The position numbers and the translations under genes are program-made. Positions 1-64,000 of a stretch of DNA of 64,000 nucleotides are shown piece by piece (within the stretch, counting starts at the first letter, position 1; the number at the start of each line of letters is the position of its first letter). Location of the stretch: positions 1-64,000 of the forward strand of contig CANRZW010000010.1 in assembly GCA_947644545.1 (NCBI GenBank). The letters are read 5' to 3'. The notes beneath the pieces were generated by a model, which saw only the letters and a program-made list of their open reading frames with translations, ran no database searches and had not been told where the DNA came from. Source of the stretch: an uncultured Lachnospiraceae bacterium. Its GTDB lineage: Bacteria; Bacillota; Clostridia; Lachnospirales; Lachnospiraceae.

Positions 1-127
1 TTTTTATTTCATTTAAATGCATACGAGCAGGCTGAAAAATGGGGAAACTCAAAATTCTTTCTCTTTCTTGCGGGAATCTGTATTTCATGTTACGATGGAA
101 CAAACAATTACGCGTTCAGAGAAAGGT

Positions 128-1792
128 ATGGTCAACCTTATGGAAACTCTGTTTATTGCCGATGACGAAGCCTCTATCAGAGAAGGATTAAAATATATTG
201 CCGACTGGGAAGCCCTCGGTTTCAGCCTGTGCGGAGAAGCCTCCAACGGCGCGGATGCTCTGGCACAGATCCTCGCCCTGCAGCCCAGCCTTGCCATGCT
301 GGACGTGCGGATGCCGAAAATGCACGGCACCGAAGTGATCCGCCGGGCCAGGGAAGCCGGTTATCAGGGGAAATGCATTATCCTGAGCGGCTATTCCGAT
401 TTCAAGTATGCCCAGGAAGCGATCCGCGGCGGCGTCAGTTACTATCTGACCAAGCCCCTGGATGAAGACGAGCTGTATGCGGTGGTGGATGAAGTCAAGG
501 CGGCTCTGTCCGCTGAGAGGCAGCGCTCCAGTCATGTAACCGCTATGAAAAATAAGGCCAAAAGCGTTATCCTTCACGAACTCGTCACCGATACGCTCGA
601 TACGCCGCTTACTCCGGAAGATATTGAACACTTCCGCCTGCAGGCTGAATCCTATCAGGTAGTAATCTGCGAAGATTTCCATACCCATTCTGCCGCAGCG
701 CCCTATACTTTCGCCGAGCTTTTGAAAGTGATCAACCGGGAGAATACTATTTTTGAGCACCTGTGTGCCGACGGCAGGGATATCGTTCTGTTGAAAGGCG
801 CCCACGGCCTTTCCAAACTGTCCGATTTCCTGGAACACTATGAGGATCAGCCGCCGCAGGAAGGCAGCCCCATGGAATCCATGTTCCTGACTTACGGAAG
901 GCCTGTCTACACCCTCGGCGATGTCCACCTGTCTTATGAAGATGCCGCCAGACTCCTGCGCAGACGCTTTTTCTGTGCCCAGGAGCAGCATGCCATCGGA
1001 TATGAAATGCTGCCGGCATGGTCCGATCTGGACAATACCGATGCCGATTTACCCATGTCGCTCTCGGAGGATACCCTTACAGACTTCGCGGAACGCTTTG
1101 TCGGATACATACAGTCTTATAACCGCAGAATGACCGTTGAGGCTCTGTCCGAACTGGAATATGGACTTTCCCGTATTTGCGGCGAAATTGCCGACATTAA
1201 GCTTTTTCTGACGGATCTGTACCTGCGGATCAAGGAAAGCATGAATCGGAATTATGCTTCTGCTGAGATACCTTTCCTGAGCAATTCCACGGTGATCGCC
1301 TACATAGACAGGCGCAATTACCTTTACGAGATCATCAAGTTTCTCTCGGAACAGTTCGAGATGATCATGAATGCCATCGGAAGCCCCTCCCGGGATACGA
1401 TCCTGGACGATGTCCTCTTCTATATTGATCATAACTTCCAGAATCCTATCAAGCTGGAAACGATCGCGCCTCTATTCGGGTACAACAGCGCCTACCTGGG
1501 CAAGATCTTCAGCAAGACCGTAGGGGAGAACTTCAATTCTTATATTGATCATAAGAGGATCGATCTGTCAAAGCAGCTGCTGTCGGAGAATAAAATGAAG
1601 GTATACGAGATCGCAGAACAGATCGGTTACAAGAACGTAGACTATTTCCATAAGAAATTCAGGAAATACGTAGGGATCAGTCCGGCGGAATTCCGCAAAG
1701 GATACGGTCCGGACACGGAGTCCGGAAAATACCCCCCCCCACAAAAAATTACGCCTGAAACAGCTCAGGCATCCTCAAACAGCTTCCATTAG
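128..1792 (+). CDS. Response regulator, YesN-like, REC plus AraC-type HTH
   Basis: ORF 17..1792; N-terminal LFIADDEASIREGL receiver motif, C-terminal AraC HTH (IGYKNVDYFHKKFRKYVGISPAEFRKGY). Start probably 128 or 140. Confidence 0.9.
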   Translation: MVNLMETLFIADDEASIREGLKYIADWEALGFSLCGEASNGADALAQILALQPSLAMLDVRMPKMHGTEVIRRAREAGYQGKCIILSGYSDFKYAQEAIRGGVSYYLTKPLDEDELYAVVDEVKAALSAERQRSSHVTAMKNKAKSVILHELVTDTLDTPLTPEDIEHFRLQAESYQVVICEDFHTHSAAAPYTFAELLKVINRENTIFEHLCADGRDIVLLKGAHGLSKLSDFLEHYEDQPPQEGSPMESMFLTYGRPVYTLGDVHLSYEDAARLLRRRFFCAQEQHAIGYEMLPAWSDLDNTDADLPMSLSEDTLTDFAERFVGYIQSYNRRMTVEALSELEYGLSRICGEIADIKLFLTDLYLRIKESMNRNYASAEIPFLSNSTVIAYIDRRNYLYEIIKFLSEQFEMIMNAIGSPSRDTILDDVLFYIDHNFQNPIKLETIAPLFGYNSAYLGKIFSKTVGENFNSYIDHKRIDLSKQLLSENKMKVYEIAEQIGYKNVDYFHKKFRKYVGISPAEFRKGYGPDTESGKYPPPQKITPETAQASSNSFH

Positions 1793-1798
1793 ACACAA

Positions 1799-1830
1799 AA
1801 CTGCCGCACGGATCTCTCCATGCGGCAGTT
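1799..1830. terminator. Bidirectional intrinsic terminator between convergent genes
   Basis: AACTGCCGCA...TGCGGCAGTT perfect stem between convergent CDS. Confidence 0.75.
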
Positions 1831-1858
1831 TCCTGATAACCCACCATGTCAAAAATTT

Positions 1859-3568
1859 TTACTGTACAACTGCAACCTTCTCGGCAATAACCTCTGTCAT
1901 CATCTGTTCTGCTTCGTTCAAACCTGTTGCTTCCAGCTCTGCGATCATCTCATCATAATTAGCGTCAAAGTCTGCCTCTGTTCCGGTGATACATTTGATC
2001 AGCGCGGACCAGGAGATCTCATCCAGCTTATCAACGATCTCCGTGAACTCGATCGGCATAGCATATGCCCAGAGCGGAGAATAATCCGGTGTCTCAAACT
2101 CGTCAGCCTGCGGGAACATATCTACCAGAAGCTCCACACCCCATGCTTCCACTGCTGCCTTTTCTTCTTCATTATACTCATCGATCACGGCCTGCTTACT
2201 GGTTGTCGTGTAGGTGCTGCCTGTAGGATCCAGGATGCCGTCGCCATAGGTCGGGAACGGATAGTTATGGAAACCAACGCCTGTATTCTTCGCGTAATCC
2301 TGGTTCTCCTGTGACTCTTTGATCTCCTCCTCTGTCCTGTAACGGTGTCCGTCATCATCCAGGAAGTAGTTCACGCCTTCGATTCCCCATTTGTTCAATA
2401 CCTGACCCTCATCGGAGCAGAGGAAATCAAGGAACTTGATCGCTGCCACAGGATCTTTACAGGATGTGGTGATACCCACGCCTGTTCCGGTGGTCAGACC
2501 CTGGTACATAAGGGATGCGCACTTGGTATCTGCGTCCATGGTGAGCGGAATACCTGCATAAGTAGCTCCCAGCTTACCGTCAGCCTTAAGCACTTTCTCG
2601 GCATCCAGATAATCCCAGTCTGAATCGAAGATCGCTACCACACGGCCGGATGCCAGCTTCGCGATATAGTCTTCATGTGTCTGTGTCGCAAATTCAGGAT
2701 CCAGAATCCCCTCGTTATACATGCGGCACATCCATCTGAAATATTCTCTCTCTTTATCGGAACGGAACTTATAGATACCCTCATTGTTCTCGTTAACGAT
2801 CCACTGTCCGTTATCCGGTGCACCGTCTGCGATAAAGCCGGCCGGGTTACCTACCGTAATCAACCAGTGCCAGTCGGAAGCGGATAAGGTGATGCCGATC
2901 CTGTCAAGGCCGTCTTCTGTGGTCGGGTTCGCTGCCAGATAATCCTTGATCATTTTCTCGAACTCTTCCAGCGTATCAGGAAGCTTATAATCATTTGCTT
3001 TCAACGCATCCCACTGCATCTGCGCCGTTCCGCAATGCTTGAACTTCTCGCCGCCTACCGCATACGCGGACAGCTGATAGATCGCCGGATCATCTGCGGA
3101 CTGTTTCAATTTCTCAAACTCATCGCCGTACAGTTTCTTAATATTAGGGCCGTACTCTTCGATCAGGTCTGTCATATCCATCATAACACCTGCATCGATC
3201 AGGCTTCCTGCAGAACCCTTGGCAAAAATGATATCCGGATACTTCTCCTCCGCGATCATCAGCGCCACCGCTTCACTCTCATCATTGCCGCCTACCGGAC
3301 GGTCTGTCTTCAGCTTAACGCCTGTTGCTTCCGTGATCGCCAGCGCCACAGGATCTGTCCAGGGATCGTCCTGGTTTGCATCCGCACTGAAAAAGGTCAA
3401 CTCGATCACCTCTCCGGACTCTGCGCTGCCACCCTCACTGCTGCCGCCTTCGCTGCCGGATGCTGCACCGTCCGTACTGGCAGTGGAGTCACCACCGCCG
3501 CATCCTGCAAGCGCTCCTGCTGCCATTGTCACTGCCAGCAGCAATGCAAAAACTCTTCTTTTTTTCAT
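1859..3568 (-). CDS. Extracellular solute-binding lipoprotein of a sugar ABC transporter (LplA-like)
   Basis: Lipobox AGALAGCGGG; solute-binding fold; adjacent to two permeases. Confidence 0.9.
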   Translation of the reverse strand: MKKRRVFALLLAVTMAAGALAGCGGGDSTASTDGAASGSEGGSSEGGSAESGEVIELTFFSADANQDDPWTDPVALAITEATGVKLKTDRPVGGNDESEAVALMIAEEKYPDIIFAKGSAGSLIDAGVMMDMTDLIEEYGPNIKKLYGDEFEKLKQSADDPAIYQLSAYAVGGEKFKHCGTAQMQWDALKANDYKLPDTLEEFEKMIKDYLAANPTTEDGLDRIGITLSASDWHWLITVGNPAGFIADGAPDNGQWIVNENNEGIYKFRSDKEREYFRWMCRMYNEGILDPEFATQTHEDYIAKLASGRVVAIFDSDWDYLDAEKVLKADGKLGATYAGIPLTMDADTKCASLMYQGLTTGTGVGITTSCKDPVAAIKFLDFLCSDEGQVLNKWGIEGVNYFLDDDGHRYRTEEEIKESQENQDYAKNTGVGFHNYPFPTYGDGILDPTGSTYTTTSKQAVIDEYNEEEKAAVEAWGVELLVDMFPQADEFETPDYSPLWAYAMPIEFTEIVDKLDEISWSALIKCITGTEADFDANYDEMIAELEATGLNEAEQMMTEVIAEKVAVVQ

Positions 3569-3664
3569 ACTTCTTCTCCCTTCTTAGATAATAGAACTTA
3601 ACTGTAAAACCTTTATATTTTTACGACGATACTGTTGTATTCTGCCGTATCCATATCTATTTGA

Positions 3665-4552
3665 TCAATCCTTCACCGCACCGACCGTCATACCGCCCAC
3701 GAAATACTTCTGCAGGAACGGATATACGATAATGATCGGAACCGTCGCCACCACCGTTACCGCCATGCGGACGGACATCGGAGATACCGCTGTCTTCAAC
3801 TGTTCCGCCGCGTGTGGATCGATCTTCACCGTCGCCTTCTCCATGATCTCGTACAATACGTACTGCAGGGTAGGCAGATCCTTCGCATAAAGATAGGTAT
3901 CCATGAAGGAGTTCCACTGTCCTACTGCCTGGAACAATGCCACCGTAGCCATAACCGGCGTACACAGCGGCAGAACGATCCTCAGCCAGATCGTAAAGTC
4001 ATTGGCGCCGTCCACCTTGGCCGCCTCCTGCAGTGCAATCGGCAGTCCCTCGATAAAGGAGCGGACAAGGATTACATTGTAAACCCAGATCAGGCCCGGA
4101 ATAATGTAAACCAGGAAGTTGTTGCCCATCTTCAGATCCCGCATAAGCAGCAGATACTCCGGAATCAGACCTCCGCTGACATACATGGTGATCACAAACA
4201 ACGTAGTGAACAACTTGTTAAAGTAGAAATCCTTCCGGCTCAGCACATAAGCCAGCATCGCCGTACAGATTACGCCTGCTCCTGCGCCGATCACGGTTCT
4301 TGTCACCGACAGGAAGATCGGCTTCATCAGATCGTTCTCCTTGAACACATAGATATAATTGCTTAAGGTAAAAGATCTGGGAATGACAAAGTTAATGTTA
4401 CGCATTGTGTCGATCGGGTCGTTGAAGGAGATCGCCAGCACGTTCAGGAACGGATAGAGCGTGACGATCATAATAAACAGACATACGACCAACAATATGT
4501 AATCCAGGATATTATCATTGCTTTTGATTCTGTGACTCTTCACTTTTGCCAT
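3665..4552 (-). CDS. Carbohydrate ABC transporter permease (YtcP/MalG-like)
   Basis: EAAKVDGANDFTIWLRIVLPL permease signature. Confidence 0.92.
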   Translation of the reverse strand: MAKVKSHRIKSNDNILDYILLVVCLFIMIVTLYPFLNVLAISFNDPIDTMRNINFVIPRSFTLSNYIYVFKENDLMKPIFLSVTRTVIGAGAGVICTAMLAYVLSRKDFYFNKLFTTLFVITMYVSGGLIPEYLLLMRDLKMGNNFLVYIIPGLIWVYNVILVRSFIEGLPIALQEAAKVDGANDFTIWLRIVLPLCTPVMATVALFQAVGQWNSFMDTYLYAKDLPTLQYVLYEIMEKATVKIDPHAAEQLKTAVSPMSVRMAVTVVATVPIIIVYPFLQKYFVGGMTVGAVKD

Positions 4553-4566
4553 GGTCGTTTCCTCCT

Positions 4567-5508
4567 TTAAATCAATCTGCTCTCGCCGAGCCAGCCTGCG
4601 ACCTTATTCGCGATAAGGAGGAGGGTAATGCCGACTAACGACTGGAACATACCGATCGCAGTACCCAAACCGTAGTTACTGTTACCAATACCTCTCAGAT
4701 ATGCGAACCAGGAAAGCACCATCGCATGATCCTGTACGATACCGTTGCTCAGAAGCATCTGACGCTCCATTCCGACATTCAGCGCACCACCCACACCCAT
4801 GATCAGAAGCACGACGATCTGCGGCTTAATGCCCGGAAGCGTGATATGCCAGATCCTCTGCAGACGGTTCGCGCCGTCCACCTTGGCCGCCTCATACAGT
4901 CCGGTGTCGATTCCTGCCATAGCGGAGAGATATACGATGGCATCCCAGCCGACTTCTTTCCAGATATTGATGATACATACCGTCAGCCAGAACAGCGGTG
5001 AGTTCGTACTCATCAGACCCAGCTTCGTGTGAAAAAGCGTATCCAGCATACCGCCGTCATTGAGCACCATCTTCGCGATACTGGCGATAACCACCCACGA
5101 TACAAAGTGAGGCAGGTAGGAGATCGTCTGCGTAATCTTCTTAAATTTAACGAAGCAGATCTCATTCAGCACCAGTGCAAACAGAATCGCCATAACCGTT
5201 CCGAGCGCGATGCCCAGAACACTGAGGCCGATCGTATTAATCAATGTCTGCCCAAAGATACGATCCTGAAAGGCCTTCATGAAATTGTCGAATCCTACGA
5301 AAGGACGCTCCCAGATCGGCAGGGGGAAGGTCTTAGGCTTCACCTCCTGAAACGCCATCGTCCATCCCCACAGGGGAATGTACTTGAAAACAATCAGCCA
5401 TACGACGAACGGAACCGACATCAATAACAGATACCGCTGCTTCCACATAAGCTGCGCGCTGAACTTTTGTTTGACTACCGTCTCTTTTTGAGATTTTCTT
5501 ACACTCAT
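4567..5508 (-). CDS. ABC transporter permease (LplB/YteP-like)
   Basis: YEAAKVDGANRLQRIWHITLPGI signature, multiple TM segments. Confidence 0.92.
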   Translation of the reverse strand: MSVRKSQKETVVKQKFSAQLMWKQRYLLLMSVPFVVWLIVFKYIPLWGWTMAFQEVKPKTFPLPIWERPFVGFDNFMKAFQDRIFGQTLINTIGLSVLGIALGTVMAILFALVLNEICFVKFKKITQTISYLPHFVSWVVIASIAKMVLNDGGMLDTLFHTKLGLMSTNSPLFWLTVCIINIWKEVGWDAIVYLSAMAGIDTGLYEAAKVDGANRLQRIWHITLPGIKPQIVVLLIMGVGGALNVGMERQMLLSNGIVQDHAMVLSWFAYLRGIGNSNYGLGTAIGMFQSLVGITLLLIANKVAGWLGESRLI

Positions 5509-5743
5509 GTCTGCTCATCCTTTCTCTCACATAATAGAATAAATGCACCGCCGGAACCTTGCTTCCCAAGCGATGCATTTATTATAAAAAATTTATAAAA
5601 TTAAAAATACCGAACAAAATAGACGAAAAATACAGTCTTAATTTTACCCTCACTTTCAGACACTGCCGCCGGCGAACCAGCCCCTTCCTGTTTCACCAAA
5701 TGGCTTGTCCACATCCTTAATCTGTCATAAAATGACAATGCTG

Positions 5744-7597
5744 TCACAAAGAACGATTCATCCGGTCGATTGGAATCATCAATCTGACCGTCGTACCCTC
5801 CTGCGGCTCTGCGTTAATGTGGATCCGATACCCATTTCCATAGTGCAGCTTCATGCGTTGGTTGATATTATAAAGCCCGATACTTTTGCTCCTGCTCATG
5901 TCCCGGTCCTCAATATCCCGGCGCAGCTTCCCCAAAATTTCCTCCGACATGCCGCACCCGTTATCCTCCACGTCGATATAGAGCAGTTTCGTCCGGTCAG
6001 ATGTCCTGGTATACACGGAAAGCGTGATCAGACCGTCCTCCTCCTTCTCCTCCATACCATGTACGATCGCATTCTCCACCACCGGCTGCAGCAGCAGCGG
6101 CAGAATCCGGTACGCCGACAGGATAAGCCCCTCTTCCACCTTCCGCTCGTAGCGGATCCTGTCGCCAAAGCGAAGATGCTGTATCATCATATAGACATCC
6201 ACATGATCGAGTTCCTTCTCCAGTGTCGTTTCGGCGGTTCCCACATTCTCCAGCACATAACGCATGGATTTACCCAGCAGCTTGACTGCCGTCGCCACCT
6301 CCCTGTCTCCCGCAGTAAATGCTTTCATGCGGATCGTCTCTAACGTATTATAGAGAAAATGCGGGTTGATCTGACTGGCTAACATCTTAAACTCCATCTC
6401 CTGCTGATTAATCAAAAGCGCCTGTTCCTTGATCTGTGCCTGATAGACTTTCGCTTCCTGTTCCTTGATATTCTTCACCATGATCTGCAGATCGGCAAAG
6501 GCTTCCGACAGCTCGTCATTCCCCTGGAAGATCGGAATCAGCTCATAATCCTGTCTGCTGGCCTTATGCATCTCCTGTCTCAACACCCCTACCCGCTCCA
6601 CAAAATAAGCGGTGAAGAAATGAATCATGATCAGCGGAATCGCAAGCGCCAGCAGCAAAACAGCGCCGCACAGATAGAGAATATTCCTTATGTTTTGATA
6701 CCCGTCAAAATCCAGCGTGCAGATATACAGCCTGGAATCCGACTGGTATGTGTGCAGTGCGGATATATTGACAAAGCACTCTACGCCCTCCTGCCGGATA
6801 CGGCCCTTTCGTTGAAAATAGGGCTGTTCATAATCAATCACGTCCGGCTGCCGCATTCCGTACTTCATTCTGTCCGAGCTGTAACAGACCGGCCCCTGGT
6901 CCACGGATATCTCGCTGAGGTAATCGCCGCTGTCCAGCCGCATCCGCAGATAATCGTCACTGACATGGATCACCAGCACCGCATGACAGGGCGAATTGAT
7001 AAGCGGAATCTTCCGCACCAGACAAAGCTCCCAATATTCGTTGCCGTATTCATCATACCATGACATTCCTTCCCAGAAGATGCCCGACTGCGATACCGCC
7101 TTCTGATACCATGCCTTCTTCTCAATCTCCTCATTGACAGGATGAAACTGCTTGGCGCCCACGAAGGTAGGATTATCCGTATACACATCGATCTTCCGGA
7201 TTTCCGTATAAGCGCTCAGATAATTATCCAACAGCACATTCTGCGAAATCGCCAGCGTGCAGGTGGAAGGCGCAGTGAACTGTGTCGTCAGAAGACTCTG
7301 TATATTGGAGTTAAAGGAAATGCTCTCCGATAGATTGTAGATCTGCGTCGTGATCTCAAACAGTATATTCTTCACCCGGCGGTTGTCGGCTTCCAGCAGA
7401 TCCTCGTGATAATTAAGCATCATCCGGTAATTATTAAGCAGCAAAAACGCGCCGATTAGAACCACCGGCAATACTACCACCGCCGCATAGACCAGATACA
7501 GCTGCTGCCTGATCTTTGCCTTACTGAAAATCCTTGTAAAACGTAATCTCTTAACCATATGAATCGTACTGCTTTCCTGTCTGTATTTCCCGCTCAT
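5744..7597 (-). CDS. Sensor histidine kinase, YesM-like
   Basis: QINPHFLYNTLETIR His_kinase motif, C-terminal HATPase (DNGCGM). Confidence 0.92.
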   Translation of the reverse strand: MSGKYRQESSTIHMVKRLRFTRIFSKAKIRQQLYLVYAAVVVLPVVLIGAFLLLNNYRMMLNYHEDLLEADNRRVKNILFEITTQIYNLSESISFNSNIQSLLTTQFTAPSTCTLAISQNVLLDNYLSAYTEIRKIDVYTDNPTFVGAKQFHPVNEEIEKKAWYQKAVSQSGIFWEGMSWYDEYGNEYWELCLVRKIPLINSPCHAVLVIHVSDDYLRMRLDSGDYLSEISVDQGPVCYSSDRMKYGMRQPDVIDYEQPYFQRKGRIRQEGVECFVNISALHTYQSDSRLYICTLDFDGYQNIRNILYLCGAVLLLALAIPLIMIHFFTAYFVERVGVLRQEMHKASRQDYELIPIFQGNDELSEAFADLQIMVKNIKEQEAKVYQAQIKEQALLINQQEMEFKMLASQINPHFLYNTLETIRMKAFTAGDREVATAVKLLGKSMRYVLENVGTAETTLEKELDHVDVYMMIQHLRFGDRIRYERKVEEGLILSAYRILPLLLQPVVENAIVHGMEEKEEDGLITLSVYTRTSDRTKLLYIDVEDNGCGMSEEILGKLRRDIEDRDMSRSKSIGLYNINQRMKLHYGNGYRIHINAEPQEGTTVRLMIPIDRMNRSL

Positions 7598-7771
7598 CCG
7601 GTCCCGATAAGATCCCGATCCGCTTTATCTTTTCTTATCTTAACATTCTTCTGCCATCTTAGCCACAGCAAAAATTTCATGTAATTTACATCAAAAAATG
7701 GGGATACTATTGCGCGGCAATAACTGCTATAATACAAATAACACCATAACATGGAAAGAGAGGATATTCGT

Positions 7772-10117
7772 ATGAAATTTAACAATGGCTGCTGGCTGTT
7801 CAAGGAAGGAACGGTCTGCTTTTCACCGCATGAGGTCTACTATACGAAAGTGACGGACACGGAAGTGACCTTATGCGCACCCACCCATCCGATCACCCAT
7901 CGCGGCGATACGCTTGGCTTTATCAATCTCAATGTCCGCATCTCCTCCCCCATGCCGGATGTTCTGCGCGTGCAGACTGACCATCACATGGGCCGGCTTC
8001 TGCGCACACCTTCTTTCGACCTGAAACTGGATGATCCGCAGAAGCTGCAGGTGGAGGACACGGAGGAATCTATCACGATCACCAGCGGCAGTTTATCGCT
8101 TGTGATCACGAAGAATCCCTGGTCCATGACCTATAAGAGCGGCGGCAAAGTGCTGACCGAGAGCGGCAGGAGAGACCTTGCCCTGATGAAGACCGCCTAC
8201 AAGGGCGATTTCTATGAGGTAAACGGTGATCTGGAAGACACTTATATGCGGGAACAGCTCGGTATCGGCGTGGGCGAACTGTTATACGGCACCGGCGAAC
8301 GCTTCACCCCTTTTGTGAAGAACGGACAGAGCGTGGAAATCTACAATGAAGACGGCGGAACCAGTACGGAACAGGCCTACAAAAACATTCCCTTCTTCCT
8401 TTCCAATAAGGGATACGGCGTTCTGGTCAACCATCCTGAGCGCGTCTCTCTGGAGTTCGGTACGGAGAATGTAACCAAGACTTCCTTCTGCGTGAAGGGC
8501 GGCAGTCTGGATTATTTCTTCTTCAACGGCCCCACCATGAAGGACGTGCTCACAAGATACACGGACCTCTCAGGCAAACCTGCTCTGCCGGCGCCCTGGA
8601 CCTTCGGCCTGTGGCTCTCCACCTCCTTCACGACCAATTATGATGAAGAGACGGTGATGAGCTTTATCGACGGTATGCTGGACCGCGGCATTCCGCTGCG
8701 TACCTTCCACTTTGACTGCTTCTGGATGAAGGCCTTCCACTGGTCCGATTTCGTCTGGGATGAGAAGGTATTTCCCGATCCTGCAGGCATGTTGTCGAGG
8801 ATCAAAGCCAAGGGCCTGAACATCTGTGTGTGGATCAATCCCTACATTGGCCAGGAATCTGTTCTGTTTGCAGAAGGAAAAGAAAACGGCTATTTCGTGA
8901 AACGGCCAAACGGCGACGTATGGCAGTGGGATATGTGGCAGCCGGGCATGGCGCTGGTGGATTTCACCAACCCGGAGGCATGTAAATGGTATCAGGACAA
9001 GCTGGAAGCGCTGCTTGACATGGGCGTGGACTGCTTTAAGACGGACTTCGGCGAGCGGATCCCGGTCAACTGTGTCTACCATGACGGCTCTGACCCGGAG
9101 AAGATGCACAACTTCTATACGTATCTGTATAACAAGACGGTCTTTGACCTGCTGGAGCGCAAACGCGGCAAAGGCGAAGCCGTGCTGTTCGCCCGCTCCG
9201 CCACCGTGGGCGGCCAGAAATTCCCCGTACACTGGGGTGGAGACTGCTGGTCCGACTATGTATCCATGGAGGAAAGCCTGCGCGGCGGCTTATCGCTTCT
9301 GATGTCCGGTTTCGGCTTCTGGGCGCACGATATCGGCGGTTTCGAGCAGACTTCTACGGCAGACGTGTATAAGCGCTGGGTCGCTTTCGGCCTGCTGTCT
9401 TCCCACAGCCGTCTCCACGGAAGCCAGTCTTACCGCGTGCCATGGCTGTATGATGACGAAGCAGTAGATGTGGTGAGAGCCTTTACCAGACTGAAAGCCT
9501 CCCTGATGCCTTACCTGTACAAGACTTCTATTGACACCTCCCGTTCCGGCATACCGACCATGCGCAGTATGGTACTGGAATTCACGCAGGACCGGAACTG
9601 TCAGTATCTGGATAAGCAGTATATGCTGGGCGACAACCTGTTGGTAGCGCCGATCTTCAACGATGAGAGCCTCGGCTCCTTCTACCTGCCTGCGGGCGTT
9701 TGGACGGACTTCTTTACCGGAGAGGTGACAGGAGGCGGCGCCTGGGTCGAGAAGACTTATGATTATCTGCATCTGCCGCTGATGGTACGTGAGAATTCCA
9801 TCGTGGCCATGGGCGCCTGCGATGACAAGCCGGACTATGACTATGCCGACGGCGTAGAGTTGCGGGTCTATGCACTTACAGATGGTCAGGAGTGCTCCAC
9901 CACAGTGTATGATATGCAGCAGACTATAGATCTGCAGGTCAGCATCGTCAAGAACGGCGGCTCGATTACGATCAATGCCAAAAGAAACGGTGGCAAGCCT
10001 TATACGGTACGGCTTGTCAATGTGAAGGCGGCAGACGCTTCCGGCGCATCGATTGTGATTGACGGAAACGATACGGTACTGACACCGGAGAATGATACAG
10101 TCACTGTAACACTGTAG
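7772..10117 (+). CDS. yicI: GH31 alpha-xylosidase
   Basis: KTDFGERIP nucleophile region, WINPYIGQESVLFAEG, full-length YicI-like protein; start at ATG 7772 with SD agagagga. Confidence 0.9.
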   Translation: MKFNNGCWLFKEGTVCFSPHEVYYTKVTDTEVTLCAPTHPITHRGDTLGFINLNVRISSPMPDVLRVQTDHHMGRLLRTPSFDLKLDDPQKLQVEDTEESITITSGSLSLVITKNPWSMTYKSGGKVLTESGRRDLALMKTAYKGDFYEVNGDLEDTYMREQLGIGVGELLYGTGERFTPFVKNGQSVEIYNEDGGTSTEQAYKNIPFFLSNKGYGVLVNHPERVSLEFGTENVTKTSFCVKGGSLDYFFFNGPTMKDVLTRYTDLSGKPALPAPWTFGLWLSTSFTTNYDEETVMSFIDGMLDRGIPLRTFHFDCFWMKAFHWSDFVWDEKVFPDPAGMLSRIKAKGLNICVWINPYIGQESVLFAEGKENGYFVKRPNGDVWQWDMWQPGMALVDFTNPEACKWYQDKLEALLDMGVDCFKTDFGERIPVNCVYHDGSDPEKMHNFYTYLYNKTVFDLLERKRGKGEAVLFARSATVGGQKFPVHWGGDCWSDYVSMEESLRGGLSLLMSGFGFWAHDIGGFEQTSTADVYKRWVAFGLLSSHSRLHGSQSYRVPWLYDDEAVDVVRAFTRLKASLMPYLYKTSIDTSRSGIPTMRSMVLEFTQDRNCQYLDKQYMLGDNLLVAPIFNDESLGSFYLPAGVWTDFFTGEVTGGGAWVEKTYDYLHLPLMVRENSIVAMGACDDKPDYDYADGVELRVYALTDGQECSTTVYDMQQTIDLQVSIVKNGGSITINAKRNGGKPYTVRLVNVKAADASGASIVIDGNDTVLTPENDTVTVTL

Positions 10118-10130
10118 CGTACATCATAAT

Positions 10131-10170
10131 ACAGGACAGAGCCACACGAAAAGCTCTGTCCTGTCACTTT
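10131..10170 (+). terminator. Intrinsic terminator after GH31 gene
   Basis: ACAGGACAGAGC / GCTCTGTCCTGT 12-bp perfect stem followed by cacttttt. Confidence 0.8.
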
Positions 10171-10182
10171 TTCCCCGGGTCC

Positions 10183-12162
10183 TTACAGCCCTTTCAGACA
10201 CTTCACACGCTTCACCGTCTGGCCGGCCGAATCCCGGTAATACACCGTATATTCTTTGTTCCGATCTTTGCTGTTAAGCTGCTCGTCCACGCAAAGCTCC
10301 TCCATGTAAAGCTGCTTCGCCAGCTCCTCGATCTGCTGCGGATCGGTAATAGTCTGCTGCCTTTCCAGATAGCGTACATGATAGAGAAGCCCTTCTTTTA
10401 TCAAATATCTGTCCTCCACGATCCTCACGATCTCATAGTCTTCCATTCTCTTCCGCGCCGCAATGCCATAGTGCGATAATACCCGCAAAGTTTTGGAAAA
10501 ATCAGGGTAGATATAACCGGATACATCCCCCTGGTTCTTAGTCGAAACGAAGTCCAGCCGCCCCAAGGGTGTCCGCAGCCGGATCTGTGCAAAAGTCAAT
10601 TCTTCCAGATCTTCCTGGTACGCCGCAAGCAGCTCCTGCCGCTCCTGTTCATTCAGGTCCAGCGTATACTGCTCTGCCCCATTGGTCCACTGCACCTCAT
10701 AGTACTTGGTGCTGTCCATCCGCAGCGCGGAATACGTCCCCTGCTTAAACTCTTTCCTCGCAAAAATCTCGTCGAAAGCTGCCAGCGCATGGCCGGGCAG
10801 CCAGTACCTGCAATATTTGCTGCCGCCCTCCAATTCATACTTGACCAGCAGCTCATAGGAATCCCCTTCTCTGTCCCTTTCTTCACACACAAGCTGCATC
10901 CATTCATAAACATCGGACAGCGCCTCGCCCTCTATCTTCATCTGCGCCAGCAAAACCTCGCTGTCACCGCCGCTGGCAAGCGCCGGAATCGCCACCGCCA
11001 TCGACCGGATCTCCTCCCGGAGTGGCATTTCCCCACTCCTGCCGCCTGATACGGCAATCAGAACGAGAACCATAAACAGGACGCCGATCTCTGCCAGCAG
11101 ATGCCATTTGGACGAAATGAATTTCTTCGCGTCAAAAGCCAGGATCATATTCAGCAGTCCATGCAGAACCGGCACGCCCAACATCACGGTGATTCCTGCA
11201 AGCGGCCTGGAAAATCCTCCAAATGTAAATCTCTGCAGACCGCTTACCAGCCAAAGTCCCGCCAGCACCAGACAACTATATCGCACAAACCATTCTGCCA
11301 GCCGGAAGGTGAACATACTGCTCGTTCGTTCCGCCGGACGGATACAGAAGATCACAAGATTAAAGAGCGACAGCCAAATTGCACCGCCTGCCAGCGCAAT
11401 GATATACGGCTGATGTTCCTCCATAAGCCATAAGGCGCCATCCGCATATTCCTGCACGCCCGATGCCCTCGACAGCAGGGAAAGCGGCGACAGATATGCC
11501 TTCAGGCACTCCAGAAGTTCAGCCCGGTAAAAGGAAGGTGACATTACCCCAAACAGCTTCTCAACCAGGCGAAGTCCCACTCCCGGTCCCGCCAGAAACA
11601 ATACAAACAGCCCGATCCGGTATCCGGCATTCTGCGCCAAAAGGCAGGCCAGCATGGACAGGCCCATCACAAACACGAATCCCAACACCGGCACAAGACA
11701 TCCCATCCACACGGAAGCTAGGCTCTCCTCATAGCGGCTGTATCCCATGGCGAGCGAGATCCGGAAGAAGAGCAGCCTGCACAGCGTAAACGGCAGAGCA
11801 AAAATAAACAGGTTATTGAGCCATCCCGCCGCAAACAACTGCTGCCTGGTAAAAGGCAGGCCAAAATATAAGTCTGCTGCCGGTTCAAAGCGCAGGAATC
11901 GAAATGTGCCTGCCCCCATCAGGATTCCAGCCAATACCATGACCGCAAAAAAGGAAGTATTGCCCGGTCCCACATAGAGACTGCGTACTTCCCCTGTCGG
12001 AATCGTCGTCTTCATGGAAAACACGAGGCATAACATCCCCATGCCGTACCAGAGCGCCGCGATTATTCCTCTTTTACTCTTCAAGTCTTCCCACAAAAGA
12101 CCGGTAAATCTCTTCATTTTGTCCATTCCTTTTCTGCACCGCTTCACAGCAGTTGACTCCAT
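10183..12162 (-). CDS. ABC transporter permease with C-terminal soluble domain
   Basis: Multiple TM segments, overlapped by the upstream ABC ATPase gene. Confidence 0.7.
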   Translation of the reverse strand: MESTAVKRCRKGMDKMKRFTGLLWEDLKSKRGIIAALWYGMGMLCLVFSMKTTIPTGEVRSLYVGPGNTSFFAVMVLAGILMGAGTFRFLRFEPAADLYFGLPFTRQQLFAAGWLNNLFIFALPFTLCRLLFFRISLAMGYSRYEESLASVWMGCLVPVLGFVFVMGLSMLACLLAQNAGYRIGLFVLFLAGPGVGLRLVEKLFGVMSPSFYRAELLECLKAYLSPLSLLSRASGVQEYADGALWLMEEHQPYIIALAGGAIWLSLFNLVIFCIRPAERTSSMFTFRLAEWFVRYSCLVLAGLWLVSGLQRFTFGGFSRPLAGITVMLGVPVLHGLLNMILAFDAKKFISSKWHLLAEIGVLFMVLVLIAVSGGRSGEMPLREEIRSMAVAIPALASGGDSEVLLAQMKIEGEALSDVYEWMQLVCEERDREGDSYELLVKYELEGGSKYCRYWLPGHALAAFDEIFARKEFKQGTYSALRMDSTKYYEVQWTNGAEQYTLDLNEQERQELLAAYQEDLEELTFAQIRLRTPLGRLDFVSTKNQGDVSGYIYPDFSKTLRVLSHYGIAARKRMEDYEIVRIVEDRYLIKEGLLYHVRYLERQQTITDPQQIEELAKQLYMEELCVDEQLNSKDRNKEYTVYYRDSAGQTVKRVKCLKGL

Positions 12163-12788
12163 TCCTCCTGCGTAAGGATCCTGCCGCGATGCAGATATCC
12201 CTTCCTCCCACAGATCCTGTCAAGCTCCTCCAGATAATGTGATACGATCAGGATCGTCAATTTTCTTCCTTCCGCTGCGCTAAGCAAAAGATCGTTCACC
12301 ACCCTGCGGATCTGTGGATCCAGTCCGTCAAACACCTCATCACACAGCAGATATTTGGTGTTGCTACAGATTGCCGCCGCGATAAATGCCTGCTTCTTCA
12401 TGCCCTTTGAGAAGGAGTCCAACAGCGCATTCTCATCCAGCCCGAACGTCTCCAGAAGACCGCGGTAATCTTCCATCGAAAACCCTTCATAGAAATTCCT
12501 GTAGAAATTCCCGATGGTCAGAGGCGTGGCATTCCTGTCATAATACTGCCTGTCCGGCATATAGAAAACTTCCCGTTTCGCCGCCACCGCCGAAGCTTTT
12601 CTCCCGTCGATCCTGATCTCTCCCGCATCCGCCCGGTAGACACCGGCGATCAGGCGAAGAAGCGTACTCTTACCGGCGCCGTTCTCACCCACCAGTCCGT
12701 ATACTGTACCGCCCGGAATCTCCAAAGACACCTGGTCCAGACATACAAAGTTCCCGAACCGCTTGCTGATATTACAGATCTCAATCAT
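12144..12788 (-). CDS. ABC transporter ATP-binding protein
   Basis: Walker A GENGAGKST; LLCDEVFDGLD Walker B; SFSKGMKKQ signature. Confidence 0.93.
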   Translation of the reverse strand: MIEICNISKRFGNFVCLDQVSLEIPGGTVYGLVGENGAGKSTLLRLIAGVYRADAGEIRIDGRKASAVAAKREVFYMPDRQYYDRNATPLTIGNFYRNFYEGFSMEDYRGLLETFGLDENALLDSFSKGMKKQAFIAAAICSNTKYLLCDEVFDGLDPQIRRVVNDLLLSAAEGRKLTILIVSHYLEELDRICGRKGYLHRGRILTQEEWSQLL

Positions 12789-12859
12789 ATTCCGTCCTCA
12801 CCGCCGCATCTGCAGCCTTTAACCCCTGCCGGCTTCCACACAAACACGGCATACCGTAT

Positions 12860-14473
12860 TTATAATGCCTCAAGCACGCCCTTAATTCCCTTTTCCTCAT
12901 AGATCTGCTTGTAGAGCGCGACCTCGTCCCGGATCAATTCATCGATCACCTGCATGCCCAGAAGCTCCACCGGCGCCTTGTCATCAGTCATGATGTAATC
13001 TCCCGCCTCATAGGCTGTCAGCTGCCCGTCCACGGTTTCCATCATCCCGGCCAGATCTTTTGCCGCGATCTCCTTCCGATGGGCTGTCAGATTGTCGAGC
13101 ATCCGCGGATTGTCAGAAGCAAAAAGCTCTCTGTTGGTGGACCCCTTTACATCCACTGTATATACCTCGCCGAACACACTGCTGATCGTGTCCGCCAGAT
13201 GCTCATTGATGCTGCCCTCGCCGCTGCCGCGCATGTTCATATTGACCACCATCACGCCATTCTCTGACAGGCGCTCCTTCACCAGTGTGAAGAATTCCAC
13301 CGAAGACATCTGAAACGGAATGGTAATATCCTGATAAGCGTCCACCATGATCACATCATATGTATCATCAATAGCGTTCAGATACGCTCTGCCGTCATAA
13401 GTCGTCACCGGCACATCTTCCGGCAGTTCAAAATGCTCCCTGGCCAGTGCGGTAATCTTTGCATCAATCTCTACCCCTTCGATCTCCATATCCCCGAAAT
13501 AATTTCGGCACTGCGTCGCATAAGTCCCGGTTCCCATACCCAGGATAAGCGTCCTGCAATCACCCGGATCTTCCTGCTCCGTCATCAGCGGCGCCGCCAT
13601 GGCATAGTCATAGTACATTCCGGTCAGTCCTTCCTCCTTCACCAGCAAAGACTGCACACCGAACAAAACATTTGTCGATAATATGACAACTCTGTCATTC
13701 TCTTTCACCTGCAGATAATTATAGATGGACTCTCCCTCGTAAGTCAGGCCGCTCTCCCAAAATGCAAAGCTGCCCGACTTCCCCAGAAAACAACACCCCA
13801 CAAACAGAACTGCCGCCACGGCTCCCTTCACTGCCCCTTTTCTGCCGCTCACAAAATAAATCAGGGAAAGCGCCAGCAGAATTCCCGCAAAGATCAGGAA
13901 CGTGATCGACGTCCCCACCGCCGGGATAGAAATAAACGTAGGCACAAAGGTTCCGATAATACTGCCGATTGTATTCGCGGCATTCAGCATCCCCACCGTC
14001 TTGCCGCTGTCCGCCAGACTGTCCACAGAATACTTTGCCAGAGAGGGCGTCACGGTCCCCAGCAAAAACAGCGGAAACACAAAGACGACCATACAGGCCG
14101 CAAATGCCGCCCAGATCAGGAAATTCGTATTGACCGTAAAGATCAGCACCGCCGAAATTCCCAGAATAATATACTTCCCCACGACCGGAATGGCCGCGAT
14201 CCAGATCGCCGCAATCAGAATCCGGCCATACAGCCTGTCCGGATCAGGATTCTTGTCCGCACTGCGCCCGCCGTAAATGTTCCCCAGCGCCATGGCAATC
14301 ATGATCGTTCCGATAATGATCGTCCACACGATCTGTGAAGAACTGAAATAAGGCGCCAGAAGCCTGCTGGCGCCCAGCTCTACCGCCATCACCGACATCC
14401 CCGCAAAGAATTCCGTCAGATACAGAAATAATTTATTGTTTAATACAGGCGTTATGTTCTTCTTTATATCCAT
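12860..14473 (-). CDS. Fused membrane (MFS-like)/spermidine synthase-like methyltransferase
   Basis: N-terminal TM segments; LILGMGTGTYATQCRNYFGDMEIEGVEID and MVDAYQD motifs. Confidence 0.85.
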   Translation of the reverse strand: MDIKKNITPVLNNKLFLYLTEFFAGMSVMAVELGASRLLAPYFSSSQIVWTIIIGTIMIAMALGNIYGGRSADKNPDPDRLYGRILIAAIWIAAIPVVGKYIILGISAVLIFTVNTNFLIWAAFAACMVVFVFPLFLLGTVTPSLAKYSVDSLADSGKTVGMLNAANTIGSIIGTFVPTFISIPAVGTSITFLIFAGILLALSLIYFVSGRKGAVKGAVAAVLFVGCCFLGKSGSFAFWESGLTYEGESIYNYLQVKENDRVVILSTNVLFGVQSLLVKEEGLTGMYYDYAMAAPLMTEQEDPGDCRTLILGMGTGTYATQCRNYFGDMEIEGVEIDAKITALAREHFELPEDVPVTTYDGRAYLNAIDDTYDVIMVDAYQDITIPFQMSSVEFFTLVKERLSENGVMVVNMNMRGSGEGSINEHLADTISSVFGEVYTVDVKGSTNRELFASDNPRMLDNLTAHRKEIAAKDLAGMMETVDGQLTAYEAGDYIMTDDKAPVELLGMQVIDELIRDEVALYKQIYEEKGIKGVLEAL

Positions 14474-14653
14474 TCCTTACTTCCATTCCTTCCTTACTCC
14501 TGTGTATTCTCCCCGGCCGATCCCGGGCACCCCGAAAACGGGGCCGCACCTCTACAAGCCCCGTCTTCCAGTATATACAATTTCTAATCCCTTTTCCACG
14601 AAAATATTTATAAATTTCACCGATAACCGGCGCCCGGGCCAATAGCAAAGCGC

Positions 14654-16210
14654 CTACACGCTCCCTTTCACCACCAGAATCTTATCCCCTGCATTGATCT
14701 CCTCCGTCACCAGCTCATTGACCTCCTTCAGCTGAGAAATCGTCACATAATACCGCTTACCGATATCCCACAGCGTATCATTCGGCCCGGCAATATAGAT
14801 CACCATTCCCGGCAGTTCACTGAGCTTATTCAGATCCAGCTCCTCCACCTTGATATCCGTGATCAGATTGCTTTTCTGCACTGCAAACACGATCACCTTA
14901 AACAACAAAGCCGCCTTTACGTCCAGTTCGTCACTGTCAAGCATCGTCACTGTCAGCTGCTCGATGCTGCAGCGCAGCTTAAAGATACTGGTTGGCGTGA
15001 TATTCTCGGCCTCGATCACGTACTGGAAGGGCAATACATTGCGTGAAGAGTAAATCGATTTGGACCCGTTACCGCACAGATACAGCGTAACTATCGTCAA
15101 GGTTCCCGTGATCGCGATTCCATTCTCCACGATCGCCTGTTCCTCAATCTGGATCTCCCCCTCCGAATGGATCAGCTGATACATGGACATCTCCGGATTC
15201 TGGATCTTGGCGTGCTCCGCAATCTTACACTTGCCGCTGCCGCAAAGCAGCAGACTTTTCAGCTGTACCTCCGTCGTCAGCGCCTCGATTTCCTTCTCCA
15301 CGCCGTAGATATCAGAAAGTACCTCCATGTTTTCTTCCTCGTACAGATGGATATCCAGATCCAGCACCGGTTCCACGCAGAAGACCCTCTCCTCCCCGTC
15401 GAAATCCTGCCGCACCTCCACATTGCACTGCCCAAGGCTGTAACGGATGTCCGGTATCATGTTTTCCCGGCAGCCATGACACTCGATGATCCCGCTGAAA
15501 GGCACCGTATTCTCATACCACAGCGTTCTGTCATTATCCCCTTCCCCTTCGTACAGGAAAAAGGCTCTCATCTCGCCCTGGATCGATATCTTCTCATCCA
15601 GCGCCTTAAATTCCACATGGTCAAAAGTGATATGATGCCAGATTGTCTGGAACACATTTGGCAGATTGCCCGACAGCTCCATCTCCTCTTTTAACCGGAA
15701 AATATCCTTCTTCTGCAACACAAGCTCCGCCATGGGATAAGTACGCTTGCGGTATTCCACCGGCTCCTCATGGTAGATATCCACTGCCGTTTCCTGTTCA
15801 ATATGCTCTTCCAGTTCCAGACCAAAGGAGACTACTGCCTGCACGCTGATCTTTCTGGAATTGATCAGACCCACTGTCAGATCCTCGATCGTCCAGTCCG
15901 TCAGAATAATGTCGCCGCCGGAAACGCCTTCCATATTGACCCGTTCTTCAAACGGAAGCACCGACTCCATGCTGGCACAGGTACCCTCCATATCCGTCAG
16001 ATACAGGATCGACACCACCAGCTTACCCCTTAAATTCACCACATTTTCCCCGCCACGGATCTCCTCCATGATGATCTCGCCCTTGCTGTTAAGCAGGTGA
16101 CTGGCGTCAGGCTTGTTATCTGAAATATTCACATCTTCTTCCAATACCATCTGGGTGCCGGCTCTGCTGCTGATCCGATCCATATGTATCTTCTTTTTTA
16201 CTAATTCCAC
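14654..16210 (-). CDS. SPOCS (DUF3794) domain plus C-terminal LysM protein
   Basis: MELVKKKIHMDRISS N-terminus with GTG start; C-terminal LysM (YIAGPNDTLWDIGKRYYVTISQLKEVN). Confidence 0.85.
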   Translation of the reverse strand: MELVKKKIHMDRISSRAGTQMVLEEDVNISDNKPDASHLLNSKGEIIMEEIRGGENVVNLRGKLVVSILYLTDMEGTCASMESVLPFEERVNMEGVSGGDIILTDWTIEDLTVGLINSRKISVQAVVSFGLELEEHIEQETAVDIYHEEPVEYRKRTYPMAELVLQKKDIFRLKEEMELSGNLPNVFQTIWHHITFDHVEFKALDEKISIQGEMRAFFLYEGEGDNDRTLWYENTVPFSGIIECHGCRENMIPDIRYSLGQCNVEVRQDFDGEERVFCVEPVLDLDIHLYEEENMEVLSDIYGVEKEIEALTTEVQLKSLLLCGSGKCKIAEHAKIQNPEMSMYQLIHSEGEIQIEEQAIVENGIAITGTLTIVTLYLCGNGSKSIYSSRNVLPFQYVIEAENITPTSIFKLRCSIEQLTVTMLDSDELDVKAALLFKVIVFAVQKSNLITDIKVEELDLNKLSELPGMVIYIAGPNDTLWDIGKRYYVTISQLKEVNELVTEEINAGDKILVVKGSV

Positions 16211-16218
16211 AAAAATAA

Positions 16219-16262
16219 ACCTCCATGCGTATACTTAATTAAAGTATATGCCGCATGGAGGT
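16219..16262 (-). terminator. Strong hairpin, terminator-like, containing the SD of the SPOCS gene
   Basis: Minus-strand ACCTCCATGCG...CGCATGGAGGT 11-bp stem, plus inner TATACTT/AAGTATA stem, then TTTATTTTTGTG. Confidence 0.7.
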
Positions 16263-16278
16263 CATACATACCACTTTC

Positions 16279-18240
16279 TTACCAGATCCGCACCCTGTTA
16301 TGCCCTGGTTTCAGGCAATTGAGCGGGCCTGCAATCACATGTTCCTGTTCTCTTTTCTGTCCGAGATAGTCCACGTCAAAGAGGATCGGTGTTCCGTCCG
16401 GATTCTCAAATAACCCTTCCACAGCCCTGGTGCAGCCAAGATCCTTCGTCTGCATGATCACAGCCTCCTGCTCCAGGATTTCCGCATCCACATCCAGCTC
16501 CAGATAAACCGCCCGGCCATCCTTCGTCACTTCCTGCGTGATCCTGGCCTTCAACATGCCGCTGCCGCGATAACTGTTGTGCTCACCGGCATAGCCCTGC
16601 GCTCCCTGAAGGTAGACATTACGGTCGATATACACCGGCTGTTTCACCTTGACATACAGATCTTCATCCCCCGGGAACGCCTCGTTAATAAGCCGTATAT
16701 ACTCCTCGTACTCTCCCGGATGGCCGTCAAATGCCGCCGTACCGCAGGATACCCCCTTCACCTCTCCAAGCGTGGGAGCTCCTCCCACGAAGATATTCTG
16801 ATAGAACCGGTCGTCTCCGCCATAGATAAAGGAAGATGCCATAATCTGTGTCATGTGCGGGAAATGATACGGTGTGGAACGGTCCAACACGGTCCAGTGC
16901 TTCATGTTCCCCAGCACCAGATTATGCAGATAAGCGCCTCCCTGCGAAGCATTCTCGAAGCTGTACGGGGACCCTAATATATTATGATCCACCAGATAAG
17001 GCCCGTGAGATACTTCCACCATCAAGTCACGGATATTGCCGCAGAGCAAATTACTGCTCACCCTTGTGCCTTGTGTCTCCCAGTCCAGCCATATGCCCAG
17101 CGTACAGTCATGAATATAATTATGATGTATCTGCGTATCGATCGGCGCGTGGAACTTGATTCCCGCGATCTCATACCCGTAGAACTCATGCTTCGTGGCA
17201 ATCTGATAGATCTCGTTGCCATAAATATCACTGAATACACAACCCAGATGCCCCACAATACCGTTCTGGCCGCAATCATGGATCACGTTGTTGCGCACGA
17301 CATGAGAGCCAATGTTATCTTTGTGCCAGCCCTGCAGAAGCGCCCTGCCTACCGCTTCAAACTGATAGGTATAACCCGGTTTCCTTCTGGTTCTGGTGAA
17401 AAGGTTATCGCCCGTCTTCTCATCTTTACCAAGGGTAACGGCACTGCACTTGGCGTCATGGATATGATTATCCTCTATGATCCATCCTTTGGACCAGTGA
17501 GGCCCGATCAGCCCCGGCTGATCTCCGGTAGGCGGTGCGAAAGGACACGCCGCCTGTGCCAATTCAAATCCTGAGACAGTAATGTAATCCTTACCGCTCT
17601 GCGTCGGATAAAACACACATTTACGTACATTGATCTCTACCAGTTCCTGATTCGGATCCGCACCCTGGAAATTTGCCCAGATCGTCGTCATTTCCTCGTC
17701 CACCTGTGCATACCACCGATATACCGTACCGTCCACATCCGCGATGGGCTCCTTGAAATCCTGCCAGGGAACATTATAACCTGTCTCCCGGCGCTCGGCC
17801 TTCTCCACCTCTTCCAGGCTGACCGCTTCATAGAAGGAACGGCCGTTCAGATATACATCCCCCAGATGCAGCGTGGGGTAGGCCGGCCCGATCATCCAGT
17901 CCCCGTAAAGATAGGTATTATAAGGGTTGAAATTCCCGAACATGGAATTCGGAACCACGGCTTTCCACACCGTACCCTTCACATTTTCCCAGCCGGTGAT
18001 CTGCTCGGAACCTTTGATCACAGGCTTCTCACCCTCCGCGGCACGATAAGTGATCCTCTCCTGGTCACTGATACCGCCCATCCTGGGATCCACCCATTCC
18101 CGATACACTCCTTCATGAACGATCACCGTATCCCCGGGCATGGCTACATCCGCCGCCCGCTGGATCGTCGCGAAAGGCGCTTCGGCCGAACCCGCGGCAT
18201 GATCACTGCCACATACTGCTACATGATACTCTCTTACCAT
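16279..18240 (-). CDS. GH120-like beta-xylosidase (right-handed parallel beta-helix)
   Basis: MVREYHVAVCGSDHAAGSAEAPFATIQRAADVAMPGDT; WLDWETQGTRVS and VEVSHGPYLVDHN resemble the GH120 XylC catalytic region. Start trimmed from ORF 18336 because the extension is a repeat. Confidence 0.8.
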   Translation of the reverse strand: MVREYHVAVCGSDHAAGSAEAPFATIQRAADVAMPGDTVIVHEGVYREWVDPRMGGISDQERITYRAAEGEKPVIKGSEQITGWENVKGTVWKAVVPNSMFGNFNPYNTYLYGDWMIGPAYPTLHLGDVYLNGRSFYEAVSLEEVEKAERRETGYNVPWQDFKEPIADVDGTVYRWYAQVDEEMTTIWANFQGADPNQELVEINVRKCVFYPTQSGKDYITVSGFELAQAACPFAPPTGDQPGLIGPHWSKGWIIEDNHIHDAKCSAVTLGKDEKTGDNLFTRTRRKPGYTYQFEAVGRALLQGWHKDNIGSHVVRNNVIHDCGQNGIVGHLGCVFSDIYGNEIYQIATKHEFYGYEIAGIKFHAPIDTQIHHNYIHDCTLGIWLDWETQGTRVSSNLLCGNIRDLMVEVSHGPYLVDHNILGSPYSFENASQGGAYLHNLVLGNMKHWTVLDRSTPYHFPHMTQIMASSFIYGGDDRFYQNIFVGGAPTLGEVKGVSCGTAAFDGHPGEYEEYIRLINEAFPGDEDLYVKVKQPVYIDRNVYLQGAQGYAGEHNSYRGSGMLKARITQEVTKDGRAVYLELDVDAEILEQEAVIMQTKDLGCTRAVEGLFENPDGTPILFDVDYLGQKREQEHVIAGPLNCLKPGHNRVRIW

Positions 18241-18245
18241 ATTTC

Positions 18246-18319
18246 CCTTCATTTCTGCGTTGCTTTTTGCGCATATCGAGTTTGTGGCAAGCAACGCGCA
18301 GACACAAATCTCGCGATTG
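18246..18319 (-). repeat. Dispersed leader repeat, copy A
   Basis: TTTGTGGCAAGCAACGCGCAGACACAAATCTCGCGATTG matches copy B without gaps. Confidence 0.55.
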
Positions 18320-18405
18320 AAAATTTTAATTTTCAATCTTATCCACCATTTCTGCTCAACTTGCGAATTTACGTACTAACTTCCGGCATTCCGCATTACG
18401 AAATC

Positions 18406-20418
18406 TCAGCTCCACACTGCCTTCTTTGCCACTTCAACGCCTTCAAAAGGCCCGCATACCGGACTGATGCCCCGATGATTCCCGAAATAATCCGTATCAA
18501 ATACGATTTCCGTACCGTCCGGATTCTCAAACCGCTCCTCCGGCTCAAATGCCATACCCAGCGTCTGCGTGGATATGGTCTGCCAGGTCTTCTCAGGCAG
18601 GAAGTCATACAGATTTGTCTGTAACCGCCAGCCGTCATCCTCATGCACTAAGGCCAGCTCAACCTTGTTCCGGGTATCCGTCACGAAGTCCTCTTCCCCG
18701 TCATAGGGCTGCGCTCCATTAAAATACACATTCCCGCCGGTATAGACCGGAAGATGGTCATAATACTTATCCCGCTCCTCCCGGATGTTATAATTCTGCG
18801 CCGTGAATCGCGTCAGATACTCCTCTTCCTTAGGATATCCGTCATAAGGCTTCGTACCGCAGATATCATTGAACAGCCCCAGCTCATATGCACCTATCTT
18901 CTTCGCATAATCCGTAAAGATAGACCGTACCGGCATCTGGACGAAGATATTGTTATAGAATCTGGCATCCCCGTGCAGGATCGTCATAAAGCCGTCCACT
19001 TCTGTCCTGTGAGGCACGTGATAGGGCGTATATCTCGGCGTTGGAAATACCTTGCCCCCGTTGTCCACTCCGTTCCCGACATAAGTAAAGGTACCTGCAA
19101 TCAGATTGTGCACAAAGGCAAGTCCCTGTGTGCTCAGCCGTCCCGCGGCCTCCGACAGCAGAAGATTATTGTCAATCAATGTAGGCCCATGGGATACTTC
19201 TACGAAGATATCCTCCGCCAGCGCTAACGGCATAGTAATCTCGGTGCCTTCCGGCGGCATATTGTCATGGAACAGATTCTGCGTGACCCGGGTGCCCTGC
19301 GCCTGCCAGTCAAGCCACAGCCCCCTGGTACAACGTTCAAAATGATTCCTGCGAATGATCACGTCAATAGCCGCATGAAGCTTGATCCCGCCGATCTCGG
19401 CGCCTGCCAGATCCTGTTTGTTGTTGATATGATGAATATAATTATCTTCAATAATCGAAAATACACATCCTAAATGACCAACGATACCGGTCTGTCCGCA
19501 ATCATGGATATTACAACGGCGGATAATATGGGAGCCGATCAGTTCCTTCGTCCATCCTTCCCGCTGTGCCTGACAGATCGCATCCCTCTCGTTCTGGGTA
19601 CCGTCCTTCACAAACCTGGTGGACCATTTATTCTCATTTGCAGGCTGTAAATATTTCCCCAGGGAAATACCGCTGCACTTGGAATGAGACACCTCACAGT
19701 CTTCTATGATCCATCCCTTAGACCAGCGCGGCCCGATCATGCCTTCCTGATAAGCTGTCGGCGGCGCCCACTGCGTAGCTGCCCTGGTCACCTTGAAGCC
19801 GGATAATGTAATATACCCGACACCCGTCCTGGACGGGTAGAAGCAGTTACGTCTGACGTTGATCTCCACGTCTTCCTGATTAGGGTCTGCCCCCTGGAAA
19901 TTCGCATAGATCACCGTAGTGTCTCCATCCTGTTTCGTATACCATTTATATAAGGTAGACTCCTGATCCCAGGAACCCTTATAGATCGCAGGCGACTCTA
20001 CCTCTTCCAGGCTGGGCACTTCATAGAAGGACTTATCTCTCAGATAGACCTCTCCCGTGTGCACCGGCTGGATCGCATTGTACCAATCTCCACGCACATA
20101 AGTCGTATAAGGATTGTAATCGCCAAAGAGACCGTTCGGGATACGTACCATCCATACATCGCCTTTCCAGCGCTCCCAGTTCTTCACCGGCTCGGCGCCC
20201 GTGATCACCGCACCGTTCCTGACTTCACTGCGGTAAACAATCCTCTTATCCGGCGTACCCGCATTCACAGGATCCACATATTCCCGATAGATTCCGGGCG
20301 CCACAATAACCTCGTCTCCTGCCACAGCCAATTTGGCGGCCTGTGCCAGTGAACGAAACGGCCTTTCTTTCGTTCCGTCTCCGTCCCTTTGTGCATCTGC
20401 TGCTACATAAATATGCAT
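18406..20418 (-). CDS. GH120-like beta-xylosidase, paralogue of the neighbour
   Basis: Same motifs (WLDWQAQGTRV, FVEVSHGPTLIDNN, SKGWIIEDCEVSHSKCSGISLGK). Confidence 0.8.
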   Translation of the reverse strand: MHIYVAADAQRDGDGTKERPFRSLAQAAKLAVAGDEVIVAPGIYREYVDPVNAGTPDKRIVYRSEVRNGAVITGAEPVKNWERWKGDVWMVRIPNGLFGDYNPYTTYVRGDWYNAIQPVHTGEVYLRDKSFYEVPSLEEVESPAIYKGSWDQESTLYKWYTKQDGDTTVIYANFQGADPNQEDVEINVRRNCFYPSRTGVGYITLSGFKVTRAATQWAPPTAYQEGMIGPRWSKGWIIEDCEVSHSKCSGISLGKYLQPANENKWSTRFVKDGTQNERDAICQAQREGWTKELIGSHIIRRCNIHDCGQTGIVGHLGCVFSIIEDNYIHHINNKQDLAGAEIGGIKLHAAIDVIIRRNHFERCTRGLWLDWQAQGTRVTQNLFHDNMPPEGTEITMPLALAEDIFVEVSHGPTLIDNNLLLSEAAGRLSTQGLAFVHNLIAGTFTYVGNGVDNGGKVFPTPRYTPYHVPHRTEVDGFMTILHGDARFYNNIFVQMPVRSIFTDYAKKIGAYELGLFNDICGTKPYDGYPKEEEYLTRFTAQNYNIREERDKYYDHLPVYTGGNVYFNGAQPYDGEEDFVTDTRNKVELALVHEDDGWRLQTNLYDFLPEKTWQTISTQTLGMAFEPEERFENPDGTEIVFDTDYFGNHRGISPVCGPFEGVEVAKKAVWS

Positions 20419-20436
20419 ACCATATCCTCTCTTTCC

Positions 20437-21300
20437 TTAACCCTTCACCGCGCCGGCCATCATACCCTTCACCAGCTTATCCTGGAAAACTATGAACAGG
20501 ATGATCATCGGCAGCACTGACAATACCAATACCGACAGAATAATCGGAATATCCATGGCATGTTCTCCCTTAAACTGTCCGAGCGCCAAAGGCAGCGTCT
20601 TATGCGCAGGTGTCTGCAGCAAGGTATTGGCAAATGCAAATTCGTTCCACATGGACACACCATTATAAATGGCCAGTGTGGAAAGCCCGGACTTGGATAA
20701 TGGCAGGATAATGGAGAAAAAGTTCCTGTACTTATTGCAACCATCAATCTCTGCAGATTCTTCCACTTCCTTGGGAATCGTCATCATAAACGCAGTCAGG
20801 ATAAAGACTGACATGGGAAGAGCGAACGTTACATAAGGGCCGATCAGGGAACGGAGCGAATCATACAGCCCCATTTTGGTCGTCATCTTAAAAATAGGTA
20901 TCAAGGTTACATGCATCGGAATCGACATCATGGCAACAATCCCGGCATAGATCAGTCCGCGCATCTTAAACTTCATCCTGGAAAGCGGATAAGCTGCACA
21001 AGCTGCTATGATCAGCATCAGGATCAGGCTCACTGCCACCACAATCACACTACGGAAGAAATACCCAAAGAAACCGTTCGTTGCCACTTCCACATAATTC
21101 TCAAAATACCAGGGATCCGGGAAATGGAAGACACCCTGTGCCAACATATCGAACTGCTTACGGAAGGAGTTCATGATCATGAAGAAAAAAGGCACCAATG
21201 TGATCACCAGCCAAATACAGGCAAACAGGATGGCAATTCCCCAGGCGATCCTGGATTTCATTTTCTCTTTCTTGTAGTCAACTTCTTTCTGTCCATTCAT
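20437..21300 (-). CDS. Carbohydrate ABC transporter permease (MalG-like)
   Basis: EESAEIDGCNKYRNFFSIILPLSKSGL signature. Confidence 0.92.
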   Translation of the reverse strand: MNGQKEVDYKKEKMKSRIAWGIAILFACIWLVITLVPFFFMIMNSFRKQFDMLAQGVFHFPDPWYFENYVEVATNGFFGYFFRSVIVVAVSLILMLIIAACAAYPLSRMKFKMRGLIYAGIVAMMSIPMHVTLIPIFKMTTKMGLYDSLRSLIGPYVTFALPMSVFILTAFMMTIPKEVEESAEIDGCNKYRNFFSIILPLSKSGLSTLAIYNGVSMWNEFAFANTLLQTPAHKTLPLALGQFKGEHAMDIPIILSVLVLSVLPMIILFIVFQDKLVKGMMAGAVKG

Positions 21301-21301
21301 A

Positions 21302-22240
21302 TCAATAATCCTCCTTTACCACAAAGATTTTCTGGAATACCAGGGCAATGAAGGTAATCAGCAGGAACATTCCCGCTGCCACACAGGATCCATAACCCAT
21401 ATTAAACTGCTGGAAGGAAAGCTTATACATATAGGTAGCCATCAATTCGGTTCCACCGGCCGGACCGCCGCCTGTCATATTCCAGATCATGTCGAAATAT
21501 TTCAGTGAACCGATCAGTGACATGGTACATGCCGTCTTGAAGATAGGCCCCAGCAGAGGAATGGCTATCGTCCGCAGATACTGGCCTCTTGTCGCACCGT
21601 CTATCACGGCCGCCTCGTAGATCGATGTGTCAATATTGCCGTAACCGGCTATGAAATACACCATATAGAAAGGCGTAAACTGCCATGCCATAACACCGAT
21701 CACAGAAAACAGCGCATGAGGATTCCTGCCTAACAGGTCTACAGTCACCTTGCCACCCTTGATCATAGATGCAATCGAAGAGAAAATACCTCCGTTCGTA
21801 GCCAGTGCATAACTGAACAGGAATGCGATGGCAACGGAACTCATCAAATAGGGAAGGAACCAGATAACCTTAAACAGATTAAATTTCCTCCCGCCTGCAT
21901 CCAGAAAAGTAGCTAACAGCATACCGATCGGAATCTGAAGAAGGATTGAGAATACCATCACCACCACGTTATGGCCAAACGAAGACCAGAATGTCATATC
22001 CGTAAACAATGTCTTCCAATTCTTCATACCGATGAAAATCTTATCTGACGAAATACCGTTCCAGCTGTAAGCGCTGGTCGTAAAGGTATCAATAATCGGA
22101 TAAATCATATAAACCGCTATCAAAAACAGCGCAGGAAAAAGAAATACCGCGGCGGCCTTAACCGTGCTCTTTTCTCTTGCCTGGGCCAGCCCGTTTGTAT
22201 TGTTTTTCAAAGCCACATTATCTCCTTTCCGGGTAACCAT
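21302..22240 (-). CDS. Sugar ABC transporter permease (MalF-like)
   Basis: YEAAVIDGATRGQYLRTIAIPLL signature. Confidence 0.92.
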   Translation of the reverse strand: MVTRKGDNVALKNNTNGLAQAREKSTVKAAAVFLFPALFLIAVYMIYPIIDTFTTSAYSWNGISSDKIFIGMKNWKTLFTDMTFWSSFGHNVVVMVFSILLQIPIGMLLATFLDAGGRKFNLFKVIWFLPYLMSSVAIAFLFSYALATNGGIFSSIASMIKGGKVTVDLLGRNPHALFSVIGVMAWQFTPFYMVYFIAGYGNIDTSIYEAAVIDGATRGQYLRTIAIPLLGPIFKTACTMSLIGSLKYFDMIWNMTGGGPAGGTELMATYMYKLSFQQFNMGYGSCVAAGMFLLITFIALVFQKIFVVKEDY

Positions 22241-22277
22241 CTCGCAACAGCCCCCTTACAAAACCCCAATAGTGAAA

Positions 22278-22315
22278 AACAGCCCGCAAGAGATGAAATC
22301 TCCTGCGGGCTGATC
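22278..22315 (-). terminator. Intergenic attenuator/terminator between SBP and permease genes
   Basis: AGCCCGCA.GAGAT...ATCTC.TGCGGGCT followed on minus strand by TTTTTC. Confidence 0.75.
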
Positions 22316-22383
22316 CTACTTGTGCCCCATATCATCCTCGACACAAACCTTCATGAAAAGTGTAAACACTTCCGGAAAATGCT

Positions 22384-23868
22384 TTATTCAGCAAGCGCCG
22401 CCTGCATAGCCGCATCATGTGCCTGACCGATCTCTTCCGGTGTCTTCTGCAGACCAAACAACTCTGTCATACAATCCTTATGAACCTCTGTAACGGAAGC
22501 CGGCAGATACTGGTCATACCACAGCTGTACATTAGAAGCATCGAAAAATACCTTTGCGACTACCTTCATGTTCTCATCCTCAATCTGCTGATCAAAACCC
22601 TTGATGGAAGGAATCGTAGTACTTGCAAGCTGCTCCTGATTATAGGTATCATCATTGTAATACTGAGTTGCCAGAACATAACATGCATCCAGCTTAGTCT
22701 GATCAACGGAACCGTCCTCATTCCAGCAGTTGAAGGAGAAGCCGTTACCAATTGCCGTACCGATCTCTACATTCTGCGGAACACCCTTTGCAGCAGCCTC
22801 AGAATCCTCAGGGAAACGGAATACACCGATATTCTCTTTATACCAATCTGCATTGTCATCCTGAATACTTCTTGTCTGCCAGGAACCATGGAGCATCATC
22901 GCACAGGTATTGTCATACAGAAGCGCTCTATCCTGTCCGTCATCGGTAGAAAGAGAGTTAACGCCCTCCGGGAAGTAACCCTTCTTAACCCAATCCTGAA
23001 TCTTCTCACCTGCCCAGATAAATGCATCCGAAGTAAAGGTTCCGCCATTCTCCTGAGTATAAGCCGCATCAAACTCATCATTACCTGAATGACGTGCTAC
23101 CAGATACATAAAGTACATGGAGCCGGTCCACTTGGAACCATTTGCCAGAGAGAACGGAACATAACCGGCCTCGACCAGCTTATCACATGCTGCTTCCAGT
23201 TCATCGATCGTCTTCGGAACTTCAATCCCTACTTCTGCAAAGATCGTCTTGTTATAGAAAATATCACATCCGGAAAGACCGCCAAAAGGAATCGCCAGGA
23301 TCTTGCCGTCATAGCTGGACTGTGCAACTGCTGCATCAATGAAATCCGGATGATCATATGTATTGTACATGTCTGTAATGTCATTAACGAATCCTGAATT
23401 ATAGTACTCATTCATCGGACCGCCGCCCCAGTGGATATACATATCCGGAGCCTGTCCGGAACTCATAGCCACGATCAGCTGCTGTTTATAGTTATCGTTC
23501 TGCTGATGAACCTGATTTACTGTGATATTCGGATAGTCCGCCATAAATCTCTGTACGGCAGCTTCCTGGATATCTTTACTGGAACCTTCTGTAGCGATAT
23601 CCCACAGATTAATCGTCAAAGGCTCCGTTGTCAGTTCCGGAAGATTCTTCCCCTCTGTAGAACTTGCTGCTGCTTCCTCTCCGGAAGCCTCCTCTGCAGG
23701 AGCATCCTCTGCCGCCGGTGTCTCCTCGGCTGCGTCACTTTCCGCAGGCGCTTCCTCAGCAGCGGGCTGACTTGCCGCAGAATTATCTGTGCCGGAGCCG
23801 CCGCATCCTGCCAGCAGCGTTCCCGTTAAAGCCGCTGCCAAAATAATTGATACAAACTTTTTTTTCAT
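22384..23868 (-). CDS. Extracellular solute-binding lipoprotein
   Basis: MKKKFVSIILAAALTGTLLAGCGG lipobox; solute-binding fold. Confidence 0.92.
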   Translation of the reverse strand: MKKKFVSIILAAALTGTLLAGCGGSGTDNSAASQPAAEEAPAESDAAEETPAAEDAPAEEASGEEAAASSTEGKNLPELTTEPLTINLWDIATEGSSKDIQEAAVQRFMADYPNITVNQVHQQNDNYKQQLIVAMSSGQAPDMYIHWGGGPMNEYYNSGFVNDITDMYNTYDHPDFIDAAVAQSSYDGKILAIPFGGLSGCDIFYNKTIFAEVGIEVPKTIDELEAACDKLVEAGYVPFSLANGSKWTGSMYFMYLVARHSGNDEFDAAYTQENGGTFTSDAFIWAGEKIQDWVKKGYFPEGVNSLSTDDGQDRALLYDNTCAMMLHGSWQTRSIQDDNADWYKENIGVFRFPEDSEAAAKGVPQNVEIGTAIGNGFSFNCWNEDGSVDQTKLDACYVLATQYYNDDTYNQEQLASTTIPSIKGFDQQIEDENMKVVAKVFFDASNVQLWYDQYLPASVTEVHKDCMTELFGLQKTPEEIGQAHDAAMQAALAE

Positions 23869-24012
23869 ACTCTTTCTCCCTTTCCTTATATTAGATTCGA
23901 CAGTTTGCACCATATGCCGCATTTTCTCAAATAAGAAAGACATATTATATGGCTAAACTGCACAAAAAATGGTTTGTTTTCCACTTTTTTCTGAAACAAT
24001 TATACCCCCCCC

Positions 24013-24120
24013 AAGTACTTTGGCAAGTACTTTTTATCTTTTTTGCTTTTTATTTCCATTCCGTTTCGTTAAAACTACAAATATATTTTAATTAATTTAC
24101 GTATCATTTACCGTAAATTA
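24013..24120. promoter_or_regulatory. Operator-like dyads upstream of the GH120/ABC operon
   Basis: AAGTACTT-TGGC-AAGTACTT (24013-24032) and TAATTTACG-N10-CGTAAATTA (24093-24120). Confidence 0.45.
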
Positions 24121-24223
24121 CATAATCCAATTACTATATCCTGCAATCCTTACAAAGCATTTATTCTGATAAGCTAACGACCAAACAAACAGCATAAGGA
24201 AAAATTCCCGCTATAGCGAAAAT

Positions 24224-24259
24224 CCCGGAAAGCACATCATTTGATATGCCTTCCGGGAC
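24224..24259 (-). terminator. Intrinsic terminator after pyrD
   Basis: TCCCGGAA.GCA ... TGC.TTCCGGGA then TTTTC on minus strand. Confidence 0.7.
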
Positions 24260-24279
24260 TGTTAACTTCTTATTGCCCT

Positions 24280-25191
24280 TTAGCGCAGCTCTTCCACCGC
24301 TCCGATCAGTTCCGTCACGTTCTCGATCCCATACTGCTGCATATAAGCCTCGATCCCTTCCACCACTTCTACCGTAGTATAAGGATTCACGAAATTCATG
24401 GCGCCCACCGCTACCGCACTGGCGCCGGCTAACAGAAATTCTACCGCATCCTCTGCATTCGCGATACCGCCCATGCCGATAATCGGAATCTTCACCGCAT
24501 GCGCCGCCTGATAGACCATACGTACCGCCACCGGCTTGATCGCCGGCCCCGAAAGCCCGCCCGTCTTATTTGCGAGGGCAAATTTTCTCCTGTGGATATC
24601 AATCTTCATCCCGGTGATCGTGTTGATCATGGACAATGCGTCAGCACCTGCCGCTTCCGCCGCCCTCGCCATCTCCGTAATATCCGTCACGTTTGGACTT
24701 AATTTCATGATCACCGGCTGCTTCGCCTTCTTCTTCACCTGAGAAGTAATGTCATACAGGCTGTCCGGTCTCTGGCCGAAGGCGATGGCGCCCTCCTTCA
24801 CATTCGGACAGGACACGTTAATCTCCAGCATGTCCACCGGCTCCTGTCCCAGCCGCTCCACCACTTCCAGATAATCTTCCACCGTCCTGCCGCACACATT
24901 GACAATAATCTTCGTATCATACTTCTGTAAAAAGGGGATATCCCGCTCCACAAAGACGTCAATGCCCGGATTCTGCAGTCCTATGGCATTCAGCATACCG
25001 CCATAGGTTTCCGCCACCCGGGGCGTAGGATTGCCCGGCCACGGCACATTCGCAACCCCCTTGGTCACCACCGCGCCCAGACGGCCAAGATCCACAAAAT
25101 CGCTGTACTCCATCCCGGATCCGAACGTTCCGGATGCCGTCATAACCGGATTGTTTAAGGTTACACCCGCTATCGTCACTTTTGTGTTCAT
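24280..25191 (-). CDS. pyrD: Dihydroorotate dehydrogenase catalytic subunit (class 1B)
   Basis: DHODH motifs (LEINVSCPNVKEG, IIGMGGIANAEDAVEFLLAGASAVAVG); next to pyrK. Confidence 0.95.
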   Translation of the reverse strand: MNTKVTIAGVTLNNPVMTASGTFGSGMEYSDFVDLGRLGAVVTKGVANVPWPGNPTPRVAETYGGMLNAIGLQNPGIDVFVERDIPFLQKYDTKIIVNVCGRTVEDYLEVVERLGQEPVDMLEINVSCPNVKEGAIAFGQRPDSLYDITSQVKKKAKQPVIMKLSPNVTDITEMARAAEAAGADALSMINTITGMKIDIHRRKFALANKTGGLSGPAIKPVAVRMVYQAAHAVKIPIIGMGGIANAEDAVEFLLAGASAVAVGAMNFVNPYTTVEVVEGIEAYMQQYGIENVTELIGAVEELR

Positions 25192-25967
25192 CAGATTTCC
25201 ACCTCTTTCGCCTCAAATACAGGACCGTCCGTACAGATCCGCGCGTTGTTCACATGGGAATGATGATCGATACCGCTTGTCCTGCACACACAGCCAAGGC
25301 AGGCGCCCACGCCGCAGGCCATCCGTTCCTCCAAAGAGATGTAAGCATCGATTCCCCGTTCCTCTGCATACTGTTTGATCGCACGCAGCATGGGCATCGG
25401 CCCGCACGCCATGATCATATCCGCCTGCAGGGCATTGACTCTGATGATATCCATCACATTACCCTGTACGCCGACACTGCCGTCCTCCGTGGCAATGTGG
25501 ACCTGTCCATATTTTCCAAGATCTTCCTGCAGGAACAGATCCCGATCCCGATATCCTAACAGAATGTGTTTCTCCGCTTCCAGTTCCTTCGCCAGCTGCA
25601 GCATCGGCGGAATACCGATACCGCCGCCCATCAGGAATACTTTCCTGCCGACCGCCTTCTCCACCGGAAAGCCATTGCCCAGTACCCCCAGGACATCCAG
25701 CGTATCCCCTGCCCTGCAGGCAGCAAATTCCGCCGTCCCTTTCCCGGCAACACGATATACAAGCCGCAGCCGGTTTCTGTCGGAATCCACCTCACAGATA
25801 CTGATCGGGCGCGGGAGCAGCGTCGCCGCATTGTGCGGATATACCGCCGCAAACTGTCCTGCGTGAGCATCGTTCGCCAGTTCCGTCTCCAGCCACAGAT
25901 CATAGATCTGCGCCGCGATCTGTTTTTGTGACACTACTGTCACTGAAGTTTTTCTTTTCTGTGCCAT
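25191..25967 (-). CDS. pyrK: Dihydroorotate dehydrogenase electron transfer subunit
   Basis: FAD/NAD-binding plus Cys cluster CGVGACLGCVCRTSG. Confidence 0.93.
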   Translation of the reverse strand: MAQKRKTSVTVVSQKQIAAQIYDLWLETELANDAHAGQFAAVYPHNAATLLPRPISICEVDSDRNRLRLVYRVAGKGTAEFAACRAGDTLDVLGVLGNGFPVEKAVGRKVFLMGGGIGIPPMLQLAKELEAEKHILLGYRDRDLFLQEDLGKYGQVHIATEDGSVGVQGNVMDIIRVNALQADMIMACGPMPMLRAIKQYAEERGIDAYISLEERMACGVGACLGCVCRTSGIDHHSHVNNARICTDGPVFEAKEVEI

Positions 25968-26045
25968 CCTGTCGTATCCTTCCTCCCTGTCTCGTTTCCT
26001 CTGTCCCCTGTTGTACCGTCCTCTATGCCGCTGGTACCTGCGTAC

Positions 26046-27362
26046 CTACGCCAGGGGATCGTCTCCCTCATATACAATCTTACCTCCGCAGATCGTATAG
26101 CTGACCACCCCCGGCATCGTTTCTCCCAGGAACGGGGAATTCACCGCTTTAGAGGCAAAGCGCTCCACCACCCACTCTTTGTCCGGATCGAACACCACCA
26201 GATCTGCCGGGCCGCCCTCCGCCACATAGCCCGCATCCAGATGATACAGCCTGGCCGGCGCCAGACTCATCTTCCGCACCAGCTGTGACATAGACAGGTA
26301 TCCCTTCCGCACCAGTTCCCGGATCCCCAGAGACAGCGCGGTCTCCAGTCCGATAATGCCGCTGGGCGCTTCCGTCAGCGGTCTCTCCTTCTCTTCCGTG
26401 CTGTGGGGCGCGTGATCGGTGGCGATCATATCAATAGTGCCGTCCCGCAGTCCTTCGATGACCGCGAGTCTGTCCGCCTCCTCCCGCAGCGGCGGGTTCA
26501 TCTTCGCCAACGTACCATGCCGCATCACCGCTTCCTCTGTCAGGGTAAAATGGTGAGGCGCAGCCTCCGCATAGATATGACTGCTCTTTCGCTTGGCCTG
26601 CCGCACCAGCTCCACAGCCTCCTTCGTGCTGATATGCTGGATGGACAGATCCGCTTCCTGCGTCACCGCTATTTTCAGATCCCGCTCCACCATGGAGATC
26701 TCCGCTTCTCTGGGAGAACCGCCAATCCCGAAATATGCCGCCGCCCTGCCGGCATTCACCCCGTTATTTCGGATCAGGGCCGGGTCCTCCTCATGCAGGC
26801 TGACAGGCCTGTGCAGCGCCGCCGCACGCTTAAGCGCCTGCCGCAGCAGCTCTTCGTCAAGAAGCGGTATGCCGTCATCCGTAAAACCGACCGCCCCCAG
26901 TCTGCCAAGCTCCTCCATATCCGTCAGTTCCTGGCCTTTTAACCCCTTGGTTACATTGGCGCAGGTATGGATGTGGATCGACGTTTCCCGGCCCTTTTCC
27001 AGCACATAGGAAAGCGTCTGCGCATTATCCACCGCCGGTTTCGTGTTCGCCATCAGCACCACGGTCGTAAATCCGCCGCGGGCCGCCGCCGCCGCGCCTG
27101 TATGGATATCCTCCTTATGGGTAAACCCCGGATCCCGGAAATGTACATGGACATCCACCAGTCCCGGAGCGACATACTTCCCTTGCAGATCAAGAACCCT
27201 GACCTGGCTTTGCCTCTCCCGGTCAAATATCGTCTCCTTTCCTTCCGCCGCTGCCCCCTGTGGCAAAATACGCGCGATCTTTCCGCCGTCAATCAGAATA
27301 TCCCGATATCCTTCTGTCCCTGACGCAGGATCGATCAAATAACCGTTCTTTAAGTACAGCAT
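26046..27362 (-). CDS. pyrC: Dihydroorotase
   Basis: DVHVHFRDPGFTHKEDI and IATDHAPHSTEEK motifs; start at 27362 with SD AAAGGAG. Confidence 0.95.
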   Translation of the reverse strand: MLYLKNGYLIDPASGTEGYRDILIDGGKIARILPQGAAAEGKETIFDRERQSQVRVLDLQGKYVAPGLVDVHVHFRDPGFTHKEDIHTGAAAAARGGFTTVVLMANTKPAVDNAQTLSYVLEKGRETSIHIHTCANVTKGLKGQELTDMEELGRLGAVGFTDDGIPLLDEELLRQALKRAAALHRPVSLHEEDPALIRNNGVNAGRAAAYFGIGGSPREAEISMVERDLKIAVTQEADLSIQHISTKEAVELVRQAKRKSSHIYAEAAPHHFTLTEEAVMRHGTLAKMNPPLREEADRLAVIEGLRDGTIDMIATDHAPHSTEEKERPLTEAPSGIIGLETALSLGIRELVRKGYLSMSQLVRKMSLAPARLYHLDAGYVAEGGPADLVVFDPDKEWVVERFASKAVNSPFLGETMPGVVSYTICGGKIVYEGDDPLA

Positions 27363-27472
27363 ACCGCTTTTACTCCTTTTCTTACCGTCATAATCAAACA
27401 TTCTGATCAAGCGCTTTTCTTCTGTCTGCAAACGCTTCTGTTATGTCTGTTCAGTATAGCATATTTTGAACA

Positions 27473-27955
27473 TTAATCAAACACTACCGGCTTGTCGATA
27501 AACTCCGTTTTAAGCACGATATAAGGATAGCTTTCCACCTGATTGCTCTTTTCTTCCGGCTTCGGACCGATCAGGTTCGTATCCACATAGACCGCGTTCG
27601 CCGTCTCAAACATGTCGTTGACCGCTATGCTGTAACCGCCGGTCTGCTGTGTCCCATATCCCACGCAGACATAGAGGAATCCCTTATCCTCAAAGGTGAT
27701 CTTAAAGGCTTCCTTCTTCTTTTCCTCGATCTTGCCGAACAGTTCCTCCGGTATATTATCCTCCGCAATCACTGTAAATTCCAGGTCTTTGATCTTCTCC
27801 ATCGTATCCTGCTTTTTCCCACATGCATAGACACTCATACACATCAGACATACAAGAAAAACACTTAATAATCTCTTTTGATATTCACATAACCTGCCCA
27901 TACGTCTACACTCCGCATTTAAAGTCTTATTATCTAATTTATTATCCAAACGCAA
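27473..27955 (-). CDS. Lipoprotein with PrcB_C-like domain
   Basis: LMCMSVYACGKKQ lipobox; GFLYVCVGYGTQQTGGYSIAVNDMFETANAVYVDTNLIGP. Confidence 0.65.
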   Translation of the reverse strand: MRLDNKLDNKTLNAECRRMGRLCEYQKRLLSVFLVCLMCMSVYACGKKQDTMEKIKDLEFTVIAEDNIPEELFGKIEEKKKEAFKITFEDKGFLYVCVGYGTQQTGGYSIAVNDMFETANAVYVDTNLIGPKPEEKSNQVESYPYIVLKTEFIDKPVVFD

Positions 27956-28044
27956 AGTCTATTCCTGTAACTATTGATTAATACGACGATAGCCTATATA
28001 ATAAAACAAAAAACATACCGGCAGGTTATGGAAAGGTCATTTTT

Positions 28045-28779
28045 ATGATACGCTTAATACTCGTTTTGGTTTTTGTCATCCTTTTTCTGATCATCAGTCT
28101 GCCCATTCAGCTGGCAGAGCACCTCATCGGTAAAGTCAACCCTTCTCTCAAGGACCGCAGTTCACTGGCGATCGTTAAGTGGGCTTTTCGGGTTGTCCTG
28201 TTCCTGTCAGGCACCAGCGTGACCGTGATCGGAGAGGAGAATGTGCCCAGGGATGAACCTGTACTGTATATCGGGAATCACAGAAGTTATTTCGATATTC
28301 TGATCACCTACATCCGTGTTCCCAGGCTTACCGGCTATATGTCCAAGATCGAGATCCTGCGCATTCCGTCTTTAAATACATGGATGAAATACCTGCACTG
28401 CGTCTTTTTGGACCGCTCGGATATCAAAGCCGGTATGCAGTCCATTCTGACCGCTATCGAGAAGATACGGGCCGGCATCTCCATCTGTATTTTTCCGGAA
28501 GGAACCCGCAACCGCTCCAACGACACTTTTCTGGAATTTCACAACGGCAGTTTCAAGGTCGCCGAGAAGACCGGCTGTGCAATCGTCCCGATGAGCATCA
28601 ACAATGCGGGACAGATTTTTGAGGATCATGTCCCCTTTATCAGAAAGACGCATGTGGTGCTTGAATACTGCAAACCGATCTATATGAGCGAACTGGATAA
28701 GGCCGACAGGCGACGCATCGGCGCACTGGTACAGGACGTCATCAAAGAAGCTTATTACAGGAATAAAGAACTGGTTTAG
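28045..28779 (+). CDS. plsC: 1-acyl-sn-glycerol-3-phosphate acyltransferase
   Basis: NHRSYFD (HX4D) and FPEGTRNRS motifs. Confidence 0.92.
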   Translation: MIRLILVLVFVILFLIISLPIQLAEHLIGKVNPSLKDRSSLAIVKWAFRVVLFLSGTSVTVIGEENVPRDEPVLYIGNHRSYFDILITYIRVPRLTGYMSKIEILRIPSLNTWMKYLHCVFLDRSDIKAGMQSILTAIEKIRAGISICIFPEGTRNRSNDTFLEFHNGSFKVAEKTGCAIVPMSINNAGQIFEDHVPFIRKTHVVLEYCKPIYMSELDKADRRRIGALVQDVIKEAYYRNKELV

Positions 28780-28792
28780 CCGCCAGTTCTTT
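28765..28792. terminator. Terminator hairpin with the plsC stop codon in its loop
   Basis: AAAGAACTGG-N8-CCAGTTCTTT between convergent genes. Confidence 0.65.
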
Positions 28793-28799
28793 TCATCTT

Positions 28800-30368
28800 C
28801 TAATCTTCCAACTCTTCTACAATCGCACTCATCATCAGTACCAATTCCGCATTCAGATCGATCTGATTCATAATCCCCTGTGCCGCATCGATGTCCATAT
28901 AATTATAGCTGCCGGACTTGTCAAGATAACTGATAGATTGCAGGTTCCGTCCCAGCATATAGTGCAGATGATTCTGCAATACCATGGCATACTCATGATT
29001 GGTTATCACATGATCTACTACCGTAAGTCTCGTGATATCCCGCAGCAGTTCCGCATTCCCGCCTTCTTCTCCGGCATCATTGATCAACAGCCCGGATCTC
29101 TGGGAATTACCGGCAATCCTCTCACCTTCCTGCATCAACGTCTTCATCGTCTCACCGCAAAGTCCCACATCGACCTTCTGCTTCGTTGACATATACGTCA
29201 CGCATCCCCAGAACACGTGATCATTCTTCATATCAGCCGGTATGTGCTCCGCCATATAGTCTTTCACGGCCGTATGATATCCGTAAGAACCTGTTGCCCG
29301 GTACAATTCCGCAGCGGCATGAAAATATTCTTCCGCCGTGACGTCCTCGATATACTTCCCCACATATCGGTAGGCCCTGTCTGCAGCATTCAGACACTGC
29401 GTCGCAAATGCCCTGTCATAATTCTGATACAGATAACTGAATTTCGCCAGCGTAGCAGCAAATTGAACGGTCGCATTCATATTAATACTGTCCACATAGA
29501 GCAGATATCCCGATGCTTTGTTATCCACACTGCTGACACCGGAATACACTGCGCCGCTCTTGGAATCCTGCATTTTCAAAAGCCAGTCTATCTCATATTT
29601 CACTTCATCCAGCACATCCGGAATCTCATTGCCGCTCTCCGGAATCCCGGCGGCATCGTCAAACACTTCCGGATACAGTTCATATGCCAATAACAGATAG
29701 TTGGCGCTCCTGCATCCCTTGGATACGTCCCTGCTGCTCATTTCATCCACATGCCATCCGCCCGAAACATCCAGCCTGACATCCGCCTCGTCCTTAAGCT
29801 GCGCTTCTCTGGCATGACAGGCATTCCTTGCCGCCTCTCCGGCCATCTCTGAGGAAAGCGTCAGTCCGCATCGATTATAATAATATTTCTTAAGCGCAAC
29901 ATGATACAGCTCTTCATACGGATTATCCGTAATCTCAAAAGTGTAAGATTGTCCGACCGTCGCTGCCTGTATGTAATAAGCGCCGCCCTTCTCCAAAGGC
30001 GTGAAGTCACCATAGCAGACCGGAATACCTGCGATCTCATCCGCACTTTCTTTCTCAACCTGCCCCGTGTAGACCACCTGCCCGCTGTCAGAATCCACTA
30101 CGGAGAAGATCTCCGGAAGCTTCTCTCCCACAAAAATGGCAACCTTATCGCTTCCCTTCGCATAGCCCACCTGATCTACGAGAATACTGGGCCGGCTCTC
30201 CGGCACCTCATAGTTAAATTCCGGCGTCAGCCCAAGCGTAGTCATCTCTTCCCCGGCGCTTCCGGCCTGCGGCGCATCAAAAGACAGCTTGGCCATCCTC
30301 CCGCAGCCCGTTGTCAAAACGGCTCCGATCACGAAACTAATTAGTATTTTATTGTATCTCTTCTTCAT
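28800..30368 (-). CDS. GH9-like lipoprotein (CelD_N Ig-like plus GH9 fold), possibly inactive
   Basis: Lipobox LTTGCG; SILVDQVGYAKGSDKVAIF; LDVSGGWH; NEIPDVLDEVKYEIDWLLKMQ; HYMLGRN. Confidence 0.75.
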   Translation of the reverse strand: MKKRYNKILISFVIGAVLTTGCGRMAKLSFDAPQAGSAGEEMTTLGLTPEFNYEVPESRPSILVDQVGYAKGSDKVAIFVGEKLPEIFSVVDSDSGQVVYTGQVEKESADEIAGIPVCYGDFTPLEKGGAYYIQAATVGQSYTFEITDNPYEELYHVALKKYYYNRCGLTLSSEMAGEAARNACHAREAQLKDEADVRLDVSGGWHVDEMSSRDVSKGCRSANYLLLAYELYPEVFDDAAGIPESGNEIPDVLDEVKYEIDWLLKMQDSKSGAVYSGVSSVDNKASGYLLYVDSINMNATVQFAATLAKFSYLYQNYDRAFATQCLNAADRAYRYVGKYIEDVTAEEYFHAAAELYRATGSYGYHTAVKDYMAEHIPADMKNDHVFWGCVTYMSTKQKVDVGLCGETMKTLMQEGERIAGNSQRSGLLINDAGEEGGNAELLRDITRLTVVDHVITNHEYAMVLQNHLHYMLGRNLQSISYLDKSGSYNYMDIDAAQGIMNQIDLNAELVLMMSAIVEELED

Positions 30369-30428
30369 CGTACATCACATCTTCCAAAAAATAAGTAAAG
30401 CCTGTTTTACTGATCACGTCCTATTTTA

Positions 30429-31673
30429 TCACATAAGTCCGCTTTCTTCATCATAATATACAATTTTTCCTTCGATTATTGTACATAATGTCCTGGTAAA
30501 TACTTCCATCGGATTGCCGTCAAAAATTACCACATCGCCATCTTTTCCTGCTGTCAGGCTTCCCACCCTGTCATCCACGCCGCAGATCCTGGCGGCATTG
30601 ATGGTGATCGACCGCATCCCTTCCTCCGGTGACATCCCTTCCTTCACGGCCAGCCCCGCACAGATCGGCAGAAACTGTATCTTGGATACGGGATGATCCG
30701 TCGTGACAGCCGTCAGGATTCCTTTCCTGCTCAAAATTCCCGCCGTCTTAAAAGCCATGTTCTTAACTTCTATTTTATTGCGGCTGGCCATATCCGGTCC
30801 CACTATAGCCGGAAATCCTGCCTCCCGCAGTTCTTCCATGATCAGGTGTCCCTCGCTGCAGTGATCCAATGTCATGCGCAGTCCAAATTCTTTGGCAATA
30901 CGTACCGCCGTCAGAATATCATCCGCTCTGTGCACATGTGCTTTCAATGGGATCTCACCGTTCAGGACCGGGATCCAGCATTCATAGCGAAAATCCGGCG
31001 CCATTTCCGGATCTGCCTTTTTTCTTGTATAATACTCCCTCGCTTTGACCAACTCTTCCCTGAGCATCGCCGCAATCGCCATGCGGGTGGACGGAGAGAC
31101 GTTCTGTCCGGAATAATTTACCTTGGGATTCTCACCGAAAGCCACCTTCATCGCTGCGGGCGCCTTAACGACCATCTTGTCAATGCATCTTCCATGTGTC
31201 TTCAAGAAGGCAAACTGGCCTCCCACCACATTGGCGCTGCCCGGGCCGATCATAGCCGAGGTAATGCCGGCCTGGATTGCGTCATTAAAGGCCGCATCCA
31301 TCGGATTAATGGCGTCTATCGCCCGCAGATAAGGTGTGACGGGATCCACATTTTCATTACAGTCATCCCCTTCCATGCCTTTCTTCTCCTCGGTGATCCC
31401 CATGTGGCAGTGCGCTTCAATAATGCCCGGCATCACCAGATTCCCTCTGGCATCCACGATCTGCACCTCGTCGTTTTCCCATAAGATGTCCGACCGGCAT
31501 GTCCTCATATCTCCCACTGCCATGATCTTGCCGTCCTCGATCTGCACATAGCCGTCCTCATAGTCCTTCGCGTCCATTGTTTTGATATTGCCATGTATGA
31601 TAACCAACATAGTTCGTCCCACCGCTCCATTTCTTTCTGCAGGCATCCATATCCTGCATCTGTACACCGCCAT
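30429..31673 (-). CDS. Amidohydrolase (imidazolonepropionase-like)
   Basis: VMPGIIEAHCHMGITEE; TDHPV; GSLTAGKDGDVVIFDGNP. Confidence 0.85.
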   Translation of the reverse strand: MAVYRCRIWMPAERNGAVGRTMLVIIHGNIKTMDAKDYEDGYVQIEDGKIMAVGDMRTCRSDILWENDEVQIVDARGNLVMPGIIEAHCHMGITEEKKGMEGDDCNENVDPVTPYLRAIDAINPMDAAFNDAIQAGITSAMIGPGSANVVGGQFAFLKTHGRCIDKMVVKAPAAMKVAFGENPKVNYSGQNVSPSTRMAIAAMLREELVKAREYYTRKKADPEMAPDFRYECWIPVLNGEIPLKAHVHRADDILTAVRIAKEFGLRMTLDHCSEGHLIMEELREAGFPAIVGPDMASRNKIEVKNMAFKTAGILSRKGILTAVTTDHPVSKIQFLPICAGLAVKEGMSPEEGMRSITINAARICGVDDRVGSLTAGKDGDVVIFDGNPMEVFTRTLCTIIEGKIVYYDEESGLM

Positions 31674-31738
31674 AAACAGAAGGGAATGTAAGGAAACGTC
31701 ATCGGAATTGCTCCATGACGTTTCCCGTGCCCGTATCT

Positions 31739-32731
31739 CTAATTAAGCTTCGTCATCGGATTCACAGGTTGTCCGTCTTTCGTCAGCTTGAAATACACAT
31801 TGGTTCCTTCCACGCTGTAGTATTTCGTCGGAGAAGCCACGGTGCCGATCCCATCGCCTACCGATACATAACTGCCCTCTGAGACCGTTATATTCTCCAA
31901 TTGCCCGTAAGTCAGTTCATAACCGTTACCCAGATCCATCACTACCGTATTGCCTATGGTCGGATCATATCCCACAGAAGACACGCGGCCGTTCGCTGCC
32001 GCCGTGATACTCTCACCCTGATTTGCCGCAATCACAATCGCCGGATTGTATTTATACTGCTGGAGCGTCGGGAAATAAATCGTCTGATCCATGCTGAAAT
32101 TAATCAGCACATCTCCCACAATAGGCCACACCAGACCGTCCTCTTCCTTAAAGTCAAGCTCCGGCTGCACTGTTGTGGAGATTGCCTCTGCAGTTTCCGG
32201 CTCTGCGTTGTTCTGTGCCGTATCCACTGTCTCGTCAAACATCCCCTCTGCCGACTCGTCTTCTTTCTTTTTCTGATCCTTCCCCGCATCCTCTTTCTTC
32301 TCCAGGGACTGCTCCTTTTTGTCCTGTTCCGTTATCTTGTCATCTTCATCGGATTTCTTACCAAGCGCATCTTCCTTCTTTTCTTCTGCGCCGCCTTTCT
32401 TCCCATCCTCCTGTTTGACCGGGGACAGCTTGCTCTCATTGTTCTCTACATTCTGGGAATTGGCCTCCTGAAAGCTGGGATCATAGTCCAGATCGTCAGT
32501 TCCCACCTCCGCGAACAGCGTGTCCAGTTCTTCTCCGGTCATCATATTCTCCGCGGTCATCTCACTGCTCTTCTCGATCGCTTCAAAATCCACCACATAA
32601 TCGTCCTTCTCTGCATTGTTGTTTCTTTTTACAAAAACGCCCGTGACCGTCAATGCCGTCAAAACCAGGACGGATGAGGCCATCATAATGATCCTTTCTT
32701 TCCTAACACCATTTCTATTTCTTCTTGCCAT
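31739..32731 (-). CDS. M23-type peptidase, SpoIIQ-like
   Basis: One N-terminal TM, charged linker, C-terminal M23/LytM-like domain; start MARRNRNG; adjacent to spoIID-like gene. Confidence 0.75.
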   Translation of the reverse strand: MARRNRNGVRKERIIMMASSVLVLTALTVTGVFVKRNNNAEKDDYVVDFEAIEKSSEMTAENMMTGEELDTLFAEVGTDDLDYDPSFQEANSQNVENNESKLSPVKQEDGKKGGAEEKKEDALGKKSDEDDKITEQDKKEQSLEKKEDAGKDQKKKEDESAEGMFDETVDTAQNNAEPETAEAISTTVQPELDFKEEDGLVWPIVGDVLINFSMDQTIYFPTLQQYKYNPAIVIAANQGESITAAANGRVSSVGYDPTIGNTVVMDLGNGYELTYGQLENITVSEGSYVSVGDGIGTVASPTKYYSVEGTNVYFKLTKDGQPVNPMTKLN

Positions 32732-32758
32732 GGAACCTTGCCTCCTGTTTTCTTTTTT

Positions 32759-32853
32759 TGCTCCACTTTTGCGATGCTTTTGTCCCGGCTGCGCCGGCAC
32801 AATGCACTAACAAATTTGTAACAGACAGCGCGCAGGCACAAGTCCCACGAATG
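32759..32853 (-). repeat. Dispersed leader repeat, copy B
   Basis: Ungapped match to copy A over 39 bp, about 29/39 by eye. Confidence 0.55.
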
Positions 32854-32898
32854 TCTGAATGCAAGTACATGGTGTTAGTCTTACCCAATTTTGACAGG

Positions 32899-33894
32899 TT
32901 ATTCAAATTTTGCTAATTCTGTCCTGTAAAAAAATTCCTCCAATATTTCATCATATGTTTTTCCGTTTAGCGCCATACAATTAGCACCATATTGGCTCAT
33001 GCCAAAGCCATGTCCCACTCCCTTTACCCGGAAGATTATCTGTCTTTCCTCCTTTTCCACCTCAAAGGATGCCGATGCCAGGCCAAACAAATGCCGGTAG
33101 GTCTCCCCGTCAATCTGTGCGCTTTCCTTATCTTCATCCTCCGCTGTAAAGAGCACCTTCGTCACATATCCGGCGTCATCATACACAAACTCCACCTGCT
33201 CCCAGATCTCCTGCTCTGTATAAACTCCTCCCAGCTTGCTTTGCACCGCACGGATATATTCCGCCCGGGATACCCTTGCCGAACTGCTGTAGCTCGGCGA
33301 CGCTTTGTCCTGTACACAATCCACACTCCTCAAATAAGGTCTGCGGTCCGTCTCCCACACCTTGGCAGCATCTCTTGTCCTGCCATTGCTAAGCGGAAAA
33401 TAAGACGCCTGAACCGCCTCCCCCTCCCAGCTAAGATACAGCCCTTCCGTTTCTTCCACAGCCTGCCGCCAGGCTGCAAACGCTTCGCTATAAATATCCT
33501 CTTCATACCAGTCTTCAAAGCCTTCTCCGGTCAATGTCAGGCTCTGGCCCGCCTGTTCTCTAAGCGCCTGGATCAGCTCCGTCCGCAGAAGAACGGCCTG
33601 TGCCTTCATCGCTTCCTTCTCATAATCCTGCGGCATCACGGCACTCAGCTTATGAATCAGGTATTCCTCCATAGAGAGTTCCCAGATCCCCCATTTGAAT
33701 GCCACTTTGATCTGATGCGGCGACGCTTCCTCCCGCTCTATACTGCTGCTTCGCAGTTTCTCCGCATCCTCCCCTACATGTCCCCACAGGCTTGCACATA
33801 CATAGGGCAGCAAAAAAACAAACAAAAGAAAGCCTCCAGCATCTCTTTTGTTTGTTTTCTTTAAGACGATTCTATTAAACTTCACATGCAACAC
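32899..33894 (-). CDS. spoIID: Stage II sporulation protein D (SpoIID/LytB domain)
   Basis: SMEEYLIHKLSAVMPQDYEKEAMKAQAVLLRT; GVGHGFGMSQYGANCMALNGKTYDEILEEFF. Confidence 0.88.
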   Translation of the reverse strand: MLHVKFNRIVLKKTNKRDAGGFLLFVFLLPYVCASLWGHVGEDAEKLRSSSIEREEASPHQIKVAFKWGIWELSMEEYLIHKLSAVMPQDYEKEAMKAQAVLLRTELIQALREQAGQSLTLTGEGFEDWYEEDIYSEAFAAWRQAVEETEGLYLSWEGEAVQASYFPLSNGRTRDAAKVWETDRRPYLRSVDCVQDKASPSYSSSARVSRAEYIRAVQSKLGGVYTEQEIWEQVEFVYDDAGYVTKVLFTAEDEDKESAQIDGETYRHLFGLASASFEVEKEERQIIFRVKGVGHGFGMSQYGANCMALNGKTYDEILEEFFYRTELAKFE

Positions 33895-33954
33895 CTCACA
33901 TGTCTATTCGTATGTGAGATATTCTCTTTTTATTACCTGGTGCTTCTCTCAATC

Positions 33955-35031
33955 TTATCTTGCCAGATCCAAATGCTGTACGGTAGACACCGTGCCATTC
34001 TCGTACAGGAAAATACCTGTATTCCTGATCATCGCATTATGCTGGTTATCGCTTTCGGAATTCAGGGCAAACTGCGTTGACACCCTGCCAAGTCCTATGG
34101 CCCCTACGCCAAGGTCTGACAGATGATACAGCTTATCATTGCCGTTCTCATCCTTCGTCCAGATCAAAAGCTTCTCCCAGATCTCGTCTGCTTCGTCGAT
34201 CCATCCGTTTCCGTCATCGTCGTATTTCGCCAGATCGGCAAAACCGTCGCCCGACTTCGTGCCAAAAAGTTCACCGCCGTCGTTGATCACGCCGTCACCA
34301 TTCAGATCCAGCGCCAGAAACCCGCTGCCGGCTTTCAGGTTCGATATCTCTTCCTTCCTGCCATCCTGATCAAGATCAAAGAAAAACTTCTGATCGGACA
34401 CCTGCGCGATGTTGGTATCCAGATTGATCACCAGCGGATCACTATACTTCACAACTTCCGTCGTATAGGTTTCCTTATAATACTCCTCAAATCTGCGGCT
34501 CATGGAAAACTCAAGATTGAAGGACAGCTCTCTTCCGTCTGCCGTCTTTACCATTCCCGTGGTAGCAAACGTCGTATGTTCCTCTTCCATATGGTAATAC
34601 TCATTTGTAACCGTATTCACCTGCCGGATAGGCGTTCCTGCGCTCATCCCAAAATCACCCGGCGTTCCCAGGATCTCCTGCTCACTCACATTCTCGCCGC
34701 GAAACCGGAAGAAAAGATCCATCAGAAACCGCACGCACTGCTGCCTGATCGTCATAACGGGATCCTGCTGTCTTGTGGTCCCTGAAACTCTCCCCGCATT
34801 GGATAAATTCTTAAAATGTGTCGTAATGTCGTCCAAATTCGCAGTGTTCTTCTCATTCCCGCCGGTCTGTTCCGTATTGTCGCCGGTGCTGACCAGACTT
34901 CCGAAGAAACCGCCAAGACTGCCGTTCAAACCGCCTGTGCGCCGCATCGTGGAACTTCTCACAGAATTGGCTGTCACAGAAGCATACCTTCTGGAAGACT
35001 GCATTCCTACTACACTGGAATCGATCCTCAC
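33955..35031 (-). CDS. Hypothetical protein with EF-hand/VCBS-like Ca-binding motifs
   Basis: DLDQDGRKEE, DLNGDGVINDGGELFG, DDDGNGWIDEADE. Confidence 0.75.
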   Translation of the reverse strand: MRIDSSVVGMQSSRRYASVTANSVRSSTMRRTGGLNGSLGGFFGSLVSTGDNTEQTGGNEKNTANLDDITTHFKNLSNAGRVSGTTRQQDPVMTIRQQCVRFLMDLFFRFRGENVSEQEILGTPGDFGMSAGTPIRQVNTVTNEYYHMEEEHTTFATTGMVKTADGRELSFNLEFSMSRRFEEYYKETYTTEVVKYSDPLVINLDTNIAQVSDQKFFFDLDQDGRKEEISNLKAGSGFLALDLNGDGVINDGGELFGTKSGDGFADLAKYDDDGNGWIDEADEIWEKLLIWTKDENGNDKLYHLSDLGVGAIGLGRVSTQFALNSESDNQHNAMIRNTGIFLYENGTVSTVQHLDLAR

Positions 35032-35110
35032 TATAACCTCCTTTTGCCAAGACCCGATCTACGCCTGTCTGTGCCACCGACTGCACCTTCCGTGATGCAT
35101 GGCAATAGAA

Positions 35111-35159
35111 AGGACGGCATCCCAAAAGAAAATCCTTTTCCCTCAAAAATACCGTCCGT
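35111..35159 (-). terminator. Intrinsic terminator of hydratase operon
   Basis: GGACGGTA...TGCCGTCCTTTCT on minus strand. Confidence 0.6.
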
Positions 35160-35169
35160 GGTCTATACA

Positions 35170-35313
35170 TTATTCAAATTCAAGAAACAATCGTCTGGCC
35201 GGGATCAACCGCCCCTTGTATTCTATATATCGGACGACGTTTCCAATTCCTTTAGCCGTCAAAATGCCAAATACGCAGTCATACTGCAGATTTCGGCCGT
35301 CCGCTTGTCTCAA
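35170..35313 (-). CDS. Candidate 47-aa small protein MRQADGRNLQYDCVFGILTAKGIGNVVRYIEYKGRLIPARRLFLEFE
   Basis: TTG start 4 nt past the hydratase stop, SD-like GGTGGATTAAGG, stop 11 nt before the terminator; below the ORF-track length cutoff. Confidence 0.45.
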   Translation of the reverse strand: MRQADGRNLQYDCVFGILTAKGIGNVVRYIEYKGRLIPARRLFLEFE

Positions 35314-35316
35314 ACC

Positions 35317-37614
35317 TTAATCCACCCTGTTATAGTTGATCAGGCATCCTTTCAGGATGATCTGTCTCTCCTCATCCGTCAATTCACCCAGGCGCAGCGT
35401 AAACTCCGTCAGGCTGTTCTCCTCCACAGAGACTCTATAAGCCCTGATCTCCTCTGTCTTCTTCTCCACTGCCTGCCTGATTCCCGGCAAGAACAGATAA
35501 TCCAGATTCCTGAACGGCAGCTCGCCTTCTTCGATCAAAAACGGCAGCATACCCCAGTTGATCAGATTGGAGCGGTAGCGCTTGGTCGCATACTCGTTAG
35601 CGATATTGGCCCAGCCGCCCAGTACCTTCTGACAGCTCGCAGCCTGCTCTCTGGCGGAACCGTCACCCGGCTTCACTGCAAAAATGGTGGAGCCGAAACC
35701 GGTATTCTCATGGGATGCGTCCGCAAACTGCTCTTTGATCACGTTCATCACCGGTTTAACATCCGGATGTGCCTGACAGGGATGCTCTCCCTGCATTCTC
35801 GCCTTCTCGGCCTTCTGAATATCCTTGGCCCTTCCCACATATTCCGGATCTTTCCTGGACAGAGTAAACTCGGCCAGCCCCAGCGGATTGGAACGGTAGG
35901 AGGACGTCTCCCCGGAAGGGATCAGCTCGTCCGTCGTAGTCACCGGATCATGAATCTCGGCTACTACGCGCAATACAAGATTCTCCGGCAGCGCCCCCAT
36001 AGCAGGCCAGTCCTTGATATTAGGACCAAACTGGATCTCTACGCTTTCATCCGCCACCCCTTTGGAGTCAAATACGCGGTTCTTATAAATATTTGCATCA
36101 AAATGATATCTATACTTTGTCAGCTCTCCGTCAAACTCCGTCGCTGACGTGAGCATACCCTTGTTGGCCGCCGTCGCCGCGATAGAACGGGCATCCATAA
36201 GCGCCACCGAGGAAATCTGGCCATTCTGCAGCTTGGATCCTTCTCTGTTCGGGAAGTTCCTTGTAGAATGGCGGATGCTGAATGCATTGTTGGCCGGCGT
36301 GTCACCCGCGCCGAAGCAAGGACCGCAGAAAGCCGTCTTCAACACTGCTCCCGTCTCCAGAATCGCCGCCGCGCAGCCATTCTTGATCAGTTCCATATTG
36401 ACAGGCATGGAGGCCGGATAAACACTTAACGTAAAGCCGTCTGCTCCGATATAAGAACCTCGTAAGATATCCGCCGCCGCACAGATATTCTCGAATCCGC
36501 CGCCCGCACAGCCGGCAATAATACCCTGATCTACCATGAATTTTCCATTTACCACTTTATCCTGCAGGGAATAGGGCACTGCATTGTCCAGGCTTACTTT
36601 CGCCCGCTCCTCCACGTCATGAAGGATGTCCTGCAGATTCGCATTGACCTCATCGATGGTATAGGTATTGCTCGGGTGGAACGGCATGGCGATCATCGGC
36701 CTGATCTTCGACAGATCCACCATAATCATGCCGTCATAATATGCCGTCTCGCCCGGGTTCAATTCCTGATAGTCTTCCACTCTGCCATGAATCTCGTAGA
36801 ACTCCCTGATCTTCTCATCCGTACGCCAGATAGAAGACAGGCAGGTAGTCTCCGTGGTCATGACATCGATACCGATCCGGAAATCCGCGCTCAGATTGGA
36901 CACGCCCGGTCCTACGAACTCCATCACCTTATTCTTCACATAACCGTTACCAAATACCGCGCCAATAATCGCCAGCGCTACGTCCTGCGGACCTACCCCC
37001 TTGACAGGCTCACCGGTCAGATAGACACCGACAATGCCCGGCATATTAATATCATACGTCTGGGACAGCAGCTGCTTGACCAGTTCCGGCCCGCCTTCCC
37101 CCATAGCCATGGTGCCGAGCGCGCCATAACGCGTATGGGAATCCGATCCCAGAATCATCCTGCCGCCGCCTGCCATCATCTCTCTCGCGTACTGATGGAT
37201 AACTGCCTGATGCGGCGGTACATAGACGCCGCCGTATTTCTTCGCGCAGGTCAGTCCAAACATATGATCGTCCTCATTGATCGTACCGCCCACCGCACAC
37301 AGGGAATTGTGGCAATTCGTCAATACATAGGGAATCGGGAACCTGGTCAGGCCCGACGCCCTGGCCGTCTGTATGATACCGACGAAAGTAATATCATGGG
37401 ATGTCAGCTTATCAAATCTGATCTTCAACTTGTCCATATTGCCGGAAGTATTGTGCTCCCGCAAGATCCCATAAGCCATGGTATTCTTCGCCGCTTCCGC
37501 CTGGGAGACCTCCTGTCCGGTCTTGCTCTTTATCTGCGCCGCTGCCTCTGCCCCCGCCGGAACCACTTCCGTTCCATGCAGCAGATATGCGCCGCCTTCC
37601 ATTAATTGAATCAT
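35317..37614 (-). CDS. Aconitase-family hydratase
   Basis: [61 protein letters not shown]. Confidence 0.88.
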
Positions 37615-37663
37615 AGCAAACTCCTCTCTTTATCATCTTACACATACAATAACAAATAAACAC

Positions 37664-37709
37664 GACTGCGCCGCGCTCAGGATACTTACCCTGTCTCCTG
37701 AGCGCAGTC
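37664..37709 (-). promoter_or_regulatory. Leader hairpin upstream of hydratase
   Basis: GCGCTCAGGA/TCCTGAGCGC plus GACT/AGTC, followed on minus strand by GTGTTTATTTGTT. Confidence 0.55.
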
Positions 37710-37718
37710 TCATGTCCT

Positions 37719-37747
37719 ATTATATAGAATAGAGACATTCCGCGCAA
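37719..37747 (-). promoter_or_regulatory. Sigma-A-type promoter of hydratase
   Basis: Minus strand TTGCGC-N17-TATAAT. Confidence 0.6.
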
Positions 37748-37799
37748 TATGCGAAGTGTCTCTATTTTGTTTTTCAGGATATATAAACCGGATCAGACT

Positions 37800-39113
37800 T
37801 TAAACTGCATGATATTTCTGATAAAAATGATAATCCTCCACCCTGCAGTTGACCCGTAATCTCACACCCTCTTCCAGATATTCTGTTTCAAACACCACTG
37901 CATTCTCATTCAGATAGGACACTGCCCGGCCATCCGTATACGGGATCAGCAGCGTACACTCCTGATACCCTCCGGCCAGCTTCTTCTCGATCAGGCAGAT
38001 CAGTTCTTCCATGCCGATCCTCTCCCTTGCCGACAGATAGATGCTGTTCTCCGTCACCTGCGGCAGCACAGCCCTCACCTGTTCCGGCTCCGCTCCCGCC
38101 ATACCGGGAATCTTATCCGGACTCACCAGATCGGCTTTGTTGTAGACATAGAGCATCTGAATGCCGTCCGCCTCCAGATCCCGCAGCGTCTGATTCGTAA
38201 CCGCAATCTGCTCCTTATAGTGCGGATCACTGTAATCTACGATCTGCAAAAGAAGATCGGCCTCTTTCGCCTCCTCCAGTGTAGAATGGAAGGCCTCCAC
38301 CAGATTGTGCGGCAGCTTATGAATAAATCCTACCGTATCCGACAGCAGGAACGCGTGATGATCTGTGGGCATAATCTTGCGCACCGTCGTATCCAGCGTC
38401 GCAAAAAGCATATCCTTCTCCATCACCTTCTTCTCTTCCACATCCACCTGCTCGCTGCCGTACAGATCCAGCATGGCATTCATAAGCGTGGATTTCCCCG
38501 CGTTCGTATAACCGACCAGCGCCACCCGGGGCATACCGGATCCCGCACGGCGTTTGCGCTGCGTCTGCCGCTCCGCGCTCACTTCCTTAAGCTCCCGTCT
38601 AAGTTCCGTCAGCCGCCTCTCCAATACACGGCGGTCCAGTTCCAATTTCTTCTCACCGGCGCCCTTATTGCTCAACGAACCGGTGCCGCCGCCCTGTCTG
38701 CTCAGCGCCGCATGAAGTCCCACCAGTCTTGGCAGCATATACTGTAATCTGGCCACCTCCACCTGTAACTTCGCCTCCCTGGACCTGGCTCTGTTTGCAA
38801 AAATATCCAGGATCAGCGCACTCCTGTCAAGAATCGGCTTCTCCAGGCGTTCCTGCAGGTTCCGCAGCTGCATCGGTGAGAGAGACGCATCAAAGATGAT
38901 CACATCCGCACCGCAGTCTGCAGCGAGTTCCTTCACCTCATCCACCTTACCTGTACCGATATAAAATGCCTTATGCACCTCCGGAAGCGTCTGCTGTGCC
39001 GCTCCCGCCACGTCCATATCACAAGCCTGCGCCAACGCTCCCAGCTCCTCCAGGGAAAGCAGATAATCTTCCCCGTCATTTAAATTCACTCCGACCAAAA
39101 ATGCTTTTTCCAT
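37800..39113 (-). CDS. hflX: GTPase HflX
   Basis: VALVGYTNAGKSTLMNAML; GGGTGSLSNKGAGEKKLELDRR; start MEKAFLVGVNLND. Confidence 0.95.
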   Translation of the reverse strand: MEKAFLVGVNLNDGEDYLLSLEELGALAQACDMDVAGAAQQTLPEVHKAFYIGTGKVDEVKELAADCGADVIIFDASLSPMQLRNLQERLEKPILDRSALILDIFANRARSREAKLQVEVARLQYMLPRLVGLHAALSRQGGGTGSLSNKGAGEKKLELDRRVLERRLTELRRELKEVSAERQTQRKRRAGSGMPRVALVGYTNAGKSTLMNAMLDLYGSEQVDVEEKKVMEKDMLFATLDTTVRKIMPTDHHAFLLSDTVGFIHKLPHNLVEAFHSTLEEAKEADLLLQIVDYSDPHYKEQIAVTNQTLRDLEADGIQMLYVYNKADLVSPDKIPGMAGAEPEQVRAVLPQVTENSIYLSARERIGMEELICLIEKKLAGGYQECTLLIPYTDGRAVSYLNENAVVFETEYLEEGVRLRVNCRVEDYHFYQKYHAV

Positions 39114-39154
39114 ACAATACCTCCATCGCTTCCCAAATTTCATCAATTCCGCCA

Positions 39155-39185
39155 GGTTTCACCCTGCAGCCGGCAGGATGAAACC
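39155..39185 (-). promoter_or_regulatory. Stable hairpin in hflX leader
   Basis: GGTTTCA.CCTGC-cggct-GCAGG.TGAAACC. Confidence 0.5.
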
Positions 39186-39216
39186 ACTACATCAACTTTT
39201 CCCGTTTCCCCCAAAA

Positions 39217-39253
39217 GCGCAACAAAAAAGCAGGCACAATTCCCACAAAACAG
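39217..39253 (-). repeat. Dispersed leader repeat, partial copy C
   Basis: GCAGGCACAAtTCCCAC matches copy B at 16/17. Confidence 0.4.
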
Positions 39254-39590
39254 AATTTTCCTGCTAAAACGATAAAATATGGCAGACAACACAAATACGA
39301 CACCGTCATACCTGCGTGACAGTCCTATGACAATTTTTATTCGTAGGCAAAGAAATCCCATTTACATGAGACTGCATATTTGCTTTTATCGCCCCTCGAT
39401 ACGGGTACGAGCACAACGAATAAAAATAATCACTTTCATGCCGCCTTTCTATAAATTATGATAATCTAAAAGTTACTTTATTGACTATAGCACAGACCGT
39501 ATTACGCTGTCAACTTTATTATTTTGTTCCATATGACAAATATGCAGCTGCAACGATAAATACACGGCAGCGAATACCCTGCCGAACAGA

Positions 39591-39765
39591 CCCGCGCCAT
39601 GCACATACTGAAATATATAAACGAGCATTTGTATGAAAAGATAACCGTGTCAATATATGCATGTGCCACTTGGTGCCCCGTTCCCAGAATATTCTTTCTG
39701 CCGTCTTTTTCAGAATCGTATCGATCAACGCCTTGCTGATTTTCACCATATTCTGGAATCAGTTT
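39591..39765 (+). pseudogene. Decayed AraC-type HTH fragment
   Basis: MHILKYINEHLYEKITVSIYA then in another frame PEYSFCRLFQNRIDQRLADFHHI; no intact ORF. Confidence 0.4.
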
Positions 39766-40649
39766 AAGATACAGCGTTCAGATTCCGACATCCACGCCTC
39801 AAACTCAGATATGCTGGATGCTCTTGCCGCGCATCTGTGCCATCTGGCCAGAACATTCAGATTCGTCTCCTGTCCGATACGCTGCGCGATCTTTGTCGGA
39901 ATCTTGCCTAATTCCTCCAGCAATTCCATGATATCCTCTATTTTGCCTTCTATTTTTCCTTCGTTTTTTCCTTCCCGCCTGATTCTGTCTGCTATCTCAC
40001 ACATAACGTCTACTCCCTTCTTCTGCATCTTATATAAGTTGACCCGCTCCACGATCCGCGGGAATAATTTTGTCTGATATAACGGATCTGAATCCTTCAG
40101 ATAATTCAGCAATTCATCAATTTCTGCGTCCTTAGACGAATACTCCAGATTAAAATATTTCTCGTGCACTCCGTTAGCCGCATCGATTGCCCGGCTGCTG
40201 CCTCGTATCTTCCTGTCAACCTGATAAACCCCTGTTCTACATCCAATAAAATCACCCTTCGTAATATAGAGCACCGTCACGTCCGGCAATTCATAGTACT
40301 CCTTGCCTTTTTCCAGAACGTTCATGTCAATACACGACGTGTAATACCGGGTTCTTCTAAGTGGCGCATCCTCACTGTACATCTGCAATTCAACGCTGAT
40401 CATATTTCCGCTGTCTTCCTCCGCCAGGATATCCAGCTGCACGGAATGGCTCTCCAGATTCCTGATCACATACTGCGTCCTGACGCTCTTAAGCCGCAGC
40501 CCTGGCTGTCGCATCAGGATTCGGCATAACTCTTGGCTGGCCGCCAGATCCTCAAATACTTTCCCTGCAAACAGATCGCTGGTCAGATTGAATTGCCGAA
40601 CCCACTGCCGTTTCTGTTCATAAGTATCCAAAACACTCTTCTCTTCCAT
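39759..40649 (-). CDS. Rpn family recombination-promoting nuclease/putative transposase (PD-(D/E)XK)
   Basis: SDLFAGKVFEDLAASQELCRILM; VQLDILAEEDSGNMISVELQM; C-terminal KNEGKIEGKIEDI. Confidence 0.88.
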   Translation of the reverse strand: MEEKSVLDTYEQKRQWVRQFNLTSDLFAGKVFEDLAASQELCRILMRQPGLRLKSVRTQYVIRNLESHSVQLDILAEEDSGNMISVELQMYSEDAPLRRTRYYTSCIDMNVLEKGKEYYELPDVTVLYITKGDFIGCRTGVYQVDRKIRGSSRAIDAANGVHEKYFNLEYSSKDAEIDELLNYLKDSDPLYQTKLFPRIVERVNLYKMQKKGVDVMCEIADRIRREGKNEGKIEGKIEDIMELLEELGKIPTKIAQRIGQETNLNVLARWHRCAARASSISEFEAWMSESERCILN

Positions 40650-40971
40650 TGAAACCCTCCTTTATCATTTTCATACAGGAAAGTCACAATAAAATTCGGT
40701 ATTTCTTAACATAACAATCCTGCCAAACAAATGTGAGTCTTCGGCAGAACTGCCTGACAGTGCACGAAATGTCCTTGCAATCCACAGGAAACGGCAAAAA
40801 CAGTACCTGTTTGCCATAGCCCGTCCCTGCCTGCGGTGCACATTTAAGAATCAAGATTTGCTTTATTACAGAGAGTATAACACACCATTGTCCTGTATGC
40901 AATATGTTTTACACACATTTAAGAACGTTTTATCGTTATGTCTTCCTTCAGAATCTATCTACTCTTATTAA

Positions 40972-41144
40972 TCAAAGACCCTCGCGGCAACCGCCAAGCC
41001 AATTACATAATTCTACACAAGGATCATATTTATCTGTACCTTTGACAATAGCCAGAGACTCAACAACAAATGGTTCTCCCACTTCCGGATCCGTCCATTC
41101 TGACGGCATATCCGCATAGTCAGCATTGCCGATCAGTAGCAATG
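40972..41144 (-). pseudogene. C-terminal remnant of an ABC substrate-binding protein
   Basis: Minus-strand QTPLLLIGNADYADMPSEWTDPEVGEPFVVESLAIVKGTDKYDPCVELCNWLGGCREGL*, no start or upstream domain. Confidence 0.5.
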
Positions 41145-41205
41145 GGGTTTGCCAATGCTGCCGCCCCCTCGAGTGTCAGGAGTGTATCTTTTTAAAGAAC
41201 AAAAC

Positions 41206-41281
41206 CGGCACGGCAGTCTTGAAATCCTTGTGCTGCCTGAAAACAGGCAGATCCACAAGTGTATTCCAAAACGCCGTGCCG
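41206..41281 (-). terminator. Complex nested hairpin downstream of glgP, terminator-like
   Basis: Outer CGGCACGGC/GCCGTGCCG, inner CTTGTG-CTGCCTG-AAAA-CAGGCAG-atc-CACAAG; minus-strand tail GGTTTTGTTCTTT. Confidence 0.6.
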
Positions 41282-41331
41282 AAATAGTTCCAGTCCTTCA
41301 TGAACTTAAACAATCATTTTGTAGTATCTAT

Positions 41332-43854
41332 TTATTTCAACAGTGACTTCTTCTGCGGCTCCACCGACTCCTTCGGCATAACCACTTTATCCAGTTTCCA
41401 GATCTCATCCACATACTCTTTGATGGTTCTGTCGGATGTGAACTTACCTGCACAAGCCACATTGAGAATCGCGCTTCTTGCCCAGCTGCTCTCATTCCTG
41501 TAGGCAGCTTCCACTTTCCTCTGCGCCTCCGCATAGGCCTTGAAGTCCTTCAGGATAAAGTACATATCCGCTTTGTTTGTGCTCAAAGTATTGAGCAGTG
41601 AATTGTAAAGCGTTCTGAACAGCTCCGGATCATGCGGTGAGTAAGTGCCGTTGATGAGCTGCATCAGCACTCTGCGCACATCGGGATCATTGTTGAAGAT
41701 CTCGTTCGGATCATAGCCGCCATAATTCTCGTAACGGATGACTTCATCGGAACTTAAGCCGAAGATAAAGGCATTCTCCTCGCCCACTTCTTCTACGATT
41801 TCCACATTAGCGCCATCCATTGTGCCCAGCGTGATCGCACCGTTTAACATGAACTTCATGTTACCCGTACCGGATGCTTCCTTACTTGCCGTGGAGATCT
41901 GCTCCGAAACGTCTGCCGCCGCAAAGATGATCTCCGCGTTAGACACACGATAATTCTCGATAAAGACCACCTTGATCTTACCATTGATGGCCGGATCATT
42001 GTTCACCACGTCAGCCACGGCATTGATCAACTTGATCGTCAGCTTCGCATTCCGGTAACCTGCGGCCGCCTTGGCGCCGAAAATAAACGTTCTCGGATAA
42101 AATTCCATATCCGGATGATCCTTCAATTCATTATACAGATACATCACATGCAGAATATTCAGCAGCTGACGCTTATACTCATGCAGTCTCTTAACCTGTA
42201 CGTCGAAAATGGAACGGGGATTCACTTCGATCCCGTTGTGCTCTCTGATATATTTTGCCAGACGAACCTTGTTCTGATACTTGATGTTCATGAATTCCTG
42301 CTGTGCCTTCTCGTCGTCCGCATATATTTTCAGTCTGTTAATCTGCGGCAGATCCGTAATCCAGTCGTTGCCTACATGCGCCGTCACCCAGTCAGCCAGA
42401 AGCGGATTTGCATGCAGCAGGAAACGTCTCTGCGTGATGCCATTGGTCTTGTTGTTGAACTTCTCCGGCATCATCTCGTAGAAATCTTTCAGCTCCTGAT
42501 GTTTGAGAATCTCCGTGTGCAGTCTCGCAACACCGTTCACGGAATAGCCTGCTGCGATCGCCAGATGAGCCATCTTCACCTGTCCGTCATAAACGATCGC
42601 CATCTTGCGGATCTTCTCCTGATTACCCGGATATTTGCGCTCGATCTCGATGATGAACCTGCGGTTGATCTCCTCCACGATCTGATAGATACGGGGCAGC
42701 AATCTTGAGAAAAGCTCGATCGGCCATTTCTCCAATGCCTCTGACATGATCGTGTGGTTGGTATATGCACAGGTCTTCGTGGTCACTGCCCACGCCTCTT
42801 CCCAGGTCAGATAATACTCGTCCATCAGGATACGCATAAGCTCCGCGATCGCTACCGTCGGATGGGTATCGTTGAGCTGGAAAGTCACCTTCTCATGGAA
42901 ATTCCTGACATCGTCGTGCTTCCGCATATATTTCGCAACCGCCGCCTGTACGGATGCGGAGATGAAGAAGTACTGCTGTTTTAAGCGCAGCTCCTTGCCC
43001 GCATAATGGTTATCGTTAGGATACAGCACCTCTACGATATTTCTTGCCAGATTCTCCTGCTCCACCGCTTTCTGATAATCACCCTTATCAAAGGAATCCA
43101 GCTGGAAACAGTTCACCGCCTCTGCATCCCAGATACGCAGTGTATTGACGATACCGTTGCCGTAACCGACAATCGGCAGATCATAGGGAATGGCGCGCAC
43201 TGCCTGATAGCCTTCCTGCTTAAAATGCTGTCTGCCATTCTCATCCATATATACATTCACATAGCCGCCAAAACGGATCTCCTTGGCATATTCCGGTCTG
43301 CGCAGTTCAAAAGGATTGCCGTCCTGCAGCCAGTTATCAGGCACTTCGATCTGAAATCCGTCCCTGATCTCCTGCTTGAACATACCATAACGATAGCGGA
43401 TACCACAGCCGTAAGCAGCATATCCAAGGGTTGCCAGCGAATCCAGGAAACATGCCGCCAGACGTCCCAGACCGCCGTTACCAAGTGCAGGATCCGGCTC
43501 CTGATCCTCGATCACGTTCAGATCCAGCCCCAGCTCCTCTAACGCTTCCTTCACTTCCTTATATGCCTGCAGATTGATGATATTATTTCCCAGAGCACGA
43601 CCCATCAAAAATTCCATGGAAAGATAGTAGACCATCTTCGGATCCTGTTTCTCATACTCTTTCTGACTCTTCATCCAGTGATCCACGACCGCATCCTTGA
43701 TCGCGTAGGATACCGCCTGGAAAATCTGCTGGTCAGTAGCTTCCTCAAGACTCTTCCTGTATAGCGTCTTTACATTGTACAGGACGCTTCTCTTGAAAAG
43801 CTCCGTATCAAAAGTTGGTGTTGCTGTCTTCTTTGCCATTATGCGCCTCCTCAT
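41332..43854 (-). CDS. glgP: Glycogen/starch/alpha-glucan phosphorylase
   Basis: EASGTGNMKFMLNGAITLGTMDGANVEI PLP-site motif. Confidence 0.96.
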   Translation of the reverse strand: MRRRIMAKKTATPTFDTELFKRSVLYNVKTLYRKSLEEATDQQIFQAVSYAIKDAVVDHWMKSQKEYEKQDPKMVYYLSMEFLMGRALGNNIINLQAYKEVKEALEELGLDLNVIEDQEPDPALGNGGLGRLAACFLDSLATLGYAAYGCGIRYRYGMFKQEIRDGFQIEVPDNWLQDGNPFELRRPEYAKEIRFGGYVNVYMDENGRQHFKQEGYQAVRAIPYDLPIVGYGNGIVNTLRIWDAEAVNCFQLDSFDKGDYQKAVEQENLARNIVEVLYPNDNHYAGKELRLKQQYFFISASVQAAVAKYMRKHDDVRNFHEKVTFQLNDTHPTVAIAELMRILMDEYYLTWEEAWAVTTKTCAYTNHTIMSEALEKWPIELFSRLLPRIYQIVEEINRRFIIEIERKYPGNQEKIRKMAIVYDGQVKMAHLAIAAGYSVNGVARLHTEILKHQELKDFYEMMPEKFNNKTNGITQRRFLLHANPLLADWVTAHVGNDWITDLPQINRLKIYADDEKAQQEFMNIKYQNKVRLAKYIREHNGIEVNPRSIFDVQVKRLHEYKRQLLNILHVMYLYNELKDHPDMEFYPRTFIFGAKAAAGYRNAKLTIKLINAVADVVNNDPAINGKIKVVFIENYRVSNAEIIFAAADVSEQISTASKEASGTGNMKFMLNGAITLGTMDGANVEIVEEVGEENAFIFGLSSDEVIRYENYGGYDPNEIFNNDPDVRRVLMQLINGTYSPHDPELFRTLYNSLLNTLSTNKADMYFILKDFKAYAEAQRKVEAAYRNESSWARSAILNVACAGKFTSDRTIKEYVDEIWKLDKVVMPKESVEPQKKSLLK

Positions 43855-43970
43855 CTGCTGTTATTTCAGTAATGCAATAACTGTCTTAACTACATTCTTT
43901 TTTATTATATATCGTATTTGCACTTTTGACTATAAGCAATGTGCTTAAATTATAAATTCAGCTCTTTTCA

Positions 43971-46900
43971 TCATTTCTCTGTTTTCTCCACGCCAATGGT
44001 AACTTTCTCGCCGTTGACATTCCATTCCCTGGACACTGCCAGCGTTTCGTCCGTCACGATGGCGTCCGCCAGCACCTTGCCGGAAACAGCCTCGATATTC
44101 TTCTGCACGATCTTCTCTACCTTATCGCTGCCGCTCACCGACACCCTGATATGATCCGTCACCTCGAAGTCTGCTTCCTTACGCATGGTCTGAATCTTGC
44201 TGATCACCTCGTACACAAAGCCTTCCTCAATCAGCTCTTCCGTCAGGTTCGTATCCAGCACCACGGTGACACTGTTGTCCGCCTCAGATACGTAACCATC
44301 CTTCTGGGCCGTCTCGATCAGCAGGTCTTCCTCCGCCAGCGCGATCTCAACACCGCCAACCTCGAATTTCAACACACCGGCAGATTTCAGTTCTTCCATG
44401 GCCTTCGTGCCGTCTACAGCGCTCAGATACTCTCTGATGCCGCCCAGCTGTTTGCCGAATTTCGGACCTACCGTCTTAAGCTGGGGCTTGAAGCTGTAGC
44501 TCGTAAAAGAGGATACATCGTCACTGAATTCGATCTTCTTCACGTTCAGCTCATCCTCGATGATCTCCTGATAGAAGCTGCCAAGCGCATGCTCAGCCTT
44601 AACGAACATGGTGCCGATAGGCTGACGGTTCTTGATATTGGCCGCATTGCGGGCCGCCCGTCCCATCACCACGATCTTCAGCACTTCTTCCATATCCTCT
44701 TCCAGCTTCCTGTCGATCATCGTATCATCCGCCGTCGGGAAGTCACACAGGTGAATGCTTTCCGGCGCGCCTGCGTCGATGCTCTTTACCAGATTCAGAT
44801 AGATCTCCTCTGTCATGAAAGGAATCATGGGCGCCGCACATTTGCTGATCGTCACAAGCGCAGTATACAGCGTCATGTAGGCATTGATCTTATCCTGCTC
44901 CATGCCTCCCGCCCAGAAACGCTCCCGGCTCCTTCTCACATACCAGTTGCTCATCTCGTCCACGAACTCATCCAGCACGCGGGCCGCCTCCGGGATCCTG
45001 TAATGCTCCAGATCGCTGTCCACCTTCTTGATCACCGTGTTGAGCTTCGATAACAGCCATTTATCCATAACCGGCAGTTTGTCATACTCCAGACTGTACT
45101 TTGTAGCGTCGAACTGATCGATATTCGCATACAGCACGAAGAAGGCGTAGGTGTTCCACAGCGTGCCCAGGAACTTGCGCTGTCCCTCCTGCACTGCTTT
45201 GCCGTGGAAACGGTTCGGCAGCCAGGGCGCGGAATTGATATAGAAATACCAGCGGATCGCATCCGCCCCGTAAGTCTCCAGCGCCTCGAAAGGATCCACC
45301 GCATTGCCCTTGGACTTGCTCATCTTCTGGCCGTTCTCGTCCTGTACATGCCCCAGCACGATGACATTCTCAAAAGGCGCACAGTTAAACAATAACGTTG
45401 ACTCCGCCATCAGAGAGTAGAACCAGCCACGGGTCTGGTCCACCGCCTCGGAAATGAACTGCGCCGGGAACTGCTTTTCAAACAATTCCTTATTCTCAAA
45501 CGGATAGTGATGCTGCGCAAAAGGCATGGCCCCGGAATCGAACCAGCAGTCGATCACCTCCGGTACGCGCCGCATGGTCTTACCGCAGTCCGGACAGGTG
45601 ATGGTGATCTCGTCGATATAAGGCCGGTGCAGCTCCACCGTCTGCGCCGCCGGATTGCCGGACAGCTTATGAAGTTCCTCCCTGGAACCGACGGATTCCA
45701 TGTGGCCGCAGCCCTCGCACTCCCATACATTCAGCGGTGTGCCCCAGTAACGGTTTCTGGAGATGCCCCAGTCCTGAATGTTCTCCAGCCAGTTGCCAAA
45801 ACGGCCCTCGCCGATGGATTCCGGAATCCAGTTGACCGTCTTATTGTTGCGCACCAGATCGTCCCGCACCGCCGTCATCTTAATAAACCAGGACTCTCTC
45901 GCATAATAGATCAGCGGCGTATCACAGCGCCAGCAGAAAGGATAATCATGCTCGAACTTCGGCGCGTCGAACAGTTTTCCTTCCTTATCCAGATCCTTTA
46001 AGATCTCCGGATCCGCCTTTTTCACAAACATGCCTGCGTAGGCGGTCTCTTCCGTCATCTCGCCCTTGCCGTTTACAAACTGTACAAAAGGCAGGTCATA
46101 TCTGCGGCCCACCTGCGCGTCGTCCTCACCGAAGGCCGGCGCGATATGCACGATACCCGTACCGTCGGTCATGGTAACGTAATCGTCACAGGTCACATAA
46201 TGCCCCTTCTTGCGTTGCTTCGCCGCAGCCTCTCCCGCACAGGCAAAAAGCGGTTCGTATTCCTTATACTCCAGATCCGTTCCCACGTAAGTTTCCAGTA
46301 CCTCGTAGGCCGGCTTCTCTTCCTCTCCCAACTTGCCAAGCACCGTATCCAAAAGCGCCTGCGCCATATAGTAGGTATAACCGTCGGCCGCTTTTACCTT
46401 CACGTAAGTCTCCGACGGGTTCACGCACAACGCCACGTTAGAGGGCAGCGTCCAGGGTGTGGTCGTCCATGCCAGGAAGTAAGCGTCCTCGCCCACCACC
46501 TTAAAGCGAACGACTGCGGAACGCTCCTTGACCGCCTTATATCCCTGCGCTACCTCATGGGACGACAGCGGCGTACCGCAGCGCGGGCAGTAAGGCACGA
46601 TCTTGAAGCCCTTGTACAGAAGGCCCTTATCCCAGATCTGCTTAAGAGCCCACCACTCGGACTCGATGAAATCATCATGATAGGTCACGTAAGGATCATC
46701 CATATCCGCCCAGAAACCGACCGTGCCGGAGAAATCCTCCCACATTCCCTTGTACTTCCAGACAGACTCTTTACATTTGCTGATAAAAGGATCCAGACCA
46801 TACTCCTCGATCTGCTCCTTGCCGTCCAGACCCAGAAGCTTCTCCACCTCCAGCTCCACCGGCAGGCCGTGGGTATCCCATCCCGCCTTACGGGGTACCA

Positions 46901-47132
46901 TATACCCCTTCATGGTGCGGTATCTGGGGATCATGTCCTTGATTACGCGGGTCAGCACGTGGCCGATATGCGGCTTGCCGTTGGCTGTCGGCGGGCCGTC
47001 ATAGAACGTATAAGTCTCCCCCTCCTTCCGAGAGTCCATGCTCTTCTGAAAGATATCGTTGTCCTTCCAGAACTGACAGACTTCCTTCTCCCTGTCTACA
47101 AAATTCAGGCTTGTGTCTACTTTTTGATACAT
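43971..47132 (-). CDS. ileS: Isoleucine--tRNA ligase
   Basis: PPTANGKPHIGHVLTRVIKD (HIGH), KMSKSKGN; 1053 aa. Confidence 0.97.
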   Translation of the reverse strand: MYQKVDTSLNFVDREKEVCQFWKDNDIFQKSMDSRKEGETYTFYDGPPTANGKPHIGHVLTRVIKDMIPRYRTMKGYMVPRKAGWDTHGLPVELEVEKLLGLDGKEQIEEYGLDPFISKCKESVWKYKGMWEDFSGTVGFWADMDDPYVTYHDDFIESEWWALKQIWDKGLLYKGFKIVPYCPRCGTPLSSHEVAQGYKAVKERSAVVRFKVVGEDAYFLAWTTTPWTLPSNVALCVNPSETYVKVKAADGYTYYMAQALLDTVLGKLGEEEKPAYEVLETYVGTDLEYKEYEPLFACAGEAAAKQRKKGHYVTCDDYVTMTDGTGIVHIAPAFGEDDAQVGRRYDLPFVQFVNGKGEMTEETAYAGMFVKKADPEILKDLDKEGKLFDAPKFEHDYPFCWRCDTPLIYYARESWFIKMTAVRDDLVRNNKTVNWIPESIGEGRFGNWLENIQDWGISRNRYWGTPLNVWECEGCGHMESVGSREELHKLSGNPAAQTVELHRPYIDEITITCPDCGKTMRRVPEVIDCWFDSGAMPFAQHHYPFENKELFEKQFPAQFISEAVDQTRGWFYSLMAESTLLFNCAPFENVIVLGHVQDENGQKMSKSKGNAVDPFEALETYGADAIRWYFYINSAPWLPNRFHGKAVQEGQRKFLGTLWNTYAFFVLYANIDQFDATKYSLEYDKLPVMDKWLLSKLNTVIKKVDSDLEHYRIPEAARVLDEFVDEMSNWYVRRSRERFWAGGMEQDKINAYMTLYTALVTISKCAAPMIPFMTEEIYLNLVKSIDAGAPESIHLCDFPTADDTMIDRKLEEDMEEVLKIVVMGRAARNAANIKNRQPIGTMFVKAEHALGSFYQEIIEDELNVKKIEFSDDVSSFTSYSFKPQLKTVGPKFGKQLGGIREYLSAVDGTKAMEELKSAGVLKFEVGGVEIALAEEDLLIETAQKDGYVSEADNSVTVVLDTNLTEELIEEGFVYEVISKIQTMRKEADFEVTDHIRVSVSGSDKVEKIVQKNIEAVSGKVLADAIVTDETLAVSREWNVNGEKVTIGVEKTEK

Positions 47133-47172
47133 GTTCTGCTCCTCCTTCGCAAACTCGTGATTCCATTAAGAT

Positions 47173-47264
47173 AAACTGTTACACTGTTTACTGCAAGGCC
47201 TCAAGACCCTGCTGAGACAAACTGCTTCTCTGTTTACTGCAAGGCCTCATAGCCCTGCTGAGAC
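47173..47264 (-). repeat. Two tandem 46-bp repeats in ileS leader
   Basis: aaactg.....ctgtttactgcaaggcctca...ccctgctgagac twice, about 40/46 identical. Confidence 0.85.
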
Positions 47265-47272
47265 AAACCGAT

Positions 47273-47396
47273 GCGTATAAGCAGATTCGAGAGGCTTCGC
47301 CTCTCTCATTCGCGTTGCTCGCCGGAAGACTTACGGTCCATACGCTCATGCAGGCATGGCTTCTGGTCCGTAAGTTTTCCGGCTCTGCTTATACGC
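47273..47396 (-). repeat. Nested inverted repeat between T-box terminator and ileS
   Basis: Outer 12-bp perfect GCGTATAAGCAG/CTGCTTATACGC; inner 19-bp arms 47321-47339 and 47365-47383 (17/19); side hairpin GAGAGGC-TTC-GCCTCTC at 47289-47305. Confidence 0.85.
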
Positions 47397-47398
47397 GC

Positions 47399-47790
47399 AA
47401 AAAGGCCCCGTCCGTAAAAGGACGAGGCCAATGTTCTCGCTAACCACCTGTTACGACGTACCGCCATCCCTGCTGAATGGCTATACGGTTCCCGGTAACG
47501 GCGGGATGCCGTCATTCCCTACTGTTCTCTGTCACTGTTCTATATCCTCCGGCTTCCCGCTTCCTTAACATCTTATTCCTAATATTCATAAATAATAGAA
47601 AACATCTGAAGCATCCACCTGGCAGTTCTGCGGACAGAAAAGTTCAGTCTGAGACTCAGAAGCGATCTTCCCTGTTCCCCTACTCGCACCGGCCTTCCAC
47701 CGCCGCCGGCTCGCTGTACCTTTGAGAGAACAGCTACTGTCTTCTTCAACGTCTGTATCTGCTGTATCTATTCATAACAGGCTACCTGCC
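47399..47790 (-). ncRNA. T-box leader of ileS
   Basis: Minus strand: AGCGAGCCGGCGGCGGTGGAAGGCCGG stem I region, GAAGATCGC putative AUC specifier (47664-47666), AACAGGTGGTTAGCGAGAAC T-box, terminator GGCCTCGTCC-ttttac-GGACGGGGCCTTTTT. Confidence 0.88.
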
Positions 47791-48026
47791 CTGCGGTTTC
47801 CTGTTACGGTTTACTACTAATTAATATATAGTATATCTTCCCCGCCGTTGTCAAGGTATTCTGTGACAGTTTCCGTAAAATTAATTACTATTTACAACTT
47901 CCTGCTGCTCATAGAAACGGCATCTACACATTTATGCACAATTTGACTACAAATCATAACCCCGGATTGGTCTGCACTGTTTTCCATGTTCTAACGCTGT
48001 TACCATATTTAATTGATATGATTGAT

Positions 48027-48178
48027 TACGCTAACTGCATAACCTCAGCTTCAAGTTCTTTTAATTCATCAAATGACAGAGAAGATACACAATCCGCAAT
48101 TTCTTCAAGCGTCATTTTCCCCTTTCTTATCATTTGTTCGGCTATTTTTCTTTCTGTCTTTCTTTCTGTTTCTTTTTA
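48027..48178 (-). pseudogene. C-terminal remnant KETERKTERKIAEQMIRKGKMTLEEIADCVSSLSFDELKELEAEVMQLA
   Basis: Minus-strand frame open after a stop; resembles the tail of Rpn-like proteins; no N-terminal part. Confidence 0.4.
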
Positions 48179-48218
48179 AATGTCTTTCATATAAGTCCGC
48201 ATAATCTGCTGGCCGAAA

Positions 48219-48380
48219 TGATTAGAGATATTGAATAATGTAAAAGAGCATACACACAGCGACAAAGTATATATTTGTGGGCAGTATTTTCCTAAAAGTT
48301 CACTCTTATACTTTACCATTGTTGATTCCGGCGAAACAATACCTTATAATATGAATAATTATTTTTCTGATTTCCCTGCT
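48219..48380 (+). pseudogene. Remnant of a GHKL-type ATP-binding protein
   Basis: LEILNNVKEHTHSDKVYICGQYFPKSSLLYFTIVDSGETIPYNMNNYF, truncated, in frame with the downstream GNAT gene. Confidence 0.35.
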
Positions 48381-48410
48381 CATAGTCGGACCACCCGGAA
48401 AGGAAAACCC

Positions 48411-48911
48411 ATGAATAGCCTGAACATCAAGTCGCTCTCCGATACATTTACTGTCCGAAAACTTGACAGCAGCGACATCGATCTTATCTATAGCCTGTGC
48501 GCAGACAACCTGATCTTCTACCGGTATCATCCGCCCTTTGTCACAAGGGAAAGCATCCTGCAGGACATGGAGGCGCTTCCACCCGGTAAAGATATTTCCG
48601 ACAAATTTTATGTCGGCTTTTTTGACGCAGAAGCACTGGTTGCCGTTCTGGATCTGATCCTGGACTATCCAGAAAAGGGGACGGACTTTATCGGCTTTTT
48701 CATGATGAACGCTAATCTGCAGGGCAGAGGCGCCGGCTCGAAGATCATCCAGGAATGCCTCGCCTTCTTAAAGACAACAGGCTGCCGAAAAGTCCGTCTT
48801 GGCGTTGATCCGGGCAATCCTCAAAGCAGCGCCTTCTGGCAGAAAAACGGATTCCACATCGTCAGCGATGCGCAATATATTCTGATGGAACTGGAAATAG
48901 CAATCGACTGA
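48411..48911 (+). CDS. GNAT family N-acetyltransferase
   Basis: MNSLNIKSLSDTFTVRKLDSSD; GRGAGSKIIQECLAFLKTTGCRKVRLGVDPGNPQSSAFWQKNGF. Confidence 0.9.
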   Translation: MNSLNIKSLSDTFTVRKLDSSDIDLIYSLCADNLIFYRYHPPFVTRESILQDMEALPPGKDISDKFYVGFFDAEALVAVLDLILDYPEKGTDFIGFFMMNANLQGRGAGSKIIQECLAFLKTTGCRKVRLGVDPGNPQSSAFWQKNGFHIVSDAQYILMELEIAID

Positions 48912-48955
48912 AATCAGACAGTCAAAGGGGTGTACGGTAAGAAGCGCCTTTGATA

Positions 48956-48984
48956 TTGACGCAGTCCGGGTCATATGATATTAT
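48956..48984 (+). promoter_or_regulatory. Sigma-A-type promoter
   Basis: TTGACG-N17-TATTAT. Confidence 0.7.
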
Positions 48985-48990
48985 GACACA

Positions 48991-49185
48991 GTCTTTTTTA
49001 TATAGTTAACGACATTGGAACTTTAGCTTTCGATCCTGCCAGAGCTTCCCTATATGGCTTTAGCAGGAACCGAAAGCAGAATGATACAAATAATCCGAAA
49101 CAGCCATTCCAGTATGGATTCTCTCCATGCTGGAATTTGTTGTAGCGGTCATGGCCGAAAAGCGGTCTATAGGGAGGGCAGGCAT
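48991..49185 (+). promoter_or_regulatory. Structured 5' leader, candidate cis-regulatory RNA
   Basis: Stem-loop 49026-49077 (GCTTTCG.TCCTGC/GCAGGA..CGAAAGC) and 49106-49136 (ATTCCAGTATGGA/TCCATGCTGGAAT). Confidence 0.5.
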
Positions 49186-51765
49186 ATGGATTATTCAGGT
49201 TATATGGTCGAACGGACCGATGAGGGAACGCCATACGTCGACGAGCACGAGCAGCAGGGCAGTATGAAGAGCGTCCAGAATCTGGAGTCCGTCATCAATG
49301 AGGGACTTCGCGTCGCTCTTCTGGAGGAGACGCCTGATCAGTCTCTGGAAGTGCTGTTAAATCATCTGGGAAAAGCGCTGAATGGGGAACGAACCTACAT
49401 ATTTGAGCAGAACGAATCCGGCTGCGACGACAATACCTACGAGTGGGTAGCCGACGGCGTAAGACCGGAAAAGGAAAATCTCCAGAACGTTCCTCCGGAG
49501 GTGTGTGCAAGCTGGTATCGGAATTTCAGCATCGGCAGACATATCGTCATTGAGAACGTAGAGGACATCCGTGAGACCGATCCGCTTCAATATGAGAATC
49601 TGAAACAGCAAAACATTCATTCTCTTGTGGTGGTTCCTCTTTATAACGGCAAAAAGATCATCGGCTTTTACGGCGTGGATAATCCTCCCGTAAAGTCACT
49701 GGAATACGCATCCAATATGCTCCAGACTGCAGCATACTTTATCGTATCCTCCCTGAAACGACGTAACCTGTTCCGTGAACTGCAAAAGCGAAGCTACAAT
49801 GTTCTCCATGCACTCAGTGTGGATTATCTTGGCATCTATCAGGTGAACTTCGATACAGGCGAATGCGAAGTCTACCGAAACAGTGAACAGACAGGTATGG
49901 ACTTTGCCGCCCATTTTGCGAACGGTTATCAGACCGCTATGGAACAGTATATTTCCGAGTACGTAGTATCCAGAGATCAGGAACGGCTCCGAACTGTAAC
50001 AAAAAAAGACTATGTGCTCACCCGGCTTAAAACAAATAAAAAGTTCTCTGTCCGCTACCAGGTAAAGGACAGTTCCTTCGGGCTCAAACATCTCGAATTT
50101 CATTTCTCAGCCACGACGTCCACATCCTCCTGTGCGATCTTTGCTCTGCGGGATGTCAATGCCGTAGTAGAGCAGGAAGAAAAGTACAAACTGGAGGCAA
50201 GACAGAGCCTGGAAGACATTCTGGAAGGGGCCAGAACCGGTATCTGGACGATCGAACTGGAGGAAGGCTGCCAGCCGAGAATGTATCCGGACCGGACCAT
50301 GCGAATTCTTCTAGGTGTATCGGAAGATATCGATCCCGAAGAGTGCTATCAACACTGGTTTGAAAATATCGAATCCGATTATGTGGAGATGGTACAGGAG
50401 GCCGTACAGGAAATATTGGAGAGCGGACGCTCCGAAGTAATCTATCCCTGGAATCATCCGACCCTTGGAAAAATATATGTCCGCTGCGGCGGCGTGCCGG
50501 ACAGAACCTTTAAGAAACCGGGTACCTGCCTGAACGGATACCATCAGGATATCACAGAAACCATGGTAACAAGGAAGAAACAGGAGCAGTCCATCATGGA
50601 GCTGCTGGAACGGGTGCGGCGGGCCAATTCGGCAAAAAGCGAATTTCTTTCCCATATGTCCCACGATCTTCGCACACCAATTAACGGGATTCTGGGTATG
50701 CTGGCCATCCTGGAAAAAAGCCAGGATGATCCGGAACGACAGAAAGACTGCCGAAACAAAATCCGTATATCAACACAGCATCTGCTTTCCCTGGTCAATG
50801 ACGTGCTTCAAGTCAGCAAGTTAGACAGCGGCGGTCTGGCGGAAGTAGCAGAACCCTTCGATCTGTATGACACTCTGGAAGACTGCATTACGGTCCTCTC
50901 TCCTCAGGCAGAAGAACAGGGCATCTGCCTGTCGCTGGATATGAGCGGCCTGCAACATGGCAGAGTGATCGGAAACCCGCTTCACCTGCAACAGATCCTG
51001 ATGAATGTAATAGATAATGCTCTCAAATACAATCGTCCTAACGGTTCCGTATTTGTGCAGGCTGCAGAGACCGCCTGCCAGAACGGAACTGCAAACTACC
51101 GTTTTGTGATCGAAGATACCGGGATCGGCATCGGCGAGGAATTTAAGGAACACATTTTTGAACCTTTTACCCAGGAGCATCAGACCGCCCGCACCCACTA
51201 CAACGGCGTCGGCGTCGGTATGTCCATCGTAAAGAAGCTGGTGGATCAGCTTAAGGGAACCGTTGAAATTAACAGCCAGCTCGGCAAGGGAAGCGTGGTC
51301 AGGATCAATCTCCCCCTCCGGATCGATGAAGCATGGTGCGAACCGACTGCAGACGAAGAACAGAATATACCTGGCAATGTCGCCGGGATGCATGTCCTTC
51401 TGGTGGAAGATAATGAAATCAACTGTGAGATTATACAATACATTCTTACGGATGCAGGCGCCGAAGTCATGACTGCAAACAATGGAAAGGCTGCCGTGGA
51501 CGCATTTACAGCCTCCGATCCGGGAGCTTTTGACTGCATCCTCATGGATTTGATGATGCCGGTCATGAGCGGATATGAAGCTGCCCGGGTAATCCGGAGC
51601 CTGAACAGGACGGATGCCAAAACCGTTCCCATCATAGCCTTGTCGGCAAACGCATTTGAAGAAGATATCGCACTGGCAAAAGACGCCGGGATGAATGAAC
51701 ATCTGGCGAAACCGGTAGACATCCCCCGAATGCTCAGGGTCATGAGGCGCCTTACCGCTCAGTGA
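49186..51765 (+). CDS. Hybrid sensor histidine kinase/response regulator (GAF/PAS-HisKA-HATPase-REC)
   Basis: EFLSHMSHDLRTPINGILG; DTGIGIGEEF; DCILMDLMMPVMSGYEAARVIR. Confidence 0.92.
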   Translation: MDYSGYMVERTDEGTPYVDEHEQQGSMKSVQNLESVINEGLRVALLEETPDQSLEVLLNHLGKALNGERTYIFEQNESGCDDNTYEWVADGVRPEKENLQNVPPEVCASWYRNFSIGRHIVIENVEDIRETDPLQYENLKQQNIHSLVVVPLYNGKKIIGFYGVDNPPVKSLEYASNMLQTAAYFIVSSLKRRNLFRELQKRSYNVLHALSVDYLGIYQVNFDTGECEVYRNSEQTGMDFAAHFANGYQTAMEQYISEYVVSRDQERLRTVTKKDYVLTRLKTNKKFSVRYQVKDSSFGLKHLEFHFSATTSTSSCAIFALRDVNAVVEQEEKYKLEARQSLEDILEGARTGIWTIELEEGCQPRMYPDRTMRILLGVSEDIDPEECYQHWFENIESDYVEMVQEAVQEILESGRSEVIYPWNHPTLGKIYVRCGGVPDRTFKKPGTCLNGYHQDITETMVTRKKQEQSIMELLERVRRANSAKSEFLSHMSHDLRTPINGILGMLAILEKSQDDPERQKDCRNKIRISTQHLLSLVNDVLQVSKLDSGGLAEVAEPFDLYDTLEDCITVLSPQAEEQGICLSLDMSGLQHGRVIGNPLHLQQILMNVIDNALKYNRPNGSVFVQAAETACQNGTANYRFVIEDTGIGIGEEFKEHIFEPFTQEHQTARTHYNGVGVGMSIVKKLVDQLKGTVEINSQLGKGSVVRINLPLRIDEAWCEPTADEEQNIPGNVAGMHVLLVEDNEINCEIIQYILTDAGAEVMTANNGKAAVDAFTASDPGAFDCILMDLMMPVMSGYEAARVIRSLNRTDAKTVPIIALSANAFEEDIALAKDAGMNEHLAKPVDIPRMLRVMRRLTAQ

Positions 51766-51819
51766 TCACAGTCATGCGGCTCATTGCCCGTGAGAATAAA
51801 GTCTATAGAATGGAGATGA

Positions 51820-54438
51820 ATGAACATGAAAAACATGGCTCTGCCACGTTCTTTAAAAATCAGTATAGCAGTGATCATTTGCATCAATATTTTCGTGTTT
51901 TCGTTTCTGGGATTGTCCATTAACAATATGAGTGAGAACACAATCGAAAATATAGGCACTACTTATATGGACAGCATGAATGAACAGGTATCTTTGCATT
52001 TTGAAACAATCATCGATCTGCGCCTGACGATGGCGGAATCCATTGCACACATTGCAGTCGATAAAGAAACTTCCGGTTACGGTTCAAAAGACGAAATAGA
52101 ATACGGCGCAAAAGCAAGACATTTTCTATGTGCCGCCCTGTATTCGGCTGATGGCAATATTGAAATGATTTTCGGCGATCCCGTGAAACTTAACCACCCC
52201 GACTCCTTTTTGGAAAGTCTGATAAACGGGGATCGCAAAACAGCGTCCGGTATTGACGAAAGCGGAAACGATGTGATCCTGTTCGGCGTTCCCTGCGAAT
52301 ATCCCATGGCAGACGGAAATACCAGCCTTGCTATGGTCGTTGGCCTTTCTTCCCAATACATGGGGGAAGTTCTTTTCCTCGATTCAGATGAATCGCTGAG
52401 CTATTCCTATGTGATCCGCAAGGATGGCAGCTACGTTGTACGCAATGAAGACGGGCTCCACGAGAACTATTTTGACAGGCTTTACAGCATCTTTGAAGGA
52501 CAAAATGAGGAAGCAGAGTCTTATATCAGCCAAATGACAGATGCCATGAATGCAGGTAAAGATTATTCCGTGATACTGCAAAGCGGCGAGTCACGCCGTC
52601 ATCTGTATTGTACCAACCTTCCCTATTGTGACTGGTATCTGGTAACGGTGCTTCCTTTTGACGGGCTTGATCATGCGATCTTAAGTATGAGCAGGCATTG
52701 GCTAGTCATCGTTTATGCCGCTTTACTGGCAGCGATCGCCATGCTCCTCTACATCTTCTTTCAGTATTTAAAAGTGTTCAAAAACCAGGTGGCTGAATTA
52801 AAGTGTATGAATACAGAGATGTCCGCGGCAAAGCAGGCAGCGGAAAAAGCAAGAAAAGAAGCAGAACAGGCCAATGCAGCAAAACAGGAATTTCTCTCCA
52901 GTATGAGCCACGACATCCGCACTCCCATGAACGCCATAATCGGTATGACGTCTCTGGCTGCGTCCAATATCCATAATCCGGAACAGATTCAGGAATACCT
53001 GCGCAAGATCGCAGTATCCAGTAATCATCTGCTGGGACTGATCAATGACGTGCTGGATATTTCCAAGATCGAAAGCGGCAAAATGACGCTGAATGTGGGA
53101 CAAATGTCACTGCGGGAAGCAATAGACAGCATCGTCAATATCATGCTCCCTCAGGTTAAGGCCAAAAACCAGCAGTTTGATGCGGCTGCATACGAAATCC
53201 TTTCGGAAAATGTTTGCTGCGACAGTGTACGGCTGAATCAGGTACTGATTAACCTATTGGGAAATGCCGTCAAATTCACACCGGAAAACGGCTCAGTTCA
53301 ACTTACCGTATATCAGGAGGCATTGCCGGAGGATACTTCCTGTGTCCGCACTCACTTCTTAGTGCGTGATACCGGCATCGGTATGTCAGAAGAGTACCAA
53401 AAGCAAATATTTGACTCCTTTAGCAGAGAGGACAATACCCGCGTACAGAAAACAGAAGGCTCCGGATTGGGAATGGCTATTACCAAATATATTGTCGACG
53501 CCATGGGCGGTCACATTTCCGTTCACAGCAAGCAGGGAGCAGGCAGTGAATTCCACGTGATTCTCGACCTGGCAAAAGCGCCGGCACAGAAGATCGATGC
53601 GCCGCTTCCCGGCTGGCATGTCCTTGTCGTTGACCGCGATGAGCGGTTATGCAGCAGTGCGGTCCGTTCCTTAGACGCAATCGGTATTTACGCCGACTGG
53701 TGTTCCGGCTTAGAACAGGCAATGGAACTGATCACCAAACGTCGGCGCCTCAGTGACGATTACCAAATGCTGCTTCTTGGCTGGGAATTGTCAGATAATA
53801 ACGGCATCGAAGCTGCCCGGGCAATCCGCTTGGCTTTCGGGGAAGACGGCCCGGCTTTATTGCTTGCGGCCTGCGACTGGAGTGAAATCGAAGAAGAAGC
53901 CAGAACGGCCGGTATTTCCGGGTTCCTCTCCAAACCGCTGTTTACCTCCGTTTTGTATGATGCCCTGAAAGTATATGCCGACACCGCTGCCGAAATGGCC
54001 GTCGATGACGACCAAACCGCCTGCACCGAAAGAACGGTCGACCTGGCGCTGCAGGGAAAACATATTTTACTGGCAGAAGATAACGAGCTTAACTGGGAAG
54101 TGGCAAACGGACTGCTTTCCTCTCTTGCAATGGACTTGGATTGGGTTGAAAACGGGCAGATCTGCGTGGAAAAATTCACCAACTCCCCCGTCGGATATTA
54201 TGACGCGATCCTTATGGATGTACGAATGCCCGTGATGGACGGCTACGAAGCGACAAAGGCCATCCGGCGTCTGCAGCGCGCAGACGCACAGCTTCCCATT
54301 ATTGCCATGACCGCCGATGCTTTTTCGGAAGATATCCAAAAGTGTTTAGATTGCGGCATGAACGACCATTTGGCAAAGCCGATCGATATACAGGACGTGA
54401 CCTTCAAATTGAAAAAATATATTCATCTCAATCTTTGA
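51820..54438 (+). CDS. Hybrid sensor histidine kinase (TM sensor-HisKA-HATPase-pseudoREC-REC)
   Basis: TM segments; EFLSSMSHDIRTPMNAIIGM; two receiver-like domains. Confidence 0.92.
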   Translation: MNMKNMALPRSLKISIAVIICINIFVFSFLGLSINNMSENTIENIGTTYMDSMNEQVSLHFETIIDLRLTMAESIAHIAVDKETSGYGSKDEIEYGAKARHFLCAALYSADGNIEMIFGDPVKLNHPDSFLESLINGDRKTASGIDESGNDVILFGVPCEYPMADGNTSLAMVVGLSSQYMGEVLFLDSDESLSYSYVIRKDGSYVVRNEDGLHENYFDRLYSIFEGQNEEAESYISQMTDAMNAGKDYSVILQSGESRRHLYCTNLPYCDWYLVTVLPFDGLDHAILSMSRHWLVIVYAALLAAIAMLLYIFFQYLKVFKNQVAELKCMNTEMSAAKQAAEKARKEAEQANAAKQEFLSSMSHDIRTPMNAIIGMTSLAASNIHNPEQIQEYLRKIAVSSNHLLGLINDVLDISKIESGKMTLNVGQMSLREAIDSIVNIMLPQVKAKNQQFDAAAYEILSENVCCDSVRLNQVLINLLGNAVKFTPENGSVQLTVYQEALPEDTSCVRTHFLVRDTGIGMSEEYQKQIFDSFSREDNTRVQKTEGSGLGMAITKYIVDAMGGHISVHSKQGAGSEFHVILDLAKAPAQKIDAPLPGWHVLVVDRDERLCSSAVRSLDAIGIYADWCSGLEQAMELITKRRRLSDDYQMLLLGWELSDNNGIEAARAIRLAFGEDGPALLLAACDWSEIEEEARTAGISGFLSKPLFTSVLYDALKVYADTAAEMAVDDDQTACTERTVDLALQGKHILLAEDNELNWEVANGLLSSLAMDLDWVENGQICVEKFTNSPVGYYDAILMDVRMPVMDGYEATKAIRRLQRADAQLPIIAMTADAFSEDIQKCLDCGMNDHLAKPIDIQDVTFKLKKYIHLNL

Positions 54439-55735
54439 TCTTCGATAAAGCCCACATGGCGGCACCTGCTGCCGCCTCCTCCTCGCTATCCGCTACTCTG
54501 ACCGGAAGGCCGAAAAGCCGCTCCACCTCCTGTCGCAGCAGTCTGTTCTTTCGGATGCCGTTCCCACTGGCGACGATCTCCCTTTTCCCCTGGCGCAGCG
54601 CAGCGGGCAGCTGTTCATACATCCGAAAAAGTTCGAGTGCCATCCCTGTCGCATAAGCCCTGACTACATCCCCAAGAGTAAAATTCTCAGGCGTCAGCCC
54701 CTCTATGCTTCCTCCCGGCGCTGCCCCGTTCCGGCTGCCGTAAAGTAGCGGCATTATCCGCAGATCCGTTGCCGGCACGCGTTCCCCCGCTTCCTCCAGC
54801 TTTTCATAGACATCTGCCTCGATTCCCGTCACGAGAAATACCGTGCTTTTGACAAACTCCGCCAACCGCTCGTAAACCTTACCGCCGTTCACCGAAGCCA
54901 GCACATACAGGAACCCCTTTTCCGTGAAAGGACGTATCTCGGCTCCCGTTCCAGGGATCAGATCTCTGTGAAAAAAGGAAACCTGAGCCCCGGTTCCCAC
55001 ATTGATCCCCAGCACCTGCTCATCCTCACCTATGGCGGCATAGAAGCTTGCCTGATTGTCGCCCTGTGCACAGGTTACCGGGATCCCCTGATAGGTACCC
55101 AGTATGGCCCCGTCCGCTCTCACCTGCGGATAATAGGATGTTGCCACGCCGGCCTTCTCCAGGGATTCCAGATCAAAACCCCTCTCTCCCAGGCAGAAAC
55201 CGCCCACACTGGCCGCAATAGAAGGACTCATCACCGGCTCTCTTATTCCACACAACTGCATGGCTGCATAGTCTCCGATATTGGCAAACCGTACCGCCTC
55301 TGCCGGAATCCGCCCTGTCTGCTGCAGATAGAAATGGGTCACGCACCCGTAACCGGTGTACAGCTCATGGCCCGTCGCACGGGACAGATAGGAAGCGTAC
55401 GTCTCCTCCCCGAAAGCCTCATTTCCCGATTCTACCTTCCACGTATAGTAAGGCGAGACCGCTCTTCCTTCCCGGTCCACATACAGGATTCCATGCATTT
55501 GGCTCGAAATACCAATCACAGCGGTTTTATCGTCGTTGTTGCCGCTATTGCAGCTTAGCAGCAGATCATCCAGCATCCTTTTTACTGTTGTAAAGATTCT
55601 GTCAGGATCCTGCCGGAACGTATCCGCCAGAAAGTGGTTCTTCTCCTGCCGCACTTCCCGAAGCTGCCCCGCAGCCTCCTCATATACACCCAGACAGATG
55701 CTGGTAGTGCCAATATCAATACCGATTGCTCTCAT
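54428..55735 (-). CDS. FGGY family carbohydrate kinase
   Basis: MRAIGIDIGTTSICLGVY; LGINVGTGAQVSF; EIVASGNGIRKNRLLRQEVERLFGLPV. Confidence 0.88.
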   Translation of the reverse strand: MRAIGIDIGTTSICLGVYEEAAGQLREVRQEKNHFLADTFRQDPDRIFTTVKRMLDDLLLSCNSGNNDDKTAVIGISSQMHGILYVDREGRAVSPYYTWKVESGNEAFGEETYASYLSRATGHELYTGYGCVTHFYLQQTGRIPAEAVRFANIGDYAAMQLCGIREPVMSPSIAASVGGFCLGERGFDLESLEKAGVATSYYPQVRADGAILGTYQGIPVTCAQGDNQASFYAAIGEDEQVLGINVGTGAQVSFFHRDLIPGTGAEIRPFTEKGFLYVLASVNGGKVYERLAEFVKSTVFLVTGIEADVYEKLEEAGERVPATDLRIMPLLYGSRNGAAPGGSIEGLTPENFTLGDVVRAYATGMALELFRMYEQLPAALRQGKREIVASGNGIRKNRLLRQEVERLFGLPVRVADSEEEAAAGAAMWALSKIKD

Positions 55736-55962
55736 AACCTGTTGCCTTTCATTTCCATAATTATAGACTTCTGCAGATCCTGGAATCCTGCCGTTTCATC
55801 CCTGTGACTTTCTCCATTGCCATGAACGGTTCTCTTATCAGAATACGTTTTGTTTTCATCCTGAAATTCCTATCTTCCGAAAGTTCATAGACATCTGAAT
55901 GTTGTCAGGATCTGTTCCGGGCAGTATAATGAAGGAAACTTCGCAAGAAAGGAATCTTAAAC

Positions 55963-56406
55963 ATGATTGAAGTCAAATTCTATGACCAGGTCGAAGACGC
56001 CCTCCTGAAATTCGCAGTCATCATCGCAAAAACTGACGGCAAATGGGTCTTTTGCAAGCATCGGGAACGGGATACTTACGAATTTCCGGGCGGACACAGA
56101 GAACCCGGCGAAACCATACTGGAAACCGCAAGGCGAGAACTGCGGGAAGAAACAGGCGCCATTGATTTTACACTAAAGCCTGTCTGTGTGTATTCTGTTA
56201 AAGGAAAAACCAGGGTGAACAATAGCGAAGACACCGAAAGTTTCGGCATGCTGTTTACCGCGGATATCACTTCTTTTGAAAAAGAACTGCACAGTGAGAT
56301 CGAGAAGATCCTGATCACCGATACTCTGGTGGATAATTGGACTTATCCGCTGATCCAGCCCCGGCTGTTTGAGGCGGCAGAAGCCGCTTGCAGGTCGCTC
56401 TCCTAA
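55963..56406 (+). CDS. NUDIX hydrolase
   Basis: Nudix box GGHREPGETILETARRELREETGA. Confidence 0.93.
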   Translation: MIEVKFYDQVEDALLKFAVIIAKTDGKWVFCKHRERDTYEFPGGHREPGETILETARRELREETGAIDFTLKPVCVYSVKGKTRVNNSEDTESFGMLFTADITSFEKELHSEIEKILITDTLVDNWTYPLIQPRLFEAAEAACRSLS

Positions 56407-56455
56407 CGATGTACATCTGTTACAGACATTTTCCGGGTCATGGAACAAGGATAGG

Positions 56456-57292
56456 CTAGTTCTGGTTCTCCTTCTGGCACACCGGACAGTACACGCTGCT
56501 CCTGCCGCCAATCACCATACGGCAAAGTGTCTCTCTGCATTTCGGACAGGGACCGCCGCTATGCCCATATACCTGCAGAAATGGTGTATTCCGGTAATCC
56601 CTTCCCTTGGTCTCCAAATATTCTTCCGCCGTTATGGCGTTCTTTTCGATAAAATAAGAAATCCGTTCCGGAATCACTTCTGCAAGGCGTTCCCACTCCG
56701 ACTGTTCTAAGCTGTTGGCTGGACGCGCCGGGTGGATTCCAGCCGTAAACAAAATCTCATCCGAATAAATATTCCCGATTCCGGCCACAATTGACTGCTC
56801 CAACAGACATTCCTTGATCGCCTTCCGGCGTTTACTCAAATGTGCACGCAGATATTCCGCATTACATGCCGACGCCAACGGATCTATGCCCAATTTGTCC
56901 ATTCCGGTGCAGGTATCGGTCTCCTCCTCCCGAAGGAGCCAGAAACGCCCGAAGCGGCGCATATCGGCAAACCGTAATTCTTTTCCATTGTCCAATGAAA
57001 AAACAACATGCGTATACTTTTCTTCCGGACACTGCGCCGGGACAAGCAGCAGCCCGCCGGTCATCCGCAAATGCAGAATGACTCGCTCCCTGCTTTCTAA
57101 GTGAATGGCAAGGAATTTCCCCTTACGTGTCATATGGGAAATCGTCTGTCCCACCAGCCGCCGGCTGAATTCATCTGCCCCTGGATATGCCGTGACCTCC
57201 GGACGCCTTACCACTGCCCTGGTAATTACAAGCCCCCGGATCTGCGGCTCTATTACTCTCCTGATCGTTTCCACTTCCGGTAATTCAGGCAT
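56456..57292 (-). CDS. mutM: DNA-formamidopyrimidine glycosylase
   Basis: MPELPEVETIRR; C-terminal zinc finger CPKCRETLCRMVIGGRSSVYCPVCQ. Confidence 0.95.
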   Translation of the reverse strand: MPELPEVETIRRVIEPQIRGLVITRAVVRRPEVTAYPGADEFSRRLVGQTISHMTRKGKFLAIHLESRERVILHLRMTGGLLLVPAQCPEEKYTHVVFSLDNGKELRFADMRRFGRFWLLREEETDTCTGMDKLGIDPLASACNAEYLRAHLSKRRKAIKECLLEQSIVAGIGNIYSDEILFTAGIHPARPANSLEQSEWERLAEVIPERISYFIEKNAITAEEYLETKGRDYRNTPFLQVYGHSGGPCPKCRETLCRMVIGGRSSVYCPVCQKENQN

Positions 57293-57531
57293 GTTCTCTT
57301 CTGTCCTTTCTGTTTCCTGTTATCTATCACGAACAACACTCGGAATTGCATTAAACCATTGCCTCCACAAGCGTTCTATCTCCAAATACGATTTCCTTCA
57401 CACCTATTTGCTTCTTTTTATTAAAGTTAAATACAATTTGCATTTACATTAAACTGTCTGCCCATAGACTTCCCGTGCCCTCTTTTTTCTTCATTATAGT
57501 CGAATCATTGCCGCTTTACAAGGAAATCCGA

Positions 57532-58260
57532 TTACTCCAATCCTATGGAAGGCTGACGCCACTTCGTCAGTGCAACCCGGTAAGCATCGTTCATGATCCT
57601 GCTCCCATTCTGCATACACAACTGGTAATGCCCCGGCAGGATGATATCACATTGGAATCGGGAAAATCGTTTGATTGATTCAAAGAACTTTTCCCTGTTA
57701 TAATCTACACCCCCTTCCCACCCCAGCAAGGCTTCCTTACAATCCCGGTCAACATTCAATACGTCTCCCGTAAAGAAAATCACCTTCTCTTCCATAACGA
57801 GCCGGTAAAAAACAGATCCGTCCGTATGACCTGGCGCCTCGATCACTTCAAAGCTCAACCCGCCAACTTCTATCTTGTCACCATCCTTCACCTTCCGGTC
57901 AATCTTACATGGTACATACGGTCTTTTTATCGGAAACGGGGCAAAATCGCAGATCTCCGTCAGCGCACCATTCTCGATCGCCCAGGCATCCTGTGCGCCT
58001 GCAACGATCTTAGCGCCCATTTCCCTGAATCTGTATGCATTTCCGATATGATTTAAATGCTTGTGGCTCAACAGGACATACGACACCGGATAGCGATCCA
58101 ATCCCCAGAAAGCCATATTCTCCAGGATCAGTTCATATTCCTCTTCTGTTTCAGCCGAATCAATCAATACCAGTTCCTCCCCTGCCTTTATCACGAAAAT
58201 ATTGGCTATATTGGCATAAGCACCGCCAAGAACCTGATAGATATTCTTCATAACCTGCAT
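57532..58260 (-). CDS. MBL-fold metallo-hydrolase, variant metal motif HKHLNH
   Basis: LLSHKHLNHIGNAYRF; APGHTDGSVFY; FTGDVL; LPGHYQ. Confidence 0.85.
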   Translation of the reverse strand: MQVMKNIYQVLGGAYANIANIFVIKAGEELVLIDSAETEEEYELILENMAFWGLDRYPVSYVLLSHKHLNHIGNAYRFREMGAKIVAGAQDAWAIENGALTEICDFAPFPIKRPYVPCKIDRKVKDGDKIEVGGLSFEVIEAPGHTDGSVFYRLVMEEKVIFFTGDVLNVDRDCKEALLGWEGGVDYNREKFFESIKRFSRFQCDIILPGHYQLCMQNGSRIMNDAYRVALTKWRQPSIGLE

Positions 58261-58327
58261 ACTTGCACCCCCAATGCTTCTCCCTATTTTTATCCAGCCA
58301 CCTGCACACCTTGCTGCCTTCTACGAA

Positions 58328-59071
58328 TCAACGGGACATGGAATCCGCAAACACTGGCGTGTGCGGCTGAGTTGCAAGCAGAAGCCGCGCCCTTAGAAAC
58401 GCACCATTGAAAAGCCTTCCGCCGTCCTTCATACACACTTCTCCATGGCCGGGAAGTACAACATCCGCCTCCAGCTGAGCCAACCGTCTCAGACTCTCCA
58501 TATATTCCGCCTCGTTATAATCCACGCCGCCGGTCCAGCCTACCATGCTTTCCTGACATAGTTTATCTGCCAAAACGGTATCCCCGGTAAACATTACGAT
58601 CTTATTATCCATTCTCGTCCTGTAGAGTACCGAACCGTCTGAATGCCCCGGCACATGGATCACCTCAAAGGAATATTCCCCTGCCCGAATTTGCTCTCCA
58701 TCCTGTACGGCAGTACAATCCTTTACGGCACGATAGGGTTTTGCTCCCGGAAATCCGTACGCTGCCACCCGGTCATCTCCTGTCAGCACCGCCTCCTTCT
58801 CCGCCGCATGAACACAAATCTCTGCCCCTTCTTCCTCCAGCCGATAACAATTACCGGAATGCTCATAATGTGCATGTGTCAACAACACTTTCGTTATCTT
58901 GTACCGATCCAGTCCCCAGTACCCCAAAACTTTCTTGATAACATGAAAAGCCTGTTCATCCAGTCCACTGTCGATCAGAACAATACCTTCCTGTGTCTGT
59001 ACGGCATATACGTTCTCATGTACGCCATACATACATCCTGCAAGCTGATATAAATTCCGCAGCAGCCTCAT
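58328..59071 (-). CDS. MBL-fold metallo-hydrolase, variant metal motif HAHYEH
   Basis: LLTHAHYEHSGNCYRLE; VPGHSDGSVLY; FTGDTV; LPGHGE. Confidence 0.85.
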   Translation of the reverse strand: MRLLRNLYQLAGCMYGVHENVYAVQTQEGIVLIDSGLDEQAFHVIKKVLGYWGLDRYKITKVLLTHAHYEHSGNCYRLEEEGAEICVHAAEKEAVLTGDDRVAAYGFPGAKPYRAVKDCTAVQDGEQIRAGEYSFEVIHVPGHSDGSVLYRTRMDNKIVMFTGDTVLADKLCQESMVGWTGGVDYNEAEYMESLRRLAQLEADVVLPGHGEVCMKDGGRLFNGAFLRARLLLATQPHTPVFADSMSR

Positions 59072-59091
59072 ATAGTTTTCTCCACCTCCTG

Positions 59092-59919
59092 TTATCCCTT
59101 GACGGCTCCGGCCGTCATACCCCCGATCACCTGTTCCTGAAATGCCACAAAAAACACCATCATGGGAACGATTGCAATCATAAGCCCTGCGCAGAGTGTC
59201 GCGTAATCTGTACTGTAACGCCCTCTCAGTGCAAAAATCCCCTGCGTGATCGTCTTTATCTTCTCATTTGCCAGCATGATATAAGCAAACAGATACTCAT
59301 TCCAGCAGTTCAGAAGCGCCAGCGTGCCAATGGTTGCCAGTCCCGGTCTTGCCATGGGCAGAGCAATCTTATAAAACATCTTGAAATATCCACATCCATC
59401 TATATAAGCCGCTTCATCCAGTTCCATCGGAATGCTCTTCATAAAGCTGGTCAGGATAAAGACCGCCAGAGAAAGATTGGCCGCAGTGATCAAAATAACA
59501 AATCCCTGTCTCGTATTATAAATCGCAAGCTCCTTCATAATAATAAAAGTCGGAATCAGGACCGCATGCATGGGAATCATGATCCCCAATGTGAAATATC
59601 CATACAGAATCTTTGACTGCCAGACCCTCGTCAGCACAAAAGCCGCCATGGAAGCAAGCAGCAGGATCAATATTACACCCGAAGCCGAGTACAGCACGCT
59701 GTTTAAAAAATTCACACCAATCTTTACGTCTCTCCACGCCTTAAGGTAGCTGGAGAAATCGAAAGAATGCGGAAGCGCCAGCGGATCTGCCAATATCGCG
59801 ATATTTTCTTTAAAAGAACTCATCAATACCCAAAAGAACGGATAGAAATCAACCAGCGCCAAAAACCCCAGCGCCCCATATTTAATCAACCTTCCTGCAT
59901 TCCCTCTTCTTCTCTTCAT
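59092..59919 (-). CDS. Carbohydrate ABC transporter permease (MalG-like)
   Basis: LDEAAYIDGCGYFKMFYKIALPMARPGL signature. Confidence 0.92.
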   Translation of the reverse strand: MKRRRGNAGRLIKYGALGFLALVDFYPFFWVLMSSFKENIAILADPLALPHSFDFSSYLKAWRDVKIGVNFLNSVLYSASGVILILLLASMAAFVLTRVWQSKILYGYFTLGIMIPMHAVLIPTFIIMKELAIYNTRQGFVILITAANLSLAVFILTSFMKSIPMELDEAAYIDGCGYFKMFYKIALPMARPGLATIGTLALLNCWNEYLFAYIMLANEKIKTITQGIFALRGRYSTDYATLCAGLMIAIVPMMVFFVAFQEQVIGGMTAGAVKG

Positions 59920-59959
59920 CCTTTCCCCCATTCTTCCACAGCCTGTTGCTATTTCTGAT

Positions 59960-60835
59960 TCAACCACTTCGATTCAACCGCTTCATCAGGATCGTCAACG
60001 CTATGGAATAGATCATGATCGTTACCGTAATAGAACTTCCCAATCCGAATTTATTCTGGACAAACGCCGTCTTATACATAAATACCGCCAGGAAAGAGGA
60101 TGCATTGCCCGGTCCTCCCTGCGTCAGCGCCCAGGAATAGTCGAAGGACTTCAAGGAGCCTGTAACCACCAGAATGATCGCAACTACAATCGCGTCCCAG
60201 CTCATCGGCACCACAATACGCGCAAAGATCTGAAAAGAATTAGCCCCATCGATATCGGCGCTTTCCAACATCTCGTGATTGATCGACTGCATCGACGCAA
60301 ATATAATCACCAGCGAATACCCGATATACTGCCAGATCTGCGGAAAAATAACGGAATTTACCACTACCTTTACATCCGAAAGCCAATTTCTTTTCAGAAA
60401 AGGCAAATGCAGCATATCCAGGATCCTGTTGATCGGACCGGCATCCCCATTATAAAAAACGGAAAACATGATACCAATCGCAATGGGCGCAACCACCACC
60501 GGAATGAAATAAAAAGTCCTGAAAACCTTATATCCCTTAGTCCGACGCAGCAGCAGAAACGATAAAACCGTTGCAATCGGTATCTGGACAAAAACAGAGG
60601 CGCCGACCAGTCTCAATGTATTGAACAGAACTCTCCAGTAATCCTTCTGTGAAAAGACCGTTATATAATTTTGAATACCGTTCATCCTAGGACTGCCGAT
60701 TCCGTCCCATGCCGTAAAGCTGTAATACGTGGAACAAAACACCGGCGCGATAATAAAAACCGTATATAAGATAAGCGCCGGCATGATGAATGCTATGGCA
60801 AACCAATACTTTCTTTTTTTCATATTTACCCCCAT
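59960..60835 (-). CDS. Sugar ABC transporter permease (MalF-like)
   Basis: MLESADIDGANSFQIFARIVVPM signature. Confidence 0.92.
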   Translation of the reverse strand: MGVNMKKRKYWFAIAFIMPALILYTVFIIAPVFCSTYYSFTAWDGIGSPRMNGIQNYITVFSQKDYWRVLFNTLRLVGASVFVQIPIATVLSFLLLRRTKGYKVFRTFYFIPVVVAPIAIGIMFSVFYNGDAGPINRILDMLHLPFLKRNWLSDVKVVVNSVIFPQIWQYIGYSLVIIFASMQSINHEMLESADIDGANSFQIFARIVVPMSWDAIVVAIILVVTGSLKSFDYSWALTQGGPGNASSFLAVFMYKTAFVQNKFGLGSSITVTIMIYSIALTILMKRLNRSG

Positions 60836-60888
60836 GCCGAAGCGTCACAAATTCCAACGGAACTTGTTTAAGTTTGTGGAACTAAATT

Positions 60889-62256
60889 CTATTCCACATT
60901 GTCAAACGCAGCCTGCACCTTCTGTACGAAATCCACACCGTCAACAGCTCCCGCAAACATTTCGTCCAAGCCGTCAGAATACGTCGTAGCAGTATCTGTC
61001 GTCGGCATTAAGAACCAGAGCGGCTGATAAGTCGGCTTGTCGTTCGTGTACTCAATCGCTTTTGCCATCCAGGGATCCAGCTCGGAAGCATCAAGCGTAA
61101 TGTTCTTGGCCGGCATGGTAGCCGTCTTCCCCAATGCGCTGAAAATTTCATCCGAAAGCAGGAAATCCACAAAATCAATCACCGCTTCCTTCCTGACAGG
61201 ATCCTCAAAAGCTTCTGTGGTAATGCATAATCCTTCCGAAATCGCCCCCATATTAAACTCGGCAGGTACCGTGGCCGCCTCCGGCATGGTTGGGAAAGGA
61301 GCCATCACAGTCGTATTCAATACCTCTTCATTGATAGAGGAGAAAATCCAGGGTGCACACATCATCATTGCCGCTTTTGACTGTGTATAGAGCAGAGCCG
61401 CATTCTCTCCACCGCCGTTTGCGATCGTATCCTCCGGATACATGCCAAGATCCCTCATTTCAACGATATACTCCGCCGCTCTCTTCGTCGCCTCCGATGC
61501 AAACTCATGGTCGATCGTCAGATCTCTCGTTTCGTCAATTCCGCCCGCCATCTGATAGAGCACCTGGTTGTAAAGAATGTGTCCGTAATCACCGCCTTTT
61601 GAGCCTACTCCGATTGTCGTTATTCCATGCTCCCGAAATACCTCATTACATTGCTTCAATTGATCATATGTGGTCGGAATTTCCAGACCATATTCCTGAA
61701 ACAACGCCTCATTGTAAATGCAGAACCATTTAAAACTTTCCACCGGAAACATAAACTCCTTACCATCCAGTGTCGAATTCAGAAATGTGCTGTCATCCCA
61801 CTGCTCTCTTCGGATCGTCTTGCTTTCCGCACAATAAGTATCTACATCTACCAGCAGTCCGTTCTCCACCATCGAACCCAGGTTGGATTCCCCGCCCCAA
61901 TACATAAATACATCGGGCAGATCACCGGCTGCCAGATCTACCTTGATCTTATCCTGCAGATCCATTCCACTTGCTGTTTCCAGAATAATATTCACGGAAT
62001 CTTTATGGCTTTCCACATAGTCCGTGATCATTTTCTCATAAGCAGCATTTTTGGGATCGGCGGTTCCTGTCCAATTATAGGCGAACCGGATCGTTGGAAT
62101 ATCCGCATTGCCGCTCTCCTCACGTTCCTGTGCTGCTCTTTCCTCCTGGTCCTCATTGTCTCGCTGCACAGACTCCGAGGAAGCGGATGCACATCCGCCA
62201 AGCACTGCCACAACCATTGATGCCGCTAACAAGATCCCCATAACCTTTACCTTCAT
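60889..62256 (-). CDS. Extracellular solute-binding lipoprotein
   Basis: MKVKVMGILLAASMVVAVLGGCAS lipobox; SD GGAGG with 8-nt spacing. Confidence 0.9.
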   Translation of the reverse strand: MKVKVMGILLAASMVVAVLGGCASASSESVQRDNEDQEERAAQEREESGNADIPTIRFAYNWTGTADPKNAAYEKMITDYVESHKDSVNIILETASGMDLQDKIKVDLAAGDLPDVFMYWGGESNLGSMVENGLLVDVDTYCAESKTIRREQWDDSTFLNSTLDGKEFMFPVESFKWFCIYNEALFQEYGLEIPTTYDQLKQCNEVFREHGITTIGVGSKGGDYGHILYNQVLYQMAGGIDETRDLTIDHEFASEATKRAAEYIVEMRDLGMYPEDTIANGGGENAALLYTQSKAAMMMCAPWIFSSINEEVLNTTVMAPFPTMPEAATVPAEFNMGAISEGLCITTEAFEDPVRKEAVIDFVDFLLSDEIFSALGKTATMPAKNITLDASELDPWMAKAIEYTNDKPTYQPLWFLMPTTDTATTYSDGLDEMFAGAVDGVDFVQKVQAAFDNVE

Positions 62257-62434
62257 ATTCATGCCCTCCTTCATTACTATAGTCCCTGTAATTACTCAGT
62301 TTCCTTCTGTACTTTTATAGTAAATGCCTGATAACAGCCTGTAAATTGAACTATTCTCAGAAACCTTAACCTATTTATATATTTTGCCTGTTTTGATTAA
62401 AATCAACCATACCAGGACTCTTTCTGTACCCGAC

Positions 62435-62476
62435 AAAAAAGCCCTGCGGACCATACATAGTCCTCAGAGCCTTTTG
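62435..62476 (-). terminator. Intrinsic terminator after AraC-type regulator
   Basis: GGCTCTGAGGAC...GTCCGCAGGGCTTTTTT on minus strand. Confidence 0.7.
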
Positions 62477-63277
62477 CTACTGCACCGGTTTTCCTTCCCG
62501 ATATTCCGACGGCGTCACCCCGACATATTTTTTGAAAATACGATTAAAATAAGCAATGCTGTTATAGCCCGACATATCCGCCACTTCATTTATTTTCAGG
62601 AAAGGCTGCCGTAAAAGTATCTTCGCATTTTCCAGCCGCAGGCTGTTCAAGTAATCATTAAACCCGCAGCCGGTCTCTTTCTTAAACAACTGCGAAAAAT
62701 ATGCCGGGTTCACAAAAACCTTTCCCGCAATCATTTCCAGGCTGATATCCTCGTTATAATGATTCCGGATATAGTCAATGGCCAGTCTTACCGACTCTTT
62801 CCCACTTACAACGGGATCTGCTTCAACCTCACTGCCCCCTGAAAGTTTCGCGATCTCCGTCTTCAGCTTGGAAACATACTTTGACGACTTTTCCCGTGCA
62901 AGAATCGCGTCTCTGGCTCTTTCCAGGATTCTGCGCATTTCGGCTTCCTCCAGTGGTTTCAGCAGATAGTCAAAAGCCTCCATCCGGATCGCTTCCCTGG
63001 CATACTGAAATTCATCATAACCGCTGATGAAAATCACGATCGTATCCTTATTCTTCTTGTTCTTTCTTATACGGTCAATCATCTGCAGGCCGTTAACACC
63101 AGGCATACAGATATCTGTGATAACGATTTCCGGATGCAGTCTTTCTATCATCTTCAACCCTTCCTCACCGTCATATGCCTCTCCCACAGGCTTCATACCA
63201 AGTTCATCCCAGGGGATCAGCCGCTTTACCAGAGAACAAATCGGTTTTTCGTCATCCAGAATTAAAACCTTGATCAT
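62477..63277 (-). CDS. Response regulator, REC plus AraC HTH
   Basis: [64 protein letters not shown]. Confidence 0.92.
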
Positions 63278-63354
63278 ACTTGCACCCTCATTTCTTCCTC
63301 ACTTCAATCTTTCCCACATGCCGCCTGCAGCGCTACCAACAGGCACCGATAACT

Positions 63355-64000
63355 TCACCCTTCTGTTCTGTACGGCAGCCGAACAGTCACCTGCGTCCCT
63401 TCTCCCTGACGGCTTTCCACCCGAATCCCGTAAGGCTCCCCGTAATACAGTTTCAGGCGCATATCTACATTGCTCAGGCCGATACCATGGGACGTTTCCC
63501 GTTTGTCTGCCAGATCGGCATTAATTTTGTCAAGCTGTTCCGGAGCCATTCCAATTCCGTTATCGATAATGCGGAATACGATCTCGCCCTCTTTGAGAGC
63601 GCCAATGACCGTCACAACACCACTGCCCTTTTTTGGCTCCACGCCATGACTGACCGCATTCTCAATAATCGGCTGCAAGATGAACTTTATCATGCGGCAG
63701 TCCATGACCGTCTCGTCAATATAATACAGGATCGACAGCCGGTCTCCATACCGGAAATTCTGAATCTGCGCATAGCTTTTGATATGATCGATCTCCTCCC
63801 GGACCGTTACGATATTCTCTTTGCTGATGCTGTACCGAAAAGTCTTCGCCAGCGCCTTCGTCATCTCGCCAATGCTTATCACACCATACTCCAGTGCAAT
63901 GCTCCTGATATCTTCCAGTGTATTATAGAGAAAATGTGGATTGATCTGCGCCTGCAGCGCCCGCAGCTGCGTGAATGCCCGCTCCTTTTCCTTTTCAACC
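63355..64000 (-). CDS. Sensor histidine kinase, YesM-like (partial, runs off window)
   Basis: INPHFLYNTLEDI frame open to 64000; DNGIGMAPEQL; SHGIGLSNVDMRLKLYYG. Confidence 0.9.
   Translation of the reverse strand, partial: VEKEKERAFTQLRALQAQINPHFLYNTLEDIRSIALEYGVISIGEMTKALAKTFRYSISKENIVTVREEIDHIKSYAQIQNFRYGDRLSILYYIDETVMDCRMIKFILQPIIENAVSHGVEPKKGSGVVTVIGALKEGEIVFRIIDNGIGMAPEQLDKINADLADKRETSHGIGLSNVDMRLKLYYGEPYGIRVESRQGEGTQVTVRLPYRTEG

Follow-up and report, generated by a model that had tools for sequence, protein, structure and literature searches.

A hybrid histidine kinase leader in a Lachnospiraceae bacterium contains the remains of a TA-targeting MITE beside weakly conserved native hairpins

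Does the long and strongly folded leader of a hybrid histidine kinase gene in an uncultured Lachnospiraceae bacterium represent a new cis-regulatory RNA? The question was raised by a preliminary description of the window, by which we mean the whole 64,000-nt stretch of DNA analysed here. The parts of the locus that frame it are the following.

48956 to 48984, forward strand: kinase promoter, seen in the sequence and kept in homologues.
48991 to 49185, forward strand: predicted 5' leader of the kinase mRNA, placed by the promoter position and the conserved start codon.
49172 to 49178, forward strand: Shine-Dalgarno GGGAGGG, seen in the sequence, with GGAGG conserved.
49186 to 51765, forward strand: hybrid histidine kinase HK1, 859 aa, with GAF, HisKA, HATPase and receiver domains.

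The promoter proposed in the preliminary description is present as TTGACG (48956-48961), a 17-nt spacer and TATTAT (48979-48984), with TGATATTAT as the extended -10. Its pattern occurs only once in its own genome, and most kinase homologues have a similar promoter in front. The leader that follows is about 195 nt long and ends at the start codon ATG 49186, also as first proposed; most homologues start with ATG-GATTAT or similar downstream of GGAGG, which supports this choice. A longer version of the open reading frame begins in frame with the kinase at 49054 (extra segment 49054-49185), inside the first loop as had been noted, and this ATG belongs to the loop of a dispersed MITE described below. 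Automatic annotation from 49054 could therefore wrongly extend the kinase by 44 residues.

Conservation of the promoter region reaches well past the -35 and -10 boxes (48956-48996): homologues from several families of gut Clostridia share the spacer GTGATTGGGGGCATATGG and the initial transcribed bases GACACAG, among matches picked with a promoter pattern in which most spacer positions are free. This extended conservation suggests that an operator is present or that the promoter has a special architecture. HK1 itself is the sole match of its kind in the genome at E <= 1e-100. A second hybrid kinase, HK2, lies downstream (49186-54438 spans both). Of 84 homologous loci, 40 have an HK2 homologue that starts 29-137 nt after HK1, measured from match to match; at the thresholds used, none was found in the other loci within the up to about 3 kb of DNA covered.

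The minimum-energy fold of the leader has -72.2 kcal/mol and z = -5.12, none of 200 shuffles being equally stable, and it contains both of the strong stem-loops of the preliminary description. A known riboswitch or other Rfam leader was rejected because no curated covariance model matched: no family reached its gathering threshold, in agreement with the earlier failure to recognise a riboswitch signature, and under relaxed thresholds the best matches were at chance level (snR8, other strand, E = 0.08). An intrinsic terminator was likewise rejected, since the sequence has no U-tract after any hairpin, as the preliminary description had stated.

The origin of the first stem-loop emerges from a DNA search with the leader in the source genome and 76 congeners. 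Many partial matches were obtained, and the significant ones mostly cover a stretch of about 80 nt from near 49001. The segment 49001-49082 recurs at unrelated loci in the genus with up to 85% identity and, once aligned, copies at other sites exceed the window copy in length and carry inverted repeats at their ends. By these alignments, 49001-49082 is a dispersed repeat, the remains of a MITE.

49001 to 49082, forward strand: truncated MITE, which keeps an internal palindrome, the left terminal repeat and the TA target at 49001-49002 but has no right terminal repeat.
49026 to 49077, forward strand: stem-loop 1, the internal palindrome of the MITE, from the fold and the alignment of copies.

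The element proper starts at 49003 in the window copy, which is decayed and stops at about 49082. Folded separately, the MITE part of the window leader has z = -4.5 and the native 3' part z = -3.1.

Elsewhere in the genus, full copies consist of 99 nt plus a duplicated TA, with terminal repeats TAGTTAACGACAT and ATGTCGTTTACTA and ends TATAGTTAACGACAT...ATGTCGTTTACTATA. Measured end to end with the outer TAs, 56 cases have the modal length of 103 nt and 8 have 102 nt, counts in which some loci overlap and a few copies are possibly counted twice. The consensus folds as one long hairpin. Of 77 congeneric genomes, 33 contain the end pattern, one of them with as many as 132 end matches, and a reversed-pattern control gave zero matches. 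Copies are unevenly spread, G043, G052, G062 and G063 having 43-132 end matches each and most congeners none. For one sibling copy in the source genome (G000:C2), the corresponding empty site is present at G063:C26, where the joined flanks are 97% identical over 440 nt and the junction carries a single TA. Because of this single TA, the element can be delimited to 99 nt and is seen to duplicate its target. The comparison shows precise insertion for this sibling copy, on which the target-site duplication is established, the window copy having lost its right end. The family thus has several properties of bacterial MITEs: it is short, non-coding and multi-copy, with terminal inverted repeats, a target-site duplication and an empty site.

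No element of 150-3500 nt with MITE ends, as expected of an autonomous partner, was present among the retrieved loci, and an IS630-type transposase (PF13358) was absent in 8 of 9 genomes searched. The exception, the MITE-bearing congener G076, has two IS630-type (PF13358) transposase genes (G076:C100:654-1106 and G076:C105:2155-2601), which are possible partner candidates. As the transposase was not found, we assign the element no further than a TA-targeting MITE. A search of plasmids and phages gave no match, and a literature search on MITEs of Lachnospiraceae or gut Clostridia returned nothing relevant. In other bacteria, the RUP (Repeat Unit of Pneumococcus) is a 107-bp MITE of Streptococcus pneumoniae (PMC2229807, PMC3049150). 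On the basis of published descriptions rather than aligned sequences, both are roughly 100 nt long, have terminal inverted repeats, insert at TA, fold into a long hairpin and reach about 100 copies in certain genomes (PMC2229807, PMC3049150). They differ in host and in the IS630-Spn1 partner proposed for RUP, as opposed to the absence of PF13358 from 8 of the 9 genomes searched here.

Orthologous leaders allow the history of the insertion to be read. The closest long-leader kinase orthologues, those of G052 (leader L119; kinase 88% identical) and G063 (L118, with the same sequence as L039), align to the window on both sides of 49001-49082 and lack the MITE, holding about 30-40 nt in its place. 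Many more distant homologues have a small hairpin at this position, P1, formed by TTTTTGCGGC and the complementary stretch after it. We infer an insertion followed by loss of the MITE right end and of P1, the right-end deletion being drawn from the two close orthologues only. In the preliminary description, both hairpins of the leader could jointly form one new regulatory RNA, a proposal with the strong joint fold (z = -5.1) in its favour. As a conserved element this RNA is refuted, stem-loop 1 being a dispersed MITE that is absent from the orthologous leaders; the only form it could still take is that of a strain-specific composite, and we regard it as highly improbable.

We then have to ask what the native part of the leader represents. 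Besides P1, which the window has probably lost, it comprises two hairpins.

49100 to 49143, forward strand: P2, a native leader hairpin made of stem-loop 2 and 5 outer pairs (ACAGC/GTTGT and ATTCCAGTATGGA/TCCATGCTGGAAT), from fold and alignment.
49153 to 49167, forward strand: P3, the hairpin GGCCG-AAAAG-CGGTC just 5' of the ribosome-binding site, from the alignment.

P2 and P3 can be aligned across 26 long leaders, and with the structure held fixed 74.4% of cells are paired, as opposed to 32-50% with the partners slid. Because simple shuffles ignore relatedness, two tree-aware tests were run. An R-scape-like G-test against simulated alignments gave no significant pair, the best being columns 111-138 (E = 0.056). 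The second test counted compensatory cells on the sequence-only alignment, under a tree-aware, column-preserving null in which the inferred substitutions of each column are redistributed over the tree: 50 were observed, compared with 22.1 +/- 5.7 expected (0/300 null replicates). This excess is concentrated in P1 and inner P2, and P3 contributes nothing to it. Under the tree-aware null, the share of cells that pair is not unusual (33/300 as high). Ten held-out leaders, whose alignment was fitted to the model, point in the same direction, and RNAalifold alone, run on the sequence alignment, recovered only P1, with almost no energy. The covariation check suggested at the outset therefore has a divided outcome, a summed excess in P1 and P2 and no single significant pair. 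We take this as moderate evidence, short of proof, for selected pairing in P1 and P2; the strength of the compensatory signal makes some function of the RNA shape possible.

Of 549 kinase relatives found, 80 were retrieved, and the distribution of the native hairpins was traced among homologues. P2 is present in 30 of 67 homologues and missing from the other 37. Parsimony on the kinase tree requires about 16 gains or losses to explain this pattern, and well-supported branches make at least 4 of these unavoidable. The label P2 denotes a covariance-search match of about 53 bits or more (L116 was added as a near-copy of L117), and since it follows match quality a few rows are debatable. In the leader L038:2850-3000 (kinase 84% identical) a different hairpin, ATCTGCC...GGCAGAT, replaces P2; the leader may thus be a replacement hot spot. 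Over 25 homologous leaders the mean folding z is -1.42, just slightly above shuffled stability; the adjacent downstream coding sequence has -0.91. The covariance model of the leader has one strong match per genome, preceding the kinase wherever inspected. Strong matches occur in 5 of 77 genus genomes, and 6 of 397 genomes in a family sample, source genome included, pass E <= 1e-8; genome-wide, the matches outside kinase leaders are weak and chance-like. A literature search on such a leader RNA found nothing relevant.

These results bear on a second alternative, in which P1, P2 and P3 constitute a genuine new cis-regulatory RNA acting in translation control through a ligand or protein, with the MITE as a late arrival that disturbs it in a single strain. 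The compensatory excess in P1 and inner P2, the pairing far above the slid controls, the held-out leaders and the constant tie to the kinase would all fit such an RNA. Set against them are the lack of individually significant pairs, a paired percentage no higher than in the tree-aware null, the absence of P2 from more than half of the homologues, the weak folding z and an RNAalifold consensus structure of almost nil. On balance we find this reading unlikely. What stands of the preliminary claim of a new cis-regulatory RNA is that the leader is structured, lies outside Rfam and has a kinase-specific 3' half (P2, P3) with some compensatory change; the claim of one RNA built from two strong stem-loops does not survive the MITE origin of the first, the patchy occurrence of the second, the lack of a terminator U-tract and the near-ordinary stability of homologous leaders. 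Since stem-loop 1 is a MITE remnant and many relatives lack P2, we see no convincing new riboswitch here.

The insertion may nevertheless have consequences for translation in this strain, as the start of the leader is predicted to pair with the ribosome-binding region.

48991 to 49002, forward strand: tract predicted, from folding only, to pair with 49168-49179 (the Shine-Dalgarno region).

The 3' end of this tract falls within the first few bases of the MITE insertion, and its pairing with the Shine-Dalgarno region is predicted to be full. The computed probability that the Shine-Dalgarno is unpaired is 0.00 in the window, compared with 0.73 in L119, an orthologue free of the MITE, and 0.44 in L039, and opening it in the window would cost a predicted 7.3 kcal/mol. 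The masking helix is rich in G-U pairs and confined to one strain; against shuffles of the same tract, the duplex energy gives p = 0.05. A conserved anti-Shine-Dalgarno tract at the leader 5' end was rejected, the tracts of 46 leaders performing no better than shuffled ones. Masking by the MITE end may thus occur as a strain-specific effect predicted by the folding model, with no conserved mechanism behind it. Full pairing predicted in the window only could also mean that this lineage has recruited the MITE to damp translation of the kinase. With a single strain, a decayed MITE copy, a G-U-rich helix and no anti-Shine-Dalgarno trend in other leaders, such recruitment appears distinctly improbable.

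We therefore favour, with a probability of roughly 0.8, a composite leader in which a MITE was inserted into an ordinary, fast-evolving 5' UTR, the native hairpins being passive and the Shine-Dalgarno perhaps masked. The starting point was an older, HK1-specific 5' UTR with the small hairpins P1, P2 and P3 beside the ribosome-binding site. Comparison with other leaders shows that a MITE of about 100 nt entered at a TA about 10 nt past the predicted transcription start, and the orthologue alignment suggests that its right end was then lost with some 30-40 nt of original leader, including P1. The leftover palindrome forms stem-loop 1 and accounts for a large share of the exceptional folding energy. 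The older hairpins are most probably passive 5' UTR structure that influences ribosome loading and the stability of the mRNA, and not a ligand-sensing riboswitch. Finally, the T-run and the first MITE bases, paired with the Shine-Dalgarno, are predicted to lower translation of the kinase in this strain.

Similar arrangements have been described elsewhere. In the pneumococcal trp leader, a BOX element lies between two T-box riboswitches (PMC3049150); it resembles our composite leader in placing a MITE-like repeat within a structured 5' UTR (PMC3049150), with the difference that its flanks are known riboswitches and ours are weakly conserved hairpins. Correia/NEMIS and ERIC elements are likewise co-transcribed MITE hairpins, and there they affect mRNA processing or stability (PMC2229807). 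They are other elements in other hosts.

Our analysis tells apart two look-alikes in a single sequence, the strong hairpin of a mobile repeat and a native leader of weak conservation, and it cautions that folding energy by itself (z = -5) can make MITEs look like candidate riboswitches. It adds a 99-nt TA-targeting MITE family, abundant in certain gut Lachnospiraceae, for which our searches turned up no description. The locus provides a natural case of a MITE landing between a promoter and a ribosome-binding site. Should P1, P2 and P3, as we consider rather unlikely, be a real undescribed cis-regulatory RNA of one hybrid kinase family of gut Clostridia, the MITE would have rewired it here, replacing P1 and masking the ribosome-binding site.
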